DNA of 64,000 bases from Glycocaulis alkaliphilus (GTDB lineage: Bacteria; Pseudomonadota; Alphaproteobacteria; Caulobacterales; Maricaulaceae), in contig NZ_CP018911.1 of NCBI RefSeq assembly GCF_004000605.1, positions 620,001 to 684,000 on the forward strand. The letters are read 5' to 3'. This document shows, in pieces, positions 1-64,000 of the stretch (the first letter of the stretch is position 1; every line of letters starts with the position of its first letter). A model generated the notes under the pieces. The model saw only the letters and a program-made list of their open reading frames with translations. It was not told where the DNA came from and did no database searches. The position numbers and the translations under genes were made by a program.

Positions 1-661
1 TACCCGCGTCACCGGCCGGTCAGGGCTGGAGGCCAGCGCCACCCATGTCGTGCTCACCCCCACCAACGAAGCTGCCTTCCGCATCAATGCGCAGCGCCTT
101 GATGCGCTGCCCGGCAAGCCGGAGCTGATCGAGGGCAAGACATCAGGCCAGTTCGATCAGCGCATCATGCCGACCGATGATCCGCTGATCCTGAAACGCG
201 GTGCGCGTGTGATGCTCTTGCGGAATGATCCCGGCGGGCGCTGGGTCAATGGCTCGCTGGGCGAGGTGGTGGGTTTTGCCGAAGCCGGCGTGATGGTGAA
301 GATCGGCGATGAGGTCCACCGCATCGAGCCGGTGCAGTGGGACCGCCATGCCTATAGCTATGATGCGGCGGCCAAGGCGCTGAAGAAGGAAACCGTCGGC
401 AGCTTTACCCAGATGCCGCTGCGGCTCGCCTGGGCGATGACCATCCACAAGGCACAAGGCCTGACGCTGGACCGTGTCTATCTCGATCTGCCGGGCCGTC
501 TGTTTGCCCACGGGCAAGCCTATGTCGCCCTGTCACGTGCGCGCACGCTGGAAGGGATGGAGCTGTCACGCCCCTTGCGTCCGTCCGACATCATTGTCGA
601 TCAGCGTATATTCGACGTGAAAAGCTATTGCGATCCTGCGCCTGCCCGGCTTGAGGGCTAG
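1..661 (+). CDS. C-terminal part of a UvrD/PIF1-like ATP-dependent helicase (5' truncated by window)
   Basis: The reading frame is open from base 2 with no stop upstream, so the gene starts before the window; about 219 residues are visible. The C-terminal end carries the UvrD_C_2-type helicase signature: [14 protein letters not shown] (motif V-like, with the lysine-alanine-glutamine core) followed by [16 protein letters not shown] (motif VI, where the SRAR arginines contact ATP). An SH3-like insert resembling that of RecD/PIF1 family helicases ([19 protein letters not shown]) precedes it. The likely role is ATP-driven DNA unwinding in repair or recombination. It converges on dut, and the two stop codons overlap by four bases. 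A RecD2- or Dda-like identity cannot be separated from PIF1 without the N-terminus. Confidence 0.8.
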
Positions 662-1107
662 ACTCCGGTGGAGCCAAAGCCGCCTGCGCCGCGCTGTGTT
701 TCGTCCAGCGTGTCAGCCGGTATCAGCTGGGCCTGAACCACAGGCGCTATGACCATCTGGGCGATGCGTTCGCCGCGGCGCACCACGAAGGGTTCGCGGC
801 CATGATTGATCAGGTTCACGCGCAGCTCGCCGCGATAGTCGGCATCGATCGTGCCAGGCGTGTTGACGCAGGAAATGCCGAACTTGGCCGCCAGGCCAGA
901 GCGGGGGCGCACCTGCGCCTCATAGCCTTCGGGCAGGGCAATCGCGAGCCCGGTCGGGATCAGCTGCCACTCGCCCGGCTGCAGCGTAACCGGCGCGTCT
1001 TCGGGGAGCGCGGCAGGCAAATCCATACCCGCCGATCCCGGCGTCTGATAGCGGGGAAGGTCCAGGCCCGCAAAATGCTCCAGCGCCTTGATGCGCACCT
1101 GAACCAT
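658..1107 (-). CDS. dut: dUTP diphosphatase (trimeric dUTPase)
   Basis: Hydrolyses dUTP to dUMP and pyrophosphate, keeping uracil out of DNA and feeding thymidylate synthesis. At 149 residues it has the normal length of the trimeric family, and all five motifs are present in order: AGMDL (26-30), PRSGLA (68-73), [10 protein letters not shown] (85-94, with the catalytic Asp and the base-stacking Tyr), [10 protein letters not shown] (111-120) and the glycine-rich [10 protein letters not shown] (139-148) that closes over the phosphates. A GGGGGA stretch lies just upstream of the ATG. It is the last gene of the minus-strand ubiE-ubiB-toxin/antitoxin-coaC-coaB block, 24 bases after a small secreted-protein gene. 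In related genomes dut commonly follows the CoA gene. Confidence 0.96.
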
Positions 1108-1131
1108 GAAAGAATCCCCCGCCGGAAGCCG

Positions 1132-1587
1132 CTATTGCGGGTTTTGTTCCATCCAGCGTTCCATCTCGTCAATGCCGTCGTCAAAGCTTTCGACAGCAGA
1201 GATGATGGCGGTGCGCTCCTGATCTGTGAGCGAGCCCATCATGACGCTGATTGCGTAATCGCCGTCCTCAATGCCGATGCTCAGCACAGTCGGCTCATCC
1301 GGCGTGCCTGCACGGATCATCAGCGGCAGGCCGGCGAGCAGGACCTTGAAATCGTTCCTGTCGGGCACGACGGTTTCCCGGTCGCACAAAATGGCGCCGG
1401 TGCCGTCAGGCAAGGGCGGTAATTGCAGCGGGCCGGGCCTCGCGGTCGCCTCACGCACGGTGAAGCCCTCGATGACGGTCGGCTGGACGCCGGCCTCACC
1501 GGGAATGGCGAAGCAGTCGGCAAGAGCGGGTGCGCCGGCTGCGAGGCTGGCAAGAAGGGCAGCACCGCTGGCGAACAATGTCTTCAT
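1132..1587 (-). CDS. small secreted protein of unknown function
   Basis: A protein of 151 residues that I do not recognise. The start is placed at the ATG at 1587, because a GGAG sits about seven bases upstream and the product then opens with a clean signal peptide (Lys, hydrophobic core, Ala-Leu-Ala-Asp cleavage region), so it is probably periplasmic. The mature part has Cys residues near its N-terminus (DCFAIPG) and in the middle (ILCDRE), an acidic C-terminal region, and no familiar catalytic motif. It lies between coaB and dut with short gaps, so it is likely co-transcribed with them. A longer frame reading back to 1644 exists but would bury the signal peptide. Confidence 0.7.
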   Translation of the reverse strand: MKTLFASGAALLASLAAGAPALADCFAIPGEAGVQPTVIEGFTVREATARPGPLQLPPLPDGTGAILCDRETVVPDRNDFKVLLAGLPLMIRAGTPDEPTVLSIGIEDGDYAISVMMGSLTDQERTAIISAVESFDDGIDEMERWMEQNPQ

Positions 1588-1652
1588 GGAGAAACTCCTG
1601 ATAGCAACCGCAGACGGGACGGCCCGGTCCAGCGGCCAGAACACGCTGCAGC

Positions 1653-2318
1653 CTAGCGCCGCAAAGGTGCGCGTAACAAGGCCATCACTGAATCGCCCAG
1701 CTTTGCCGCAATCACGTCTTTGTGCGCGCGCGCGATTGGCTTCACCTCATCGCGCGAGACGATCAGCACACTGTTCTCCGCGCCGCCCATCGCGTCGCCT
1801 GATACATCATTGGCGATGATGAGGTCGCACCCCTTGCGCTCCAGCTTGGCGCGCGCAAGCGCTTCCAGCGCGCCGCCGTCCGATGCCGTTTCTGCGGCAA
1901 ACCCGACGACCAGGCGCGGGCGGCGGTCTGTCAGCCCCGACACCTCCCTGAGGATGTCCGGGTTCTCCACCAGCTGCAGGCTCGCAAAGCCCGCCTTGTC
2001 GGTTTTCATCTTGCTGGCATGGCGGGTTGCCGGGCGCCAGTCGGCCACGGCGGCGACGCCGATATAGGCATCAGCAGGCAGGGCGGCCATCACGGCGTCG
2101 CGCATTTCCAGCGCGGTCTGGACCTTGACCAGCTCGGCGCCCGCTGGCGGCTCTATACTCACCGGGCCGGAGACCAGCGTCACGCGCGCCCCGTGTGCTG
2201 CCAGGGCTGCGGCCAGCGCATAGCCCTGCCGGCCGGAGGAATGGTTGGAGAGGAAGCGGACCGGATCAATCGGCTCGATGGTAGGCCCGGCCGTGATGAT
2301 GATATGCGGGGCACTCAT
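1653..2318 (-). CDS. coaB: phosphopantothenate--cysteine ligase (stand-alone CoaB)
   Basis: Catalyses CTP-dependent joining of 4'-phosphopantothenate with cysteine, the second step from pantothenate to coenzyme A. The 221-residue protein starts right at the CoaB domain: HIIITAGPTIEPIDPVR, then NHSSGRQG (25-32, nucleotide binding), the KMKTDK lysines and an FAAET segment. In most bacteria this domain is the C-terminal half of bifunctional CoaBC (Dfp). Here it has its own ATG, which overlaps the coaC stop in the pattern ATGA at 2315-2318, so the two halves are separate but translationally coupled polypeptides. The start was chosen because upstream residues of the same frame are the shadow of coaC. 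Confidence in family is high. Confidence 0.93.
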   Translation of the reverse strand: MSAPHIIITAGPTIEPIDPVRFLSNHSSGRQGYALAAALAAHGARVTLVSGPVSIEPPAGAELVKVQTALEMRDAVMAALPADAYIGVAAVADWRPATRHASKMKTDKAGFASLQLVENPDILREVSGLTDRRPRLVVGFAAETASDGGALEALARAKLERKGCDLIIANDVSGDAMGGAENSVLIVSRDEVKPIARAHKDVIAAKLGDSVMALLRAPLRR

Positions 2319-2854
2319 CGGGTCAGGAGGGCCAGCGCCGCGTCGGCGATGCGCATCGGCTCGGCCATGCGGCCCGGCCCGAACTCTCCGCAGGCCATCT
2401 CGCCTTCGTCCGGCCCTACAAAGGCTATTCCGCGGCTTTTCAGCGTGGCGAGATTGGCTTGTGTCGCGGCGTGCTCCCACATGCGCACATTCATGGCGGG
2501 GGCCATCAGTACCGGCTTGTCAGTGGCCAGCAAGGTGGTGGAAGCCAGATCATCGCACAGCCCATGTGCGGCCTTGGCCACGATGTTGGCGGTGGCAGGG
2601 GCAACGACGATCAGCTCTGCCGAGCGTGACAGCTCGATATGGCCCATCTCGGTCTCGTCGGTGAGCGAGAAGAGATTGTCATAGACTTTCTCGCCCGACA
2701 GGGCGGCCACGCTCATCGGCGTCACGAACTGCTTGGCCGCATCGGTGAGAACGCAGCTTACGCCCACATCGCGCCGCTTCAGCTCGCGGATCAGCTCCAG
2801 CGATTTGTAGGCGGCAATGCCGCCGGAAATGATGAGAAGGATGCGGGTGTTCAT
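2315..2854 (-). CDS. coaC: phosphopantothenoylcysteine decarboxylase (stand-alone CoaC)
   Basis: FMN-dependent decarboxylation of 4'-phosphopantothenoylcysteine to phosphopantetheine in CoA synthesis. The 179-residue protein has the flavoprotein fold markers: SGGIAAYKS near the N-terminus (FMN binding), the catalytic His in GHIELSR (about residue 72), the PAMNVRMW motif (119-126) and the substrate-loop Cys in EMACGEFGPGRM (about 155). It ends after ALALLTR, exactly where the linker to CoaB lies in the usual fused protein. Its ATG overlaps the stop of the upstream Doc toxin gene (TCAT on the plus strand at 2851-2854), and its stop overlaps the coaB start. It therefore appears to be translated as part of a toxin-antitoxin transcript. 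Confidence 0.93.
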   Translation of the reverse strand: MNTRILLIISGGIAAYKSLELIRELKRRDVGVSCVLTDAAKQFVTPMSVAALSGEKVYDNLFSLTDETEMGHIELSRSAELIVVAPATANIVAKAAHGLCDDLASTTLLATDKPVLMAPAMNVRMWEHAATQANLATLKSRGIAFVGPDEGEMACGEFGPGRMAEPMRIADAALALLTR

Positions 2855-3246
2855 AGCTTGTAAGACCATTGCGTCAGCCAGGCGGCAAAGCCCGCCTCGT
2901 CCAGCGAGCCGTCTGCCAGCGCGAGCATTGTGCGCGTCGCATCGCGTTCGGTCGCGTCCAGATACCAGCCATTGATCCTTAGCATCATGTAGCTGGCGAT
3001 GAATGCCATGCGCTTGTTGCCGTCCAGAAAAGGATGGTTTTTCGCTATGCCAAATCCGATGCTGGCGGCCAGATCATGAATTTGCGGCGCCGGGTCTGCG
3101 TAGGCGAGCTTGTTTTCTGCCCTGCTGATGGCGGAATTCAAAGCGCCTTCATCACGCAGACCACGTGCGCCGCCGGTGGCGTCCATCTCGCGCTCATAGG
3201 CGTCGAGTATGGCCGACAGCGGCAGGAGCCGGATGTCGTGGCTCAT
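2851..3246 (-). CDS. doc: Doc-type (Fic family) toxin
   Basis: Death-on-curing toxins are Fic-fold kinases; the P1 Doc phosphorylates elongation factor Tu and stops translation. The 131-residue protein has the Doc-length Fic core HPFLDGNKR at residues 71-79, with the catalytic His and the phosphate-binding GNKR all intact, and the upstream helix LAASIGFGIAKN typical of the family. It has no inhibitory helix of its own, so neutralisation should come from the adjacent AbrB-like protein. Its ATG overlaps the antitoxin stop by four bases, and its own stop overlaps the coaC start. Nothing indicates inactivation. The target and the actual toxicity here are inferred from the family. Confidence 0.92.
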   Translation of the reverse strand: MSHDIRLLPLSAILDAYEREMDATGGARGLRDEGALNSAISRAENKLAYADPAPQIHDLAASIGFGIAKNHPFLDGNKRMAFIASYMMLRINGWYLDATERDATRTMLALADGSLDEAGFAAWLTQWSYKL

Positions 3247-3473
3247 TTGGCGAGGTCTTCGAGGGTCTTGCTATAGCGCGTGCGGCATTCCTCGTAGGCT
3301 GACATCGCCGCGCTATAAGGTGCCTCGGATTTTACCAGAGTGACACGGCCACCCGTAACTTCGAGCGTGACCTCATCGCCACGGCTAAGCCCCGCCATTT
3401 CCAGCACTTCCTTCGGGAGCCTGACCCCCGTCGAATTGCCCTGCTTTGTCAGCTTTACCGTAATGGTCATCAT
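3243..3473 (-). CDS. AbrB/MazE-type antitoxin of the Doc pair
   Basis: A 76-residue swapped-hairpin AbrB/SpoVT DNA-binding protein: KLTKQGNSTGVRLPKEVLEMAG is the classical N-terminal DNA-binding strand pattern, followed by GDEVTLEV. The short C-terminal tail (YSAAMSAYEECRTRYSKTLEDL) is the likely toxin-binding segment. The start at 3473 (ATGATG) is supported by GGAGG six bases upstream. It precedes doc with an ATGA overlap, the usual antitoxin-first order. An inverted repeat lies 20-37 bases upstream inside a likely promoter, which fits autorepression. Pairing of an AbrB-type rather than Phd-type antitoxin with Doc is known but less common. Function is inferred from position and family. Confidence 0.88.
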   Translation of the reverse strand: MMTITVKLTKQGNSTGVRLPKEVLEMAGLSRGDEVTLEVTGGRVTLVKSEAPYSAAMSAYEECRTRYSKTLEDLAK

Positions 3474-3489
3474 GCACCTCCACCCCCAC

Positions 3490-3518
3490 ATATAAGCACA
3501 TACGTGCTTACATTGCAA
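3490..3518 (-). promoter_or_regulatory. candidate promoter and operator of the antitoxin-doc-coaC-coaB operon
   Basis: On the minus strand TTGCAA (3518-3513) and TTATAT (3495-3490) are separated by 17 bases, a good sigma-70 spacing. Between and overlapping them is an inverted repeat with perfect 7-base arms, TAAGCAC (3493-3499) and GTGCTTA (3504-3510), with a 4-base spacer. Bound antitoxin would cover the spacer and -10 region, as expected for toxin-antitoxin autoregulation. One arm contains the ubiB stop codon. The assignment is by inspection only. Confidence 0.6.
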
Positions 3519-5055
3519 GACGGCCTGTCAGGGCAAGGGTAAGCAGCACGGCGAGGCTGGCCGTTGTGATGGCAATGAGCATGCCGGTGAACCAGCCGCG
3601 CCTGACGGGGGCGGACACCTGTTCAGGCGCGTTCATGCGCTCGGCGGCTTCGGTCAGGCGCTCCAGCGTGACGGGCAGGGCAACCAGGCTGGTATGCAGG
3701 CGTTCCAGATCGCGCAAGACATCGCGTATCCGCCCTTCCGGGCCCAGCTCGCGGCGCATGAAGCGCTCTACGGCGGGCGCGGACGATTCCCACATATCAT
3801 GGGCGGGGGTGAGGGTGCGGCACACGCCCTCAACCTGCACCATGGTCTTCTGCAGGAGGATGAGCTGGGGCTGAAGGTGCATGTCGAACAGCTCCGTCAC
3901 CTCGAAGAGCTGCAGGAGCACGCGTGACATCGGCACCTCGTCTGCGCGCTTGCCGAATATCGGCTCGGCGACGGAGCGCAGCGCAGCGGAGAAGTCCGCG
4001 CGCGCATGGTGCGCAGGCACATAGCCCGCATCGAAATGGGCATCGGCGGCGCGGTCATAATCGCGGGTCAGGAAACCGTGAAGGATGCGCGCCAGATAGC
4101 GCCGTTCCGGGCCTTCCAGCCGCCCCACAATGCCAAAGTCGACCGCCCAAAGCTTGCCATCGCGGCCCACGAACAGATTGCCCGCATGCATGTCGGCGTG
4201 AAACGCGCCGCGCTCCAGTGCGCAGGTGAGGAAGGCATCGGTGATGTCGGAGGCGAGCCTGACCCGGTCGATACCGGCCGCATCAACGGCCTCGATGTCG
4301 GTCAGCGGTATCGCGTCGATCCATTCGGTGGTCAGCACGCGCTTGGTGGTCAGCGGCCAGATCACTTCGGGGATGTGCAGGTTCTGCGCGGCGACGGCGG
4401 CTTCCATCAGCTCGCTGGCGCCGGCTGCCTCCATGCGCAGATCCAGCTCCAGCACCAGAGAGCGCGCAACCGTCTCGACAAAGGCACGCGGCTCCATCCG
4501 GCGCGAAGCCGGAAAGAAGCGCACGGCGAGCCCTGCGCCCATGCGCAGTACGGCAATGTCCTTGTGGATGCGCTGATCGATGCCTGGACGCAGCACTTTT
4601 ACCGCGACGGTCTGGCCATCATGGGTAACCGCCTTGTGGACCTGAGCGATGGAGGCTGCGGCGGCGGGCGGGCCGAATTCGGCAAACAGCGTCTCTACCG
4701 GCGCTTCCAGCTCGGCCTCGATCACCTTGCGGGCCTCGGCATCGGGAAACGGGTTCATGCGGTCCTGCAGGCGCGACAGGCCGCGCGCGAAATGCACGCC
4801 CACCACGTCGGCTCTCGTGGCCAGCACCTGACCCAGCTTCACATAGGAGGGGCCCAGCTCTTCCAGCGCCCGTGCCAGCCGCTCGCCAGGATTGTCTGCC
4901 CGTCCGCGAATGGCCACAAGGCGCGCCACCCGCCCCGCGAAGCGTGCTGATGCCGGGAAGACAGCCTGATACTCGACCGGGAACATGGCGTCGTGACGCG
5001 CCAGCGTCCATGCCGCGCGGATAAGCCGGAAGAAGGTGAAGACAGGTCCAAACAT
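3508..5055 (-). CDS. ubiB: ubiquinone biosynthesis kinase-like ATPase UbiB
   Basis: Atypical protein-kinase-like (ABC1/ADCK) ATPase needed for aerobic ubiquinone synthesis, acting at the inner membrane. About 515 residues from the ATG at 5055 (a TTG at 5079 would add eight). The family marks are visible: the KxGQ motif in SYVKLGQVLATR, the alanine-rich nucleotide loop AAASIAQVHKA, the lysine in VAVKVLRPG, HADMHAGNLF (catalytic loop) and AVDFGIVGRL (metal-binding DFG). The C-terminus ends in a hydrophobic segment (GMLIAITTASLAVLLTLALTG), the usual membrane anchor. It follows ubiE by 66 bases on the same strand. Its stop codon lies in the operator palindrome of the toxin-antitoxin genes downstream. 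Confidence 0.95.
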   Translation of the reverse strand: MFGPVFTFFRLIRAAWTLARHDAMFPVEYQAVFPASARFAGRVARLVAIRGRADNPGERLARALEELGPSYVKLGQVLATRADVVGVHFARGLSRLQDRMNPFPDAEARKVIEAELEAPVETLFAEFGPPAAAASIAQVHKAVTHDGQTVAVKVLRPGIDQRIHKDIAVLRMGAGLAVRFFPASRRMEPRAFVETVARSLVLELDLRMEAAGASELMEAAVAAQNLHIPEVIWPLTTKRVLTTEWIDAIPLTDIEAVDAAGIDRVRLASDITDAFLTCALERGAFHADMHAGNLFVGRDGKLWAVDFGIVGRLEGPERRYLARILHGFLTRDYDRAADAHFDAGYVPAHHARADFSAALRSVAEPIFGKRADEVPMSRVLLQLFEVTELFDMHLQPQLILLQKTMVQVEGVCRTLTPAHDMWESSAPAVERFMRRELGPEGRIRDVLRDLERLHTSLVALPVTLERLTEAAERMNAPEQVSAPVRRGWFTGMLIAITTASLAVLLTLALTGRLAM

Positions 5056-5121
5056 CACGCCGCGAGGTTTAGGGGGCAAAGCCCGGTTTGGCGAGGGGGC
5101 GCATGTGCGGCCCTTTTGCCG

Positions 5122-5874
5122 TCAGCTTGTCCGCCAGCCGGTATGCAGGGCCGCGATGCCGCCCGACAGGTTCGTCACCTTCACTTCTCCAAACCCTGCT
5201 TCGCGCAGCTCGGCGGCAAACGCCTCCTGATGGGGAAAGCGGCGAATGGATTCGACGAGGTACTGATAGCTGTCGCGGTCCTTGGCGATGAGAGCGCCGA
5301 GCTCGGGGATCGCCTTGAACGACCACAGATCATAGATGTTCGCGACAGCGCGTGTGACGGGCCTGGAGAATTCAAGGCACAGGAAACGCCCGCCGGGTTT
5401 GAGCACGCGGTGCATTTCGCGCAGCGCCTGCATGCGCTCGGTCACATTGCGGATGCCGAACCCGATCATCACGCAGTCCGCGCTTCTGTCGTCAAAGGGC
5501 AGGCATTCGGCGTTGGCGACGGCCCATTCGATGCCGTCTGCCTGGCCGCGCTTGATGCCTGCACGCAGCATCTCCTCATTGATGTCGGCCACGATGGCGG
5601 TGGCGGGCTTCTCGCCGGGGCGTCTGGAGCGCTCGATGAAGGCGCGGGCGAGATCGCCGGTACCGCCCGCCACATCGATCAGCCGCTCGCCAGGTTTCGG
5701 CCTCGCGCGGGTGATGGTGATGTCTTTCCACACCCGGTGAATGCCAAGGCTCATCACATCATTCATCAGGTCATAGCGGCGCGCCGAGCGGTCGAACACG
5801 CCGCGCACAAGGCCCTGCTTTTCCTCGCGCGGCACTTCGCGGAAGCCGAAGGATGTGGTGTCAGTATTGCTCAT
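5122..5874 (-). CDS. ubiE: 2-methoxy-6-polyprenyl-1,4-benzoquinol methylase UbiE
   Basis: SAM-dependent C-methyltransferase of ubiquinone (and menaquinone) synthesis. The 250-residue protein contains the UbiE signature: [18 protein letters not shown] near residue 27, the SAM-binding [10 protein letters not shown], the acidic loop [15 protein letters not shown], and [16 protein letters not shown]. It is the first gene of the minus-strand block and is followed by ubiB; in many alphaproteobacteria ubiE lies beside mutM, as here with one lipoprotein gene between. No unusual residues were noticed. Confidence 0.96.
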
Positions 5875-5928
5875 GAGATCAGACTAGCCTTCGCCATTGA
5901 AAGCTGCCAGTGCGGCAGATGGACCAGA

Positions 5929-6606
5929 TCAGTAAAGGCGCACGCAGTCCGGTCCGGCCTCACCGTCTATGGCATAGCGCGCGGTGGCACCGGCATCATC
6001 AAACCAGCTCTGCCCATCCGCGCTTTCATGGCGCAGCACGCCTTCAGCCTCGCCTGTCATGGCCGGACCCAGCCGATATTCGGCGTCTTCGACAGACAGT
6101 GCCGCGCCGTCCGCATCACGATTGAGAATTGCCAGAATGTCTCCGCACAGGAAGATGGCTTCTTCGGCCTCCATGGCAGGGGCCTCGCCCGCATCACCAA
6201 CGAGGCTGGCGCCAAACGGGTCGAGACGTATCTCTCCGGCATCAATGCGCCTCTGCCCGACATTGACCGCCAGCGGCGCGCTCAGCCATTGCAGCTCGCC
6301 ATCCCAGGCAAGGGCGGCGCGCAATGCATAGGCCTGCCCGTCTTCAAGGCGCGCCGGATCAATGGTGAGGCTCACCTCCAGCGGCAGGTCGGCGCCGTCC
6401 AGCACGGTGCTGGCTTCCGCCACCGCTTCGCCTTCACCGCTGACCGCGAACAACTCGACCAGCACAGCGGTGCCATCGGGCAGGCGCACCGGCTCGCCGA
6501 CGCTCAACGTGGCGGTCAGTGTACGCGGCGCGTCCTCGTCAAATGGCGAGCAGGCAGCGGCCAGAAGCAGGCCAAGCGTGATAATGGCGGCGGATAACCG
6601 GACCAT
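5929..6606 (-). CDS. YbaY-like lipoprotein with MliC-like C-terminal domain
   Basis: A 225-residue predicted lipoprotein: the signal peptide from the ATG at 6606 ends in a lipobox, LLLAAAC|S, so Cys becomes lipidated. Residues about 30-120 resemble the YbaY domain (LTATLSVGEPVRLPDGTAVLVELF, then a YALRAAL strand with DGEL). The last 75 residues (FLCGDILAILN, AEYRLGPA, GQSWFDD, GPDC) follow the pattern of the MliC family of membrane-bound c-type lysozyme inhibitors, including two Cys that could form its disulfide. The function in this organism is unknown. It sits between ubiE and the divergent mutM gene. The domain assignments are by pattern and the second is less sure. Confidence 0.72.
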   Translation of the reverse strand: MVRLSAAIITLGLLLAAACSPFDEDAPRTLTATLSVGEPVRLPDGTAVLVELFAVSGEGEAVAEASTVLDGADLPLEVSLTIDPARLEDGQAYALRAALAWDGELQWLSAPLAVNVGQRRIDAGEIRLDPFGASLVGDAGEAPAMEAEEAIFLCGDILAILNRDADGAALSVEDAEYRLGPAMTGEAEGVLRHESADGQSWFDDAGATARYAIDGEAGPDCVRLY

Positions 6607-6702
6607 GGCGACGTCTCCATGTGATGCTGGCACTCGCCTTAGCACAGCGCATGCGCACATTCTAAGCGGCAAGACGCACCTTTCAGACGACGAGGCCACA
6701 CC

Positions 6703-7578
6703 ATGCCCGAACTGCCCGAGGTGGAAACCGTACGCCGCGGCCTCATCCCCGCCATGGAAGGGCGGCGCATTCTGTCCGCGCGGACGAACCGGCCCGATCT
6801 GCGCTTTGCCTTCCCCGAACGCATGGCAGAGCGCCTGACCGGCACGCAGGTGGAGCGGCTCGACCGGCGCGCGAAATACCTGCTTGTGCGGCTGGGATCA
6901 GGTGAAACCCTGCTCATGCATCTGGGCATGTCAGGCCGGTTCTCGATTCTGGCAGAGGACATGGCGCGCCAGCCGGGCGATTTCGTCTACGCGCCGCCCG
7001 CCAACCCCGCCCACGACCATGTCGTGCTGGACCTCGAGGGCGGGGTGAGGGTTACCTATAACGATCCGCGCCGTTTCGGCTTCATGACCCTGTTCGATAC
7101 AGGCGAGGAGGCGGCAAATCCCTATCTGGCCCAGCTTGGACCGGAGCCGGATTCCAACCTGTTTTCCGGTCCTCATCTGGCGGCAGCGCTCAAAGGGCGG
7201 CGCTCACCCATCAAGACCGCATTGCTGGACCAGCGCGTCGTGGCGGGGCTGGGTAATATCTATGTGTGCGAGGCGCTATGGCGCGCGCGTATCAGCCCGA
7301 AGCGTCAGGCCTATACAATCGCGGGTGAGCGGGCAGAGCGACTGGCCGTGGCCGTGCGCAATGTCATTGCCGAGGCGATTGATGCGGGCGGCTCTACTTT
7401 ACGCGACTATGCAGGCGCAGACGGCGCTCTGGGCTATTTCCAGCACCGCTTTGATGCCTATGGGCGCGAGGGCGAGGCGTGCCGCGGCAGCTCGGGCAAT
7501 GAGGGGTGCGGCGCGCCCATCATCCGCCTCGTCCAGCAAGGCCGGTCGACCTTCTACTGCCCGGCATGCCAGCGCTAA
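6703..7578 (+). CDS. mutM: formamidopyrimidine-DNA glycosylase (Fpg/MutM)
   Basis: Removes 8-oxoguanine and ring-opened purines, then cuts the abasic site by beta,delta-elimination. The 291-residue protein begins PELPEVE after Met, giving the catalytic Pro2 and Glu3; Lys58 (RRAKYL) and the MHLGMSGR loop follow. The C-terminal zinc finger ends [10 protein letters not shown], but its first Cys pair is spaced by eight residues ([12 protein letters not shown]) instead of the common two. All four Cys are still present. The gene faces away from the lipoprotein gene, leaving a 96-base divergent promoter region. Its position close to rpsT-dnaA is usual in Caulobacter-type genomes. Confidence 0.96.
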
Positions 7579-7699
7579 CGGGCGGGCGCATTACAAATAT
7601 GTCATCCATAATGTTGTAGACATATAACATTTGGTTTGATATTAAACCCTCCAGGCCACCCGAACAGGAGGCCAGATACACAATGAAAAGGTCAGACCC

Positions 7700-8620
7700 A
7701 TGTTGAAAAACACTATCAGACAAGCGGCGCTCGCCGCACTGGGCTTCCTGGCCGGGGTTGGACTCTCCTCCCTGGAGCGAAGCTACGCACAAGATTACGC
7801 CGCCATCGAGGCCTCTCCGGCCCTGTGGACGATCGAGGCTGATGGCGCGGCCGTCCATCTGTTCGGCACTTTCCACCTGTTGCCTGACGCGCTCGACTGG
7901 CGTTCCGATACGGTGAACACTGCCTTTGCCGAAGCCGGGACGGTGTGGTTCGAGGCCGATGTCCTCAGCCCCGAGACGCAGGCCCAGATGCAGGCCCTGA
8001 TCCCGCAGCTCGGGCTCAATCCGCAAGGCGTCACCCTGTCCTCCCTGCTGGGTGCGGACACCTATGCCGCCTTTGAAGCACAAACCGCAGAGCTGGGCAT
8101 TCCTGCAGCCAATTTCGAGCCTGTGCAGCCCTGGCTTGCCGGGATTACGCTGGGCGCGATGCAGCTCCAGTCATTCGGCTTCAATCCGGCGACGGGTGTC
8201 GAGGCCGTGCTGACGGCTGAGGCCAGTGAACAGGGCAAGCAGCTCGATTACCTGGAAACGGCCGAAGGCCAGCTGCGCATCCTCGCCGGTCTGCCGATGG
8301 ATACCCAGATCGAATGGCTTCGCGTGAGCCTTGAGGAGATGGGCGATCTGCGTGGAGAGCTGGACCGTATGGTCACCGCCTGGGCGACCGGCGACATGGA
8401 TACGCTCGATACGCAGGTGAACGGTTCCATCCGTGATGCCAGCGACGAACTTTATCAGGCGATCATGGTCACCCGTAATCGCGACTGGGTGCCTCAGATC
8501 GAGGCCATGCTGGCATCGGGCGGCACGCATTTCGTGGCGGTCGGGGCAGGTCACCTCCCCGGTGAAGACGGTGTGGTCGAGCTCTTGCGGGCTGAAGGTT
8601 ACACGGTCACTCGCCGCTAG
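7700..8620 (+). CDS. TraB/GumN family protein (Tiki-like putative metallohydrolase), exported
   Basis: A 306-residue member of the TraB/GumN family. The N-terminus has a signal peptide ([17 protein letters not shown], then SYAQ|D), so the protein is probably periplasmic. The family pattern is visible: an early GTFHLLP (paired with LWTIE), GVEAVL in the middle, and [24 protein letters not shown] at the end, which correspond to the conserved GTxH, GxE and GAxHL motifs thought to form a metal-dependent hydrolase site. Substrate unknown. An AT-rich leader (about 7590-7650) and a hairpin terminator at 8646-8677 frame it as a single-gene unit. Confidence 0.88.
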
Positions 8621-8645
8621 ACGCATCCATCAATAAGCAGAGATC

Positions 8646-8677
8646 GCCCGCTCCGGGGTGTCGACCCCGGGGCGGGC
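8646..8677 (+). terminator. hairpin after the TraB/GumN gene
   Basis: GC-rich stem: GCCCGC plus CCGGGGT pair with ACCCCGG plus GCGGGC around the GTCG loop, with one unpaired base on each side. Only a short pyrimidine tail follows (TTCCTG), so termination efficiency is uncertain. Confidence 0.6.
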
Positions 8678-8751
8678 TTCCTGTATGGAAGCCGCCGCAT
8701 CGAACTGTCGCGGCACTGTCAAGGCGGTGTCATCCTCAAGGAGGGCTCAAG

Positions 8752-9528
8752 ATGGCCTACAAGACGATCCAGACCAAAACCGAGGGGCGGGTAGGGGTTA
8801 TCACCTTCGACCGGCCATCGGCCCTGAACGCGCTGTGTGACGAGCTGACCACGGAGCTGGCTGCCGCGCTGGAAGCTTTCGAGGCCGATGAGGATATTGG
8901 CTGTGTGGTTCTGACGGGCTCTGCCAAGGCGTTCGCCGCCGGTGCAGACATCAAGGAATTGCAGGATCGCGATTTCGTCTCGCTCTACATGCACGATCCC
9001 TTCGCAAAGAGCTGGGAATCGGTGGCGCGCTTCCGCAAGCCGATTATCGCTGCGGTCGCCGGCTATGCGCTGGGTGGCGGCTGCGAGATCGCCATGATGT
9101 GCGATTTCATCATTGCTGCGGAAACCGCGAAATTCGGTCAGCCCGAGATCAATCTCGGCGTCATGCCCGGCGCGGGCGGCACGCAGCGCCTGCCGCGCGC
9201 TGTCGGCAAGTCCAAGGCCATGGATATGTGCCTGACGGGGCGCATGATGAATGCCGAGGAAGCCGAGCGTGCCGGCCTGGTCTCGCGCATCGTGGCCGCT
9301 GACGACCTGCTCGACACCGCCATGGAAGCGGCAGAGGCCATTGCGGCCAAATCCCTGCCGATCGCGATGATGACCAAGGAAGCGGTGAACATGGCCTATG
9401 AGATGGGCCTGACCGAGGGCATCCGCTTTGAGCGGCGTGTCTTCCAGTCCCAGTTTGCCACCGAAGACCAGAAGGAAGGCATGGCGGCCTTTGCCAGCAA
9501 GCGCGCTGCGCATTTCCGCCACCGCTGA
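8752..9528 (+). CDS. enoyl-CoA hydratase
   Basis: Crotonase-fold hydratase adding water to 2-trans-enoyl-CoA in fatty-acid beta-oxidation. The 258 residues match the short-chain enoyl-CoA hydratase length. Visible are the CoA/oxyanion region [26 protein letters not shown] with the first catalytic Glu, and [22 protein letters not shown] with the second catalytic Glu, so the enzyme should be an active hydratase rather than an isomerase variant. GGAGGGCTCAAG upstream of the ATG is a good ribosome-binding site. It lies between mutM and rpsT, the usual place in Caulobacter-type genomes. Confidence 0.93.
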
Positions 9529-9670
9529 TTTAGCACGCATCGCGGTTGACGAAGCCGGGGCGCACGGGTATACGCCGCGCCTCACTTCGCTCAACGCTTG
9601 CCTTTTCAAGGGCGCGGCGCGACGATGAGAACTTAGGTTTCAACGACTGTTTCAGGCCCCTGGAGTATCC

Positions 9671-9937
9671 ATGGCGAATACGAGTTCGGCGAAGAAAATG
9701 GTGCGCAAGATTGCGCGCCGCACCGCCATCAACAAAACCCGCCGCTCGCGCATGCGCACCTTTGTGAAAAAGGTCGAGCTGGCTATCGCGGCCGGCAATC
9801 AGACCGAGGCGCGTGACGCCCTGCGTGCGGCCGAGTCCGAAGTCATGAGCGCCGTCTCCAAGGGCGTCATCCACAAGAACACGGGCTCGCGCAAGGTTTC
9901 GCGCCTTTCGGCCCGCGTGAAGTCGATGAACGCCTAG
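9671..9937 (+). CDS. rpsT: 30S ribosomal protein S20
   Basis: An 88-residue, Lys/Arg-rich small-subunit protein that binds 16S rRNA early in assembly. It shows the S20 pattern: [32 protein letters not shown], and the closing [21 protein letters not shown] is seven bases upstream of the ATG. A strong Rho-independent terminator follows, separating it from dnaA. Confidence 0.97.
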
Positions 9938-9968
9938 TCAAAACTCGTCCTTAGCCGGATAAGTTTAG

Positions 9969-10004
9969 AGCGTGTCTGCAGTATGTCTGCAGGCGCGCTT
10001 TTTT
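9969..10004 (+). terminator. Rho-independent terminator of rpsT
   Basis: A 13-base-pair stem (two G-U wobbles) built from AGCGTGTCTGCAG and CTGCAGGCGCGCT around the loop TATGT, followed by a run of T residues. Confidence 0.9.
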
Positions 10005-10412
10005 ATTTGTTTTCTGTTCAGAAAACCGCCGGGATCGCCTGTTGCACAAGGCGTTCCCACAACCTTTCGCGCTGCAATTTCTCTCCCCTTTGACAGCTGC
10101 AAACACGGCCCGCCATGAACGCCTGCGGAACGTAAACCCTGACTGAATCTTTTTTCACTGCGCAACGTCCAGCGCAATCAGGGAAATCTCCTTGTCAAGC
10201 GCCGAATCGGCCCGGAATCACGGTTAATGATGTTGATTCCCGCAGCGCTCTGGCTAACCTGTCTGGACCGACGCGACTGATCTCCATACGGACCAAGAGC
10301 GGGTTGCGGGGGCGAGCATATGGCTGGCCGCCGAACGGAGAAGTCTTGTCTAAAATCAAGGTAATAGCTGCGGGACATAACTTGCAGCCGACAGGTTTGA
10401 GGTTGGGGACTT
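10005..10412 (+). promoter_or_regulatory. dnaA upstream region with a cluster of four GANTC sites
   Basis: About 400 bases without a gene. Four GANTC sites lie within 95 bases: 10145-10149, 10204-10208, 10215-10219 and 10235-10239. GANTC is the target of the cell-cycle methylase CcrM, and in Caulobacter methylation of such sites in the dnaA promoter modulates dnaA transcription. I see no run of consensus DnaA boxes (TTATCCACA) and no clear TTAA-N7-TTAA CtrA site, so nothing shows this to be the chromosomal origin. Confidence 0.55.
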
Positions 10413-11906
10413 ATGGGGCTGAACAATTCAGTTTCTAACGCCAGAACACAGCAGCGGGGCGTCATGCAGGGTGTGCCGGCCGTCAGCGATGTCTGGCGCG
10501 ATGTACGCGCCAGGCTGCGCCAGGAATACGGGGATGTGATCTATGTTTCCGAGATCGCGCGATTGCGCGTAGCGGAAGATTCCAATGGTTCCATCCAGAT
10601 CATCTGCGCCAATGATTTCGGCCGCGCCTGGGTGGAGGACAATCTGGGCGCCCGGCTTCGTGCGCTGTGGACGACCTTTGATACCGGCCCGCGTGACATC
10701 GTGATCTGTTGTGAAGGCGTTCCGGCTGCCCGCGCTGGCGTCCGGGAGGATCGCCGGGTACCGGCCAGTGCCGCGGCGCCGGTCCGCCCCGCGGCCTCTG
10801 CTGCGCTGGCGCCTGCGCGCGAAGCCCTTGCCAGCTCGGCATCGTCGGCGGCCCTTGGCGGGCCGGAGCGTGCCTCGCGCAGCGATGGCCGCTTCACCTT
10901 CAACACCTTCATGGTCGGCTCGGCCAATGCCATGGCCAGCACGGCGGCCAAGGCGATTGCCGGTGCGTCCGCCCCGCCTTTCAACCCGGCCTTCTTCCAT
11001 GGTGGCTACGGGGTGGGCAAGACGCATCTCTTGAACGCTATCGCCCATTCGGTGAGCCTTGGCGAGTCCGGCCGCAAGGTGCTCTATCTGACGGCCGAGG
11101 AGTTCCTCAACGGCTTCCAGTCGGCTCTGCGGGCGCGTGACGTCCAGCCCTTCAAGGACCAGGTGCGTACCTGTGACGTGCTGCTGATCGATGATGTCCA
11201 CTTCATCGCCGGCAAGCCGAGCACGGAAAGCGAATTCCTGCACACGATTGCAGCCCTGATCGCGGAAAACCGCCAGGTCGTGCTCGCCTCGCATTGCGCG
11301 CCGGCCGAGCTGGGTGTCGGTGATGAACGCCTGCGTTCGCTGCTGCGCGGCGGGTTTGCCTGCGAGCTGTTCGGGCCTGATCTCGATCTGCGCCGCAAGA
11401 TTGTTGACTGCAAGGTGGCGCAGGCCCGCGCCCATTGCCCCGATCTCGATGTACCCGAACAGGTGCGCGATTTCCTGGCGGCCCGCGTGACCAGCTCGGC
11501 GCGCGAGCTCGAAGGCGTGCTCAACAATGTCATCGTCCGCACCGCCTATATGGAGCGCCCGGTGACGATCGAGGCAGTGGAGGAAGTGCTGGGCGATCTG
11601 CCCGTGAAGGCAGAAAAGCGCGTCACGGTCGACGAGATCCAGAAGGCGGTAGCGGCCTATTTCTCGATCACGTCCTCCGACATCAACTCCAAGCGCCGCA
11701 CCCAGTCTGTCGTGCGCCCGCGCCATATCGCCATGTATCTGGCCAAGACCATGACCACGCGCTCCCTGCCCGATATAGGGCGGCGCTTTGGCGGGCGGGA
11801 CCACTCGACGGTCATTCACGCGGTGACCAAAATTACTGCCCAGCTTGGCGCCGATCCGCTTCTGGCCGAAGATATTGAGGCCATTCGCAAGCGTCTTCGC
11901 GGCTGA
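10413..11906 (+). CDS. dnaA: chromosomal replication initiator DnaA (atypical AAA+ residues)
   Basis: Opens the chromosomal origin and also acts as a transcription factor. The 497-residue protein has domain I (about 23-90), an Ala/Pro/Arg-rich linker (about 100-160), AAA+ domain III with Walker [10 protein letters not shown] (197-205) and Walker B LLIDDVHF (257-264), and domain IV with [20 protein letters not shown] and the signature [10 protein letters not shown] (461-470). Sensor 2 (SARELEG) is present. Two usually conserved positions differ: the sensor 1 segment reads ASHCAP instead of the common SDRxP, and box VII reads RLRSLL where the family has the SRF/SRL arginine finger. The start at 10413 is preceded by GAGGTTGGGG; an in-frame ATG at 10464 is an alternative. 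Confidence 0.95.
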
Positions 11907-11927
11907 TTGTGCTGCAACGCCCCCCGG

Positions 11928-11964
11928 CGACCGCAAGAGACCCCTTCTTGCGGTCGTTTTTTTT
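11928..11964 (+). terminator. Rho-independent terminator of dnaA
   Basis: Perfect 11-base-pair stem CGACCGCAAGA / TCTTGCGGTCG with a 7-base loop, followed by eight T residues. It separates dnaA from dnaN. Confidence 0.93.
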
Positions 11965-12060
11965 GGTCTATGGTAAACAACCCGGTCTACTAGCGATTCT
12001 GTCAGGCGGGAGGCTGCGCTTGCCGGGCTTTCCGCCAAATCTGGTCAAAAGGCGATAGAG

Positions 12061-13179
12061 ATGAAGCTCACGATAGAGCGCGCGGCCCTCCTGAAAGCGC
12101 TTGGACACGTCCAGGCGGTGGTGGAACGGCGCAATACCATCCCGATCCTCTCCAACGTGCTGATCAATGCCAACGGCCAGCACATGCGCCTGACCGCGAC
12201 CGACCTTGATACCGAGATCGTGGAAGAGGCCCCCGCCCATGTGGAGCGGGCAGGCATCGTGACGGCTCCGGCCCACACGCTTTATGAGATCGCCCGCAAG
12301 CTGCCTGAAGGGGCGGATGTGACGCTGCAGATGGCCGGTGATGATCCGCGCCTGCAGCTCTCTGCCGGGCGCTCGCGCTTCAACCTGCCCGCGCTGCCCG
12401 CCGGTGACTTCCCCGTCATGCCGACCGAGGATCTGGCGACCAGCTTTACCCTGCCGGCCGCCGCCTTTGCGCGCCTCATCGACAAGACGCGCTTTGCGAT
12501 CTCCACCGAAGAGACGCGCTACTACCTCAACGGCATCCATCTGCACGCGGCAGAGCGTGATGGCCGCAAGACGCTGCGCGCTGTCGCCACCGACGGCCAC
12601 CGTCTGGCGCTGGCCGAAACCGATCTACCCTCTGGCGCGGAAGGCATGCCGGCGGTCATCGTGCCGCGCAAACCCATCCAGGAACTGCGCCGCCTGCTCG
12701 AAGATGTGGATGATGAAATCCGCGTGCAGGTCTCCGAAGGCAAGATCCGTTTCGAGCTGGGCGCAGCGGTGCTGACCTCCAAGCTGATTGACGGCACCTT
12801 CCCGGACTATGAGCGCGTGATCCCGCGCGGCAATGACAAGATCATGAAGGTGGACCGCGCCCCGTTCGCGCAGGCCGTCGACCGGGTGGCCACGATCAGC
12901 CAGGAGAAATCCCGCTCGATCAAGCTGACCGTGTCGGACTCCACGCTGGTTCTGGCGGTCAACAACCCTGAAAGCGGGACGGCGAGCGAAGAGCTGCATG
13001 CCGACTATTCATCCAGCGAAATCGTCATTGGCTTCAATGCGCGCTATCTGCTGGACGTCGCTGCTCAGATCGCTGGCGATGAGGCCATGTTCGAGTTTGC
13101 CGATTCCGGTTCGCCGACGCGCGTGACGGACTCTGGCGATCCGGACGCTGAATACGTGCTGATGCCGCTGCGGGTGTAG
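12061..13179 (+). CDS. dnaN: DNA polymerase III beta sliding clamp
   Basis: Ring-shaped processivity clamp of the replicative polymerase. The 372 residues match the family, with three repeated beta-clamp domains. Typical segments are MKLTIERAALLKALGHVQAVVERRNTIPILSNVLI at the start (quoted in parts: the RRNTIPILSN core), LRAVATDGHRLA in the second domain, KIRFELG and KLIDGTFPDYERVIPR, and the C-terminal DPDAEYVLMPLRV. The final MPLRV is the usual end that forms the peptide-binding pocket. It begins about 100 bases after the dnaA terminator, so it has its own promoter, and recF follows after a repeat-containing gap. Confidence 0.97.
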   Translation: MKLTIERAALLKALGHVQAVVERRNTIPILSNVLINANGQHMRLTATDLDTEIVEEAPAHVERAGIVTAPAHTLYEIARKLPEGADVTLQMAGDDPRLQLSAGRSRFNLPALPAGDFPVMPTEDLATSFTLPAAAFARLIDKTRFAISTEETRYYLNGIHLHAAERDGRKTLRAVATDGHRLALAETDLPSGAEGMPAVIVPRKPIQELRRLLEDVDDEIRVQVSEGKIRFELGAAVLTSKLIDGTFPDYERVIPRGNDKIMKVDRAPFAQAVDRVATISQEKSRSIKLTVSDSTLVLAVNNPESGTASEELHADYSSSEIVIGFNARYLLDVAAQIAGDEAMFEFADSGSPTRVTDSGDPDAEYVLMPLRV

Positions 13180-13267
13180 GGGTTAGCCTGAACGGTTTGC
13201 CCGTCAAAGGACACACCGCCATGCCTGCTGGCGTGTCAGTTTCTGCTCCTACGGTATGTTCATTACC

Positions 13268-13377
13268 GGGGTCCCCGCCCCCGAGCGGGGACCCAGTAAA
13301 CCTGCAAAACAGCGTCATAAGCATGCCGTTTGAAGTCCTGCTTTCGCCTCTGGGTCCCCGCTCGGGGCGGGGACCCC
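13268..13377. repeat. intergenic inverted repeat, family E (GGGTCCCCGC palindrome)
   Basis: Arms at 13268-13296 and 13350-13377 are reverse complements apart from one missing G: the first contains GGGGTCCCCGCCCCC and the second GGCGGGGACCCC. About 53 bases lie between them. The element fills the dnaN-recF gap and ends 24 bases before the recF start. It looks like a REP/BIME-like element. Only one copy is in this window. Confidence 0.75.
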
Positions 13378-13401
13378 GGCTGTTTGCCGGGCAGCTGGAT
13401 C

Positions 13402-14541
13402 ATGAACAGAACATCTGCCGTCACCCGCCTGAAGCTCACCGGCTTTCGCAACTATGCCTGGCTGGATCTCGCGCTGGATGCGCGCCCTGTCTGCCTGTTC
13501 GGCCCCAATGGCGCGGGCAAGACCAATCTGGTTGAAGCGGTGTCTTTTCTCGGGCCGGGCAGGGGGCTTCGCGCCGCCGGTTCCGACGCCGTGCGCCAGC
13601 GCGGCGCTGGCGGGGAAGCGCCGGTCTGGGCGGTCCATGCCGAGGCCGAAACGGCCCACGGCCCGGTAACGCTGGCAACCGGCGCTGACCCCGATAATCC
13701 CGCCCGGCGCAAGACGCGCCTCGAAGGCGTGGCCACCACCCAGACCCAGCTCGCGCGCCTTTTCCCGATGATCTGGCTGACCCCGCGCGAGGACCGGCTG
13801 TGGGCAGGTCCGCGCAGCGACCGCCTGCGCTTTTTCGACCGTCTGGTGCTGGCCGGTGAGCCGGGTCACGGCACGCAGGCCAACGCCTATGACAAGGCGA
13901 TGCGCGAACGCCAGCGCCTGCTGGAGCGCATGGATGAAGGCCTCAGCGTTGATCTGTCATGGCTCGATGCGCTGGAAGCCAAAATGGCCGAAGCGGGCAC
14001 CGCGATGGCGCGTGCGCGTCTGGTGGCCCTCAATGCCCTCCAGAGCGAGATCAATGACCGCCCGGCATCTGCCTTCCCCAAAGCCGATCTTGCGCTCTCC
14101 GGCTATCTGGAGGGGCTTCTCGTGGAGGATGAAGGCGCGGCGCAAACCCGCTTTGCCGCGCGCCTGAAAGACACGCGCCGCAAGGATGGCGCGGCGGGGC
14201 GCGCGCTGACCGGCCCGCACCGCACCGAGCTGGAGGCGCGCCACCGGGAGAAGGATCAGGTGGCGGCGGACTGCTCCACCGGCGAGCAGAAGGCCCTGCT
14301 GCTGGGTCTCGCGCTCGCCCATGGTGCGGCGCTTGCGCGCGAGCGCGGGGCCGCCCCGGTGATGATCTTTGATGAGGCGTGCGCGCATCTGGATGTGGAC
14401 CGCCGCGAGGGCCTTGCCAGCGCGATTGCTGCCATTGGCTGCCAGGCCTGGCTGACGGGCGTGGAGAAGGGCCTGTTCGAGGCGTTCGGCGAGGGCGTGC
14501 AATATGTCAGCGTGGAGGCGGGCCAGGCGGTAAGGGGGTAG
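13402..14541 (+). CDS. recF: DNA replication and repair protein RecF
   Basis: SMC-like ATPase that helps load RecA at single-stranded gaps. The 379-residue protein has Walker A GPNGAGKTN near residue 34, the signature STGEQKALLLGLALAHG, and Walker B VMIFDEACAHLD, all standard for RecF. The start at 13402 was chosen because the RecF fold begins at TRLKLTGFRNYAWLDL; the same frame continues upstream through the palindromic repeat, which is unlikely to be coding. It lies directly after dnaN as in many bacteria. The 3' end abuts another intergenic repeat, and merR converges from the other side. Confidence 0.95.
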   Translation: MNRTSAVTRLKLTGFRNYAWLDLALDARPVCLFGPNGAGKTNLVEAVSFLGPGRGLRAAGSDAVRQRGAGGEAPVWAVHAEAETAHGPVTLATGADPDNPARRKTRLEGVATTQTQLARLFPMIWLTPREDRLWAGPRSDRLRFFDRLVLAGEPGHGTQANAYDKAMRERQRLLERMDEGLSVDLSWLDALEAKMAEAGTAMARARLVALNALQSEINDRPASAFPKADLALSGYLEGLLVEDEGAAQTRFAARLKDTRRKDGAAGRALTGPHRTELEARHREKDQVAADCSTGEQKALLLGLALAHGAALARERGAAPVMIFDEACAHLDVDRREGLASAIAAIGCQAWLTGVEKGLFEAFGEGVQYVSVEAGQAVRG

Positions 14542-14544
14542 GTG

Positions 14545-14650
14545 CGTGCTTCGAGACGGCTTCTTGCGAAGCCTCCTCAGCATGAGGGAGGTTTTCGCCA
14601 TGTCCCTCATCCTGAGGGCGAACGTAGTGAGCGTCTCGAAGGACGAGGGA
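14545..14650. repeat. intergenic palindromic repeat, family B copy 1
   Basis: About 105 bases between the convergent recF and merR genes. It begins CGTGCTTCGAGACG, contains CTCAGCATGAGG and CCCTCATCCTGAGGG, and ends GTCTCGAAGGACGAGGG, so the two ends are inverted relative to each other. A second copy with the same landmarks is at 31943-32043. Confidence 0.85.
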
Positions 14651-14653
14651 CAA

Positions 14654-15076
14654 CTACCCCTTCAGTTTCCGCAACCGCTCCTTTGAGCCTTCATGGATCA
14701 GGCGCAGCTCGTCCAGCGTTTCGTCGATCTGGCGGCGCTTGTCTTCCAGCTCGGCAATCTTCTCGCCCGTGCGCTCGATGACATAGCGCAGCTGCTTCTC
14801 GCGGCCCTCGCCCTCCTGCCCGTAAAGCTGAAGGAAGGTGCGGATCTCCGACAGGGTTGAGCCTATCACCTTGGCCCGCAGGATCAGCGAGAGGCGCTGG
14901 CGGTCGGTCTCGGTGTAGATGCGCTGCGTGCCGACCCGCTGCGGGCTTATCAGCCCCTTGTCCTCATAGAACCGGATCGTGCGCTGGCTGATGTCAAAAT
15001 GCGCGGCGAGATCAGCGATCCCGTAGAGGGTCTCGCCTGCCTCATTCGTTTTCATGCTGGTTGCCGCTCTGGCCAT
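14654..15076 (-). CDS. MerR-family regulator, LiuR-like
   Basis: A 140-residue (from 15076) or 133-residue (from the ATG at 15055) one-component regulator. The N-terminal winged helix is clear: YGIADLAAHFDISQRTIRFYEDKGLISP then TQRIYTETDRQRL (quoted in short parts). It is followed by a dimerisation coiled coil (EKIAELEDKRRQIDETLDEL). The sequence pattern matches LiuR-type regulators, which in proteobacteria control branched-chain amino-acid and terpene acyl-CoA catabolism and respond to a CoA intermediate. It has no effector-binding Cys cluster, arguing against metal sensing. It is divergent from the SDR-carboxylase operon it probably controls, with an ACGTATACGT palindrome between them. Confidence 0.88.
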   Translation of the reverse strand: MARAATSMKTNEAGETLYGIADLAAHFDISQRTIRFYEDKGLISPQRVGTQRIYTETDRQRLSLILRAKVIGSTLSEIRTFLQLYGQEGEGREKQLRYVIERTGEKIAELEDKRRQIDETLDELRLIHEGSKERLRKLKG

Positions 15077-15106
15077 TTCATACTGCCTGACGCTTACAAG
15101 AATTGC

Positions 15107-15123
15107 TTGACGTATACGTAAGC
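15107..15123. promoter_or_regulatory. candidate LiuR-like operator between merR and the SDR gene
   Basis: TTG, the perfect palindrome ACGTATACGT (15110-15119), then AAGC. This resembles the ACGT-spacer-ACGT pattern I recall for LiuR operators. It is the only obvious symmetric element in the divergent intergenic region. Confidence 0.55.
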
Positions 15124-15191
15124 ATGCGTCAGCCTGAAAGAGAAGACAAGAGCCCCGCCAGACGGGCCGGTCAGGGAGGAGAGGCAACGCC

Positions 15192-16073
15192 GTGACTGCC
15201 AAAGGGTATGACAGCGTATTTCGCGAACAGCTGTTCGCCGGGAAGACGATAATCGTCACCGGCGGCGGGTCCGGCATTGGCCGCTGCACCGCCCATGAGC
15301 TGGCCAGCCTTGGCGCAAAAGTCATCATCACCGGGCGCAAGGCGGAGAAGCTTCAAGGCGTCGCTGCCGAGATCGCCGAAGATGGCGGCGTCTGCCACAT
15401 GGCGGGCTTTGACATCCGCGATGAGGACGCCGTGAAGGCTGCGGTGACAGAAATCGTCGCGGAACATGGCCCCGTCCATGGCCTCGTCAACAATGCGGGC
15501 GGGCAGTTTCCGGCCAGCCTGCAGGACATCTCGAAAAAGGGCTGGGACGCGGTGATCGCGACCAATCTGACCGGCGGCTTCCTGATGATGCGCGCCGTGT
15601 TCGAGGCTTCCATGGCCGAACATGGCGGCACGATCGTCAACATGACGGCGGATATGTGGAACGGCATGCCGGGCATGGCCCATTCCGGTGCCGCGCGCGC
15701 AGGGATGGCCAATCTCACCAAGACAGCAGCGTTCGAGTGGGCGCAGTATGGTGTTCGCGTGAATGCGGTGGCGCCTGGCTGGGTCGCCTCGTCGGGCATG
15801 GACACTTATGGCGGCGCGGTGCGCGCCATGATCCCGCATCTGCGCCAGCACCTGCCCGCCAAGCGCATGGGGACGGAGGCAGAGGTTTCATCAGCCATCG
15901 TGTTCCTCCTCAGTGAGGGCGCGAGCTTCATCACCGGCGTGACGCTGGCGATTGATGGTGGTGCGCCGCTGGGCAGCGCGGTTTTCCCCCTGCCTGACCA
16001 TGAAAAGAGCGTTGCCTATAATGGCTTCCACCGGGCGGTGGACCCCGAAGTCCTGCGCGGAGGTGGCAGCTAA
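15192..16073 (+). CDS. short-chain dehydrogenase/reductase, dienoyl-CoA-reductase-like (AtuB/AtuG type)
   Basis: A 293-residue Rossmann-fold oxidoreductase. The dinucleotide motif VTGGGSGIGR is intact, as are NNAGG and the RVNAVAPGWV segment. The classical Tyr-x3-Lys is absent: at that position the protein reads MAHSGAARAGM. The same replacement is seen in 2,4-dienoyl-CoA reductases (HAGxAxA pattern), suggesting an acyl-CoA substrate rather than an alcohol. The start is GTG at 15192, preceded by GGGAGGAGAGG. It is the first gene of the operon under the divergent MerR regulator, and its stop overlaps the start of the carboxyltransferase gene. The terpene-catabolic role is inferred from gene order. 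Confidence 0.85.
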   Translation: MTAKGYDSVFREQLFAGKTIIVTGGGSGIGRCTAHELASLGAKVIITGRKAEKLQGVAAEIAEDGGVCHMAGFDIRDEDAVKAAVTEIVAEHGPVHGLVNNAGGQFPASLQDISKKGWDAVIATNLTGGFLMMRAVFEASMAEHGGTIVNMTADMWNGMPGMAHSGAARAGMANLTKTAAFEWAQYGVRVNAVAPGWVASSGMDTYGGAVRAMIPHLRQHLPAKRMGTEAEVSSAIVFLLSEGASFITGVTLAIDGGAPLGSAVFPLPDHEKSVAYNGFHRAVDPEVLRGGGS

Positions 16074-17683
16074 TGCCCGTGCTCTCGTCCCGCCTCAACG
16101 CCTCAAGCGATGAGTTCCGCGCCAATGCGGACAAGATGGCCGAGCGCCTTAGCGAAGTGCGCGCGCTGGAGGAGAAGGTGCGCGCCAACTCCGAACGCAA
16201 GCGGGCGGATTTTGAAAAGCGTGGCCAGCTTCTGCCGCGCGAGCGCGTGGCGCGGCTGCTTGACCGGGATGCGCCCTTCCTCGAGCTCTCGCCGCTGGCG
16301 GGCCTGAAAATGCATGATGATGACGGGGATCGCGGCGCCTCTGGCGGTGGCTCAATCGTCGGCATCGGGCAGGTCTGCGGCAAGCGTGTCATCATTGGCG
16401 CGTCCGACAGCGCCATCAAGGGCGGCACGGTCGCGCCGATGGGACTGAAAAAGGCCCTGCGCGCGCAAGAGATCGCGTTGGAGAACAAGCTGCCCATGAT
16501 CCATCTGGTGGAGTCCGGCGGCGCGAACCTGCTCTATCAGGCCGAGATTTTCGTCGACGGGGGCAGGAGCTTTGCCAATCAGGCAAGACTGTCCGCTGCC
16601 GGTATTCCGCAGATCGCGGTGGTGCATGGCTCGTCAACGGCGGGCGGGGCGTATCTGCCGGGCCTGTCTGACTATGTCGTGCTGGTGAAGGGCAATTCGA
16701 AAATCTTCCTCGCCGGACCGCCGCTGGTCAAAGCCGCCATTGGCGAGGACGCGGACGATGAAAGCCTTGGCGGGGCAAAGCTCCACGGCGAGGTGACAGG
16801 CCTTGGCGAATATGTCGCCGAGGACGATGCGCAGGCCATCGCCTATGCCCGCGAGATCATGGACAAGCTGAACTGGGATGGCGCCACCCCGCCGGGGCAA
16901 GGCGAAGCGCCCAAATTCGCCAGCGAGGAATTGCTTGGCGTGGTCCCGGCCGATGACCGCACCCCCTATGACGTGAAGGAAGTGATCGCCCGCATCGTCG
17001 ACGGGTCGGACTTCCTGGAGTTCAAGGCGCGCTATGGCGCAGAAACCGTGTGCGGCCATGCCCGCATTGGCGGCCATCTTGTCGGCATTCTGGGCAATAA
17101 CGGTCCGATCCAGCCCAAAGGCTCGATGAAGGCCGGGCAGTTTATTCAACTCTGCGACCAGTCCGGCACGCCGCTCATCTTTTTACAGAATACCACCGGC
17201 TACATGGTCGGCTCCAAGGCAGAGGCCGATGGCGCGATCAAGCACGGCTCGAAAATGATCCAGGCCGTCGCCAATGCGCGCGTGCCCAAAATCACCATCG
17301 TGCTCGGCGGCTCCTATGGCGCTGGCAATTACGGCATGTGCGGGCGCGGGTTCGATCCGCGTTTCATCTTCGCCTGGCCGACCGCCCGCACCGCCGTGAT
17401 GGGCGGAGCGCAGGCCGCCAAGGTGATGGAGATCATCACCCGCGCCAAGAATGAGCGCGCCGGCCAGCCGACCGATGAAGATGGGCTCAAAGCCATGAGC
17501 GACATGATCCGCACCGGGCTGGAGGAGCAGTCCTACGCCCTCTTCGGCACGGCGCGGCTATGGGATGACGGCATTATTGACCCGCGCGACACCCGCGCCA
17601 TCCTCACCGAGAGCCTGAATATCTGTGCTGAAGGCAACGCCCGCGCGCTGAACGCCAACACGTTTGGTGTGGCCCGTTTCTAG
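16073..17683 (+). CDS. acyl-CoA carboxylase beta (carboxyltransferase) subunit, geranyl-/methylcrotonyl-CoA carboxylase type
   Basis: Transfers CO2 from carboxybiotin to an alpha,beta-unsaturated acyl-CoA. The 536 residues equal the length of MCC/GCC beta subunits. Crotonase-like half-domains are visible: VESGGANL, the first oxyanion region GSSTAGGAYLPGLSDYVV, then FLQNTTGYMVG and LGGSYGAGNYGMCGRGFDPRF in the C-terminal half. From memory, the GGRSFANQARLSAAG stretch and LSDYVV are closer to AtuC (geranyl-CoA carboxylase) than to LiuB. It overlaps the SDR stop (TAATG) and is followed 21 bases later by the acyl-CoA dehydrogenase. Substrate choice between geranyl-CoA, 3-methylcrotonyl-CoA and others is unproven. 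Confidence 0.87.
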   Translation: MPVLSSRLNASSDEFRANADKMAERLSEVRALEEKVRANSERKRADFEKRGQLLPRERVARLLDRDAPFLELSPLAGLKMHDDDGDRGASGGGSIVGIGQVCGKRVIIGASDSAIKGGTVAPMGLKKALRAQEIALENKLPMIHLVESGGANLLYQAEIFVDGGRSFANQARLSAAGIPQIAVVHGSSTAGGAYLPGLSDYVVLVKGNSKIFLAGPPLVKAAIGEDADDESLGGAKLHGEVTGLGEYVAEDDAQAIAYAREIMDKLNWDGATPPGQGEAPKFASEELLGVVPADDRTPYDVKEVIARIVDGSDFLEFKARYGAETVCGHARIGGHLVGILGNNGPIQPKGSMKAGQFIQLCDQSGTPLIFLQNTTGYMVGSKAEADGAIKHGSKMIQAVANARVPKITIVLGGSYGAGNYGMCGRGFDPRFIFAWPTARTAVMGGAQAAKVMEIITRAKNERAGQPTDEDGLKAMSDMIRTGLEEQSYALFGTARLWDDGIIDPRDTRAILTESLNICAEGNARALNANTFGVARF

Positions 17684-17704
17684 AGTTTCAAAAGGAGCTC
17701 CCCC

Positions 17705-18862
17705 ATGCAGTTCACCACCGAACACAACCAGCTTCGCGACACCATCGCAAAATTCGTCGCGACCGAGATCAACCCTCATGTGGAGGAGTGGGAAAAGGCG
17801 GAAGAGTTTCCTTCCCACGAGCTCTTCAAGAAGATGGGTGATCTGGGCCTTCTCGGCCTGCGCTGGCCGGAAAAGTTCGGCGGGGCGGGGCTCGATTTCT
17901 CCTACGGACTGGTGTTCGCCGAGGAGCTGGGTCTTGTGAACTGCGGCGGTGTGCCGATGGCTATTGGCGTGCAGACCGACATGGCGACCCCGGCGCTGGC
18001 CAATTTCGGCTCTGACGAGCTGCGCGCGGAGTTCCTGGCCCCCGCCATCTCCGGCGATGCGGTGGTGTGCCTTGGCGTGTCGGAGCCCGGTGGCGGGTCT
18101 GACGTGGCAGCACTGAAAACCACCGCTAAATCCGATGGCGATGACTACGTCATCACGGGCACCAAGATGTGGATCACCAATGGCATGAAGGCCGATTGGT
18201 GCTGCCTGCTGGCCAACACGTCCGACGGCCCGGCCCACGGCAATAAATCCCTCATCATCGTGCCGATGAACTCCAAGGGGATTACCCGCCAGAAAATCCA
18301 CAAGATCGGCATGCATTGCTCGGATACCGCCCAGCTCTTCTTTGATGAGGTGCGGGTGCCGAAACGCAACCGGATCGGGGATGAAGGCGCGGGCTTCCTC
18401 TACCAGATGCTGCAATTCCAGGAGGAGCGCCTGTTCGGCGCGGCCTCTTCGCTCAAAAGCCTCGACCGGGCGATTGATCTGACCATCGAGTACACGCGCG
18501 ACCGCAAGGCGTTCGGCCATTCGGTGCTGGACAATCAGGTTGTCCATTTCCGCCTGGCTGAGCTGCGTACCGAGGTGGAGGCGCTGCGCGCGCTGACCTA
18601 CCGCGCCGTCGCGGACTTCATGGAAGGCAAGGACGTGACGCGTCTTGCCTCCATGGCGAAGCTGAAATGCGGCCGCCTGACGCGCGAAGTCTCCGACACC
18701 TGCCTGCAATACTGGGGCGGCATGGGCTACACCTCGGACAACCCCATCGCCCGCTCCTTCCGCGATGGCCGCCTGATCTCCATCGGTGGTGGCACCGACG
18801 AGATCATGCTCGGCATTATCTGCAAGCTGGAAGGTACTCTTCCCAAGCGCCGGAAGGACTGA
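17705..18862 (+). CDS. acyl-CoA dehydrogenase, citronellyl-CoA dehydrogenase (AtuD)-like
   Basis: FAD-dependent alpha,beta-dehydrogenation of an acyl-CoA. The 385 residues are full length. Flavin-binding segments CLGVSEPGGGSDVAAL and WITNGMKADWCC, and the C-terminal QYWGGMGYTSDNP, are standard. Near the end the usual catalytic EGT reads GGGTDEIM, but a Glu is available in MLQFQEERLF, the position used as base by isovaleryl-CoA and long-chain enzymes, so activity is expected. It follows the carboxyltransferase as in atuC-atuD, and its TGA overlaps the ATG of the enoyl-CoA hydratase by one base. AAGGAG is a strong ribosome-binding site. Substrate is inferred from context only. Confidence 0.9.
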   Translation: MQFTTEHNQLRDTIAKFVATEINPHVEEWEKAEEFPSHELFKKMGDLGLLGLRWPEKFGGAGLDFSYGLVFAEELGLVNCGGVPMAIGVQTDMATPALANFGSDELRAEFLAPAISGDAVVCLGVSEPGGGSDVAALKTTAKSDGDDYVITGTKMWITNGMKADWCCLLANTSDGPAHGNKSLIIVPMNSKGITRQKIHKIGMHCSDTAQLFFDEVRVPKRNRIGDEGAGFLYQMLQFQEERLFGAASSLKSLDRAIDLTIEYTRDRKAFGHSVLDNQVVHFRLAELRTEVEALRALTYRAVADFMEGKDVTRLASMAKLKCGRLTREVSDTCLQYWGGMGYTSDNPIARSFRDGRLISIGGGTDEIMLGIICKLEGTLPKRRKD

Positions 18863-19662
18863 TGAGCGCGCCCGAGACAATCCTGATCGAGACCCGTGCC
18901 GGGGTGCGTCACGTGACGCTGAACCGGCCGGAGACCCGCAATGCCATGTCGCTGGCCATGGTGGACGAGCTGCTGGGCGCTCTCAAAAGCGCTGAAAGCG
19001 ACGGCGTGCGCGCCATCGTCCTTAAAGGCGCTGGCGGGCATTTCTGCTCTGGCGGAGATGTGAAGGATATGGGCGCGGCCTACGCCGGCCCCGGCCCTGA
19101 TGGCGAAGACCCCGCAGCCAAGGTCAACGCCCAGTTTGGCCATTTGTGCAAAGCCTATGCGGAGACCGGCCTGCCGGTGATCGTGGTGCTGGAAGGCGCG
19201 GTGATGGGCGGCGGGTTTGGGCTGGCGTGCGTGGCTGATGTGGCGCTGGCGCGCGAGACGGCCCTGTTCCGCCTGCCGGAAACCGGGCTTGGTCTCGTCC
19301 CGGCGCAGATCGCGCCGTTCCTGGTGGAGCGGCTGGGGTATTCCGAAGCCCGCCGCCTCGCCGTGACGGGAGGCAAGATCGATGCGCTGGGCGCGCTGCG
19401 TCTCCGGCTCGTGCATGGCGTGCATGAGGGCGAGGATGCGATGAATACGGCGCTGGAAGCGGTGCTCGCCGACATTCGTAAAGGCGCGCCGAACGCCATA
19501 GCCGAAACCAAGCGCCTGATGCGCCGCGCGCGCCTGCATGATGCAGGCTCCCTCATTGATGATGCGGCCAGGGTGTTTGCCGCTGCCGTGCGCAGCGAAG
19601 AGGGCGCGGAAGGGCTGTCTGCCTTCATCGAGAAACGCCCCGCCAAATGGGTGCAGGGATGA
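18862..19662 (+). CDS. enoyl-CoA hydratase/isomerase family protein, AtuE-like
   Basis: A 266-residue crotonase-fold enzyme. Visible are HFCSGGDVKDMG (oxyanion region), GAVMGGGFGLACVADVALA and FRLPETGLGLVPAQIAPFLVERLG with the second catalytic Glu. At the first catalytic position GGGFGLA lacks the Glu found in classical hydratases (GGGCEIA), a feature shared by methylglutaconyl/isohexenylglutaconyl-CoA hydratase-like enzymes and by some isomerases. The start at 18862 uses the ATG overlapping the dehydrogenase stop. A REP-like repeat separates it from the carboxylase alpha gene, which is otherwise in the same direction. Probably hydrates the carboxylated intermediate of the pathway. Confidence 0.85.
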   Translation: MSAPETILIETRAGVRHVTLNRPETRNAMSLAMVDELLGALKSAESDGVRAIVLKGAGGHFCSGGDVKDMGAAYAGPGPDGEDPAAKVNAQFGHLCKAYAETGLPVIVVLEGAVMGGGFGLACVADVALARETALFRLPETGLGLVPAQIAPFLVERLGYSEARRLAVTGGKIDALGALRLRLVHGVHEGEDAMNTALEAVLADIRKGAPNAIAETKRLMRRARLHDAGSLIDDAARVFAAAVRSEEGAEGLSAFIEKRPAKWVQG

Positions 19663-19684
19663 GCGGCCTCACTTGCCTTTCTTT

Positions 19685-19787
19685 CGTCATTCCGGGCGAA
19701 GCGCGTCAGCGCGTAGACCCGGAACCCAGCGCTTCTTTCATAAAGTTCTGGGTTCCGGATAACGCCTTCGGCGTTTCCGGAATGACG
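19685..19787. repeat. REP-like palindromic repeat, family A copy 1
   Basis: About 100 bases bounded by CGTCATTCCGG and its reverse complement CCGGAATGACG. Inside are GCGCGTCAGCGCG, CCCGGAACCCAG and CTGGGTTCCGG. It lies within the catabolic operon between the hydratase and the carboxylase alpha gene, so it would form a hairpin in the transcript. Copies 2 and 3 are at 25950-26046 and 38269-38369. Confidence 0.9.
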
Positions 19788-19822
19788 AGGGGTGGGGTGT
19801 TCTGCTGTCAGAGGGCCGCGCC

Positions 19823-21787
19823 ATGACCACTCCCATCAAATCCGTTCTGGTGGCCAATCGCGGCGAGATCGCCGTGCGGGTTTTGCGCTACGCCAAGAGC
19901 CGCAATATCCGCGCGATTGCCGTCTATTCCGATGCCGATGCGGACGCGCTGCATGTGCGCGAAGCGGATGTCGCCGTGCATATCGGCCCGGCAGCGGCCT
20001 CCGAGAGCTATCTTAAGATCGAGGCGATCATTGCCGCCGCGAAGGAAACCGGAGCGGATGCGATCCATCCGGGTTATGGCTTCCTGTCGGAGAATGCGGC
20101 CTTCGCACGCGCCTGCGCGGCCGAAGGCATCATCTTCATGGGGCCGCCGGCCGACGCTATCGAGGCGATGGGCGACAAGGCGCGCGCCAAGGCGCTGCTG
20201 GCCGCGTCCGGCATATCCATGGTGCCCGGCTGGCAGGGCGAGGATCAGTCCGACGCCAATCTTGCAAGCCAGGCTGACGCAATCGGCTTTCCGCTTCTGA
20301 TCAAGGCCGTGGCAGGCGGGGGCGGGCGCGGCATGCGCGCGGTCAATTCCAGCGCGGAGTTTGCAGACGCGCTTGTCTCGGCCCGCCGGGAAGCCAAATC
20401 CGCCTTTGGCGATGATGCGGTGCTGCTGGAAAAGCTGATTCACCCCGCCCGCCATGTCGAGGTGCAGGTCTTCGCCGACAGTCATGGCAATACGATCCAT
20501 ATCGGCGAACGAGACTGCTCGGCCCAGCGCCGCCGCCAGAAGGTGATCGAGGAGGCACCCTCACCCGCCGTCAACGAAACGCTTCGTGCCGCCATGGGCG
20601 CAGAGGCTGTGCGGGTGGCGCAGGCCGTGGGCTATGTGGGCGCCGGCACGGTGGAATTCCTGCTGGATGCGGACGGGAAATTCTACTTCCTTGAGATGAA
20701 TACGCGCCTGCAGGTGGAGCATCCTGTGACCGAAGAGGTCTACGGGATGGACCTTGTCGAATGGCAGTTCGTGGTCGCGTCCGGCGGCATGCTGCCCGCC
20801 ACGCAGGAGCAGATCGTCCCGGAAGGCCACTCCATCGAGGTGCGGCTTTACGCTGAAGACCCGCTGGACGGGTTCAAGCCGCAATCGGGCGACATCATCC
20901 ATTTCGAGCCCGAGGATGCCGCGCGCGAGGTGCGCATCGATACCGGGTTTGAAACCGGCGACGTAGTGAGCACCGCCTATGACGCGATGGTGGCGAAAGT
21001 GATCGCCTTCGCGCTCAATCGCGATGAGGCCATCGACCGGCTGATCGCCGGGCTCTCCAAGGCCCCCATGCTGGGCGTGAAGACCAATCGCGATTTCCTC
21101 ATCCGCCTGCTGGACAGCGAAGCCTTCCGCACTGGCGCGGTGACGATTTCTGATCTGGACGAGTGGGCGGCCTCCGCCAACGGTCCTTTTGCGCCAGAGC
21201 GGGTTCCCGGTGAAGGCATAGCGGTGGCGGCAGCTTTGCTGGCCTCTCCGGCCGAGGGCGCGGTGCGCGGCGGGTCGGTGAAACGCTTCACCCTGCCTCT
21301 GGAAGCTGACGGGGAAGCGGTTGACGTCTTCGTGGAGCAGGACGGCCCGCACGCCGTCACGGTGAGCCTCGGCGAGGCCCGCCATACCATTACCCTCCTG
21401 GACGAAGACGCGCCTCACTTGCGCTACCGCCTCGATGGCGTGGACCGGCAGGCCTGCGTGGCCGAAGGCGAAGACGGCACGCTGCACATAGCGCTGGAGC
21501 GCCGCATCGTGGCGGTGCGTGAACCGTCTGCCTTCTCAGGTAACGATGCCTCCGACCCCTCGCGCATTACGGCGCCCGTTTCCGGCGCTCTGGTGGCACT
21601 GAACGTGAAGCCCGGCGACACGGTGAAGGCGGGTGATGTGCTGGCCCTGATGGAAGCGATGAAGATGGAAATGCGCCTCACCGCCGCCGCGAACGGCGTG
21701 GTGAAGGCGGTACATGCAGCCGCAGGCCAGCAGGCCGCGGGCGGCACACTTCTGATTGAACTGGAACTTGAAGGATCAAACCCATGA
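19823..21787 (+). CDS. acyl-CoA carboxylase alpha subunit (biotin carboxylase plus biotin carrier), AtuF/LiuD-like
   Basis: ATP-dependent carboxylation of its own biotin. The 654 residues contain the biotin-carboxylase N-terminus (VLVANRGEIAVRVLRYAKS), the ATP-grasp loop KAVAGGGGRGMR, the HIGERDCSAQRRRQKVIEEAPSP block (quoted core: ERDCSAQRR), EMNTRLQVEHPVTE with the catalytic residues, and the C-terminal biotin-attachment motif EAMKMEM about 35 residues before the end. It pairs with the beta subunit three genes upstream. Its stop overlaps the BKACE start (ATGA), so the two are coupled. Length and order match geranyl-CoA or methylcrotonyl-CoA carboxylase alpha. Confidence 0.92.
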   Translation: MTTPIKSVLVANRGEIAVRVLRYAKSRNIRAIAVYSDADADALHVREADVAVHIGPAAASESYLKIEAIIAAAKETGADAIHPGYGFLSENAAFARACAAEGIIFMGPPADAIEAMGDKARAKALLAASGISMVPGWQGEDQSDANLASQADAIGFPLLIKAVAGGGGRGMRAVNSSAEFADALVSARREAKSAFGDDAVLLEKLIHPARHVEVQVFADSHGNTIHIGERDCSAQRRRQKVIEEAPSPAVNETLRAAMGAEAVRVAQAVGYVGAGTVEFLLDADGKFYFLEMNTRLQVEHPVTEEVYGMDLVEWQFVVASGGMLPATQEQIVPEGHSIEVRLYAEDPLDGFKPQSGDIIHFEPEDAAREVRIDTGFETGDVVSTAYDAMVAKVIAFALNRDEAIDRLIAGLSKAPMLGVKTNRDFLIRLLDSEAFRTGAVTISDLDEWAASANGPFAPERVPGEGIAVAAALLASPAEGAVRGGSVKRFTLPLEADGEAVDVFVEQDGPHAVTVSLGEARHTITLLDEDAPHLRYRLDGVDRQACVAEGEDGTLHIALERRIVAVREPSAFSGNDASDPSRITAPVSGALVALNVKPGDTVKAGDVLALMEAMKMEMRLTAAANGVVKAVHAAAGQQAAGGTLLIELELEGSNP

Positions 21788-22647
21788 GCAAGGCCGTCAT
21801 CACCTGCGCGATCAATGGTGTGCTGACCAATCCCAAGCAGCACCCCGTGCCCGTCACCCCCGCCGAAATGGCGAAAAGCGCGCGCGAGGCCTACGATGCC
21901 GGCGCCGCCGTCATGCATGTGCATTTCCGCATGCAGGAAGACGGGATGGGCGGATTTCCAAGCTGGGATCCGGACCTGGCGCTGGAAATCTGCGACGCGA
22001 TCCGCGATGCCTGCCCCGGCATCATCATCAACCAGACGACCGGCATTGTCGGCCCGGATGTGTCAGGCCCGGTTGCCTGTCTGCGCAAGGTGAAACCGGA
22101 AGTCGCGGCCTGTAATGCGGGCTCGCTGAACTATCTCAAACTCAGGAGCGACGGGTCATGGGCCTGGCCGCCCGTGATGTTCGATAATCCGCTGGAGAAG
22201 ATCCAGACGATGATCGACGCCATGAAGGAGACCGGCTCGCACCCGGAGTTCGAGTGCTTTGATGTCGGCATTGTCCGCTCGGTCAATATGTATATCGAGA
22301 ACGGGATGGCCCCATCGGCCCACTATAATTTCGTGATGGGCGTGGCCTCCGGCATGCCGTGCGATTCGCGGCTTCTGGAGCTGCTGACCGAATACAAGCG
22401 CGAAGGCGATCCCTGGCAGACCACGCTGATCGGGCGCAGCGAAATCTGGCCCGTTCACCAGCGCGCTGCCGAGCTGGGCGGCATGCTGCGCACCGGGCTG
22501 GAGGACACATTCTACCTGCCCGACGGGGAACGCGCATCTGGCAATGGCGCTTTGATCGAAGCTCTGGTTCAATGTGCGAGAAACGCGGGCCGGGAGATTG
22601 CCTCTCCGTCAGAAGCCCGCACGCTGATGAACCTTCGGGGAGGATGA
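21784..22647 (+). CDS. beta-keto acid cleavage enzyme (BKACE, DUF849)
   Basis: Zn-dependent TIM-barrel enzymes that condense a beta-keto acid with acetyl-CoA and split it into a CoA ester and an acetoacetate-like product. The 287-residue protein has ITCAINGVLTNP at the N-terminus, the metal-binding MHVHFR, NAGSLNYLK, and the family C-terminal GGMLRTGLEDTFYLP. Its position directly after a carboxylase alpha gene, with an ATGA overlap, suggests that it consumes a keto acid made by this pathway or links it to acetoacetyl-CoA. The exact substrate cannot be read from sequence. Confidence 0.9.
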   Translation: MSKAVITCAINGVLTNPKQHPVPVTPAEMAKSAREAYDAGAAVMHVHFRMQEDGMGGFPSWDPDLALEICDAIRDACPGIIINQTTGIVGPDVSGPVACLRKVKPEVAACNAGSLNYLKLRSDGSWAWPPVMFDNPLEKIQTMIDAMKETGSHPEFECFDVGIVRSVNMYIENGMAPSAHYNFVMGVASGMPCDSRLLELLTEYKREGDPWQTTLIGRSEIWPVHQRAAELGGMLRTGLEDTFYLPDGERASGNGALIEALVQCARNAGREIASPSEARTLMNLRGG

Positions 22648-22649
22648 AT

Positions 22650-24467
22650 ATGTTGGCCGCAACCGCCGCTGATCTGCCACGTCTGGCCGGAGGCAAACGT
22701 TTTGCCTCCACACCGGCCCACCTGATCGAAAATGGTGAGAGCAAGCCGGACACAGCGGCTTATGTCTTCCATGACGGGTCTGGCTGGGTGACGCGCACCT
22801 GGCGGGATTACGCCGATGAGGCCCGCCGGGCCGGCCGTGCGCTGGTAGCTTTGGGTCTGCAGAAAGACCAGTCGGTGGCGATACTGGGCTTTAACCGGCC
22901 CGAATGGACGGTGATGGCCAACGCGGCGATGATGGCAGGCGGACGCCCTGCGGGCATTTACTGGACCAGCGCGCCGCCGGAAATCGCCTATATCCTCCAG
23001 CATTCGGAAAGCCCGGTCTATCTCGTTGAGGATACCGAGCAGGCAAAGAAGGCACTGGAGCTTAAAGCCGACTGCCCGAACCTTTCCCATATCGTCGTCA
23101 TGCGCGGGGCAGAGGCGCCTGAAGGCACAATGAGCTGGGACGCCTTCATGGCGCTCGGCACCGAGGACCATGAGGGAGAATTGCTGGCCCGCCTCGACGC
23201 GCTGGAAGAGCATGGTATCGCCACGCTGATCTACACCTCCGGCACGACCGGCCCGCCCAAGGCGGTGATGCTGAGCCATGGCAATGTGGCGTGGAGCGCC
23301 TCCGCCCTGATAGAGATGTTCGGGCGCAGCGATGATGACCGCTCACTCTCCTATCTGCCGATAGCCCATATCGCCGAGCAGCAGGCCTCCGTCCACAATC
23401 ACGCCGCCGCGGCAGGCACGCTCTGGTTCGCGCGCTCCATGGAGACGCTGGCCGAGGACCTCAAAGCCTGCCGGCCGACCATCTTTTTTGGCGTGCCGCG
23501 CGTCTGGGAGAAGATGGCCGAGACCATTCAGGGCCGCCTCGCCGAAGCGACCGGCCCCAAGGCCAAGCTCGCCAGATGGGCAATGGAAACGGCGCGAGAG
23601 GTCAATCTCGCCGCTATCGACAACAAATCCGTATCGCCGCTTCTCAAAGTCCAGAAAGCCATCGCCGACAAGCTCGTCCTCTCCAAGGTGAAGGACGCGC
23701 TGGGGCTGGACAAGTCACGCATGCTCATCTCCGGCGCGGCGCCGATTTCGATTGAGGTTCTGCGTTTCTTCGCCGGGCTCGATCTCGTCATCTATGAGGG
23801 CTACGGCCAGTCGGAGACCTCTGCACCGACCAGCTTTAACGGTCCCGGCGCCGCGCGCCTCGGCTCGGTGGGACGGCTGGTGCCGGGCATGGAGGCCCGC
23901 GTCACCGAAGAGGGCGAGCTGCTGGTGAAGGGCCCGAATATCTTCAAGGGCTATATGAAGAATAACAACGCCACCGCCGACAGCTTCACGAGCGATGGCT
24001 GGATGCGCACCGGCGATGTGGTCAATATCGATGATGATGGCTTCGTCTTCATCACCGGCCGGATCAAGGACATCATCATCACGGCAGGCGGCAAGAACAT
24101 CACGCCGGCCAATCTTGAAACCGACCTTATGAACATCCCGCTGGTCGAACACGCGGTGGTGGTCGGCGATGCCAAGCCCTATCTGGCGGCCCTGCTGACT
24201 TTGAGCGCTGACGGGCTGGCTGCCTTTGGCAAGAAGCAGGGGCTGGAAGGTGACATCCGCAGCCATCCCAAAGTGCTGGAAGCCATTCAGGAGGGTGTCG
24301 ACCAGCTTAACACCCGCCATGCCCGCGTGGAAAATATCCGTAAGTTTGCCATCCTGCCCGGCGCGTTGAGCGTGGAGGGCGGCGAGCTGACCCCGACCAT
24401 GAAGGTGAAGCGCAAGGTGGTCATTGAACGCCACCGGGAGATTGTTGAAAGCCTCTATGCCAAGTAG
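22650..24467 (+). CDS. AMP-dependent acyl-CoA synthetase (long-chain FadD15-like)
   Basis: Activates a carboxylic acid to its CoA thioester through an acyl-adenylate. About 605 residues. The AMP-binding signature YTSGTTGPPKAVMLSHGN is present, then YLPIAHIAEQ, the ATP-contact EGYGQSETSAPTSFN, GWMRTGDVV, and the hinge GRIKDIIITAGGKNITPANLE. The start at 22650 is preferred because GGGGAGG ends six bases upstream; an ATG two codons earlier overlaps that site. In this operon it most likely activates a terpenoid or branched acid for the dehydrogenase and carboxylase, similar in role to AtuH. Its 3' end overlaps the monooxygenase start. Confidence 0.92.
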   Translation: MLAATAADLPRLAGGKRFASTPAHLIENGESKPDTAAYVFHDGSGWVTRTWRDYADEARRAGRALVALGLQKDQSVAILGFNRPEWTVMANAAMMAGGRPAGIYWTSAPPEIAYILQHSESPVYLVEDTEQAKKALELKADCPNLSHIVVMRGAEAPEGTMSWDAFMALGTEDHEGELLARLDALEEHGIATLIYTSGTTGPPKAVMLSHGNVAWSASALIEMFGRSDDDRSLSYLPIAHIAEQQASVHNHAAAAGTLWFARSMETLAEDLKACRPTIFFGVPRVWEKMAETIQGRLAEATGPKAKLARWAMETAREVNLAAIDNKSVSPLLKVQKAIADKLVLSKVKDALGLDKSRMLISGAAPISIEVLRFFAGLDLVIYEGYGQSETSAPTSFNGPGAARLGSVGRLVPGMEARVTEEGELLVKGPNIFKGYMKNNNATADSFTSDGWMRTGDVVNIDDDGFVFITGRIKDIIITAGGKNITPANLETDLMNIPLVEHAVVVGDAKPYLAALLTLSADGLAAFGKKQGLEGDIRSHPKVLEAIQEGVDQLNTRHARVENIRKFAILPGALSVEGGELTPTMKVKRKVVIERHREIVESLYAK

Positions 24468-25929
24468 CAGGCCCTTGCCGGAAAGGCTGGACACGCTTCT
24501 CATCGGGGCGGGCATGTCCGGCATCGCCATGGGCTATCACCTGAAACGGCGCGGGCTGGATGATTTCCTGATCGCGGAGAAATCAGACGGTTTTGGCGGT
24601 GTCTGGCGCGATAACCGCTATCCCGGCGCTGGCTGCGATGTGCCAAGCCACCTCTATTCCTTCTCCTTCGCGCTCAATCCCTACTGGAGCCGCAAATACG
24701 CGCTGCAGGCCGAGATACTCGACTATTTTGAAGAGTGCGCCGAGCGCTTCGGTCTGGGCGATCATTTCCGGTCGGGATTGATCGTCCGTTCACTGACATT
24801 CAATGAGAGCGAAGGCCGCTGGCAGGTCCGCTTCGCCGATGGCAGCGAAACCAGCGCGCGCGTCGTCATTAGCGCGGTCGGTCAGCTCTCCGAACCCTTC
24901 ACGCCGCAGATTGCAGGCCTTTCCGGCTTTGCCGGTCCCGTCATGCACACGGCGCGCTGGGACAGCTCGGTAAAGCTTGATGGACAGCGCGTGGCGCTCA
25001 TCGGCAATGCCGCCAGCGCCATCCAGCTATTGCCGGAAGTGAGCGAGCGGGCGCGCGAACTGACCATCTTCCAGCGCACCCCCAACTGGATCATCGCCAA
25101 GCCGGATCGGGCGTTCACTTCTGTCGAGACATGGGCGTTTGCGCACATTCCCGGCTGGCAGAGGCTCTACCGGCTGGGAAGTTTCCTCATCCATGAGCTG
25201 CGCTATTCGGCGCTTGTCAGGGGATCGCTGGCCAGCCGTTTCACGCTCTGGTCGGCCAGACGCAAGATCGCCAAAGGCATCAAGGACCCGGATCTGCGCG
25301 CAAAGCTGACGCCGGACTACCCGCCCGGCTGCAAGCGCATCCTGCTCTCCAATGACTATTTCGCGGTGATGCAGAGGGAGAATGTCCACCTTGTCACCGG
25401 GGGCATCAAGCGGGTCCATGCGGACGGGGTGGAGACGGCCACTGGCGAGATCGTCCCCGCCGATACGCTGATCCTGGCAACGGGCTTTGTGACCACCGAA
25501 TTCCTGCCGACGCTGGAGGTGACGGGCGCAGAGGGCCGGTCCTTGCGCGATACCTGGGGCGCCTCGCCGCGTGCCTACAAGGGCGTGGCGGTGGCCGGTT
25601 TCCCCAACCTCTTCATGCTCTACGGGCCGAACACCAATCTGGGCCATAACTCCATCATCTTCATGGTGGAGCGGCAGGCCGAGTACATCGCCGACAAGGT
25701 GGGGCTGATCCTCGATGGCGGGTTGAAAACCCTCACCGTCCGGCCGGAGGCGGAAAGCCGCTACAATGCGGAGCTGCAAAAACGCCTCTCAAAGACGGTG
25801 TGGGCGGGCGACTGCCCCTCCTGGTACAAGACGGCTGACGGCGTGATCACCCAGAACTGGGAGGGCCTCGCCACCCGCTTTGCCCGCACGCTTGGCAGGC
25901 GCGATGATGCGGACTGGGAGGGGGTATAG
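24457..25929 (+). CDS. type I Baeyer-Villiger flavin monooxygenase
   Basis: NADPH- and FAD-dependent oxygenase converting ketones to esters or lactones. The 490-residue protein has two Rossmann sites (LIGAGMSGIAMG near the N-terminus and ALIGNAASAIQ mid-protein) and both type I BVMO fingerprints: FAGPVMHTARWD fits FxGxxxHxxxW, and GGVWRDNRYPGAGCD fits the second, upstream fingerprint GGxWxxxxYPGxxxD. The start overlaps the end of the acyl-CoA synthetase gene by 11 bases. As the last gene of the run before a repeat, it may open a cyclic or branched ketone whose product is then cleaved by the two hydrolases downstream on the opposite strand. That link is inference. Confidence 0.9.
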   Translation: MPSSRPLPERLDTLLIGAGMSGIAMGYHLKRRGLDDFLIAEKSDGFGGVWRDNRYPGAGCDVPSHLYSFSFALNPYWSRKYALQAEILDYFEECAERFGLGDHFRSGLIVRSLTFNESEGRWQVRFADGSETSARVVISAVGQLSEPFTPQIAGLSGFAGPVMHTARWDSSVKLDGQRVALIGNAASAIQLLPEVSERARELTIFQRTPNWIIAKPDRAFTSVETWAFAHIPGWQRLYRLGSFLIHELRYSALVRGSLASRFTLWSARRKIAKGIKDPDLRAKLTPDYPPGCKRILLSNDYFAVMQRENVHLVTGGIKRVHADGVETATGEIVPADTLILATGFVTTEFLPTLEVTGAEGRSLRDTWGASPRAYKGVAVAGFPNLFMLYGPNTNLGHNSIIFMVERQAEYIADKVGLILDGGLKTLTVRPEAESRYNAELQKRLSKTVWAGDCPSWYKTADGVITQNWEGLATRFARTLGRRDDADWEGV

Positions 25930-25949
25930 CTCACAGTCACCCTACCTTT

Positions 25950-26046
25950 CGTCATTCCGGGCGGAGCGCGTCAGCGCGCAGACCCGGAACCCAGCCTTTT
26001 CAATCACTGGGTTCCAGATAAGCGCTTCGCGCTTTCTGGAAAGACG
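25950..26046. repeat. REP-like palindromic repeat, family A copy 2
   Basis: Bounded by CGTCATTCCGGGCGG on the left and TCTGGAAAGACG on the right, with GCGCGTCAGCGCG, CCCGGAACCCAG and CTGGGTTCC inside. Same orientation as copy 1. It lies between the convergent monooxygenase and hydrolase genes, where it can act as a bidirectional terminator-like hairpin. Confidence 0.9.
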
Positions 26047-26072
26047 AAGGAAAGGCAGACAGGCTTGAGGCT

Positions 26073-26993
26073 TTAAGCCAGTTGCAGCTCCACCCAGACG
26101 CGTGCCCGGTCAATGGCCCAGTCGGCTTCCGGGATGAGGGGGGAGAATATCTGGAAGTCGTGCCACATGCCTTCCCAGATTTCGCAATCGACCGGCACGC
26201 CGGCGGCTTCCAGCTTTTCGGCCAGTCGCGTGGAATCGCTCAAGAGGATTTCGTCGGAGCCGACCTGAATGAGGGTTGGCGGAAGGCCATTCATCTCCGC
26301 AAAGAGGGGCGAGGCTTCCGGGTCGGTGCCGGGCCGTCCGCCCAGATAAAGCTCGCCGCCCGCGCCCAGATAGCCGGGGTTCAGCATGGGATCGCGCATC
26401 GCCTTGGCTGCCAGGCTCTCCCCGCTCATGGAGAGGTCGGTCCAGGGAGAGAGGAGGTAGAGCGCATCGGGAATGCGCTTGCCCGCATCGCGCAGGCGGA
26501 TCGTCGCTGACAATGCCAGCCCGCCACCGGCTGAATCGCCGCTGAGGATGACCGGCCCCTTTTCGGTTTCCATCACGGCCTCAATGGCGGCCACGGCATC
26601 CTCGATCGCGGCCGGGCAGGGGTGTTCGGGTGCCATGCGGTAATTGACCGAGACGGCATTGAGGCCAAACGCTTTCGCCATGCGGGCGACAAGAGCGCGG
26701 TGGCTGAGCGCGGAGCCGCGCGAATACCCGCCGCCATGCAGATAGATCAGCACGCCCTTGCGGGCGTTCTCAGGGGCAAAGGCGAGCGCATCGCAGCCGC
26801 CAACCTCCGTACGCGCCACTTCCACGCCCTTGGGCATGGGAAGCTGGCGGCCCGCCTTGTCCATGCGGGCTCTGGCGTGCTCGGCGCTGGTGGCGGGTGA
26901 CAGGCTGGAGCGGCCCGCCTTGCGGGCCATGCGGCGGCCCAGAAGCGATCGCAGGCGAAGGCCTTTTCGGGCCGGAATGGTCTCGATGGTCAT
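26073..26993 (-). CDS. alpha/beta hydrolase of the hormone-sensitive-lipase family
   Basis: Carboxylesterase of 306 residues. The HSL-family oxyanion motif YLHGGGYSRGS precedes the nucleophile elbow GDSAGGG (Ser). The acidic residue is in SPWTDLS or GSDEILLSDS, and the His in GMWHDFQIF. No signal peptide, so probably cytoplasmic. Its start overlaps the stop of the upstream lysophospholipase-like gene in the pattern ATGA (26990-26993), making a two-gene operon facing the Baeyer-Villiger monooxygenase. An ester-hydrolysing role after Baeyer-Villiger oxidation is plausible but not shown. Confidence 0.9.
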   Translation of the reverse strand: MTIETIPARKGLRLRSLLGRRMARKAGRSSLSPATSAEHARARMDKAGRQLPMPKGVEVARTEVGGCDALAFAPENARKGVLIYLHGGGYSRGSALSHRALVARMAKAFGLNAVSVNYRMAPEHPCPAAIEDAVAAIEAVMETEKGPVILSGDSAGGGLALSATIRLRDAGKRIPDALYLLSPWTDLSMSGESLAAKAMRDPMLNPGYLGAGGELYLGGRPGTDPEASPLFAEMNGLPPTLIQVGSDEILLSDSTRLAEKLEAAGVPVDCEIWEGMWHDFQIFSPLIPEADWAIDRARVWVELQLA

Positions 26994-27937
26994 GGCGTTT
27001 CGCGTCCTTCGGTGATGATGCGTTCCGCCCAGTCGGCAAAATCGCTCATGGCCTGCTCATAGCCTATATCGTTCAGGGTTTCGTGGCGCGCCTTGGGATC
27101 GTGGCGCATCGTCACGCGGGTGAAGCGGTTATTGTAGAGCCGTCCGGCGAGAATCTTCACCGCCTTGCCATTATTGGTCGCCGGGTCTGCGCCGCCGCCC
27201 GCCAGATGGATCGGCAGGTCGCGGGCCATGTTCTCCAGCCGCGCGCCATCCTCACCGCGTTCAAATCCATTGACGAAATCGCGCCACAGCAAGCGTGAGG
27301 CGGGCCAGCCGCACAACGGATCGGCGATATAGGCGTCGACCTCTTCGGGGATACGGGTAAGCCAGTCGCAATCGGTGCGCGCTTTCCTGACCCGCTTGCC
27401 CCAGGCCTCGAAGGTCAGCGCGTTCAGCCACAGGCTGGGCTCGGTCTGCTTACGCACAAAGCCTTCCAGCCAGAGCACGGCGCGCATCAGCCCGGCAAGG
27501 CTGCCGAGCGCCAGATTGGAATTCCATACCGCGACGCCAGCGAGATGGGCGTGCTCGTCCATGGCCTGGTTCATGGCAATCACCCCGCCCATGGAGTGGC
27601 CGAACACGATCACCGGCAGGCCGGGAAAACGTTGCTGCATATGTTCGCGCACGAAGCGGGCATCGCCCATCAGCCTGCTCCAGCCGTCTTTGAGCGCGTA
27701 GACGCGCGGCGGCGCATCCGGGGCGGTTGTCTGGCCGTGACCGCGATGATCGTGCGCGCTGACGTGAAAGCCGCGGCCTGAGAGATAGCGGGCAAAGCGC
27801 TCATAGCGCCCGCCATGCTCGGCAAGGCCGTGGTGGATGATCACAATGGCCTTGGCGGGAGCCTTGGCTTCCATCACTCGCAGCGCCAGACGCGCGCCGG
27901 TCGCACTCTCCACGAACTCCAGGCCAAACCCGCTCAT
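26990..27937 (-). CDS. lysophospholipase/monoacylglycerol lipase-like alpha/beta hydrolase
   Basis: A 315-residue serine hydrolase of the Hydrolase_4 group. Typical segments are HHGLAEHGGRYERFARYL (oxyanion HG), AHDHRGHG, the nucleophile elbow FGHSMGGV, and a late His in ARHETLND. The start at 27937 is preferred since AGGGG lies upstream and the conserved part begins there; a longer reading to 27985 adds a basic stretch without support. It is translationally coupled to the HSL-type hydrolase. It diverges from glpK with an 84-base gap, and a lipase next to glycerol kinase may reflect acylglycerol use. Confidence 0.88.
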   Translation of the reverse strand: MSGFGLEFVESATGARLALRVMEAKAPAKAIVIIHHGLAEHGGRYERFARYLSGRGFHVSAHDHRGHGQTTAPDAPPRVYALKDGWSRLMGDARFVREHMQQRFPGLPVIVFGHSMGGVIAMNQAMDEHAHLAGVAVWNSNLALGSLAGLMRAVLWLEGFVRKQTEPSLWLNALTFEAWGKRVRKARTDCDWLTRIPEEVDAYIADPLCGWPASRLLWRDFVNGFERGEDGARLENMARDLPIHLAGGGADPATNNGKAVKILAGRLYNNRFTRVTMRHDPKARHETLNDIGYEQAMSDFADWAERIITEGRETP

Positions 27938-28021
27938 CCACGTCCCCTTACGCTTTGCTTTGATGAGTTTAGCCTGCATTCTCACGCCGCTGCCACCATA
28001 TTGGCATCAGGGGGAGAAGCC

Positions 28022-29518
28022 ATGCTCAGCCGTTCGCGCAAAGCGCCCGCCATTCTGGCCATCGATCAGGGTACGACCTCCAGCCGTGCCATGGTGTTTG
28101 ACCTTCAAGGCCAGGTGGCCGCGCTGGCGCAGGAAGAGTTCAACCAGATCTATCCAAGGCCCGGCTGGGTCGAACACGACCCGGAAGTGATCTGGGCGAC
28201 GGTGCTCTCCACTGCGCGCAAGGCGATCAAGGCGGGTGAAGCCAAGGGCTATGAGATCACCTGCCTTGGCGTGACCAACCAGCGCGAGACGACTCTGGTC
28301 TGGGACCGCCAGACCGGCGAGCCGGTGCATAATGCGATTGTCTGGCAGGACCGGCGCACGGGCGAGGCCTGCGCGAAGCTGGAGGCCGACGGCGCGGCTG
28401 CGATGGTGGCAGGCAAGACCGGGCTGGTGCTGGACCCTTATTTTTCAGCCACCAAGATCGGCTGGATACTCGATAGCGTGCCGGGTGCCCGCAAGAAAGC
28501 TGAGGCCGGAAAGCTCGCCTTCGGTACGGTGGAGAGCTTCCTCATCTGGCGGCTGACAAAGGGCAAGCGCCATATCACCGACGCCACCAATGCCAGCCGG
28601 ACCAGCCTTTATGATCTTGAGGCTCAGGGCTGGGATAGCGAGCTCTTGCGCCTGTTCAACATTCCGCGCGCCATATTGCCGGAGGTGGTCGATTGCGCGG
28701 GCGATCTGGGCGTCGCCGACAAATCGGTGCTGGGCAAGGCGATACCGATTACGGGCTCTGCAGGCGATCAGCAGGCCGCCGCCATCGGTCAGGCCTGCCT
28801 GTCGCCGGGCGAGATGAAATCGACCTATGGCACCGGCGCCTTCATGATCCTCAACACGGGCGGGACGCGCGTGACCTCGCAGAACCGCCTGCTGGCGACA
28901 ACCGCCTGGCGGCTGGAGGGCAAGTCCGCCTTTGCGCTGGAGGGATCAGTTCTCTCAGCAGGCGCGACGATCCAGTGGCTGCGTGACGGGCTGGGCCTGA
29001 TCTCCAAGGCGTCTGAAGTGGAGGCGCTGGCGGCCAGCGCCGACCCGGACGCGCCGGTCTATCTCGTCCCTGCCTTTACCGGGCTTGGCGCGCCGCACTG
29101 GAAGCCGGAAGCACGCGGCCTCATCACCGGACTGACGCGCGGGGCAGGCCGGGCGGAGATTGCGCGCGCGGCGCTGGAATCCACCGCCTTCCAGACGCAC
29201 GACCTGCTGACCGCCATGCGCGCGGACGGGGCCCAGACGCTGACCCTGAAAGTGGATGGCGGGATGGTGGCCAACGCCGCCTTCCTGCAGCGGCTGGCGG
29301 ACATTTGCGATCTGGAGGTGGTGCGTCCTGTGAACACCGAAACCACCGCCTGGGGTGCAGCGTTTCTGGCCGGCCTGGGGGCTGGTCATTTTGCCTCCAT
29401 CACTGAGGCAGCCAGCCTGTGGAAGGCCGATCAGCGCTTTGCTCCGGCGGCTGATACGGGTTGGCGGACGCGCCATCTGGCGGGCTGGGCGGATGCGCTC
29501 CGGCGCACCACAATGTAA
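28022..29518 (+). CDS. glpK: glycerol kinase
   Basis: Phosphorylates glycerol to sn-glycerol-3-phosphate using ATP. The 498-residue FGGY kinase begins LAIDQGTTSSRAMVFD (phosphate loop) and has TNQRETTLVWDR, WQDRRTGE, GSAGDQQAAAIGQ, the YGTGAFMI loop and the C-terminal VDGGMVAN, all glycerol-kinase hallmarks. The start at 28022 follows GGGGAGAAGCC. No glpF or glpD is next to it in the window. A short AT-rich gap separates it from thrS. Confidence 0.95.
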   Translation: MLSRSRKAPAILAIDQGTTSSRAMVFDLQGQVAALAQEEFNQIYPRPGWVEHDPEVIWATVLSTARKAIKAGEAKGYEITCLGVTNQRETTLVWDRQTGEPVHNAIVWQDRRTGEACAKLEADGAAAMVAGKTGLVLDPYFSATKIGWILDSVPGARKKAEAGKLAFGTVESFLIWRLTKGKRHITDATNASRTSLYDLEAQGWDSELLRLFNIPRAILPEVVDCAGDLGVADKSVLGKAIPITGSAGDQQAAAIGQACLSPGEMKSTYGTGAFMILNTGGTRVTSQNRLLATTAWRLEGKSAFALEGSVLSAGATIQWLRDGLGLISKASEVEALAASADPDAPVYLVPAFTGLGAPHWKPEARGLITGLTRGAGRAEIARAALESTAFQTHDLLTAMRADGAQTLTLKVDGGMVANAAFLQRLADICDLEVVRPVNTETTAWGAAFLAGLGAGHFASITEAASLWKADQRFAPAADTGWRTRHLAGWADALRRTTM

Positions 29519-29614
29519 TAATATTACACTTACATGGAATCCGGTCATGGACTTGTGCAGCGCACGCGCTTAAATCCGGTCCCTTACCGTTCACCCTTTA
29601 CCGTCAAGAAGCCC

Positions 29615-31450
29615 ATGTCACAGCAAGACTTCCCCCTTGATACGAAGCGCCACACGGCGGCCCATTTGATGGCGGCTGCCGTGAAGGAAATCTGGCCCGA
29701 GGCCCGGTTCGGTGTGGGGCCTGCGACCGCGACCGGCTTCTACTATGACATCAACCTGCCCAACACCCTGACGCCCGAAGATCTCGCCACGATCGAGAAG
29801 CGCATGAAAGAGATGCGTAAAGAACGCATTACCATGGTGCGCGAGGAGCTGCCCATCGACAGCGCCATCGAATACATGCGCCGCGAGGGGCAGGACTTTA
29901 AAGTCGAGCTTCTCGAGCTTTTGCGCGACAAGGGCTCGACGGCGATTGCCAAGGAAACGGGCGATGAGAGCGTGGCCGGTGATGGCCTGGACTCCGTCAG
30001 CTTCTACAAGCTGGGTGATTTCGTCGATCTGTGCCGTGGCCCGCATGTCGATCATTCCGGGCAGGTCGGCCATTTCAAGCTGCGCTCAATCGCCGGTGCC
30101 TATTGGCGCGGCGATGCGAAGAACCCGCAGCTGCAGCGCATCCACGCGCTGTGCTTTGACACCAAGGAAGAGCTGGACGCGGAAATCCTGCGCCTTGAGG
30201 AGCAAGCCAAGCGCGATCACCGCAAGATCGGCAAGGAGCTGGGGCTTTTCACCATCGTGGAAGAGGTGGGCGCGGGCCTGCCGCTATGGCTGCCGGCGGG
30301 TAATGTGATCCGCGACGAGCTGGAGCATCTGGCCCGTCAGGAAGAGCGCGCCGCCGGATACCAGCGCGTGTCCACGCCGCACATCACCAAGGGCGAGCTC
30401 TATCACAAGTCCGGGCATTTGCCGTACTACGCGGAAGACATGTACGCGCCGATCATGATCGACGAGCAGGAGTATTACCTGCGCCCGATGAACTGCCCGC
30501 ACCACCACATGATCTACGCCCATGACCAGTGGAGCTATCGCGATCTGCCGGTGCGCCTGTCGGAATACGGACAGGTCTATCGCTACGAGGCCTCGGGCGG
30601 GCTGTCCGGCCTGATGCGCGTGCGCGGCTTCTGCCAGAACGATGCGCATATCTATTGCCGCGAGGATCAGGCCAAGGACGAATTCCTAGCCGTGATGCAT
30701 ATGCACGCGAAATACTATCGCATGTTCGGCATCGAGGATTTCTGGATGCGGCTTTCCCTGCCAGACTTCGATAATCTCGACAAATATGTCGACGACACGC
30801 AAGGCTGGATGAAGGCGCTGGGCATCCTCAAAGAGGCGATGGACGAGTCCGGTTATCCCTACAAGGAAGTCGATGGCGAAGCCGCCTTCTACGGCCCGAA
30901 AGTCGACTTCATGGCGAAGTCTGTGGTCGGGACGGAATACGCCATCTCCACCAACCAGCTCGACTTCATGGCCACCAAGCGCTTCGATCTGGAATACACG
31001 TCAGAAGACGGCTCCAAGCAGCCGGTGTATGTGATCCACCGCGCGCCGCTGGGTTCACATGAGCGCTTCGTCGCCTTCCTGATCGAGCACTATGCCGGCA
31101 AGTTCCCGGTCTGGCTGGCGCCCGTTCAGGCCGTGGTGATCCCGATTGCCGACCGGCATGAGGAGTACGCCAGAAAGGTGCAGCAGCGCCTGTTCAACGC
31201 GGAAACCAAATCCGTGCATTCCGGCATTCGCGCCGAGGCGGATCTGGCTGGCGAGCGCATGCAGAAGAAAATCCGCAACGCGCAGAACCGCAAGATTCCC
31301 TACATGCTGGTGGTCGGTGATGCTGAAGCCGAGGCCGGTACGGTGGCACTGCGCCACCGCGATCATGGCGATCTTGGAACGGTGAGCGTCGATGATGTGA
31401 TTGCCCGCATCACCAGAGAGATCAACACGCGTGAGGACCAGCCTGCCTGA
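29615..31450 (+). CDS. thrS: threonyl-tRNA synthetase lacking the N-terminal TGS domain
   Basis: Charges tRNA-Thr. About 611 residues. The protein starts almost directly at the editing domain (RHTAAHLMAAAVKEIWP); the TGS domain of roughly 60 residues that opens most bacterial enzymes is missing, and no start further upstream restores it. The editing-domain motif (DLCRGPHV), the zinc Cys in RPMNCPHHHM, motif 2 (YRYEASGGLSGLMRVRGFCQNDAHIYC, core RVRGFCQNDAH), and motif 3 PLGSHERF are present. The SGGLSGLM and FCQND wording differs from the form I expect in alphaproteobacteria (FTQDDAH), so acquisition from another lineage is possible. A repeat follows directly. Confidence 0.94.
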   Translation: MSQQDFPLDTKRHTAAHLMAAAVKEIWPEARFGVGPATATGFYYDINLPNTLTPEDLATIEKRMKEMRKERITMVREELPIDSAIEYMRREGQDFKVELLELLRDKGSTAIAKETGDESVAGDGLDSVSFYKLGDFVDLCRGPHVDHSGQVGHFKLRSIAGAYWRGDAKNPQLQRIHALCFDTKEELDAEILRLEEQAKRDHRKIGKELGLFTIVEEVGAGLPLWLPAGNVIRDELEHLARQEERAAGYQRVSTPHITKGELYHKSGHLPYYAEDMYAPIMIDEQEYYLRPMNCPHHHMIYAHDQWSYRDLPVRLSEYGQVYRYEASGGLSGLMRVRGFCQNDAHIYCREDQAKDEFLAVMHMHAKYYRMFGIEDFWMRLSLPDFDNLDKYVDDTQGWMKALGILKEAMDESGYPYKEVDGEAAFYGPKVDFMAKSVVGTEYAISTNQLDFMATKRFDLEYTSEDGSKQPVYVIHRAPLGSHERFVAFLIEHYAGKFPVWLAPVQAVVIPIADRHEEYARKVQQRLFNAETKSVHSGIRAEADLAGERMQKKIRNAQNRKIPYMLVVGDAEAEAGTVALRHRDHGDLGTVSVDDVIARITREINTREDQPA

Positions 31451-31459
31451 ACGGCTGAA

Positions 31460-31548
31460 CTCCCGGCCGGGCACAGCGAGAGCCGGGAGCTTGTGCAGAA
31501 CTGGCGGATAGAGGCCCCGGATAGCGCTGCGCGCTTCCGGGGTTTCAT
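31460..31548. repeat. intergenic palindromic repeat, family C copy 1
   Basis: CTCCCGGCCGGGC pairs with GCCGGGAG, then CTTGTGCAG, GAGGCCCCGGAT, GCGCTTCCGGGGTTTCAT. It lies at the end of thrS. Other copies: 42695-42786 and 52975-53060. The second half (GAGGCCCCGG ... CCGGGGTTTCAT) is the best-conserved part of the family. Confidence 0.85.
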
Positions 31549-31561
31549 GTTGTTGGGATCC

Positions 31562-31867
31562 TCACCTGACGCCCGGAAAGCTCGTCACATACTCCACGCG
31601 AATGTCGGGGAAGCTGGTGACGAACTGCACCTTGAAGTCGGGAAAGCTGTCGACAAACTGCCATCGCCCGCAGGCGTTCGGGAAGCTTGTCACCTGCTGT
31701 ACACGGATGTCTGGAAAGCTCCGGACGAGCTCGACCCTGATATCGGGAAAACTCGTGACCACCTGAACCCGGCCCTGCAAGGGTATGCCGTCGAAGGTGC
31801 AGTCCTCACCCACAGCAGGGCTGATGGCGAGCATGGCGGCGGCCAGTGGTGACACTGCAATCAGCAT
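31562..31867 (-). CDS. small secreted protein with tandem SFPD/SFPxxRV repeats
   Basis: A 101-residue product with a signal peptide (hydrophobic core LAAAMLAISPAVG) followed by a short cysteine segment and then about seven consecutive ten-residue units built on V-x-S-F-P-D-I-R-V-x: examples are VTSFPDIRVE, VRSFPDIRVQ, VDSFPDFKVQ and VTSFPGVR at the end, interrupted once by NACGRWQ. Two Cys remain in the mature part. Such alternating strand-turn units suggest a small beta-solenoid. The start at 31867 has AGGGAGGG seven bases upstream. I do not recognise a named family and can assign no function. It stands alone between two intergenic repeats, convergent with thrS. Confidence 0.8.
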   Translation of the reverse strand: MLIAVSPLAAAMLAISPAVGEDCTFDGIPLQGRVQVVTSFPDIRVELVRSFPDIRVQQVTSFPNACGRWQFVDSFPDFKVQFVTSFPDIRVEYVTSFPGVR

Positions 31868-31942
31868 GGGAAAGCCCTCCCTTGCGGGAGAGCCTTTCAA
31901 AGCGGGGATGAACGGGCAGTGAAGGGGGTTAATGCATGCCCT

Positions 31943-32043
31943 CGTGCTTCGAGACGCGCTTTGCGCTCCTCAGCATGAGGGCGTGGGTGCGCCTTTCCCT
32001 CATCCTGAGGGTGAGCGAAGCGAACGTCTCGAAGGACGAGGGA
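31943..32043. repeat. intergenic palindromic repeat, family B copy 2
   Basis: Begins CGTGCTTCGAGACG, then CTCAGCATGAGG, CCCTCATCCTGAGGG and GTCTCGAAGGACGAGGG, matching copy 1 at 14545-14650 in all landmarks. It lies just after the pntB stop codon. Confidence 0.88.
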
Positions 32044-32051
32044 AAGCACCC

Positions 32052-33458
32052 CTAATGCATGCCCTTGACGATGCTTTCGGTCATCTTCTTGGCATCGCCC
32101 AGCAGCATCAGCGTGTTGTCGCGGAAGAAGAGCGGGTTCTCCACGCCAGCGTAGCCAGAGCCCAGCGAGCGCTTGATGAACATCACCGTGCCTGCTTTCC
32201 ACACCTGCAGAACAGGCATGCCGTAAATCGGGCTGGAGGGGTCATCCTCGGCGGCCGGATTGGTCACGTCATTGGCACCGATAACGAAGGCCACATCGGC
32301 CTGCGAGAAGGAGGAGTTGATGTCCTCCAGCTCAAACACCTCATCATAAGGCACCTGGGCTTCGGCCAGCAGCACGTTCATATGGCCGGGCATGCGGCCC
32401 GCCACCGGGTGGATGGCGTAGGACACGTCCACGCCTTCGGCTTTCAGCGCATCACCCATTTCTTTCAGCGCATGCTGGGCCTGCGCCACGGCCATGCCAT
32501 AGCCCGGCACGATGATGACCTTGCCGGCGTTTTTCAGGATGAAGGCGGCATCCTCGGCAGAGCCCTGCTTGACGATGCGTCCGCCGGTGTCGGCGGCTGA
32601 GGAGGCGACGCTCTCGCCGCCAAACCCGCCCAGCAGGACCGAGATGAAGGAGCGGTTCATCCCCTTGCACATGATGTAGGAGAGGATCGCGCCCGATGAG
32701 CCTACAAGCGCGCCGGTGACCAGAAGCGCGGTGTTTTCCAGCGTGAAGCCGAGCGCGGCAGCGGCCCAGCCCGAGTATGAGTTGAGCATGGAGACGACGA
32801 CCGGCATGTCCGCGCCCCCAATCGGCACGATCAGCAATACGCCAAGCGCGAGTGCCAGCACCGCGACGATCCAGAACGCCATTTTCGCGTCACCGCCCGA
32901 AGCAACCAGGAAAGCGATGAAAACGGCCGCCGCGATGCCAAGGCCCAGATTCAGCCAGTGCTGGCCTTTGAACACCAGAGGCGCGCCGGACATGATGCCC
33001 TGCAGTTTCAGGAAGGCGATGATGGAGCCGGAGAAGGTGATGGCGCCGATGGCGGTGCCGATACCCAGCTCGATGAGGGAGAGTGCCTTCAGATTGCCGG
33101 TCTCGTCAGCAATACCGAACGCGGTCGGCGCATAGAGCGCAGCCGCCGCGACCAGCACCGCGCACAGGCCGACCAGCGAGTGGAAACCGGCCACCAGTTG
33201 GGGCATCGCTGTCATGGCGATACGGCGCGCAACGACCGCGCCAATCGTGCCGCCAATCGCGATTGCGCCGGCGATCATGATGAAGCCGGTGAAGCCGATA
33301 TTGAGCATCAGGAGCGTGGTCGTGATGGCGATCGCCATGCCCGCCATGCCGAAATAATTGCCCTGGCGCGAGGTCTCCGGGCTCGAAAGGCCCCGCAGCG
33401 CCAGAATGAAGAGAATGCCCGAGCCGAGATAGAACAGGGCGGCAAGATTGGGGGTCAT
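32052..33458 (-). CDS. pntB: NAD(P) transhydrogenase subunit beta
   Basis: Membrane and NADP(H)-binding subunit of proton-translocating transhydrogenase, which makes NADPH from NADH using the proton gradient. The 468 residues contain several transmembrane helices in the first 270 and the soluble domain III at the end, with the nucleotide-binding IIVPGYGMAVAQAQHAL, HPVAGRMPGHMNVLLAEA, FVIGANDVTNPAA and the closing GDAKKMTESIV. The start overlaps the pntAB stop by four bases, so expression is coupled. A family B repeat follows the stop, probably ending the operon. Confidence 0.96.
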   Translation of the reverse strand: MTPNLAALFYLGSGILFILALRGLSSPETSRQGNYFGMAGMAIAITTTLLMLNIGFTGFIMIAGAIAIGGTIGAVVARRIAMTAMPQLVAGFHSLVGLCAVLVAAAALYAPTAFGIADETGNLKALSLIELGIGTAIGAITFSGSIIAFLKLQGIMSGAPLVFKGQHWLNLGLGIAAAVFIAFLVASGGDAKMAFWIVAVLALALGVLLIVPIGGADMPVVVSMLNSYSGWAAAALGFTLENTALLVTGALVGSSGAILSYIMCKGMNRSFISVLLGGFGGESVASSAADTGGRIVKQGSAEDAAFILKNAGKVIIVPGYGMAVAQAQHALKEMGDALKAEGVDVSYAIHPVAGRMPGHMNVLLAEAQVPYDEVFELEDINSSFSQADVAFVIGANDVTNPAAEDDPSSPIYGMPVLQVWKAGTVMFIKRSLGSGYAGVENPLFFRDNTLMLLGDAKKMTESIVKGMH

Positions 33459-33790
33459 TCACCGGACTCCTTGCGCGCTGCCGCAGGCCGCTCTTTCTTC
33501 TTGTACATGGCCAGCATGCGCTGTGTGACGAGGAAGCCGCCGAAAATATTGATCGAGGCGAGCACGACGGCGAGCAGGCCCGTGCCTTGCGCAAACCGGC
33601 TGTCCGGCCCGATGGCGGCGGCTCCGGCGGCCAGCAGCGCGCCGACAATGATCACCGAGGAGATGGCGTTGGTCACGCTCATCAGCGGCGTGTGCAGGGC
33701 CGGTGTCACCGACCACACCACGTAATAGCCCACGAAGATGGCGAGCACGAAAATCGCCAGCCGGTAGATGTTCGGATCAATGGCTTCCAT
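33455..33790 (-). CDS. pntAB: NAD(P) transhydrogenase alpha subunit, membrane part (PntAB)
   Basis: A 111-residue membrane protein that corresponds to the C-terminal domain II segment of fused PntA. It has three to four transmembrane helices (FVLAIFVGYYVVWSV; AISSVIIVGALLAAG; GLLAVVLASINIFGGFLVT) and a basic tail. The TPALHTPLMSVTNAISSV stretch is the characteristic conserved loop. The start at 33790 gives the expected MEAIDPNIYRLAIFVLAIF beginning. It is placed after a 29-residue membrane mini-gene and before pntB, with a four-base overlap to the latter. Confidence 0.94.
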   Translation of the reverse strand: MEAIDPNIYRLAIFVLAIFVGYYVVWSVTPALHTPLMSVTNAISSVIIVGALLAAGAAAIGPDSRFAQGTGLLAVVLASINIFGGFLVTQRMLAMYKKKERPAAARKESGE

Positions 33791-33828
33791 ACGTCTCACT
33801 CCGGCCCGTCTGCGGGCCTGTCTGTCTG

Positions 33829-33918
33829 CTAGCCGAGGAATGCTGCTGCGGCGGCGAACGCGCTCAGCGTGATGATGGCAACACCGGCAAATATGAGCTG
33901 CGAGATACGCCGTTTCAT
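33829..33918 (-). CDS. 29-residue membrane miniprotein between pntAA and pntAB
   Basis: ATG at 33918, stop TAG at 33829. The product opens with basic MKRRISQ and continues as one hydrophobic helix, LIFAGVAIITLSAFAAAAAF, ending LG: a one-pass membrane peptide with positive N-terminus inside. A consensus ribosome-binding site (CGGAGGATAG) lies six bases upstream and overlaps the pntAA stop, which is three bases before the ATG, so translational coupling is expected. It may be an accessory or stabilising peptide of the transhydrogenase. I know no named family for it. Confidence 0.65.
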   Translation of the reverse strand: MKRRISQLIFAGVAIITLSAFAAAAAFLG

Positions 33919-33921
33919 GGA

Positions 33922-35046
33922 CTATCCTCCGAGGGAAGGATGAACAGCTGCGCCATCGCGCGTCAGCGTCATCCCCTTGATGATCTCGTCCTCCCATTGA
34001 GGCGAGAGCGCGCCATCCTCTCCGCGAAGAAGCGGGGCGAGGTTGACGAAATTCTTGGCCAGAAGCTGCGAGGCGTCGGCGGCCAGGCGCGCGGGCAGAT
34101 TGGTGAAACCGGCGATTTTCACTCCGCCATGCTCGACAATCTCGTCGGCCTTGGTCAGCTCGCAGTTTCCGCCCGTAGCGGCGGCGATGTCGATGATGAC
34201 CGAGCCCGGCTTCATCGTCTCCACCATGGCTTTGGTGATGAGGCGCGGGGCGGGACGGCCCGGGATCAGCGCGGTCGTCACCACGATGTCCTGCTTGGCG
34301 ATATGGGCTGCGACGAGCTCGGCCTGTTTGGCCTTGTACTCCGCGCTCATTTCCTTGGCATAGCCGCCAGCGGTCTCTGCGGCCTTGAATTCCTCGTCCT
34401 CGACCGCGATGAATTTTGCGCCCAGCGAGCCGACCTGTTCCTTTGCGGCGGGGCGCACATCATTGGCCGACACGATGGCGCCCAGACGCCGCGCGGTGGC
34501 AATCGCCTGCAGGCCGGCAACGCCCGCGCCCATGACGAAGGCTTTGGCCGCAGCAACGGTGCCCGCAGCCGTCATCATCATCGGGAAGGCGCGGCCATAG
34601 AGCCCTGCTGCCTCAATGACCGCGCGGTAGCCAGCCAGATTGGATTGTGAGGAGAGCGCGTCCATGGACTGGGCGCGGGTGATGCGCGGCGTGTATTCCA
34701 TCGCCAGCGCGTTGACGCCCGCCTCGGCGCAGGCTTTGGCAAAATCCTTGTCGCCATGCGGATCGAGCAGGCCGACCAGCACAGCGCCCTTGGGCAGCTT
34801 GGCCAGCGTTGCCGCATCGGGGCGGCGCACGGTGAGGAAAAGCTGGCCATCCTTGATGGCGGCGGCACGGGTAACGCATTTGGCGCCAGCGGCCTCAAAG
34901 GCTCCATCGGTTACGCTGGCGGACAGTCCTGCGCCTTTCTCGATCGAAATGCTGGCACCGGCTTTTACCAGCGCCTTCACCGAATCAGGTGTTGCCGCGA
35001 CGCGGGCTTCGCCGGGATAGGTTTCGGTGAGAACGGCTATGCGCAT
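33922..35046 (-). CDS. pntAA: NAD(P) transhydrogenase alpha subunit, NAD-binding part (PntAA)
   Basis: Soluble NAD(H)-binding domain I, related to alanine dehydrogenase. About 374 residues. MRIAVLTETYPGEARVAATPDSV is the typical start; the protein then has DALSSQSNLAGYRAV, the Rossmann loop VMGAGVAGLQAIATARRLGA, DVRPAAKEQVGSLGAKF and DIAAATGGNCELT. Start at 35046 chosen over a longer frame to 35070 because it begins at the conserved region. First of the four-gene set pntAA, miniprotein, pntAB, pntB; the COX subunit IV-like gene lies just upstream on the same strand. Confidence 0.95.
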   Translation of the reverse strand: MRIAVLTETYPGEARVAATPDSVKALVKAGASISIEKGAGLSASVTDGAFEAAGAKCVTRAAAIKDGQLFLTVRRPDAATLAKLPKGAVLVGLLDPHGDKDFAKACAEAGVNALAMEYTPRITRAQSMDALSSQSNLAGYRAVIEAAGLYGRAFPMMMTAAGTVAAAKAFVMGAGVAGLQAIATARRLGAIVSANDVRPAAKEQVGSLGAKFIAVEDEEFKAAETAGGYAKEMSAEYKAKQAELVAAHIAKQDIVVTTALIPGRPAPRLITKAMVETMKPGSVIIDIAAATGGNCELTKADEIVEHGGVKIAGFTNLPARLAADASQLLAKNFVNLAPLLRGEDGALSPQWEDEIIKGMTLTRDGAAVHPSLGG

Positions 35047-35143
35047 GATGACATCCTGTCCGGCCCGCAACGGGGTTTGTTCAGGATGTCACAATGCGCG
35101 AATCTCGCTGATGCGCAAACGTGAATTTGGCTAATCGCACGCG

Positions 35144-35437
35144 CTAGCCTGTGAATACTGCGATCGCGAGGCCGATAATGGCCGTCAGCACGGTCAGAAC
35201 CGCAGTCGTTGTCCAGTACCACGGCCCCTGCTTCATGATGACGCCGCCAATGACGCCCACGGCCAGACCAAAGCCGAGCGCCGTGAACCAGCCCGAGCCG
35301 GTGGCAAAGGCGAAGGTCAAAAACACGACCGTGTAGGCCAGTATCAGCGAGGACGAGACGCCTGCCTTCATCACGCCGACATACATGCCGTGCTGCTGGG
35401 ATATATCCATTTCGCCGCGGTTATAGTCAGATGCCAT
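35144..35437 (-). CDS. aa3-type cytochrome c oxidase subunit IV-like membrane protein
   Basis: A 97-residue membrane protein. Its N-terminus, YNRGEMDISQQHGMYVGVMK, is the conserved soluble segment of bacterial aa3-type COX subunit IV (PF07835), and two or three hydrophobic helices follow (LILAYTVVFLTFAFA; FGLAVGVIGGVIM; AVLTVLTAIIGLAIAVF). It is longer than the roughly 50-residue oxidase subunit, so the name is by domain rather than proven membership of an oxidase. In alphaproteobacteria this gene often precedes pntAA, as here, 97 bases apart, and may belong to the transhydrogenase rather than the oxidase. Confidence 0.82.
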   Translation of the reverse strand: MASDYNRGEMDISQQHGMYVGVMKAGVSSSLILAYTVVFLTFAFATGSGWFTALGFGLAVGVIGGVIMKQGPWYWTTTAVLTVLTAIIGLAIAVFTG

Positions 35438-35523
35438 GTCGGAGCTCCGTCTGGTCGATTGAGGCTGTTAATGCGGCAATTAGCATGGGTTTGGCCGGGG
35501 GCCAATACCGGCCCGGCGCGTAT

Positions 35524-36450
35524 TCATGCCTGTTTCGCCCAGCCTTCACACAAGGCCTGCAACACGCTGGCAACCGCGAGCGGCTGATCAAGGATGAGGT
35601 GGTGCTTGGCGTCCGGCACGCTGATGAAGGGCGATTGGGTGAACGCGCTGCGCATATAGTCCCAGGTCTCTGCCTGCATGAGGCGTGACTGCGCGCCGCG
35701 CACGAAGGCCAGCGGGCATTTCAGGTTTGCCGCCGCCGTCTCCGGGTCACGCCGTTCCCAGGTCAGCTTGGCCCAGAGGTCAGGGTCAAACTTCCATGTC
35801 ACCCCGCCTTCAGCCTCTTTCAGTGAGCCGCGCGCGATATGGTCCAGCAGCCATAGGTGCTCGCAGGGCTGGTCGGGCAGCAGGCGGAAGCGCGCCAGCG
35901 CTGTTGTGGTATCGTCATAGACACGCCCGCCCCGGCGCGGCGGCGGATCACCGCGTTGCTCGGTCTGCGGGCGTATCGGACTGTCGAGAATGATCCCGGC
36001 CCGCAGACGCTCGCCAATGGAGATAGCTGCACTCAGTGTGACAAAACCGCCAAAGGAATGACCGGCAAGCACGGGCTTGCCGGCTTCAAAGGCGCCGCCA
36101 TGCTCGGCGGCAGCCAATACATCGGCCGCGTGGTCATTCATGGAATAGACATCGCGCCAGCCGCTATCGCCCATGCCAGCCAGATCCGTCGCGACAACGC
36201 GGTAGCCTTCGCTGGCAAGGAAAGGTCCGATAGCATCCCACCAGCCCTTGTGGGCTGTTCCGCCGTGGACGAGGATCAGGCCCGGCGCGCCGCGCTCCCC
36301 CCATGCCTTCCAGCTCAGCCTGGTGCCCAGCCGTTCGGCTTCCCCGGTTTCGCACGCCGCTTCCTGCGCCCGCACAAACCATTTCGGGCCGGTGAGCATT
36401 TCACCGTTGAATGCAGCAAGCGGGGAAGGCGGGCGTTCGCGATCAGTCAT
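35524..36450 (-). CDS. alpha/beta hydrolase
   Basis: A 308-residue serine hydrolase. The oxyanion region LVHGGTAHKGWW, the DLAGMGDSGW strand, the nucleophile elbow AGHSFGGFV, and the late His in DAKHHLI form a usual catalytic set with Asp probably after the cap domain. No signal peptide in the form starting at 36450 (MTDRERPPS). A longer frame to 36543 exists; no clear ribosome-binding site separates them. It is followed at some distance by the COX-like gene and is probably its own unit. Substrate unknown. Confidence 0.85.
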   Translation of the reverse strand: MTDRERPPSPLAAFNGEMLTGPKWFVRAQEAACETGEAERLGTRLSWKAWGERGAPGLILVHGGTAHKGWWDAIGPFLASEGYRVVATDLAGMGDSGWRDVYSMNDHAADVLAAAEHGGAFEAGKPVLAGHSFGGFVTLSAAISIGERLRAGIILDSPIRPQTEQRGDPPPRRGGRVYDDTTTALARFRLLPDQPCEHLWLLDHIARGSLKEAEGGVTWKFDPDLWAKLTWERRDPETAAANLKCPLAFVRGAQSRLMQAETWDYMRSAFTQSPFISVPDAKHHLILDQPLAVASVLQALCEGWAKQA

Positions 36451-36765
36451 CAGAAAATGCGTCCGTTCAAATGACGGGCCGTGGGCAGCGTCCCCGGCCA
36501 GGAAAGGCAGGCATTGGGTAGGCCCGCGCGCATGATGCGTCAATCAACGCGGTTCACCCCGACGGCAACATATTGCTAACCCTCTATTTACCCTAACCAA
36601 TTCTCACCGGCCTCTACACGCGACCTTAACCGGAGGTGTCCCATAACGGTGCGCATCAGGGGCGGGGTCCACCAGAAGAGTCCGGCCGTTCACGCAGAAA
36701 ACTGCGGGACGGCCATGACGGGCCGGGACACGCCTCACCAAGGTGGGACAAAGGGTGTGGGTGAC
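36451..36765. promoter_or_regulatory. intergenic region between a hydrolase gene and the TacA-like gene
   Basis: About 315 bases with divergent promoters. A weak CtrA-like pattern CTAA-N7-TTTA is at 36576-36590, followed by CCCTAACC; tacA in Caulobacter is under CtrA control. No small gene with good support was seen. Confidence 0.35.
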
Positions 36766-38250
36766 ATGGCCAAGACTATTCTGATCGTCGACGATGATCC
36801 GACGCAACGCCGGCTGATGCAGGCGGTTCTCGAAAAGCAGGGGCATCACCCCGAAATGGCCGAAAGCGGGGAGGCGGGTCTTGACCGTATCCGCCGCGGC
36901 GGCATCGATGTGGTGCTGCTCGACATGGTCATGCCGGGCATGGACGGTCAGGAAACGCTTGAAGCCATCAAGGCACGCGAGCCGGACCTGCCGGTCATCG
37001 TTCTCACCGCCCATGGCGGCATCGAGACGGTGGTGAAGGCCATGCGCGCAGGCGCGGTGGACTTCTTCGTGAAGCCTGCGAGCCCGGAGCGCATCGCGGT
37101 CTCTATCCGCAATGCCTTCAAGGTGAAGGATCTGACGGGTGAGGTGACGCGTCTGAAACGCACCCAGTCGGGCCAGCTCGGCTTTAAAGACATGATCGCA
37201 TCGGCGCCTGCCATGCGTCAGGTGGTGCGGCTGGGCGAGCGCGCGGCCAAGTCCAATATTCCGATCCTCATCACCGGCGAAAGCGGCGTTGGCAAGGAGC
37301 TGGTTGCCCGCTCCATCATGGCCGCGTCTGACCGTGCGGGCCGTCCCTTCGTGGCCGTGAACTGCGGCGCGATCCCGGAAAACCTGGTGGAATCAACCCT
37401 GTTTGGTCACGAGAAGGGCGCCTTTACCGGTGCGGTGGCCAAGCATATGGGCAAATTCCAGGAAGCCGATGGCGGCACGCTCTTCCTTGATGAAATCGGC
37501 GAGCTGCCGCTGGACATGCAGGTGAAACTGCTGCGCGCCCTGCAGGAAGGCGAGGTCGACCCGGTTGGCGGCAAGAAGCCGGTGAAGGTCGATGTGCGCA
37601 TCGTTTCGGCAACGAACCGGGATCTGGCCGAGCAGGTCAAATGCGGCGCGTTCCGCGAAGACCTGTTCTACCGCCTCAACGTCTTCCCGATCGAGGTGCC
37701 GAGCCTTTCCGAGCGCGCGGATGACATTCCGGCGCTGGTGCGCCACTTCATCGCCCGCTTCAACGCGCAAGAGGGCAAGTCCGTGCTCGACGCCACTTCG
37801 GAGACAATGGACATGCTCGCCCGCCATCACTGGAAGGGCAATGTGCGCCAGCTGGAAAACGCTGTCTTCCGCGCGGTTGTGCTGTGCGATGGCGATTACC
37901 TGACGCCAGAGGATTTCCCGCAGATTTCCGGCCTCAACCCGACCTTGCGGTCAGTGGAGGCAGATCGTCCGGCTCCCGTTGCCGAAACGGCAGCGCCGGC
38001 AGAGCCGGTGGACGCTGCGTCCGGAGAAACCAACGGTCACGTGTCTGCCTTCCCGGTGGATATTACGGACGCTGGCGGGCATTTGCGGCCGCTGGAATCC
38101 ATTGAGCGCGATCTCATCGCCTTTGCCATCGAGACCTATTCAGGCCGCATGGCGGAAGTGGCGCGCAGGCTCGGCCTTGGCCGCTCCACGCTCTACCGCA
38201 AGGTGCGCGAATACGATCTCGAAGTGGATAATTTCCGCGAGGCGGGGTGA
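36766..38250 (+). CDS. tacA: sigma-54-dependent response regulator, TacA-like
   Basis: NtrC-type activator of sigma-54 promoters. The 494 residues show three domains: a receiver (ILIVDDDPTQRRL, phosphoacceptor Asp53 in VVLLDMVMPGMDG, Lys in FFVKPAS), an AAA+ domain (GESGVGKE Walker A, the sigma-54-contacting GAFTGA loop, GGTLFLDEIGELP Walker B, RLNVFPIEVPSL), and a Fis-type helix-turn-helix at the end (MAEVARRLGLGRSTLYRKV). The sequence, from memory, is very close to Caulobacter TacA, a cell-fate regulator acting downstream of a phosphorelay to switch on stalk and polarity genes. The start at 36766 gives MAKTILIVDDD. No histidine kinase is adjacent. Confidence 0.88.
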   Translation: MAKTILIVDDDPTQRRLMQAVLEKQGHHPEMAESGEAGLDRIRRGGIDVVLLDMVMPGMDGQETLEAIKAREPDLPVIVLTAHGGIETVVKAMRAGAVDFFVKPASPERIAVSIRNAFKVKDLTGEVTRLKRTQSGQLGFKDMIASAPAMRQVVRLGERAAKSNIPILITGESGVGKELVARSIMAASDRAGRPFVAVNCGAIPENLVESTLFGHEKGAFTGAVAKHMGKFQEADGGTLFLDEIGELPLDMQVKLLRALQEGEVDPVGGKKPVKVDVRIVSATNRDLAEQVKCGAFREDLFYRLNVFPIEVPSLSERADDIPALVRHFIARFNAQEGKSVLDATSETMDMLARHHWKGNVRQLENAVFRAVVLCDGDYLTPEDFPQISGLNPTLRSVEADRPAPVAETAAPAEPVDAASGETNGHVSAFPVDITDAGGHLRPLESIERDLIAFAIETYSGRMAEVARRLGLGRSTLYRKVREYDLEVDNFREAG

Positions 38251-38268
38251 GGGCTTTTCTCTTTCCCT

Positions 38269-38369
38269 CGTCATTCCAGAAAGCCCGTCAGGGCTTATCT
38301 GGAACCCAGTTCATGCCTGAAAATCTGGGTTCCGGGTCTGCGCGCTGACGCGCTCCGCCCGGAATGACG
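38269..38369. repeat. REP-like palindromic repeat, family A copy 3 (inverted orientation)
   Basis: Bounded by CGTCATTCCAG and CCCGGAATGACG; contains CTGGAACCCAG, CTGGGTTCCGGG and GCGCGCTGACGCGC, i.e. copies 1 and 2 read from the other strand. Located after tacA. Confidence 0.9.
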
Positions 38370-38432
38370 AAAGAATGAGGTTGGTATGGGAGCAAGAAGT
38401 CCTGCCTCTGGCCAATGATCAATCAGCCTTGT

Positions 38433-38469
38433 AGCGTCCGGTCAGTTTTCAACTGACCGGACGCTTTTT
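38433..38469 (+). terminator. strong hairpin terminator abutting the S9 peptidase start
   Basis: Perfect 15-base-pair stem AGCGTCCGGTCAGTT / AACTGACCGGACGCT around the loop TTC, then TTTT and a C, with the ATG of the next gene at 38471. It probably ends the tacA transcript, but its position leaves the downstream gene no room for a normal ribosome-binding site. Confidence 0.9.
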
Positions 38470-38470
38470 C

Positions 38471-40714
38471 ATGCGCGCTGCTCTTGCTGCCCTCCTGCCG
38501 CTTGCCCTTATTGCCTGCGAGAACGGTGAGGCGCCGCCCGCCGCCCAGACACACCATGCTGCCGGCGAACGCCTGACAATAGAGCGCCTTTACGGCTCGC
38601 CTGATCTCACCGGCCCGACCGCGCGCGTCGTGCGCTTCTCCCCTGATGGCAGCCGTATAACCTTCCTGCGCGCCAAGGAAGATGACCGCACGGTTCAGGA
38701 TCTCTGGGCGATGGATGTGGAGACGGGGCGCTCTTACGTGCTCGTCGATGCGCGCCAGCTGGCGCCTGAAGAGCGCGAACTGACCGAAGCCGAAATCCAG
38801 TTCCGCGAGCGCGCGCGCATTACGGCCACCGGCGTGGTCAGCTATGACTGGGATCAGGCTGGCGAGGCCGTGCTGGTGCCGCTGGATGGCGATGTCTTCT
38901 ACGTCAATGTGGAAACCGGCGAGGCGCGCCGCCTGACGCAAACTGAAGAGTTCGAGACCGACGCCAAGGTCAGCCCGCGCGGCGGCTATGTATCCTTCAT
39001 CCGCGAGCAGAATCTGTGGGTCCATGATCTGGCCACAGGAGAGGAACGCGCTCTTACGACCGAAGGCGGCGGCGCGATCAGCTGGGGCATGGCCGAGTTC
39101 GTCGCCCAGGAAGAGATGAGCCGCTATACCGGCTATTGGTGGTCGCCTGATGACAGCCGGATTGCCGTGGCCCGCGTCGATGAGAACCCGGTCATGGTGG
39201 TCGAGCGCTTCGGCATCTCTGCCGAAGGCGTCTCTGTCTCCGAGCAGCGCTATCCGCGTGCCGGCACGCCCAATGCCCTTGTCACCCTGCATGTGATCGA
39301 TCTTGCCTCTGGCGAGGTGGTCGACATGGATTTGGGTAGCGAAACCGACATCTACCTTAACCGCGTCAACTGGAGCCGGTCGGGCGGGACGCTCTGGGTG
39401 CAGCGCCAGAACCGCGCGCAGACGCAGTGGGATTTGCTGGCCCTCGACCCCACGACCGGGACGGAATACGCGACGCGGCGGATCACGGAGACCGCAGATA
39501 CGTGGATCAATCTCGATCACGATCTCCACCCGCTGAGCGGGGGCGGTCTGATCTATCTGTCCGAACAGTCCGGCTTCCGTCATATCCGGCGGGTTCACGC
39601 TGACGGCTCTGCGCTGGACATCACCTCGGGCAACTGGGTTGTTGACGGCATTGCCGGTATCGACGAGGACAGCGGCACGATCTGGTTTACCGGCTGGATG
39701 GAAACCCCGCTGGAGCGCCATCTTTATTCGGTGAGTTTCGACGGCGCGGTGCCTGAGCGTGTCACGCAAGGCAATGGCCGCTGGAGCGTCTCGGTCGGTT
39801 CGGGCGGGTCAGGCTTTATCGGCAGCTATTCCGATGTCGAGACGCCGCCCCACACCGCGCTCTATGCCATGGATGGGACGCGCATTGCCTGGGTGGAAGA
39901 AAACCCGCTGAACGACGCGCACCCTTACGCGCCCTTCCTGCCCTCTCACGTGACGCCGGAATACGGCACGCTGACGGCTGCAGATGGCGAGACCGATCTG
40001 CACTGGCAGATATACCGTCCGGACCATTGCACCGCATCCACGCCCTGCCCTGCCATCGTGCAGGTCTATGGCGGACCCGGTGTGCAGACCGTACACACGG
40101 GCTGGCAGTCCTTGCGTGACCAGATACTGGTCCAGTCCGGCTATGTCCTCTTCAAGGTTGATAACCGGGGCAGCTCGAACCGGGGCCATGCCTTCGAGGC
40201 CGCGCTGCATCTGCGCATGGGCATTCTCGAGGTCGAGGACCAGCTGGCCGGTCTTGACTGGCTGCAGGCGCGCGATTTCGTTGATGGCGAGCGGGTGGGC
40301 CTGTGGGGCTGGTCTTATGGCGGCTACATGACGCTGATGACCACGCTGCAGGCACCGGGCCGGTTTGCCGCCGGGATTGCCGGTGCGCCGGTGACCGACT
40401 GGTCGCTGTATGACACTCACTATACCGAGCGCTTCATGTCCACCCCGCAGGAGAATGCCGGCGGCTATGAGGCCGGGTCAGTCTTTGCCCATCTCGATGG
40501 CTACGAGACACCGCTTCTCATCATTCACGGCATGGCCGATGACAATGTGACCTTCGACCATTCCACGCGTCTCTTTGCCGAACTGCAGGAGCGCGGCGAG
40601 CTGTTCGAGATGATGACCTATCCCGGCCAACGCCACGGCATCCGCCCGCCGCCCCTGCAGATTCACCTTCTCAAGACACAGATGGCCTTCTTCGACCAGC
40701 ATTTGCGCGAGTAG
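38471..40714 (+). CDS. S9 family (dipeptidyl-peptidase IV-like) lipoprotein peptidase
   Basis: Serine peptidase that removes dipeptides, probably Xaa-Pro, from peptides. The 747-residue protein starts with a lipoprotein signal whose lipobox is LALIAC, so it is anchored in the envelope. The N-terminal half is a DPP-IV-type beta-propeller, with the substrate-amine-binding double Glu in FVAQEEMSR. The C-terminal hydrolase has the nucleophile in GWSYGGYMTLM, Asp in GMADDNVTF and His in GQRHGIRP. The next in-frame upstream codon that could start is beyond a stop, so the ATG at 38471 is well placed despite the hairpin directly before it. Single-gene unit. Confidence 0.93.
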   Translation: MRAALAALLPLALIACENGEAPPAAQTHHAAGERLTIERLYGSPDLTGPTARVVRFSPDGSRITFLRAKEDDRTVQDLWAMDVETGRSYVLVDARQLAPEERELTEAEIQFRERARITATGVVSYDWDQAGEAVLVPLDGDVFYVNVETGEARRLTQTEEFETDAKVSPRGGYVSFIREQNLWVHDLATGEERALTTEGGGAISWGMAEFVAQEEMSRYTGYWWSPDDSRIAVARVDENPVMVVERFGISAEGVSVSEQRYPRAGTPNALVTLHVIDLASGEVVDMDLGSETDIYLNRVNWSRSGGTLWVQRQNRAQTQWDLLALDPTTGTEYATRRITETADTWINLDHDLHPLSGGGLIYLSEQSGFRHIRRVHADGSALDITSGNWVVDGIAGIDEDSGTIWFTGWMETPLERHLYSVSFDGAVPERVTQGNGRWSVSVGSGGSGFIGSYSDVETPPHTALYAMDGTRIAWVEENPLNDAHPYAPFLPSHVTPEYGTLTAADGETDLHWQIYRPDHCTASTPCPAIVQVYGGPGVQTVHTGWQSLRDQILVQSGYVLFKVDNRGSSNRGHAFEAALHLRMGILEVEDQLAGLDWLQARDFVDGERVGLWGWSYGGYMTLMTTLQAPGRFAAGIAGAPVTDWSLYDTHYTERFMSTPQENAGGYEAGSVFAHLDGYETPLLIIHGMADDNVTFDHSTRLFAELQERGELFEMMTYPGQRHGIRPPPLQIHLLKTQMAFFDQHLRE

Positions 40715-40777
40715 GGCAGGCTGGCCGGTGTTCTGCCGCCGTGGCATTTTGCGCACATGCGGGCCTTCCAATCACGG

Positions 40778-40835
40778 TTAACCGGCGGTTTTGTCCTTAA
40801 CATTGCCGGATTTTTCGCGGTAACCTTCCGTTAAC
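40778..40835 (+). promoter_or_regulatory. candidate CtrA-like sites upstream of the Ntn-hydrolase-like gene
   Basis: TTAA-N7-TTTT at 40778-40792 and GTAA-N7-TTAAC at 40820-40835 each differ by one or two bases from the CtrA consensus TTAA-N7-TTAA. They lie 80-135 bases before the start. By inspection only. Confidence 0.35.
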
Positions 40836-40912
40836 GGGCGGCCAGCAGGCCGGCAGAGGGACCGGAAAAAGACTGGCGGGCACAATCGCGCCGGTGAGGG
40901 GAAAATGGGCCG

Positions 40913-42151
40913 ATGACGTCTGAAGTGATGATCATGAACCGGCAGGCCGTGGCACTGGCCGCTGACAGCGCGGTCACCTATGGCGGCGGGCCGGAGCCGG
41001 TTGTCACGCTGGAGGCGGAGAAAATCCTGCCGCTCAATGGCTCGGTCGCGCTGATGGTCTATTCGCGCGGCGATGTGCTCGGCCGCTCCTGGTCGCAGAT
41101 CGCCCACGCCTTCCGTCAACAGCATGGCAGTACCGAGTTTGAAAGCGTCGCCGATTGCGCGAAAGCCTTCTTCGCTTTCGTCGATGGTAACCGCAAGCTC
41201 TTCCCTGAGCGCGAGGAGCGCGAGGAGTTCGAGGGGCTGATGCGCGCCGCCTTCCTCACCCTGATGAACCATGCCCGCGCCATGGCGAGCTACCCCGGTG
41301 CCGGGTATGAGGACGACGCGGCGGCCTTCGAGGCCGCGCTGGAGCTTTACCGCAGCCATCTCGCCCATGACGAAAGCGGGCGTCCGCGCGCCGATCTGGA
41401 CGTGTTTGGCCATCTCACGCGCGAGCGCTTTTACGAGCTTTACGGCTCAGTGCTGGACCAGCTGATTGCCGACGCGCTGGGCGCCTTCGGGCAGGAAGAG
41501 GCGATGCGCGCGCGCCTGTTCGACTTTGCCTACATGATCGTCACCAAGCCGGCCTTTCTCGAACCCTATGCGGGTCTGGTGTTCGCCGGGCTGGGGACAG
41601 CGGACATTTTCCCGGTCTACGTCCATCACTATGCCTCCATCCTGGTCGACGGGGTGATGAAGCGCGCCCATGACGAGACGACGGCCGTGGGTGTCGATGA
41701 CGGGCCGAATGCCTTTGTGCGCACATTTGCGCAGGCCGACATGACCCATGCCTTCCTGCGCGGCATCCACCCGCTCATGTTCGACATGATGATTTCGATG
41801 AATCTCATCACCAATGAGGCCGCTGCCGATATGGCCTTGCGTGAGGCCGGGCTGGACGCGAAAGCGGCCGGCGAGGTGATGGAGCGCATCGGGCAGGGCG
41901 CCCTGCCTGCCCTGACGGGCCATTTCATCAAGGCGTCCCATCAGGTCAGCCAGGAAGAGTTTATCAACCCGTTCATCCAGGTGGTGTCGGCCTCCGGCAA
42001 GCGCCAGATCGCCGAAACCTCCAAGGCGCTGGTGGAGCTCAACATCCTCAAAAGCAGCCTGCATCAGACCCAGACCGGGGTCGGCGGGGATGTGGATGTG
42101 GTGATGATCTCGCAAACGGGCGGCGTGGAATGGTATGCTCGCAAGGCCTGA
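40913..42151 (+). CDS. putative proteasome-like Ntn-hydrolase (no recognised family name)
   Basis: A 412-residue protein I cannot name. Removing the initiator Met would expose Thr as residue 1; counting from it, the sequence TSEVMIMNRQ then AVALAADSAVT puts Asp at 17, Val at 20 and Thr at 21, matching the Thr1/Asp17/VxT21 pattern of 20S proteasome beta and HslV subunits. Lys-Ile follows at 36-37 (Lys33 in the family, three residues later here), and ALMVYSRGD resembles the next strand and Gly-Asp turn. No propeptide is present. The remaining 330 residues are longer than a proteasome subunit, helical in character, and unlike anything I recognise. A 166-residue unknown gene follows 26 bases later. 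The catalytic role is inference. Confidence 0.6.
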   Translation: MTSEVMIMNRQAVALAADSAVTYGGGPEPVVTLEAEKILPLNGSVALMVYSRGDVLGRSWSQIAHAFRQQHGSTEFESVADCAKAFFAFVDGNRKLFPEREEREEFEGLMRAAFLTLMNHARAMASYPGAGYEDDAAAFEAALELYRSHLAHDESGRPRADLDVFGHLTRERFYELYGSVLDQLIADALGAFGQEEAMRARLFDFAYMIVTKPAFLEPYAGLVFAGLGTADIFPVYVHHYASILVDGVMKRAHDETTAVGVDDGPNAFVRTFAQADMTHAFLRGIHPLMFDMMISMNLITNEAAADMALREAGLDAKAAGEVMERIGQGALPALTGHFIKASHQVSQEEFINPFIQVVSASGKRQIAETSKALVELNILKSSLHQTQTGVGGDVDVVMISQTGGVEWYARKA

Positions 42152-42177
42152 TGGCTGGCGGGCTAGGAGCTTGATCG

Positions 42178-42678
42178 ATGAGCAGTGACATGAACGATAC
42201 CCCGTCCCGGCTTGATCTGGACCGCGCCCGCGCCGCCCTGGCCAAGGTGCGCGATGAGAGCGCCATTGCCGTGCGTGCCCCGCGCCCGGCCGATCTGTCG
42301 CGCCTGCGCGAGGAGGCTGATCGCCGCCACCGCATCGAAACGCGTGCCGGTGCCTTCCGCATGGAATTGCGCAGCCAGCTGGGCCTTGCCGACACGCAAG
42401 GGCCCTACTCGCCCTTGCCGTTGAATACATCGGGCGTGGTGGGCCATGCCTTGTGCGACGCTGACATCTGCATGCCCGGCGCGCCGCTGGCCAATGCGCC
42501 CGAACGCCCAAAGGCTCAGCCTGCCCCGTCGATTGCCGGCGAACGGCCCGATGCGGGCTTTGCCGGCGAGGCGCAGGCCGTGTCGCCCGTTGAGCCGGAG
42601 ACGGAGGCGGATTGGGCAGACGGCATCCCCGAACCAGAGGCACCGCGCAAGCGCAAGAAATTCCTGGGACTGTTTTAG
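42178..42678 (+). CDS. hypothetical protein downstream of the Ntn-hydrolase-like gene
   Basis: A 166-residue unrecognised protein. The N-terminal 70 residues are highly charged and helical (RLDLDRARAALAKVRDE, SRLREEADRRHRIETRAG), the middle is Pro/Ala-rich and probably disordered, and the end is basic (PRKRKKFLGLF). No signal peptide or membrane segment. GGAGCTTGATCG precedes the ATG. It is 26 bases after the putative Ntn-hydrolase in the same direction, so the two are likely co-transcribed and may work together. A family C repeat follows. Confidence 0.6.
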   Translation: MSSDMNDTPSRLDLDRARAALAKVRDESAIAVRAPRPADLSRLREEADRRHRIETRAGAFRMELRSQLGLADTQGPYSPLPLNTSGVVGHALCDADICMPGAPLANAPERPKAQPAPSIAGERPDAGFAGEAQAVSPVEPETEADWADGIPEPEAPRKRKKFLGLF

Positions 42679-42694
42679 GGCGGGTCTCACTGAA

Positions 42695-42786
42695 CTCCCG
42701 GAAGCCCGAAGGGCTGTCCGGGACCAGTTTCAGGATAATTCTGGTAGAGGCCCCGGGTCTTGCGGAGTGCCCGCCCGGGGTTTCAT
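42695..42786. repeat. intergenic palindromic repeat, family C copy 2
   Basis: CTCCCGGAAGCCCGAAGGGCTGTCCGGGA forms one hairpin (arms CCCGGA / TCCGGG with inner GCCC/GGGC); then GAGGCCCCGGG and CCCGGGGTTTCAT form the second. Matches the landmarks of copies 1 and 3. Confidence 0.8.
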
Positions 42787-42794
42787 GGCTTGAA

Positions 42795-43295
42795 TTACGC
42801 CGTCAGCAGTATCTTGCAGATCGCTTCAAGCCCGTCTTTGTCCTCCGGGCCGAAGGCAGCAAGGCTTTCTGAATCCACGTCCAGCACCGCGGCCAGAGAG
42901 CCATCGGGGCGAAACACCGGCACGACAATTTCCGAGTTCGACCGGCTGTCGCAGGCGATATGGCCGGGGAAGGCATGCACGTCAGGGACAAGCTGGGTCT
43001 CGCCGCTGGCCGCTGCCGCGCCGCACACCCCCTTGCCGAACGGGATGCGCAAACATCCCAGCGTGCCCTGATAGGGGCCGACCACCAGCTCACGGGGTTT
43101 AAGCGGATCAACCACATAAAACCCCGTCCAGAAAAAGCGCGGCGCGAAATTCTGCGCGAGTACGCAGGCCGCCGTGGCAAAGCGCGCCGTCTCGCTGGTC
43201 TCGCCAGCCACAATCGCCGCGATTTCCTCGGCCACGCGGGCATAGGCCTGTTCGAGTGTTTCGCCTGCGGGCGCTTTTGAGAGGGCTTCGGCCAT
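42795..43295 (-). CDS. msrC: GAF-domain free methionine-(R)-sulfoxide reductase
   Basis: Reduces free Met-R-sulfoxide, an oxidative-stress repair enzyme. The 166-residue GAF protein carries the fRMsr pattern: FFWTGFYVVDP, LVVGPYQGTLGCLRIPFGKGVCG (two Cys, core GKGVCG), VPDVHAFPGHIACDS (third Cys) and VLDVDS. The three Cys and the acidic residues match the catalytic set of the E. coli YebR type. The start at 43295 has GGAG five bases upstream; frames reading further back lack support. It converges with the preceding plus-strand gene across a family C repeat and diverges from the alkaline phosphatase gene. Confidence 0.9.
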   Translation of the reverse strand: MAEALSKAPAGETLEQAYARVAEEIAAIVAGETSETARFATAACVLAQNFAPRFFWTGFYVVDPLKPRELVVGPYQGTLGCLRIPFGKGVCGAAAASGETQLVPDVHAFPGHIACDSRSNSEIVVPVFRPDGSLAAVLDVDSESLAAFGPEDKDGLEAICKILLTA

Positions 43296-43433
43296 GAGTG
43301 CTCCTTCGGGCATCGGCGGCAGGTGTGCTATCACACTTAGGCGCACCCTGGCTGCGCCGCCAGTATCCTTTCATGCCCCTGTCACACCGGGCTGCTACCT
43401 CTGACAATCTCTCAGCCACTGCTTGAAAGAAGA

Positions 43434-44849
43434 ATGATGACCCGTTTTCTCCGTTTTACCGCGATCAGCTTTGTTGCCCTTGGCCTGGCCTCTGCAGCCC
43501 ACGCACAGGAAGCGCGCAATGTGATCCTGATGATCAGCGACGGGGCGGGCATGACGACCTGGCAGGCGGCCAGCCATTACCGGCATGGCGAGCTGGGCGG
43601 TGAGGTCTATGACGGGTTCGATGTTCACGTCTTCATGTCGACCTATTCTCAAGGCCGCGAAGGCCGTGAAGCAGGCAGCTATGAAGCTGCGCCGGCATGG
43701 GACGGCACGCCCGCCGGTGATGTGTTCGAGACCCGCGGAGGCAGCTATCCGCAGGGCTTTGAAGGCTACCGTTATCTGCGCACCAACCCTACCGACAGCG
43801 CGGCGGCGGGTACGGCGCTGGCCAGCGGTGTGAAGGTGCATAACGGCGCGCTCAATATCGCGCCGGACGGCACCAGGCTCGCCCATATCGGTCAGACGCT
43901 GGCCGCCAATGGCGGCGTGTTCGGCTCCATTTCGGACGTGTACTGGAGCCATGCCACCCCGGCGGCGTTCCTCGCGCACAACATTTCGCGCCAGAACTAT
44001 GAAGAGATTGCCCGCCAGATCGTGACCGACAGGGCCGCCACCGTGGTGATGGGTGCAGGCCATCCCTATTTCGACGATAACGGGCTTCCGCGCAGCGGCG
44101 AGGATGTGGATTACAGCTATGTCGGCGGGGCCGATACCTGGCAGGCGCTCAGCGCCGGTGAGGCGGGCTGGACCTTGATCGATACGCTGGAGGGCTTTGC
44201 GGCGCTGGCGTCCGGTGAACAGGAAGCCGCCGCTGGCGATCGTATAATCGGCACGGTTCCGGTGGCGGCAACCATCCGCTTCGGACGTGACGGCGAGGGC
44301 ATGAATGACCCACTCATCCCGGCCGTGCCGGACCTTGCCACAATGAGCACCGGCGCGCTCAACGTGCTCAACGCGCAAGACGCACCCTTCTTCCTGATGA
44401 TCGAAGGCGGCGCGGTGGACTGGGCGGCCCATTCCAACAATCTGCCGCGCATCATTGAGGAGCAGGTGGCTTTCAATCTGGCCGTGGAGGCCGTGGTGGA
44501 CTGGGTCGAGACGCACTCCTCCTGGGAGGAGACGCTGATCGTTATCACCACCGATCACGGCAATGGCCTTCTGCTCGGCCCGGACTCGCTGGATGAGGCC
44601 TTCCAGAATGTCATCGGTCAGGGTGCAGGTATGCTGCCGCTGGCGCGCTGGCACACCGATAATCACACCAACGAGCTGGTGCCGCTCTGGGCGCATGGCG
44701 CCGGCGCTGACCGGATCAGGGCCAAGGCCACGCAGCGCGATGACGGGCTGGCGGCTTGGGGCATCACGCCGGAGAACCGCATCTATCTGGATAACACCGC
44801 GCTGAACCGGGCCATGCACGATGCGATGGGGCTGGAGTTTGCGAACTAG
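43434..44849 (+). CDS. secreted alkaline phosphatase
   Basis: Metal-dependent phosphomonoesterase of the PhoA superfamily. The 471-residue precursor has a signal peptide (FTAISFVALGLASAAHAQ). The metal-1 Asp is in ILMISDGAG (Asp36), the nucleophile Ser122 in PTDSAAAGTALASG, and further ligands in FLMIEGGAVDWAAHSNN, VITTDHGNG and WHTDNHTNELVPLWAHG. The set of Asp/His/Ser residues is complete. It gives the cell phosphate from organic esters in the periplasm. A PHO box was not recognised upstream. It ends 57 bases before tRNA-Gly. Confidence 0.93.
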   Translation: MMTRFLRFTAISFVALGLASAAHAQEARNVILMISDGAGMTTWQAASHYRHGELGGEVYDGFDVHVFMSTYSQGREGREAGSYEAAPAWDGTPAGDVFETRGGSYPQGFEGYRYLRTNPTDSAAAGTALASGVKVHNGALNIAPDGTRLAHIGQTLAANGGVFGSISDVYWSHATPAAFLAHNISRQNYEEIARQIVTDRAATVVMGAGHPYFDDNGLPRSGEDVDYSYVGGADTWQALSAGEAGWTLIDTLEGFAALASGEQEAAAGDRIIGTVPVAATIRFGRDGEGMNDPLIPAVPDLATMSTGALNVLNAQDAPFFLMIEGGAVDWAAHSNNLPRIIEEQVAFNLAVEAVVDWVETHSSWEETLIVITTDHGNGLLLGPDSLDEAFQNVIGQGAGMLPLARWHTDNHTNELVPLWAHGAGADRIRAKATQRDDGLAAWGITPENRIYLDNTALNRAMHDAMGLEFAN

Positions 44850-44906
44850 CCAACGCCCTTGCGCGCGGTGGACCTTCGCCGTACATCGGTCCGGCGCGAG
44901 CCTGTC

Positions 44907-44980
44907 GCGGGTGTAGCTCAATGGTAGAGCAGAAGCTTCCCAAGCTTAAGACGAGGGTTCGATTCCCTTCACCCGCTCCA
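44907..44980 (+). tRNA. tRNA-Gly, anticodon CCC
   Basis: A 74-base tRNA with CCA encoded: acceptor GCGGGTG/CACCCGC, D-arm GCTC...GAGC, anticodon loop TTCCCAA (anticodon CCC), T-arm with GTTCGATTC. The first pair of the anticodon stem (G-A) is a mismatch, the rest pair. Reads GGG codons. It borders a McrBC islet, and its 3' half appears as a decayed copy at 48558-48581. Confidence 0.94.
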
Positions 44981-45258
44981 GTTTATCTATTTAATATATT
45001 GATTTATAAGATGGGTGCGCGCTTCCGACTGGACCGCATTCACAAACATACTGCAGTTTTTGCGGTTGATTGTAGGCTCATTGAAGGCGCTGCCGCTGCC
45101 AGTTCCCCGGCCGCGTTTTCGTACTACCGTCACTGATGATCACTGATGCCGATGACGGTCAGCACCATCTTCCCAAGCGACGTCGAAGGCTGGCCTCATA
45201 AGCTAGTTTCAGAAGGTTGCCTGGTTTCATTGCCGTTGGATTTCTAGTGCAAGCCACA

Positions 45259-46335
45259 TCATCCCGCCAATTCGGGCTCATACACGAGGCTTCTCAGGCT
45301 TGCCTCAAATTCCCCGGGGCCAGCCGTCAGATCAATTGTCTTGAACCGAAACCTGTGGCCCTGAAGGGTCATCCCCTCATCGACGCTGCCTCCTGTCTGA
45401 GGGTGCAGCAGCATCCCTTCCGCTGTCAGGGTCGCGGGTTCTTCCGGCTGCTCTTGACTGCGCAGATAGGCGTAAAGCTGATAGATGTAGCGGCTCTTGA
45501 GAATTTCATTGCGATAGGCGGAACTCGTGAATATCGCCGTGAATTTCGTGTCGATCACCATGCGGCGCCCGGTTGCCTCCTGGTTCAACTCAATATCGAT
45601 CTGCATGCCAGGAAGGATCGCGGCGATCCCAGGCGAAGGCGCTTCAACAGGCCATGATAAGCGCTTGCCTTGGCTTACCGTCCAACCGTGAGGGTGCAAC
45701 TCAAGGCGCAGGGCGTTGCCTACGGCCCGTTCAAATAGGCGGCGGACCAGATGATCATTGCTATCAGGCAGCTTGCCCCAGACATCCCCCGCGCCTTGTG
45801 TGGGGATAATCGTATCAAAAACCATGCGCGCCAGAGCGACCATGAAACGGTCCGCACTTTCATTGCGACCGATCTGGTCGCTGGCCAGTTCAGCCCACGA
45901 CGGACGAGAACCGATCACGCCCATTCGTGTGAAATCACTCGCCAATTGCCTGCAGCGATTTGCAATCAGATCGTCTTGAACGCGGCTCGCCAACTGTTGA
46001 AGGGCTGCCTTTACAAGCCGGTTGCGCGGGGTATCCATCGTATGTTCTTCGAAGCGGCAAGCGATGCGCCCCCGATCCATTAGCTGGCGGGTCGTGGTCT
46101 CCAGCATATCGATGCGGCCACGAACCCGTGAAAGCGTGGCCGCTCTGGAACGGTATCCTCGTGAGAGGTCTCGTCGAAGGCGCTGATCAACGACATCTGT
46201 CAACAGCCTTGCCACCAAATCCGGAAGATCCCGGGCCGTTTCAACCTGATGATCAAACCTGCCCCTGAATTGCACCAGATCAGCCGCGTAGAGAAAAAGC
46301 AGCCAGATGTTGCGTAGGGGGATGGCGTTGGCCAT
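45259..46335 (-). CDS. mcrC: McrC-like nuclease subunit of a type IV (McrBC) restriction system
   Basis: The 358-residue McrC subunit activates the McrB GTPase ring and cuts DNA bearing modified bases. The N-terminal part has NIWLLFLYAADL, RDLPDLVARLL and YRSRAATLSRVRGRID, the usual McrC beginning, and the C-terminal PD-(D/E)xK core is visible as GMQIDIELNQ followed by MVIDTKF and YQLYAYLRSQ. It starts at the ATG at 46335, which shares one base with the mcrB stop, so the two are made together. Base composition looks lower in GC than the flanking housekeeping genes, consistent with horizontal acquisition. Confidence 0.9.
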   Translation of the reverse strand: MANAIPLRNIWLLFLYAADLVQFRGRFDHQVETARDLPDLVARLLTDVVDQRLRRDLSRGYRSRAATLSRVRGRIDMLETTTRQLMDRGRIACRFEEHTMDTPRNRLVKAALQQLASRVQDDLIANRCRQLASDFTRMGVIGSRPSWAELASDQIGRNESADRFMVALARMVFDTIIPTQGAGDVWGKLPDSNDHLVRRLFERAVGNALRLELHPHGWTVSQGKRLSWPVEAPSPGIAAILPGMQIDIELNQEATGRRMVIDTKFTAIFTSSAYRNEILKSRYIYQLYAYLRSQEQPEEPATLTAEGMLLHPQTGGSVDEGMTLQGHRFRFKTIDLTAGPGEFEASLRSLVYEPELAG

Positions 46336-48287
46336 CAAAGGCCTTCACGCAGCGCCTGGGCCGCACCCCGAGCGCGATCAGGGGCATCGAACCAGTATTC
46401 TTCCAGCAACGGGCCTATCTCGGTATCGACCACTTCAGCAAACCATGCTGAATGGTCATGGATGTTCTCGTCTGTGGGCGTGACATATGAGTGCCCCACC
46501 CGAAACTGCGGCCCTAACGCCCGATCCTGGGCGATTGTTTCGTTCAGCGTGAATATGCGATCCCGGATCAGGGTGATCATATCGTCTGGGAAATTCTTGG
46601 CGCGGCACCAATTTTCCCATGCGGTATTCAATAGCGGCTCCAAGGTTACAAAAGCAAACCTGCGACGCAAAGCCAGGTCGACCAAGGCAAGCGAGCGGTC
46701 GGCGACATTCATGGTGCCAATGAGATACAGATTATCAGGCACATGAATCTTCTCACCCGGCATCTTCCGATAGGCCAGCTCGATCGCATCTGCCCGGCTG
46801 CGCTTGGTGTTTTCCAGCAAGGTCAACATCTCGCCGAACACCTGTGCCGGATTTCCACGATTGATCTCCTCGATGATCAGGACATGAGGCAAATCAGGCT
46901 GGGCACGGGCAGCGTCGACCACTTGCAAGAAAATACCGTCCGTCAGTGTCAGGCCGCTACTGGAAGGGCGATACCCCCGCACAAAATCCTCGTATGACAG
47001 TGAAGGGTGAAACTGAACGGAGCGCAGCTGGTCAGGCTGGGGCGCCCTGCTACCGATGTGCGCCTTGGCCAATCGCTTTGCTAACCACGTCTTTCCAGTG
47101 CCTGGCGGTCCCTGAAGGATGAGGTTCTTCTTCGATGACAGGCGATCAACGAGGCCCTGCAAGGCATCACGTCCCAGAAAACCGCCTTCGGCAATGATGT
47201 CGTCCACCGTGTAAGGATGGATCTCCATCATCGGCGAAGCGTCATCTTCGGAGGCATGTTCCGCTTCTGCTTCGCTCAGCGGATCGACCTCTGGCGCGAA
47301 GCGCTCTGCCCAGTAGGTGTGACGGAGGAAATAGTCGTAATCCTGACCGGCACCATGAAAGGTGAACGCAACAAGTCGTCGCGCCAAGTCCTCGTCTTCA
47401 ACGCGAGCACGGGCAAGGGTGTTTCGGTAGGTGTAGAAATACCAGTCCTTGGGTGGATCCAGCTCTTGCCAATCGACGTCGACCGTCATGCCGTCACCGC
47501 GGTTTTCTGTTATCGTGCCGATGGCCTTGATCCGCATGACGCTTACGGTACGGCCATGATTTTCGAATGGAACGTGATGTTTTTGGGTAAAAGAGGCTTT
47601 GATGGCGATACGATCACCAGGCTTCATCTGCCTGACAAGCGCCGAGAATTTATCTTCATCGCCATTTTGCCAGATGCCTTCTTCCAAAAACCTGTTGGTC
47701 TGGTCGCCATCGGACCACATTGAGCCAACAAACCAGTAATGCACCCTTTCAGCACCAGGGTCATCGCTGGGAGCATCCTGGTCATCTTCATCGCCTGCAA
47801 ACTTGACCCGCGCCGTCCGGAAGATGTCGGCTGCCCATTCTGACGAAAGATCAGCGGTCCGGCCCTGCTCTGTTAACTGCCAGACGCCTCGGCCCGGCGA
47901 GGTCAACATTCCGGCGTTGGTCAGATAGAGGCGCGCAAAGTGTACCCTGTTCTCGAACTTCGAGCGGCCATTCTGATTGGTGAGCGCTAGAAACTCCTCC
48001 GGTATCTCATGCCGCTTAATTAGCTCACCAATGACTTCACGAGGGCGGGCCTGGCCACCGAGATCCCTCATGATCTCGATCACGGGTGCGAAATAGCTGA
48101 CGAATTGTGGTACGCCCTCGATCTTCAGCTTGTGTAAGCCCACGACCCTGCCTCCCCTTGCAACTGAAGCGAGAATGTCAGGATCGCTTACAAAGGCCAA
48201 GGCGTTGGGTTGGGATATGAACATGTCTCCGGTGCCCACAACCGAAAAGCGCACGCGCCCCATTTTGGTCGTGAGCACCTGAATCAT
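46335..48287 (-). CDS. mcrB: McrB-like GTPase of a type IV restriction system with wHTH and EVE-like N-terminal domains
   Basis: About 650 residues. The C-terminal AAA+ motor has Walker A LILQGPPGTGKTWLAK, Walker B VLIIEEINRGNPAQVFGE and the McrB signature GTMNVADRSLALVDLALRRRF (core MNVADRS), which identifies the GTP-using family. Before it are a Mrr_N-type winged helix (RPREVIGELI, ARLYLTNAGMLTSPGRGVWQLTEQG) and then an EVE/PUA-like domain (HYWFVGSMW, FLEEGIWQNG, MKPGDRIAIKASF), a fold that reads modified bases. The ATG at 48287 has a GGAG upstream; a GTG at 48332 would add 15 residues without a ribosome-binding site. The modification recognised is unknown. Confidence 0.9.
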   Translation of the reverse strand: MIQVLTTKMGRVRFSVVGTGDMFISQPNALAFVSDPDILASVARGGRVVGLHKLKIEGVPQFVSYFAPVIEIMRDLGGQARPREVIGELIKRHEIPEEFLALTNQNGRSKFENRVHFARLYLTNAGMLTSPGRGVWQLTEQGRTADLSSEWAADIFRTARVKFAGDEDDQDAPSDDPGAERVHYWFVGSMWSDGDQTNRFLEEGIWQNGDEDKFSALVRQMKPGDRIAIKASFTQKHHVPFENHGRTVSVMRIKAIGTITENRGDGMTVDVDWQELDPPKDWYFYTYRNTLARARVEDEDLARRLVAFTFHGAGQDYDYFLRHTYWAERFAPEVDPLSEAEAEHASEDDASPMMEIHPYTVDDIIAEGGFLGRDALQGLVDRLSSKKNLILQGPPGTGKTWLAKRLAKAHIGSRAPQPDQLRSVQFHPSLSYEDFVRGYRPSSSGLTLTDGIFLQVVDAARAQPDLPHVLIIEEINRGNPAQVFGEMLTLLENTKRSRADAIELAYRKMPGEKIHVPDNLYLIGTMNVADRSLALVDLALRRRFAFVTLEPLLNTAWENWCRAKNFPDDMITLIRDRIFTLNETIAQDRALGPQFRVGHSYVTPTDENIHDHSAWFAEVVDTEIGPLLEEYWFDAPDRARGAAQALREGL

Positions 48288-48843
48288 CGAGCGGCCGACG
48301 CTCCGATCTGTCGGAAAACAGAAAATATCCACAAGTATTGATCTTAATATATGCAGAGTTGCATCTGTTGTTTGGCAGCTGCATTGTTTGCAGGGCTCGT
48401 CGCGGCCATAATAGTTGTGGAGTTGAGGGGCCGATCCAATTTGGTTGCGCCCCGCGTATCCGCGCGTCCGCGCCTCACTGCGGGCAAAAGTGCCCGGCGG
48501 CCCTTGGCGTTTCGGAGAGCGGAGCGCCGGGCGGGTGCCATGACCCCTGACAACAATGATGAAGGCTCAATTCCTTTCACCGTCGATTTGCCGGGCTGTT
48601 GCCTGCGTCCGTCTGGCGCTGTTCACGCCCGCGGACGGCTCGCGGACGGCCCGCGCGGCACTCGCTGCCCATTCCCGCCTTCACGCGGCCACGCCGCCTT
48701 CAGCAACTTTCTTCACCCAAGGTGATCCACCCTCTTCAGTATCGCGTATTCGATACAAGATACCGCTTCCCGGTATCCGCGAGGCTGGCCGGCTTCCCCC
48801 GGACGCCCGGCCTCGTTCCGGCAATAGAAACGGAGACTGTTCG
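48288..48843. other. gene-poor island boundary with a decayed tRNA-Gly fragment
   Basis: Some 550 bases without a supported gene. At 48558-48581 lies an imperfect copy of the tRNA-Gly 3' portion (44950-44973): 19 of 24 bases agree and all five differences are transitions. A TATATT in an AT-rich stretch near 48345-48355 (minus strand) may be the mcrB promoter. The rest is unassigned; a reading on the minus strand that begins MKGIEP is the usual shadow of a tRNA T-arm, not a protein. Confidence 0.5.
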
Positions 48844-49344
48844 ATGCGTATGACCGCCATGATTTCCTCGACCGCTGCCGCTGCCGCGCTTCTGGCTGCG
48901 CCGGTACTTGCTGACCATCACCGCGGCCCGGCCGACATTGTCGACACGGCTGTCGCTGCGGATGATTTCAACACGCTGGTGGCTGCCGTTCAGGCCGCTG
49001 ACCTTGTTGATGCGCTCAAAGGCGAAGGCCCGTTCACGGTGTTTGCGCCGACCGACATGGCTTTTGCCGACCTGCCCGAAGGCACGGTAGACACCCTGCT
49101 GATGCCGGAAAATCAGGCCCAGCTGCAGGCCGTGCTCACCTATCACGTCGTGCCGGGCAGCTACACGTCAGACAGCGTTGGCCCGGGCAGCTATGATCTT
49201 GAAACCCTGCAAGGTTCGACCGTCAATGTGGTCGTTGGTGAAGACGGCTCGGTCACGGTGGATGGCGCCAATGTCATTACCGCTGACATCGAAGCCTCCA
49301 ACGGCGTGATCCATGTGATCGACGCCGTCATCCTGCCGAACTGA
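48844..49344 (+). CDS. secreted fasciclin-domain protein
   Basis: A 166-residue exported protein: signal peptide [16 protein letters not shown], then one fasciclin (FAS1) domain with the H1 motif [17 protein letters not shown] and the H2 region [11 protein letters not shown], ending [14 protein letters not shown]-like ([15 protein letters not shown]). FAS1 domains mediate adhesion or matrix contacts. The start at 48844 follows CGGAGACTGTTCG. A hairpin terminator is at 49371-49406. Confidence 0.92.
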
Positions 49345-49370
49345 TCCCCTCCATAGATTCGGCATGTCAA

Positions 49371-49406
49371 AGGGCCCGTCACGCTCCCCGGTGGCGGGCC
49401 CTTTTT
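49371..49406 (+). terminator. terminator of the fasciclin gene
   Basis: AGGGCCCGTCAC pairs with GTGGCGGGCCCT (one G-U), loop of eight bases, followed by TTTTT. It lies between two convergent genes. Confidence 0.9.
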
Positions 49407-49413
49407 GTGCTTG

Positions 49414-50889
49414 CTATTCGCCGGCTTCCTCGCTGGCCTTGCCGCTGGCTTCGATCACTTTCAGCTCGGTGTTTTCCGGCGCGTCGGAGGCTTTGAGCGC
49501 GCCCTTGCGCCGCGAAGTGCGCGGCAGGGAGACGGTCTGCACCTGGCTTTCCATGTACTCGATGATAATGCCCGCGACGTCCTTTTCGCTGGTGCGCTCA
49601 ATGCCTTCGAGGCCCGGCGAGGAGTTTACTTCGAGGATTTTCGGGCCGCTATTGGAGCGCAACAGGTCCACGCCCGCGACCGAGAGGCCCATCGCCTTGG
49701 CGGCCTTGACGGCGGTTGAGCGCTCTTCTGGTGTGATCTTCACAGCCTCTGCCGTGCCGCCCCGGTGCAAATTGGAGCGGAATTCGTCGGCGGAAGCCTG
49801 ACGCTTCATCGCCGCGACCACCTTGCCGCCGACAACAAAGCAGCGAATGTCCGCTCCGCCCGCTTCCTTGACGAACTCCTGCACGATGAAATTGGCTTCC
49901 AGCCCCCGGAAGGCGTCGATCACGCTCTCGGCGGCCTTTTTCGTATCGGCCAGCACCACGCCGCGCCCTTGCGTGCTCTCCAGCAGCTTCACCACCAGCG
50001 GCGCGCCGCCCACCAGCTCGATAAGCGTCTTGGTGTCCTTGGGCGAGTGGGCGAAGGCGGTGGAGGGCATGCCGATGCCTGCGCGGGCCAGAAGCTGGTG
50101 CGCATAGAGCTTGTCGCGGCTCGCGCCAATGGCGGCAGCCGGGTTCAGGATATAGGCCCCGGTCATGGCAAACTGGCGGATCACGGCCATGCCGTAATTG
50201 GTCATCGACGCGCCGATGCGCGGGATCACCGCATCAAAGCGCGGCAGGCGGCGGCCATCATAATAGATCGCGGGCGAGAGCGTGTTGATGCCCATGGAAC
50301 AGCGCGCCGTATTGATCATCTCGGCGACATGGCCGCGATCCTCAGCGGCCTTTTTCAGGCGTTTGGAGGAATAGTTGGTAGGCTCGCGCGTCAGGATGGC
50401 GATGCGAAGCGGGCGCTTGACCGGCTTCTGGCGCGGATAATCGGAATAGACCTTGTAGCCGATCTTGCCCTGCACATAAGAGTCCGCCGGGTTCACCACG
50501 ATACCGTCGCGTATGGCCGTGCGGCCCAGCAGCATGCGGTAATTCATGCTCTCCCGGTTGGTCAGGGTCAGCTCGATCGGCCATTGGCGCCCGCCAACAT
50601 CGACCATTGCCTCGATCACCCAGCGCAGCTCGGACTCGCCATTGGACGAGGTAACCTCGCGCCGGTCCACCGCCGGGGCCGCGCAGGTGATCTCCACATC
50701 AGGCTGGCTCGGGATGGGATGGATGACAAAGCGCACCTGGGGTGCGTCATCCGGCCCGAACGGCTCCACAGACACTGCATGCAGCGCAGACGTGCGTGCG
50801 CCGGTGTCCACCTTGGCCTTGATTGCGGGAATGCCCAGCTCCGGGAAGGACGCCCACTCTTCCCATCCCAGTATGAATGGCTGATCCAT
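49414..50889 (-). CDS. rimK: RimB-RimK fusion: ATP-dependent zinc-protease-like domain plus RimK alpha-L-glutamate ligase
   Basis: A 491-residue two-domain protein. Residues about 1-155 are a retropepsin-like RimB/RloZ domain ([31 protein letters not shown]; catalytic core [12 protein letters not shown], then MLLGRTAI). After a linker, an ATP-grasp RimK domain follows ([66 protein letters not shown]). RimK adds Glu residues to ribosomal protein S6, and RimB can remove or control this tail, so the fusion would join writer and eraser. The last 50 residues are charged and low-complexity. GAGG is eight bases before the ATG at 50889. Divergent from pirin. Confidence 0.9.
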
Positions 50890-51107
50890 CAAATCCTCAA
50901 TAGCCTCTGGCGTCCTGATCCTGATTGCGGGGTATGCCCGCCTGCCGCGTGCCTTAGCGCGCAATTTCGCGCGCGTCCATCGGGCCCGCTAGCTGGCGCA
51001 AAGTCAATTTCTTCCCGTGCGGAAAGATATATCTGCAAGCCACCTGTCTCGACCTGCATCGCCACGGCCCCCATGTGTGGTCTGAGATATTGCACAGGAG
51101 AGTCTCC

Positions 51108-51944
51108 ATGGCCGGAATTTATCGCCCGCTGGTGAAGCTGACACGCGGCATGGCCGCCTCTGACGGGGCAGGGGTCAAGATGACCCGCCTGCTCGGCACC
51201 CCGGAACTGCGCGTGCTGGACCCGTTCCTGATGCTCGACAAATTCCACTCCGATAATCCGGACGACTATATCGCAGGCTTTCCCGAGCATCCTCACCGTG
51301 GCTTTGAAACCGTGACCTACATGGTCGCAGGCCGGATGCGCCACAAGGACAATAAGGGCCATGAAGGCGTGATAGAGCCGGGCGGCGTGCAATGGATGAC
51401 CGCCGCTGGCGGGATCATCCATTCCGAAATGCCGGTGCAGGAAGACGGGCTGATGAGCGGCTTCCAGCTCTGGATCAACCTGCCGGCCGCCGAGAAGATG
51501 AAACCGGCTGCCTATCAGGAATATGATTCTGACGAAGTACCCTCCGACATCCGAGAGGGTGTGGTGGCAAAGATTGTCGCCGGGCGCACCTCCGCCGGCG
51601 TTGAAGGCCCGGTGAAGAACATCACGACGCAGCCTTTCTACGCTGAGCTCGTTATGGAACCAGGCGCTGTGTTCGAGGAGCCGATACTGGCCGACAAGAC
51701 CACCATCCTCGCCATCCATACTGGCGCGGTCAGCATCTCCGGCATCGCCCTGCCGGAAGCGCACCTGGGCGTGTTCGGCCCCGGTGACACGGTGCGTATC
51801 GAGGCCGGGCCGGAAGGTGCCCGCGCAATCCTGGCCGCCGCCTATCCTATTGGCGAGCCGATCGCCTGGGGCGGGCCGTTCGTGATGAACACGGAAGGCG
51901 AGGTGCGCCAGGCCATGCTGGACTACCAGATGGGCCGGTTCTGA
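51108..51944 (+). CDS. pirin family protein
   Basis: A bicupin protein of 278 residues; bacterial pirins include quercetin 2,3-dioxygenases and transcription cofactors. The first cupin carries FPEHPHRGFETVTYM (metal-binding His set) and GGVQWMTAAGGIIHSE (His and Glu), the second INLPAAEKMKPAAYQEY and a C-terminal GEPIAWGGPFVMNT typical of the family. The start at 51108 follows AGGAGAGTCTCC. It is followed 46 bases later by a GST-type gene in the same direction, so both may be part of one stress or quinone-detoxification unit. Confidence 0.92.
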   Translation: MAGIYRPLVKLTRGMAASDGAGVKMTRLLGTPELRVLDPFLMLDKFHSDNPDDYIAGFPEHPHRGFETVTYMVAGRMRHKDNKGHEGVIEPGGVQWMTAAGGIIHSEMPVQEDGLMSGFQLWINLPAAEKMKPAAYQEYDSDEVPSDIREGVVAKIVAGRTSAGVEGPVKNITTQPFYAELVMEPGAVFEEPILADKTTILAIHTGAVSISGIALPEAHLGVFGPGDTVRIEAGPEGARAILAAAYPIGEPIAWGGPFVMNTEGEVRQAMLDYQMGRF

Positions 51945-51990
51945 CTTTCGCGCGTTAGTCAGTTAGCAGCAGAAAAAAAGGAGACCGCCT

Positions 51991-52956
51991 ATGGGACGGC
52001 TCGTGGACGGCGTCTGGAAAGACGAATGGTATGACACCAAGAGCTCGGGCGGAAAGTTCGAGCGCCAGGACAGCGTGTTCCGTAACTGGGTGACGGCAGA
52101 CGGCTCAGCCGGACCCAGTGGAGAGGCAGGCTTCAAGGCCGAGCCCGGACGCTATCACCTCTATGTATCGCTGGCCTGCCCGTGGGCGCACCGCACGCTG
52201 ATCTTCCGTCATCTCAAAGGGCTGGAAGAGATGATCCCGGTCTCGGTCGTTCACTGGCTGATGAAGGAAAACGGCTGGACCTTCAAAGATGGCCCTGGCG
52301 TGATCCCCGACCCCCTGCACGGCGCCGACTATATGTATCAGGTCTATACGGCGGCCAAGAGCGACTATTCCGGCCGCGTGACCGTGCCCGTATTGTGGGA
52401 CAAGCAGAAAAACACCATCGTCTCCAATGAGAGTGCGGACATTATCCGCATGTTCAATTCCGCCTTCGATGAGGTGGGCGCGGCGCCGGGAGATTACTAT
52501 CCCGAACCCCTTCGCGGCGAGATCGATGCCTTGAATGAGCGCATCTACCACACGGTCAATAACGGGGTTTACAAATCCGGCTTTGCCACCTCGGCCGAGG
52601 CGTATGAGGAGGCGGTCACGGCGCTTTTTGAGAGCCTGGGCTGGCTGGAAAGCCTGCTGTCCGACGGGCGAGAATACCTGACAGGCACGCAACTGACCGA
52701 GGCCGACTGGCGGTTATATACCACGCTGGTGCGCTTTGACCCCGTCTATCACGGCCATTTCAAATGCAATCTGAAACGCCTGATCGACTATCCGCATCTG
52801 GCCGCTTACGCGCGCCGTCTGCACGGCCTGCCGGGGATTGCCGGTATCTTCAATCTCGAGCACGCCAAGCGGCATTATTATGAGAGCCATGACATGATCA
52901 ATCCGTCCGGCATCGTGCCACTGGGGCCGGATGTGCACGTGGCAGACGGGGGTTAG
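51991..52956 (+). CDS. glutathionyl-hydroquinone reductase-like (xi class) glutathione S-transferase
   Basis: Reduces glutathionyl-hydroquinones using glutathione. The 321 residues equal the YqjG/ECM4 family length, and the catalytic Cys lies in the family motif LYVSLACPWAHRTLI. Further marks: SAD-type IIRMFNS, HTVNNGVYKSGFATS, LTEADWRLYTTLVRFD and a HYYESHDMINPSGIVPLGP tail (core HYYESH). AAAGGAG gives a good ribosome-binding site. It follows pirin. A family C repeat begins 18 bases after its stop. Confidence 0.93.
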   Translation: MGRLVDGVWKDEWYDTKSSGGKFERQDSVFRNWVTADGSAGPSGEAGFKAEPGRYHLYVSLACPWAHRTLIFRHLKGLEEMIPVSVVHWLMKENGWTFKDGPGVIPDPLHGADYMYQVYTAAKSDYSGRVTVPVLWDKQKNTIVSNESADIIRMFNSAFDEVGAAPGDYYPEPLRGEIDALNERIYHTVNNGVYKSGFATSAEAYEEAVTALFESLGWLESLLSDGREYLTGTQLTEADWRLYTTLVRFDPVYHGHFKCNLKRLIDYPHLAAYARRLHGLPGIAGIFNLEHAKRHYYESHDMINPSGIVPLGPDVHVADGG

Positions 52957-52974
52957 AGTCCGGTCTGTTCGCAA

Positions 52975-53060
52975 GTCCCGGCCAAGCGCAGCGCAGAGCC
53001 GGGACCTTGTGCAGACTATGCGTAGAGAGGCCCCGGATCGCTTCGCGTCCGGGGTTTCAT
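52975..53060. repeat. intergenic palindromic repeat, family C copy 3
   Basis: GTCCCGGC / GCCGGGAC enclosing AAGCGCAGCGCAGA, then CTTGTGCAG, GAGGCCCCGGA, TCGCTTCGCG, TCCGGGGTTTCAT. Best-preserved member of the family in this window. Confidence 0.88.
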
Positions 53061-53099
53061 TGTTGGGGGGGCGGCCCAGCATCTTCGCCCTTTGCCAGC

Positions 53100-53334
53100 C
53101 ATCGGTTCCGGGCCTTGCAAGCGGGTTCTTCGTTTCTGAGGATCACAGGCGCGGCGTACTGATCGCTGCGATTTTCCTGCTGGCCGGTTCCCCGCGCTGG
53201 AAGCGATACCGGTTGCCGGGGATTTTGCGACCGCGGCCCTGGCCAGCTACGCCAATGTGCTGGCAGCCGCCTCGGTGATGGTGATCGTCATGGTCACTGT
53301 CGAGCGCCTCATGGCTGCCAGGTCCGGCGGCTGA
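53100..53334 (+). pseudogene. possible remnant of a membrane-protein gene
   Basis: About 400 bases between the GST gene and the XRE gene lack an intact gene. Two hydrophobic stretches occur in different frames: RGVLIAAIFLLAGSP near 53155-53200, and, after an apparent frame change, FATAALASYANVLAAASVM continuing into VIVMVTVERLMAARSGG with a stop at 53332-53334. The second resembles the last helix and tail of ABC-transporter permeases. A good terminator follows at 53362-53390. This may be a decayed transporter gene or chance. Confidence 0.3.
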
Positions 53335-53361
53335 CCCCTCCGTTCGTTCAGACAGCACGAC

Positions 53362-53390
53362 CCCGCCCGGAGCCAATCCGGGCGGGTTTT
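53362..53390 (+). terminator. Rho-independent terminator
   Basis: CCCGCCCGGA / TCCGGGCGGG stem around GCCAA, followed by TTTTC. It lies after the possible membrane-gene remnant and before the XRE gene. Confidence 0.9.
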
Positions 53391-53462
53391 CTGTGGGCCG
53401 CCCCCTGCGTCCCGCGCACCCCTTCCATTGTCCTGACCGGCCCGCCTGCATTATGGTGCGCA

Positions 53463-54143
53463 ATGCAATGCAGCTTGAAAGAGGTTGGGCCCGCATCCTC
53501 CTCCACCCTGTTTGCAGCTTGGGAGCGCCCTTTGGGGAAGGCTAAACTTGAGAATATCGCGGCCCTGCTCTGGCAGTTCCGCCGCCGTACAGGCCTGAAG
53601 CAGGAGGCGGTGGCTGAACATCTCGGCGTCAGCCAGGGCTATTACTCAAGGCTGGAGAGCGGCCGGCTAATGCCCTCAACGGCGGTCTATAACCGTATCA
53701 CCGCGCTGGTTGCGAGCCCGGCTTTCGAGGATGCGGCCGTGCGCTGGCGCAAGGCGGTGCGGCACAGCTACTCCCCTGTCAGCATGGTCGTTGCCGACCG
53801 GGACACGGTGCGCATTCTGGAGGTATCGCAGGGCTTCCGGGCCATGGGCGGCGTCTATGCCCGGCTCCGGACCTGGGATGTGCTCGAAAACATTCTCGGC
53901 GAGGATTTTGACCGGCAGGCGATCAAACTCAGAGCGATGGGTGCGTTTGATGGCGCACTGAATCTTGTTCGCAATATCTGGGTTGCCGGGGGGGCGGAGC
54001 AGACCGCGTTCTTTAAGGCCGTGACCACCGTGCTGCCCGATGAAAACTACAAATACGTTCTTTACAGCCAGAATGTTGAGATCAGCGAGCAGGAATACAA
54101 TTCCTACGCTCCTGATGAGCGCATAACGGCTCTTGAACGTTAG
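53463..54143 (+). CDS. XRE-family transcriptional regulator with an unrecognised C-terminal domain
   Basis: A 226-residue protein. Residues about 35-85 form a helix-turn-helix of the XRE type: LLWQFRRRTGLKQEAVAEHLGVSQGYYSRLESGRLMPS (core EAVAEHLGVSQGYYSRLE). The remainder, about 140 residues, has a strand-helix pattern (VRILEVSQGFRAM, LENILGEDF, ALNLVRNIWVAGGAEQTAFFKAV) that suggests a PAS-like or ligand-sensing fold but matches nothing I can name. The start at 53463 is uncertain; the first 28 residues are not needed for the fold. It stands alone upstream of ettA and may regulate its own unit. Confidence 0.75.
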   Translation: MQCSLKEVGPASSSTLFAAWERPLGKAKLENIAALLWQFRRRTGLKQEAVAEHLGVSQGYYSRLESGRLMPSTAVYNRITALVASPAFEDAAVRWRKAVRHSYSPVSMVVADRDTVRILEVSQGFRAMGGVYARLRTWDVLENILGEDFDRQAIKLRAMGAFDGALNLVRNIWVAGGAEQTAFFKAVTTVLPDENYKYVLYSQNVEISEQEYNSYAPDERITALER

Positions 54144-54291
54144 CGCGCTGGCCGCCCTTCTGGCCCGGTGCCATGACAGGCCGGCGGATAATCCGCCTGC
54201 GCTCACCCCTTCCATTGCCAGGGCGCGCGCGCCTGCGCTATAGCGCGGCAAGACTTTCTCCCCCTGCCGCGCCGCCAAAGGAGCCCCGCTC

Positions 54292-55952
<1,661 letters not shown>

Positions 55953-55956
<4 letters not shown>

Positions 55957-58900
55957 CCGCGAGACTCCCCATACCCGCCGCCGCCCGGCGTTTCGATCTC
56001 GATTGAATCGCCGGGCGATAGCCGGACCGAGAACAGGGCCGGCTGCTCCTCTATCCTGCCATCGGCGCGGATAACGCGTGCCTTGCCGGGCGCGCCGTCT
56101 CCGCCGCCTTTCAGGCCGGGAGGGGCGACACGGCGGCGCCCGGAGAGCAGGCTGGCCTCCATGGCCTCAAGAAACTCGATCCGGCGCACCGAGCCATGCC
56201 CGCCGCGCCATTTTCCGCCGCCCCCTGAGCCTTCGCGCACCCGGTGATGCGCCACACGCACCGGATAGCGCAGCTCCATGATTTCAGGATCGGTCAGGCG
56301 TGAATTGGTCATGTGGGTGTGGACGGCGTCCGCACCGTCAAATCCGCTGCCATCGGCCATAAGTCCCGCGCCGGAGCCGCCACAGATCGTCTCGTAATAC
56401 TGATATGTTTCGTTTCCGAAGGTGAAATTGTTCATCGTGCCTTGCGCGGCGGCCATCCGGCCGGTAGCGGCGAAGAGGGCGTCGACAATGAGTTGGCTGG
56501 TCTCCACATTGCCGGCCACCACCGCGCCGGGCGGCTCAGGCGCGATCAGCGAGCCTTCGGGGATGATGATCTCCACCGGCTTCAGACAGCCTTCATTGAG
56601 GGGTATCTGATCCTCGATCAGGCAGCGCAGCACGTAGAGCACGGCAGCGCGCGCAACGGCGCTCGGCGCATTGAAATTGTTCGGCATCTGCGCGCTGGTG
56701 CCGGTAAAATCGATAATGGCGGCGCCGTCGCCGGGCTGGGTGGTGATGGCCACGCAGATGCGCTCCCCGCCTTCCAGCTCCATCACGGCAGAGCCGCTTT
56801 CCAGAGCGCCGATAACGCGGCGGACCGCGCGCTCGGCATTGTCCTGCACATGGCCCATATAGCCCTGCACCACGCTTAAACCCTGTTCGGCGATCAGGCG
56901 TTGCAGCTCCTGCGCGCCGCGCGCGCAGGCCGCCAGCTGGGCTTTGAGATCGGCGATATTGCGCTCCGGCGCGCGGGCCGGGTGTTTGCCCGATCCCAGC
57001 GCTTCGCGCACGGCCGCCTCATTAAACTTCGTGTCCGAAAGAATTTTCACGGCATCGAACACCACGCCTTCCTCGTCGATGGTTTTCGAGAAGGGCGGCA
57101 TGGAGCCGGGCGCGATCCCGCCCACATCGGCATGGTGCCCGCGCGCGGCCACGAAGAAGAGGCGCTTGCCGCTATCGTCACAGACGGGCTGGATAACCGT
57201 GATGTCGGGCAGATGCGTGCCGCCATTATAGGGCGCGTTCAGCGCCACGGCTTCGCCTGCGGCGAGATCAGGGTGAGCATCGAGAGCGGCACGCACGCTC
57301 GCCGACATGGAGCCCAGATGCACCGGCATGTGCGGCGCGTTGGCGACGAGCCCGCCCTCTGCATCAAAGACAGCGCAGGAAAAATCGAGGCGTTCCTTCA
57401 TGTTGACCGAGTGGGCGGTGCGCTCCAGCACCACGCCCATCTCCTCGGCGATACCCATGAAACGGCGGTTGAAAAGCTCCAGCGTAACAGGGTCGAGCGC
57501 GGTAGAGCCGTTCGTTCTTGTGGCCTCGCCCGTCCGCTCCATGATCAGGGCGCCGGTGCGCCCCGGCCGCGCCGTCCACCCCTCATCCAGGGTGATCGTC
57601 TGGCCCGGTTCCATGATCAGGGCGGGGCCTGAAATGATTTGCTCCCGGCACAGTTTCGCCAGCGAATAAACCGGCGCATCCTGCCAGCGTCCGCCGGAGA
57701 AGATGCGCGTTCGGCCCTCCGGCTCAGCGTTCTGCGCGCTCGTGTGCGGGGTGGAGGGCAGAACGGCGCCTGAAGGGGATTCCGCCTTCACCGATACCGA
57801 CTCGATCATCAACACAGCATTGGCGGGCGGTGTAAATCCGAACAGGCGAAGGTGCGCCTCGTCATGCGTGGCGCGCGCCGCATCAAGCCCGCTCATGGCA
57901 ACGGGCAGGGCGGTGTCCGATCCCGCCACGCGAAGGTGCAGCTGGCCAGTGACGCGTATCTCCCCGGCACCTTGGGCTTTGAGGGCTTCGCTTGCCTCGT
58001 CCTCCAGTGCGGACAGGCGCGCCTGCGCCGCCTGCAAGCCATCGGCGTCCAGCGGCACTTCCAGCCCGGCCTGGCGCGTCTCCAGAAGGGCGGCCATGCC
58101 AATGCCCAGAGCAGAGAGCAGCCCCGCCTTGGGGTGAATGATGATACGGCTCATGCCGAGCGCCGCGGCCACCTGACAGGCATGCTGCCCGCCCGCGCCG
58201 CCAAAGGCGTTCAGCGCGTAGTCCCGCGGATCAATGCCCTGTGAGATGGTGATCTGGCGGATGGCGCCGGCCATGGCTTCGGCAGCAATGGCAAGAAACC
58301 CTTCGGCGGCTTCCTCTACACTGCCCGCTCCCATGGATGCCGCCAGCGGCAGGATGGCCGCGCGCGCAGCTTCAATGTCCAGCGGAGCATTGCCGTCCGG
58401 TCCGAACACGTCCGGAAACCATCCGGCATGTACGCGGCCCAGCACAATGTTCGTATCCGTAATAGTGGGTGGGCCGCCATTCCCATAAGCCGCCGGACCC
58501 GGCCTCGCCCCTGCACTGTGCGGGCCGACGCGGGCGCGCTCCCCGTCAAAATGCAGGATGGATCCGCCGCCTGCGGCCACGGTGTGGATGGACAGCATGG
58601 GCGCGCGCAAGAGGCGGCCGCCAATGCGCACCTGGTCGCGGCGTTCAAAGGCGTCCCCGTCATAGCGTGAGACGTCAGTGGAGGTGCCACCCATGTCAAA
58701 GCCGATAACCCGGTCCAGCCCTTCCGCCCTGGCTGTCTGCGCCATGCCGACCACGCCGCCAGCAGGGCCGGACAGCACAGCATCGCGCGCCCGAAAGTGC
58801 CCGGAACGGGCGAGCCCGCCGGAGGATTGCATGAAGTAAAGCGGAATGCCGCCAAGCCCCTTGTCCACGCGGGCCGCATAATCCTGCAGCACCGGGTCCA

Positions 58901-59549
58901 GATAGGCGTCGATCACGGTGGTGGAGGCGCGAGGGACCAGCCGTACCAGCGGGCTTACCTCGCTCGACAGGCTGACATGATCAAACCCGGCCGCGCGGGC
59001 CAGCTTCGCCACTTCCGCTTCATGCATATTATTCACATGCGAATTAATAAGCGCAATGGCAACCGACTGGATGCCCTGCGCGCGCGCTGAAGCGAGGACA
59101 TCCTGCAGTTCCGCAGTGTCCAGCGGGGCGATTTCGCGCCCCTCCACACCCAGCCGTCCGGCAATCCCGGCGATACGCGCGGGCAGGGGCTGGGGCCGGT
59201 CAATGCGCAGGGCGAAAATGTCCGGGCGGGTCTGGTCCTGGATCAGCAGGCAGTCCTCAAACCCCGCATTGGTGATGAACAGCGTCGGCGCGCCATCTTC
59301 CTCCAGCAGCGCATTGGTGGCGACGGTCGTGCCCATCTTCACGCTGGCTGCGGTGTCAGCGGGCAGCCCGGCGGCCGACAGGCTGGTCATACGGCGCACG
59401 CCTTCACTGGCTGCATCACCATAGGCTGCGCTTTCCGAGAGCAGCTTCAGCGCATGCAGCTCGCCTTGCGGTGACAGTCCCAGAATATCGGTGAAGGTGC
59501 CGCCGCGATCGATCCAGATCTCCCACTTTGCGGTGCTGTCTGCGCCCAT
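55953..59549 (-). CDS. 5-oxoprolinase/hydantoinase, HyuA and HyuB domains fused
   Basis: ATP-dependent opening of 5-oxoproline or a hydantoin ring. About 1198 residues. The N-terminal HyuA (actin-like) half has DRGGTFTDILG, KMGTTVATNALLE, RVIGFDMGGTSTDVS (phosphate loop), GGSILHFDGERARVGPHSAG and GGAGGQHACQVAAALG. The C-terminal HyuB half has RTAHSVNMKERLDFSCAVFD, APYNGGTHLPDITV, ARGHHADVGGIAPGSMPP and a glycine-rich end SGGGGKWRGGHGSVR, then GGGGYGE. The length fits the eukaryote-like single-chain 5-oxoprolinase, used in glutathione turnover. The start at 59549 is just upstream of the KWEIWIDRGGTFTD core. Divergent from the J-protein gene. Confidence 0.93.
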
Positions 59550-59592
59550 TTGCCCCTTCCGTTTGCCGGTTTTGCGGTGCAGATAAGCGCGC

Positions 59593-60288
59593 ATGAGCGT
59601 CTGGCGCAAACTTGCAGAGCTGATCACCGGCCCGGCCGACCCGTTCGCCTGCCCCGAGGGTGACTGTCCGCCCGGCCACCGGGTGGACGATGCCGAATTT
59701 GCCATGGCCCTGATCGGGCTCGGTGCAAAAATGGCCAAGGCCGATGGCGAGGTCACTCATGACGAGGTGGCCGCCTTCCGCCAGGTTCTGCGTGCGCCAG
59801 CAGGTTTCGAGGCCTCGCTGATGCGCGCCTTCAATCTGGCCAAGCAGACCACGCTCGGGTTTGAAGGCTATGCGCGCCGGCTGGCGCGGCGTTTCCGCGC
59901 TCACCCGGCCATTCTCGAAGATGTGCTTGATGGCCTCTTTCACATTGCCAAGGCTGACGGGCGGCTGACAGCGGAGGAAATGGAATACCTCCATTCGGTG
60001 TCGGGCATTTTCGGATTCTCCGACAGCGAGTTTGACCGGATACGGGCCGGACATGGCGCATCTGACGGGCAGGACCCCTACCTGGTGCTGGGTGTGGACC
60101 GCTCGATTGCAGATGGCGATCTGAAACGCGCCTACAGACGGATCGCATCGCAAAATCACCCCGACCGCCTGATCGCGCGGGGCGCGCCGCCAGAACTGCA
60201 ACGCCTTGCCGACGAGAAAATGGCCGTGATTAACGCAGCTTACCAGAAAATCCTTGCTGACCGGGGGTTGAAGCCGGCATTGGCGTGA
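59593..60288 (+). CDS. DjlA-like protein: TerB domain plus C-terminal J domain
   Basis: A 231-residue co-chaperone-like protein. Residues about 35-150 form a TerB/DjlA acidic helical domain (FAMALIGLGAKMAKADGEVTHDEVAAF, then GLFHIAKADGRLTAEEMEYL). The C-terminal 65 residues are a J domain (DPYLVLGVDRSIADGDLKRAYRRIASQNHPDRL) with an intact HPD motif to stimulate DnaK. Unlike E. coli DjlA there is no N-terminal membrane helix, so it is probably soluble. It may recruit DnaK to a specific client. Confidence 0.9.
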   Translation: MSVWRKLAELITGPADPFACPEGDCPPGHRVDDAEFAMALIGLGAKMAKADGEVTHDEVAAFRQVLRAPAGFEASLMRAFNLAKQTTLGFEGYARRLARRFRAHPAILEDVLDGLFHIAKADGRLTAEEMEYLHSVSGIFGFSDSEFDRIRAGHGASDGQDPYLVLGVDRSIADGDLKRAYRRIASQNHPDRLIARGAPPELQRLADEKMAVINAAYQKILADRGLKPALA

Positions 60289-60446
60289 TCCTGACATCTG
60301 GCAGGCAGCCGGGAACCAATAGCGGGCAAGGCACATTAATTATGAGAGAGGCGCAGATCCCTGCCATTGACGCGCGCCCCTGAACCCCCAACTCTAGGGG
60401 CGCAAAGGTTGGCCAAGAGGCCGCAATATGTTCTGGAGCGACGCCG

Positions 60447-60728
60447 ATGACACAACAGCCAGCGTTCAATTCCGATGCCGCCATACAGGCGCTGCGTGCG
60501 GTGCTGGCTGCGATCATCGCCGCAGCTTTTATCGGCCTTGTGGTGCTGCTTGCCGCAGTGCTGACAGCGGCGGCCTTCGTCGTGGCCGGGCTCGCCGTGC
60601 TGGGCGCTGGCGCCTACTGGGTCTACCGCAAAGTGCGCGGCCGCCGGAAGACGGACAGCTCCGTACTGGTCGCCCGCCGGGGGCCACATGGCTGGACGGT
60701 GGACGGGACCAGCGCCCCGCGCAGCTGA
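60447..60728 (+). CDS. small membrane protein, hypothetical
   Basis: A 93-residue protein with one long or two short transmembrane helices (LRAVLAAIIAAAFIGLVVLLAAVL and AAFVVAGLAVLGAGAYWVY), then a basic loop (RKVRGRRK) and a polar tail. I recognise no family. It stands between the J-protein gene and the EamA transporter gene, in the same direction as both, with gaps of 158 and 73 bases. Confidence 0.6.
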   Translation: MTQQPAFNSDAAIQALRAVLAAIIAAAFIGLVVLLAAVLTAAAFVVAGLAVLGAGAYWVYRKVRGRRKTDSSVLVARRGPHGWTVDGTSAPRS

Positions 60729-60801
60729 CAGGCTTGGGCGTGTAACACCCCTTATCGTTTCGTGACTTGAAGCCCGTGCGCTGGCCCGCTACAGCGCGGC
60801 C

Positions 60802-61713
60802 ATGAGCCCGCGCCATTTTGCCCTTCTGTTCGCCGTCTGCCTTGTCTGGGGCGTCAATTTCGTTGTGGCGAAATGGTCTGTTTCGGGCACGCCGGACCTT
60901 GTGCCCGGTTTCGAGGGCGTGCCTCCGCTCTTCTTTGCCTTCATCCGCTTTGCGCTGCTCTATGCGATGCTGGCGCCCTGGCTGCTGCCATTGCCGAAAA
61001 AGCTGGGTCCGGTGATCGGGGCAGGTCTCGGCATGGGGGCGATCCAGTTTGCCCTGCTGTTCACAGGCCTGCATTACGCCACGCCCTCTTCCATCGCGAT
61101 CGTGGTGCAGCTCTCCGTGCCATTCACCACAATTCTCTCCATCATGTTCCTGAAGGAGAAGGTGGGCTGGGTGCGTGCCTCCGGCATGGGGATGGCGTTC
61201 GCGGGCGCCTCTCTGGTGGTGTTTAAACCTGCCGAGATCAGCTTTACCGTGGGATTGCTGGCAGGCGTTGGCGCGGCCATGGCGGCGGCGGCCGGGTCGA
61301 TCTTCGTCAAGCGCGTGGAGCTGACCACCATCCCCTTGCAGGCATGGATTGGACTATTCTCCTGGCCACCTCTGCTGATCGCCAGCCTGATTTTCGAGCG
61401 CGGACAGATCGAGGCCATGCTGGCGGGCGGCTGGCTCCTCTTGGCGAGCATCTTCTTCACGGTGCTGCTGGTAAATATTTTCGGCCACGGCGCGTTCTAC
61501 TGGCTCTTGCGCCGCTATGACGCCTCGCTGATTGCGCCGATGACGCTGATGGGTCCGCTGATCGGGGTCATTTCCGGCGTGGTTCTTCTGGGCGACCCGG
61601 TGAGCTGGCAACTGATCGCTGGCGGCCTTGTCGCGATTGCCGGTGTGGCCGTGGTGGCGGCGCGCCGGTCCAGCACACTGCCGCCGGAAACCGTGATACA
61701 AAAGCCGAGATGA
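60802..61713 (+). CDS. EamA/DMT-superfamily transporter
   Basis: Drug/metabolite transporter of 303 residues with about ten transmembrane helices arranged as two EamA repeats (LLFAVCLVWGVNFVVAKWSV at the start of the first, GVGAAMAAAAGSIFVKRVE at the start of the second). It resembles amino-acid or metabolite exporters such as EamA/YdeD. The stop overlaps the AmpD gene by four bases (ATGA at 61710), so the two are translated together. Substrate cannot be inferred. Confidence 0.88.
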   Translation: MSPRHFALLFAVCLVWGVNFVVAKWSVSGTPDLVPGFEGVPPLFFAFIRFALLYAMLAPWLLPLPKKLGPVIGAGLGMGAIQFALLFTGLHYATPSSIAIVVQLSVPFTTILSIMFLKEKVGWVRASGMGMAFAGASLVVFKPAEISFTVGLLAGVGAAMAAAAGSIFVKRVELTTIPLQAWIGLFSWPPLLIASLIFERGQIEAMLAGGWLLLASIFFTVLLVNIFGHGAFYWLLRRYDASLIAPMTLMGPLIGVISGVVLLGDPVSWQLIAGGLVAIAGVAVVAARRSSTLPPETVIQKPR

Positions 61714-62390
61714 AACGGATCCGCCTCCCTTCGCCCAACTTCAATGCTCGCGCCTTGCCGGTCTCCATGCTGGTCCTGCACTATACAGGCATGGAAACGG
61801 GCAGGGCCGCGATTGACCGGCTGGCGGATCCTGCCGCGAAGGTCAGTGCCCATTATGTGGTAGAGGAAGATGGCAGCGTCATCGCCATGGTCGATGAGGC
61901 AAAGCGCGCCTGGCATGCAGGCTTAAGCTACTGGCGGGGCGTGACCGACATCAATTCAGCCTCCATCGGCATCGAGATCGTCAATGGCGGGCATGATTTC
62001 GGCCTGCCGGACTATCCGCCCGCACAGATCAGCGCCGTGACCGCGCTGTCGCGCGAGATCATTGCACGGCACGCCATTGCGCCGGTCAATGTGGTCGGCC
62101 ACAGCGATATTGCGCCGGGCCGCAAGATCGATCCTGGCGAAAAGTTTCCGTGGGAGAGGCTCGCGCGCGAGGGCGTGGGCCTGTGGCCGGACGGGGCGGT
62201 GCCAGCCAGCCCGGATGAGGCGCGCGCGAGGGCCTGGCTTATCGCCATCGGCTATAATCCGGACCTGCCGCTCGATGTGGTCCTGACCGAGTTCCAGCGC
62301 CGCTACCGGCCCTCGCGCCCTGATGGTGTGCTGGATGATGAGACGATGGGCCTGATTGAGGTGCTGGCGGGTAAAGTTTCCGCGGCGTGA
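61710..62390 (+). CDS. AmpD-like N-acetylmuramoyl-L-alanine amidase with peptidoglycan-binding tail
   Basis: Zn amidase that splits MurNAc from the peptide, used in wall recycling or turnover. The 226-residue protein contains the amidase_2 ligands: VLHYTGM, SAHYVVEEDGSV, WHAGLSYW, and VVGHSDIAPGRKIDPGEKFPW (third ligand, core HSDIAPGRK). Residues about 160-225 look like a PG_binding_1 domain (YNPDLPLDVVLTEFQRRYRPS, MGLIEVL). No signal peptide, so it is probably the cytosolic recycling enzyme. It is coupled to the upstream EamA transporter. Confidence 0.91.
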   Translation: MKRIRLPSPNFNARALPVSMLVLHYTGMETGRAAIDRLADPAAKVSAHYVVEEDGSVIAMVDEAKRAWHAGLSYWRGVTDINSASIGIEIVNGGHDFGLPDYPPAQISAVTALSREIIARHAIAPVNVVGHSDIAPGRKIDPGEKFPWERLAREGVGLWPDGAVPASPDEARARAWLIAIGYNPDLPLDVVLTEFQRRYRPSRPDGVLDDETMGLIEVLAGKVSAA

Positions 62391-62423
62391 GCTACCGCCC
62401 TTTCTAGGGTTAGTTGGCAAGGT

Positions 62424-62541
62424 GATGTCCTCCCCCGTTTACGGGGGAGGTGGTCCGAAGGGCCGGAGGGGGGAATCTTTTTTTGGATTATCCCCCCCTC
62501 GCCGCTTCGCGGCACTCCCCCCGCAAGCGGGGGGAGACATC
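62424..62541. repeat. intergenic palindromic repeat, family D
   Basis: About 118 bases that start GATGTCCTCCCCCGTTTACGGGGGAGG and end CCGCAAGCGGGGGGAGACATC, so outer (GATGTC/GACATC) and inner arms are inverted. Central GGAATC, seven T residues and CCCCCCTCGCCGCTTCGCGG. Lies between the AmpD gene and the RNase P RNA gene. One copy here. Confidence 0.85.
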
Positions 62542-62623
62542 GACGCTTGCCGAAACACCGAACCATGACAGCCTGGAGCCCCGCCCGCTTGACCTTTGCC
62601 CCCTGAAAGCCGACTTAACACCC

Positions 62624-63032
62624 GTCAGGCGGCCGGGCAGCCGCTTCCGTCCAGTGCCGAAAGGCGGGCGGGAGAGGAAAGTCCGGGCTCCATGGAGGCA
62701 GGGTGCCGGGGAAATCCCGGCGGGCCGGGGTTCAAGCCCCGGTTCAGGGACAGCGCCGCAGAAATCAGACCGCCGGGCCTTCGTGTCCGGCAAGGGTGAA
62801 ACGGTGGGGTAAGAGCCCACCGCCCCGACCGCAAGGAAGGGGGCACGGCAAGCCCCACCCGGAGCAAGACCGAATAGGGACGGGCGTCCGCTTCGCGCGG
62901 GCAGGTGCGCCTCTGCATTCCGTCCGGGTAGGTCGCTGGAGGTGGCGTGCAAGCGCCATCCAAGAGGAATGGCTGCCGCTTCTTTCCATATCGGAAAGAA
63001 TGGCACAGAACCCGGCTTACAGGCCGCCTGAC
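62624..63032 (+). ncRNA. rnpB: RNase P RNA (bacterial class A)
   Basis: Catalytic RNA that trims tRNA 5' ends, about 409 nucleotides. The ends pair as helix P1 (GTCAGGCGGCC at 62624-62634 with GGCCGCCTGAC at 63022-63032). Universal segments are visible: GAGGAAAGTCCGGGC near 62673, AGGGTGAAACGGTGGGGTAAGAGCCCACCG near 62793 (core GGGTAAGAGC), AGCAAGACCGAATAGG near 62863, and ACAGAACCCGGCTTA near 63005. The position in front of mraZ is usual for alphaproteobacteria. Boundaries could shift by a few bases. Confidence 0.95.
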
Positions 63033-63179
63033 ACTTCAATTTCCTGCGAAATTCCAAACAGCGCGCCGGACGTTAACCTATTGTTCTTTGTCTGTTCTAT
63101 TTTGCCGCGCCGCAACATGCTGCGGTTTTACTTGAGCGTGCCTGTAAAAACAGTGCTGGAGACTGGCTTCGGCATTGTT

Positions 63180-63204
63180 TCCCATCATTTCCCATGGTAT
63201 CCCA
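63180..63204 (-). promoter_or_regulatory. candidate MraZ operator
   Basis: TCCCA at 63180-63184, 63190-63194 and 63200-63204: on the minus strand this is TGGGA-N5-TGGGA-N5-TGGGA, the direct-repeat pattern (TGGGN with five-base spacers) known for MraZ autoregulation. It is about 60 bases before the mraZ start, in a leader of about 230 bases after rnpB. Confidence 0.6.
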
Positions 63205-63262
63205 TCGTTAACCACACGAGGGACCCTTTCGATGTGTGGGAGGCCGGGGAGCGCTGCAGGAG

Positions 63263-63724
63263 ATGTTTTTCTCCACCACAACCAACGGGATAGATGCCAA
63301 GGGACGGGTTTCCGTCCCGGCCGATTTCCGTGCCGTGGTGTCGGCAGAGCGCTTCGGTGGCATCTATGTCTGGTGTTCGTTTAACGGACCGTTCCTGGAA
63401 GGCGGCGGCGAGGCGCTGATGGCCGAGATGGCCGCGGCCATCGATGCGATGGACCCGTATGACGATGCCCGCACGGCTTTTGAGCGGGTTATCTTCGGCG
63501 GCGCCCGCCCCCTCTCGTTTGACCAGACCGGCCGCATCTCCCTGCCGCGTGAATTCATCGAGCATGCCGGCCTTGACGCAAAGGCGACCTTTGTCGGCAT
63601 GGGTCGCCGCTTCGAGGTCTGGTCGCCCGAAGCGCACGCCGAGCGCCATGCCCGCGATCTCAGCTTTGCTCGTGACAACAAGTCCGCGCTGCGCCGCCCT
63701 GCCGTCCGGCCGGAGGGTGTGTGA
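63263..63724 (+). CDS. mraZ: transcriptional regulator / division-cluster protein MraZ
   Basis: AbrB-like DNA-binding protein that represses the division and cell-wall operon. The 153-residue protein has the two SpoVT/MraZ half-domains: FSTTTNGIDAKGRVSVPADFR near the N-terminus and ARPLSFDQTGRISLPREFIEHAGL mid-protein, with the conserved KGR and GRI turns. The start at 63263 follows an AGGAG only two bases away; a GTG further upstream would extend it by nine residues. It is the first gene of the dcw cluster, and its stop overlaps the rsmH start (TGATG). Confidence 0.93.
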   Translation: MFFSTTTNGIDAKGRVSVPADFRAVVSAERFGGIYVWCSFNGPFLEGGGEALMAEMAAAIDAMDPYDDARTAFERVIFGGARPLSFDQTGRISLPREFIEHAGLDAKATFVGMGRRFEVWSPEAHAERHARDLSFARDNKSALRRPAVRPEGV

Positions 63725-64000
63725 TGGCGCATGTCCCGGTACTGCTCGACGAAGTGATCACCGCCATCCGCCCGCGCGCGGGCGGGCTCTATGTGGATGG
63801 TACGCTGGGCGGCGGCGGCTATGCCCGCGCGGTGCTGGCCGTCGAGGGCGCGCGTCTGGTCGGCATCGACCGGGACCCTGAAGCGGCAAAGGCTGCTGCC
63901 GCGCTGCGCAAGGCCTTCCCGGACACGTTCGCCTTTCAGTCTGGCCCTTTCTCCCTGATGGAGCAGATCGTAGAGCTGTCAGGCAGTGATGGTGTCGACG
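63724..64000 (+). CDS. rsmH: 16S rRNA m4C1402 methyltransferase RsmH (3' truncated by window)
   Basis: Methylates N4 of C1402 in 16S rRNA. The first 92 residues are visible: HVPVLLDEVITAIRPRAGG, the SAM-binding YVDGTLGGGGYARA, then LVGIDRDPEAAKAA and FAFQSGPFSLM, as in RsmH/MraW. ATG at 63724 shares one base with the mraZ stop. The gene continues past the window end. Confidence 0.93.
   Translation, partial: MAHVPVLLDEVITAIRPRAGGLYVDGTLGGGGYARAVLAVEGARLVGIDRDPEAAKAAAALRKAFPDTFAFQSGPFSLMEQIVELSGSDGVD

Follow-up and report, generated by a model that had tools for sequence, protein, structure and literature searches.

The window analysed here is a stretch of 64,000 nucleotides from the genome of Glycocaulis alkaliphilus, a single contig of 3.02 Mb. 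On its forward strand lies a gene (40913..42151) that opens with an ATG at 40913, ends with a stop at 42151 and encodes 412 amino acids. The product, called the enzyme below, is predicted to be a threonine Ntn-hydrolase of proteasome fold, PMI-4-like (phrog_5990) and without a propeptide. A second gene on the same strand (42178..42678) encodes a small partner protein of 166 aa and follows the enzyme in all 15 close loci; the first-pass annotation of this DNA had correctly placed this co-directional reading frame 26 bases after the enzyme. By enzyme protein, the nearest named relative is Glycocaulis albus (96% identity). The gene upstream of the pair (38471-40714) encodes what we take to be an S9 dipeptidyl peptidase, and the genes downstream presumably encode a GAF-type methionine sulfoxide reductase (42795-43346) and an alkaline phosphatase (43434-44849). 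The S9-type neighbour recurs in 10 of the 15 close loci and the reductase-type neighbour in 9, some of the loci being short. No sigma-70-like promoter emerged from the promoter scan, and the single terminator-like site that the terminator scan returned is on the opposite strand and within chance. The putative status of the two genes as an operon is based on their spacing and conservation.

A proteasome-type N-terminal-threonine hydrolase had been proposed from Thr1, Asp17, Val20 and Thr21 (counted without the initiator Met) and from a Lys-Ile pair close to Lys33. These residues are where they were said to be, the Lys-Ile pair being residues 36-37 without Met and equivalent to Lys33. Numbered with Met as 1, the predicted nucleophile is Thr2 (codon 40916..40918, + strand; Thr1 once Met is removed), accompanied by Asp18 (40964..40966, +; the Asp17 equivalent) and Lys37 (41021..41023, +; the Lys33 equivalent). 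Across 66 distinct aligned proteins Asp18 and Lys37 never vary, and Thr2 is found in 65, the remaining row having a gap; Thr2 also occupies its column in 39/39 rows of the enzyme alignment. The gap belongs to locus L182, the frame of which reads I-T-A-E, so that Thr is present there also. The enzyme gene of this locus (L182:1498) apparently begins on the Ile codon preceding Thr, an unusual start. Because the pattern scan for the 15 close loci used one pattern spanning Thr2, a recount was made without the window and the three pattern-scan rows, giving Thr2 in 61 of 62 proteins (one gap) and Asp18 and Lys37 in 62 of 62; one viral-contig scan used an AADSA-type string. The enzyme finder behind the locus and pairing counts demands T2 and DS and thus cannot test their conservation, and the 39-row and 66-protein counts were made without it. 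Loss of Thr2 or Asp18 in homologues, named earlier as a refutation, was not seen across the 66 proteins, and at the level of sequence the Thr/Asp/Lys register is beyond chance.

The absence of a propeptide, also claimed at first, is borne out by all 39 rows of the enzyme alignment, which open with Met-Thr; a few relatives outside this alignment start with GTG, TTG or an Ile codon. The supposed Gly-Asp turn is not conserved, with G in 18/39 and D in 18/39 rows at its two columns. At the oxyanion Gly47 site (14 residues after the catalytic Lys, by sequence position) the 66 proteins have Asn in 28 cases, Ser in 20 and Gly in 13. Judged by eye, counterparts of proteasome Ser129, Asp166 and Ser169 are not evident in the enzyme.

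Direct sequence evidence points weakly to kinship with the proteasome. The enzyme has no match in Pfam up to E 10 and none in NCBIfam, and PF00227 (Pfam Proteasome) finds 5 of the 39 enzyme relatives (best 2.4e-4), the window protein not being detected. A profile search of the PDB returned archaeal beta subunits at E 0.19-0.21 amid chance matches, with the GGxxDVAVI strand aligned; the C-terminal GG-x-[VI]-D-V strand region of the enzyme (residues 391-399, 42083..42109, +) is common to archaeal proteasome beta. In a profile comparison with the HslV of its own genome, residues 3-44 of the enzyme were aligned (E 0.0058), Asp18 pairing with an Asp and Lys37 with a Lys so that the stretch from Asp17 to Lys33 is in register, and lengthening the alignment by one residue puts Thr2 on an HslV Thr. 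This HslV (an NCBIfam name) is a separate gene and the genome's sole PF00227 match; an alpha/beta pair recognised by PF00227, as in the actinobacterial 20S proteasome, was not found there.

The predicted structure is more informative. An AlphaFold2 model, built with a profile of 39 relatives that includes the window protein, has a mean pLDDT of 88.5 and a pTM of 0.86. Compared by VIA-align it is closest to 20S beta subunits (best Z 15.3, rmsd 3.8, 185 residues, model 2..412), chain residue 1 of the 20S beta subunit falling on model residue 2. Anbu (5lox) is second with Z 15.0, which is a tie; Foldseek alone gives a best E of 2.2e-4. The comparison with proteasome-type folds that had been suggested thus finds a proteasome beta fold in the model, and the Ntn architecture is predicted to be present rather than missing. 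Together with the kept catalytic residues, the predicted fold bears out the proposal of a proteasome-type N-terminal-threonine hydrolase. In the model, the enzyme and 20S beta have the fold over the whole chain in common, with the N-terminal Thr in the same place; the enzyme differs by two long insertions and the lack of a propeptide. Similarly, Anbu is alike in fold, whereas the enzyme has long insertions, and no direct sequence match between the two is reported.

The view that some 330 residues are unlike the end of a proteasome fold has to be given up, since the predicted fold reaches residue 412, its last two strands completing it, and the added length consists of two helical insertions. 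The first (approximately residues 92-218, 41186..41566, +) follows H1/H2 and contains model helices at 99-126, 135-151, 170-194 and 196-211. The second (approximately residues 312-362, 41846..41998, +) lies between H3 and H4, with model helices at 316-327 and 330-360. The limits of both are our own. An insertion between S3 and S4, the mark of PMI-5, PMI-6 and connectase, was not seen, the model having no additional element ahead of residue 52.

These features place the enzyme in a family that is already catalogued, contrary to its first description as of unknown family: phrog_5990 of PHROGs matches it over its full length (residues 1-411, E 1.6e-48), and its architecture is that of PMI-3/PMI-4. 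Fuchs, Alva and Lupas (2021) described 22 new proteasome homologs (PMC8665760); with Anbu and BPH also listed there, it no longer holds that HslV is the only such peptidase of bacteria outside Actinobacteria, and the G. alkaliphilus genome has both HslV and the PMI-4-like enzyme. According to the sections of PMC8665760 used here, insertions both after H1/H2 and between H3/H4 occur in PMI-3 and PMI-4 only, and Table 1 gives phages as a source of PMI-4 and not of PMI-3. PMI-4 is the likely assignment, inferred from architecture (both insertions) and distribution (occurrence in phages). Like PMI-4, the enzyme has a proteasome core, Thr1/Asp17/Lys33, no propeptide and both insertions. PMI-4 is among the larger of the new families (501 sequences at 90% identity, Table 1), with a range that covers Proteobacteria, Firmicutes, Bacteroidetes, others and phages. 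The same sections report neither a co-occurring AAA+ interactor nor a telling gene context for the new homologs and, as far as found, their description of PMI-4 does not include a downstream partner. For phrog_5990 no function is annotated; the window enzyme differs from most of its phage members examined in being chromosomal and in lacking their RKxYF extension. In the open-access literature searched, no bench work on this enzyme family came up.

The enzyme is unevenly distributed. It is found in 34 of 119 related genomes, namely in 20/71 of family f1, 12/12 of family f5 and two of family f2. The divergent f2 enzymes, in G147 (two copies, L025 and L026) and G256 (L024), cluster apart from the others in the tree. 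In the same tree f1 and f5 are on one side of a branch (support 51/94), and with many long branches and no root it neither shows nor rejects a common origin of the partner-bearing f1 and f5 enzymes. In wider searches, a phage profile detected the enzyme in 10 of the 398 genomes that represent the phylum, and our own profile (E 0.001) did so in 18 of 385 alphaproteobacterial genomes, two of them marginal.

Relatives are also found in phages, satellite phages and plasmids. Among 50,697 phage records 12 contain the enzyme with the window protein as query and 13 with a phage member; for 72,556 plasmids the number is 4, or 10 with a plasmid member as query. Two of the plasmid relatives (L177, L179) are broken by stops or frameshifts. 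A first scan of viral contigs with a single enzyme protein as query gave no relative, and two alignment scans gave 156 and 187, from which the best 80 of 156 and the best 80 of 187 were analysed. Among seven annotated records from phages or satellites, three have the enzyme near lysis genes and three have it as the final or penultimate gene; it is among structural genes in a Porphyromonas prophage and inside the record in one satellite. A partial match to a phage-member gene occurs on the chromosome in 22 of 5,426 E. coli genomes, the ten matches listed covering 14-18% of that gene. On the rhizobial plasmids L034, L176, L177 and L178 the relative is within a few kb of multiubiquitin-domain and ThiF-family genes, in two arrangements, and in L176-L178 both a DUF6527 or unnamed gene and a ClpP-like subunit come next. 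A general link to ubiquitin was considered and rejected: of 385 alphaproteobacterial genomes, 18 have the enzyme, 11 have Multi_ubiq and one (G502) has both, on different contigs, where about 0.5 co-occurrences are expected by chance.

The partner is a protein with little confident structure. Its model (pLDDT 62.6, pTM 0.25) contains a helix at approximately residues 37-67 and is otherwise mostly without confident structure. Two short elements are conserved in an alignment that combines the window's own partner with those of 14 close loci; the fifteenth, L011, which ends in FFWLF, was left out. One is the motif L-C-D-A-D-x-C-x-P (residues 92-100, 42451..42477, +), with C93, D94, A95, C98 and P100 invariant in the 15 rows; the other is the C-terminal tail KRKKFLGLF-COOH (42649..42675, +). 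Further invariant positions include R33, P35, R36, P37, D39, L40, K161, G164 and F166. The C-D-A-D-x-C-x-P element of the f1 partners, which is a possible metal or redox site, is not seen in f5 partners.

A profile of the partner matches 16 of the 119 genomes, all within the 34 that have the enzyme. Fifteen of these matches are in f1 and adjoin the enzyme, and the sixteenth is marginal, lies elsewhere and contains six stops. The five f1 genomes with enzyme and without partner match all belong to genus g220, where the three loci examined have a 99-aa ORF without the tail behind the enzyme. In f5, all 12 enzymes (12 sampled genomes) are followed by a gene of 139-157 aa that has the tail (ending, e.g., in RKKFLGIF or KKKRFGIF) and a different body; by hhalign, the f1 and f5 partners are alike in the last 13 columns only (E 2.4e-6). 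Thus, the claim of a new branch with its own partner stands as regards the conserved gene behind the enzyme and falls, given phrog_5990 and the PMI-3/PMI-4 architecture, as regards the new branch.

Small genes behind the enzyme are also common in phages. Under a strict rule (ATG, 30-75 aa, start -20 to +30 from the enzyme stop), 57 of 64 distinct enzymes in phage loci are directly before a small ORF. The seven exceptions are L032 (record ends), L088 (broken), L075 and L096 (GTG starts), L107 (TTG), and L102 and L108 (30 aa further on). With one common filter, which is stricter on genes than that of the preceding count, a small ORF lies behind 53 of 55 enzymes versus 23 of 128 other ORFs of at least 300 aa in the same loci; these background ORFs, like the 236 used below, were called mechanically, and false ones may be among them. 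The enzymes are related and not independent, so that p-values of the pairing overstate it. By these rules no partner is found at L016, L019, L022, L032 (record ends), L034 and L179 (broken gene).

The rule that an ORF follows the enzyme was set before new searches and held in both new enzymes that these produced, L212 and L213. A second viral scan, made after the rule was set and outside the planned searches, gave 13 new distinct enzymes, 12 with a downstream ORF and 9 by the strict small-ORF rule, L259 (contig edge) being skipped. Here the gene behind L260 is of a different kind and encodes 347 aa, L261 has no ORF behind it, and L216 and L277 have just short ones, at +56 and +49; L271 and L285 share a partner. 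The small downstream proteins fall into several dissimilar sets, and some are annotated as CDSs in the records. When ten partners of phage or plasmid type were compared with PHROGs, one had its own family (phrog_26281, E 3.2e-41, function not annotated) and the other nine gave weak matches or none; Pfam gave nothing credible for six partners, and one phage partner had no match among plasmids. These ORFs are coding, as changes are mostly at codon position 3: differences at positions 1/2/3 number 194/165/427 in the f1 partners, 126/100/225 in the f5 partners and 148/106/267 in 12 disjoint pairs of phage and plasmid type.

Partner size and the C-terminus of the enzyme vary together. In all 66 enzymes with a C-terminal extension of the form [KR][KR][HLKF][YF]F the downstream ORF is 30-72 aa. 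Most enzymes without it have partners of 99-216 aa, namely those of f1 (16), f5 (12), L143, L181, L183, L185, L187, L189 and L190; the window enzyme is of this second type. L088 and L177 (broken enzyme genes) and L020 (a duplicate of L117) are omitted from this set. Four loci outside the set agree with a split at about 100 aa: L182 and L213 have the extension and partners of 78 and 58 aa, while L188 and L212 lack it and have partners of at least 133 aa (running off the contig) and 179 aa. The strict pattern is failed by L033, L036, L101, L104 and L112, in which RK[EQY]YF is present and partners are 54-61 aa, and behind the enzyme of L186 there is only a doubtful 31-aa ORF.

On balance it is probable that the two genes form a module, in which a threonine Ntn-hydrolase is targeted, regulated or fed by a small protein. 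Removal of Met by methionine aminopeptidase would leave Thr1 at the N-terminus of the enzyme, and Thr1, Asp17 and Lys36 would form the active site of an enzyme with a proteasome beta core, for which we infer peptidase (or transpeptidase) activity. The enzyme would be the catalytic half of the module and the downstream protein the other half, mostly disordered, with short conserved elements, here the basic-aromatic tail KRKKFLG[LI]F. The partner probably binds the enzyme, and in this way would bring it to its substrate or site or switch it on or off. Across the family, the extension of the enzyme (RKxYF...) and the size of the partner trade off as if sharing one job. That different bodies share a tail, and that the extension trades off against partner size, favours a binding element over simple adjacency. 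Read from sequence, the enzyme is most likely an active threonine hydrolase directed by its partner.

In the window's genome a degenerate tail pattern has a single occurrence, at the partner gene. As a DNA pattern it occurs in 28 places of the 119 genomes, 19 of them at partner genes (14 in f1, 5 in f5) and nine elsewhere. As a mark of the enzyme alone the tail had to be rejected, since two of the nine other places encode KKFLGIF or QKFLGLF followed by a stop and the enzyme was not found there. One of these products (L164:2981-4714), presumably an AMP-binding acyl-CoA ligase, ends in EKRKKFLGIF, and the other, encoded by a small ORF (L165:1677-2096) and in our judgement a prophage lipoprotein, ends in QKFLGLF; the enzyme was detected in neither genome.

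The tail, which we assume to resemble that of MinD, might instead tether the partner, and hence the enzyme, to the inner membrane. The tail of the acyl-CoA-ligase-like protein is the same, and the tails of several long partners of other alphaproteobacteria differ in letters and keep their basic and F/W/L character. A rule for basic-aromatic tails is met by 15/16 partners of f1, 12/12 of f5 and 4/6 others, compared with 11 of 236 background ORFs. However, this rule was devised after the tails had been seen, and in a test laid down beforehand the sole scorable new long partner, L212, fails it (1/2 if the earlier-found L190, a same-genus relative of L189, is added), so that we lean against it, as worded, as a general property. 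The tail letters in f1 and f5 are also stricter than a membrane anchor needs. We consider a membrane tether somewhat unlikely.

The partner might also be a dedicated substrate, cleaved by the enzyme at one defined position or joined by it to a second protein, in the manner of connectase and its target. A protein of this kind could well have the partner's scarcity of confident structure, its fixed motifs and its conserved terminus, and connectase, a distant member of the proteasome family, is a specific ligase (PMC8665760, in the sections used here). The two-helix S3/S4 insertion over the active site of connectase is, however, absent from the enzyme model, and partner bodies that vary by lineage fit a binder at least as well. 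A substrate role is unlikely.

An explanation without a module is that the enzyme is an ordinary PMI-4 and has no functional tie to the gene downstream, which is its neighbour only. Phage genomes are densely packed, so that a downstream gene by itself proves little; some relatives have no partner, and g220 has its 99-aa ORF lacking the tail. Against this, the pairing is kept in two families whose partners have different bodies, as well as in the majority of the phage loci examined, and all 16 partner-profile matches are in enzyme-bearing genomes, which makes mere adjacency distinctly improbable. Very improbable is a protease and inhibitor pair, toxin-antitoxin-like, that mobile elements carry and this clade has domesticated: relatives in phages, satellite phages and plasmids and a small, fast-changing downstream gene would fit it, whereas the enzyme is in 12/12 f5 and 20/71 f1 genomes and precedes its partner, and neither protein has a match up to E 10 in PADLOC-DB, which covers described systems only.

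We therefore retain the hydrolase directed by its partner as the preferred reading. The small-partner module appears to be new, not having been found in print in the open-access literature and the examined sections of PMC8665760, and it belongs to an enzyme family already catalogued. More tentatively, and with rather more doubt than confidence, PMI-type homologs of phages, satellites, plasmids and alphaproteobacterial chromosomes might all supply the catalysis in a single two-gene system of wide occurrence. In this system unrelated small disordered partners with a short recognition element would steer or restrain a threonine protease without an ATPase, and the enzyme extension and the partner would be interchangeable docking halves.

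The conserved partner offers a concrete handle on the function of one of the larger proteasome-like families described in 2021. If the partner replaces an unfoldase as the control element, it would add a second mode of operation for proteasome-type active sites.
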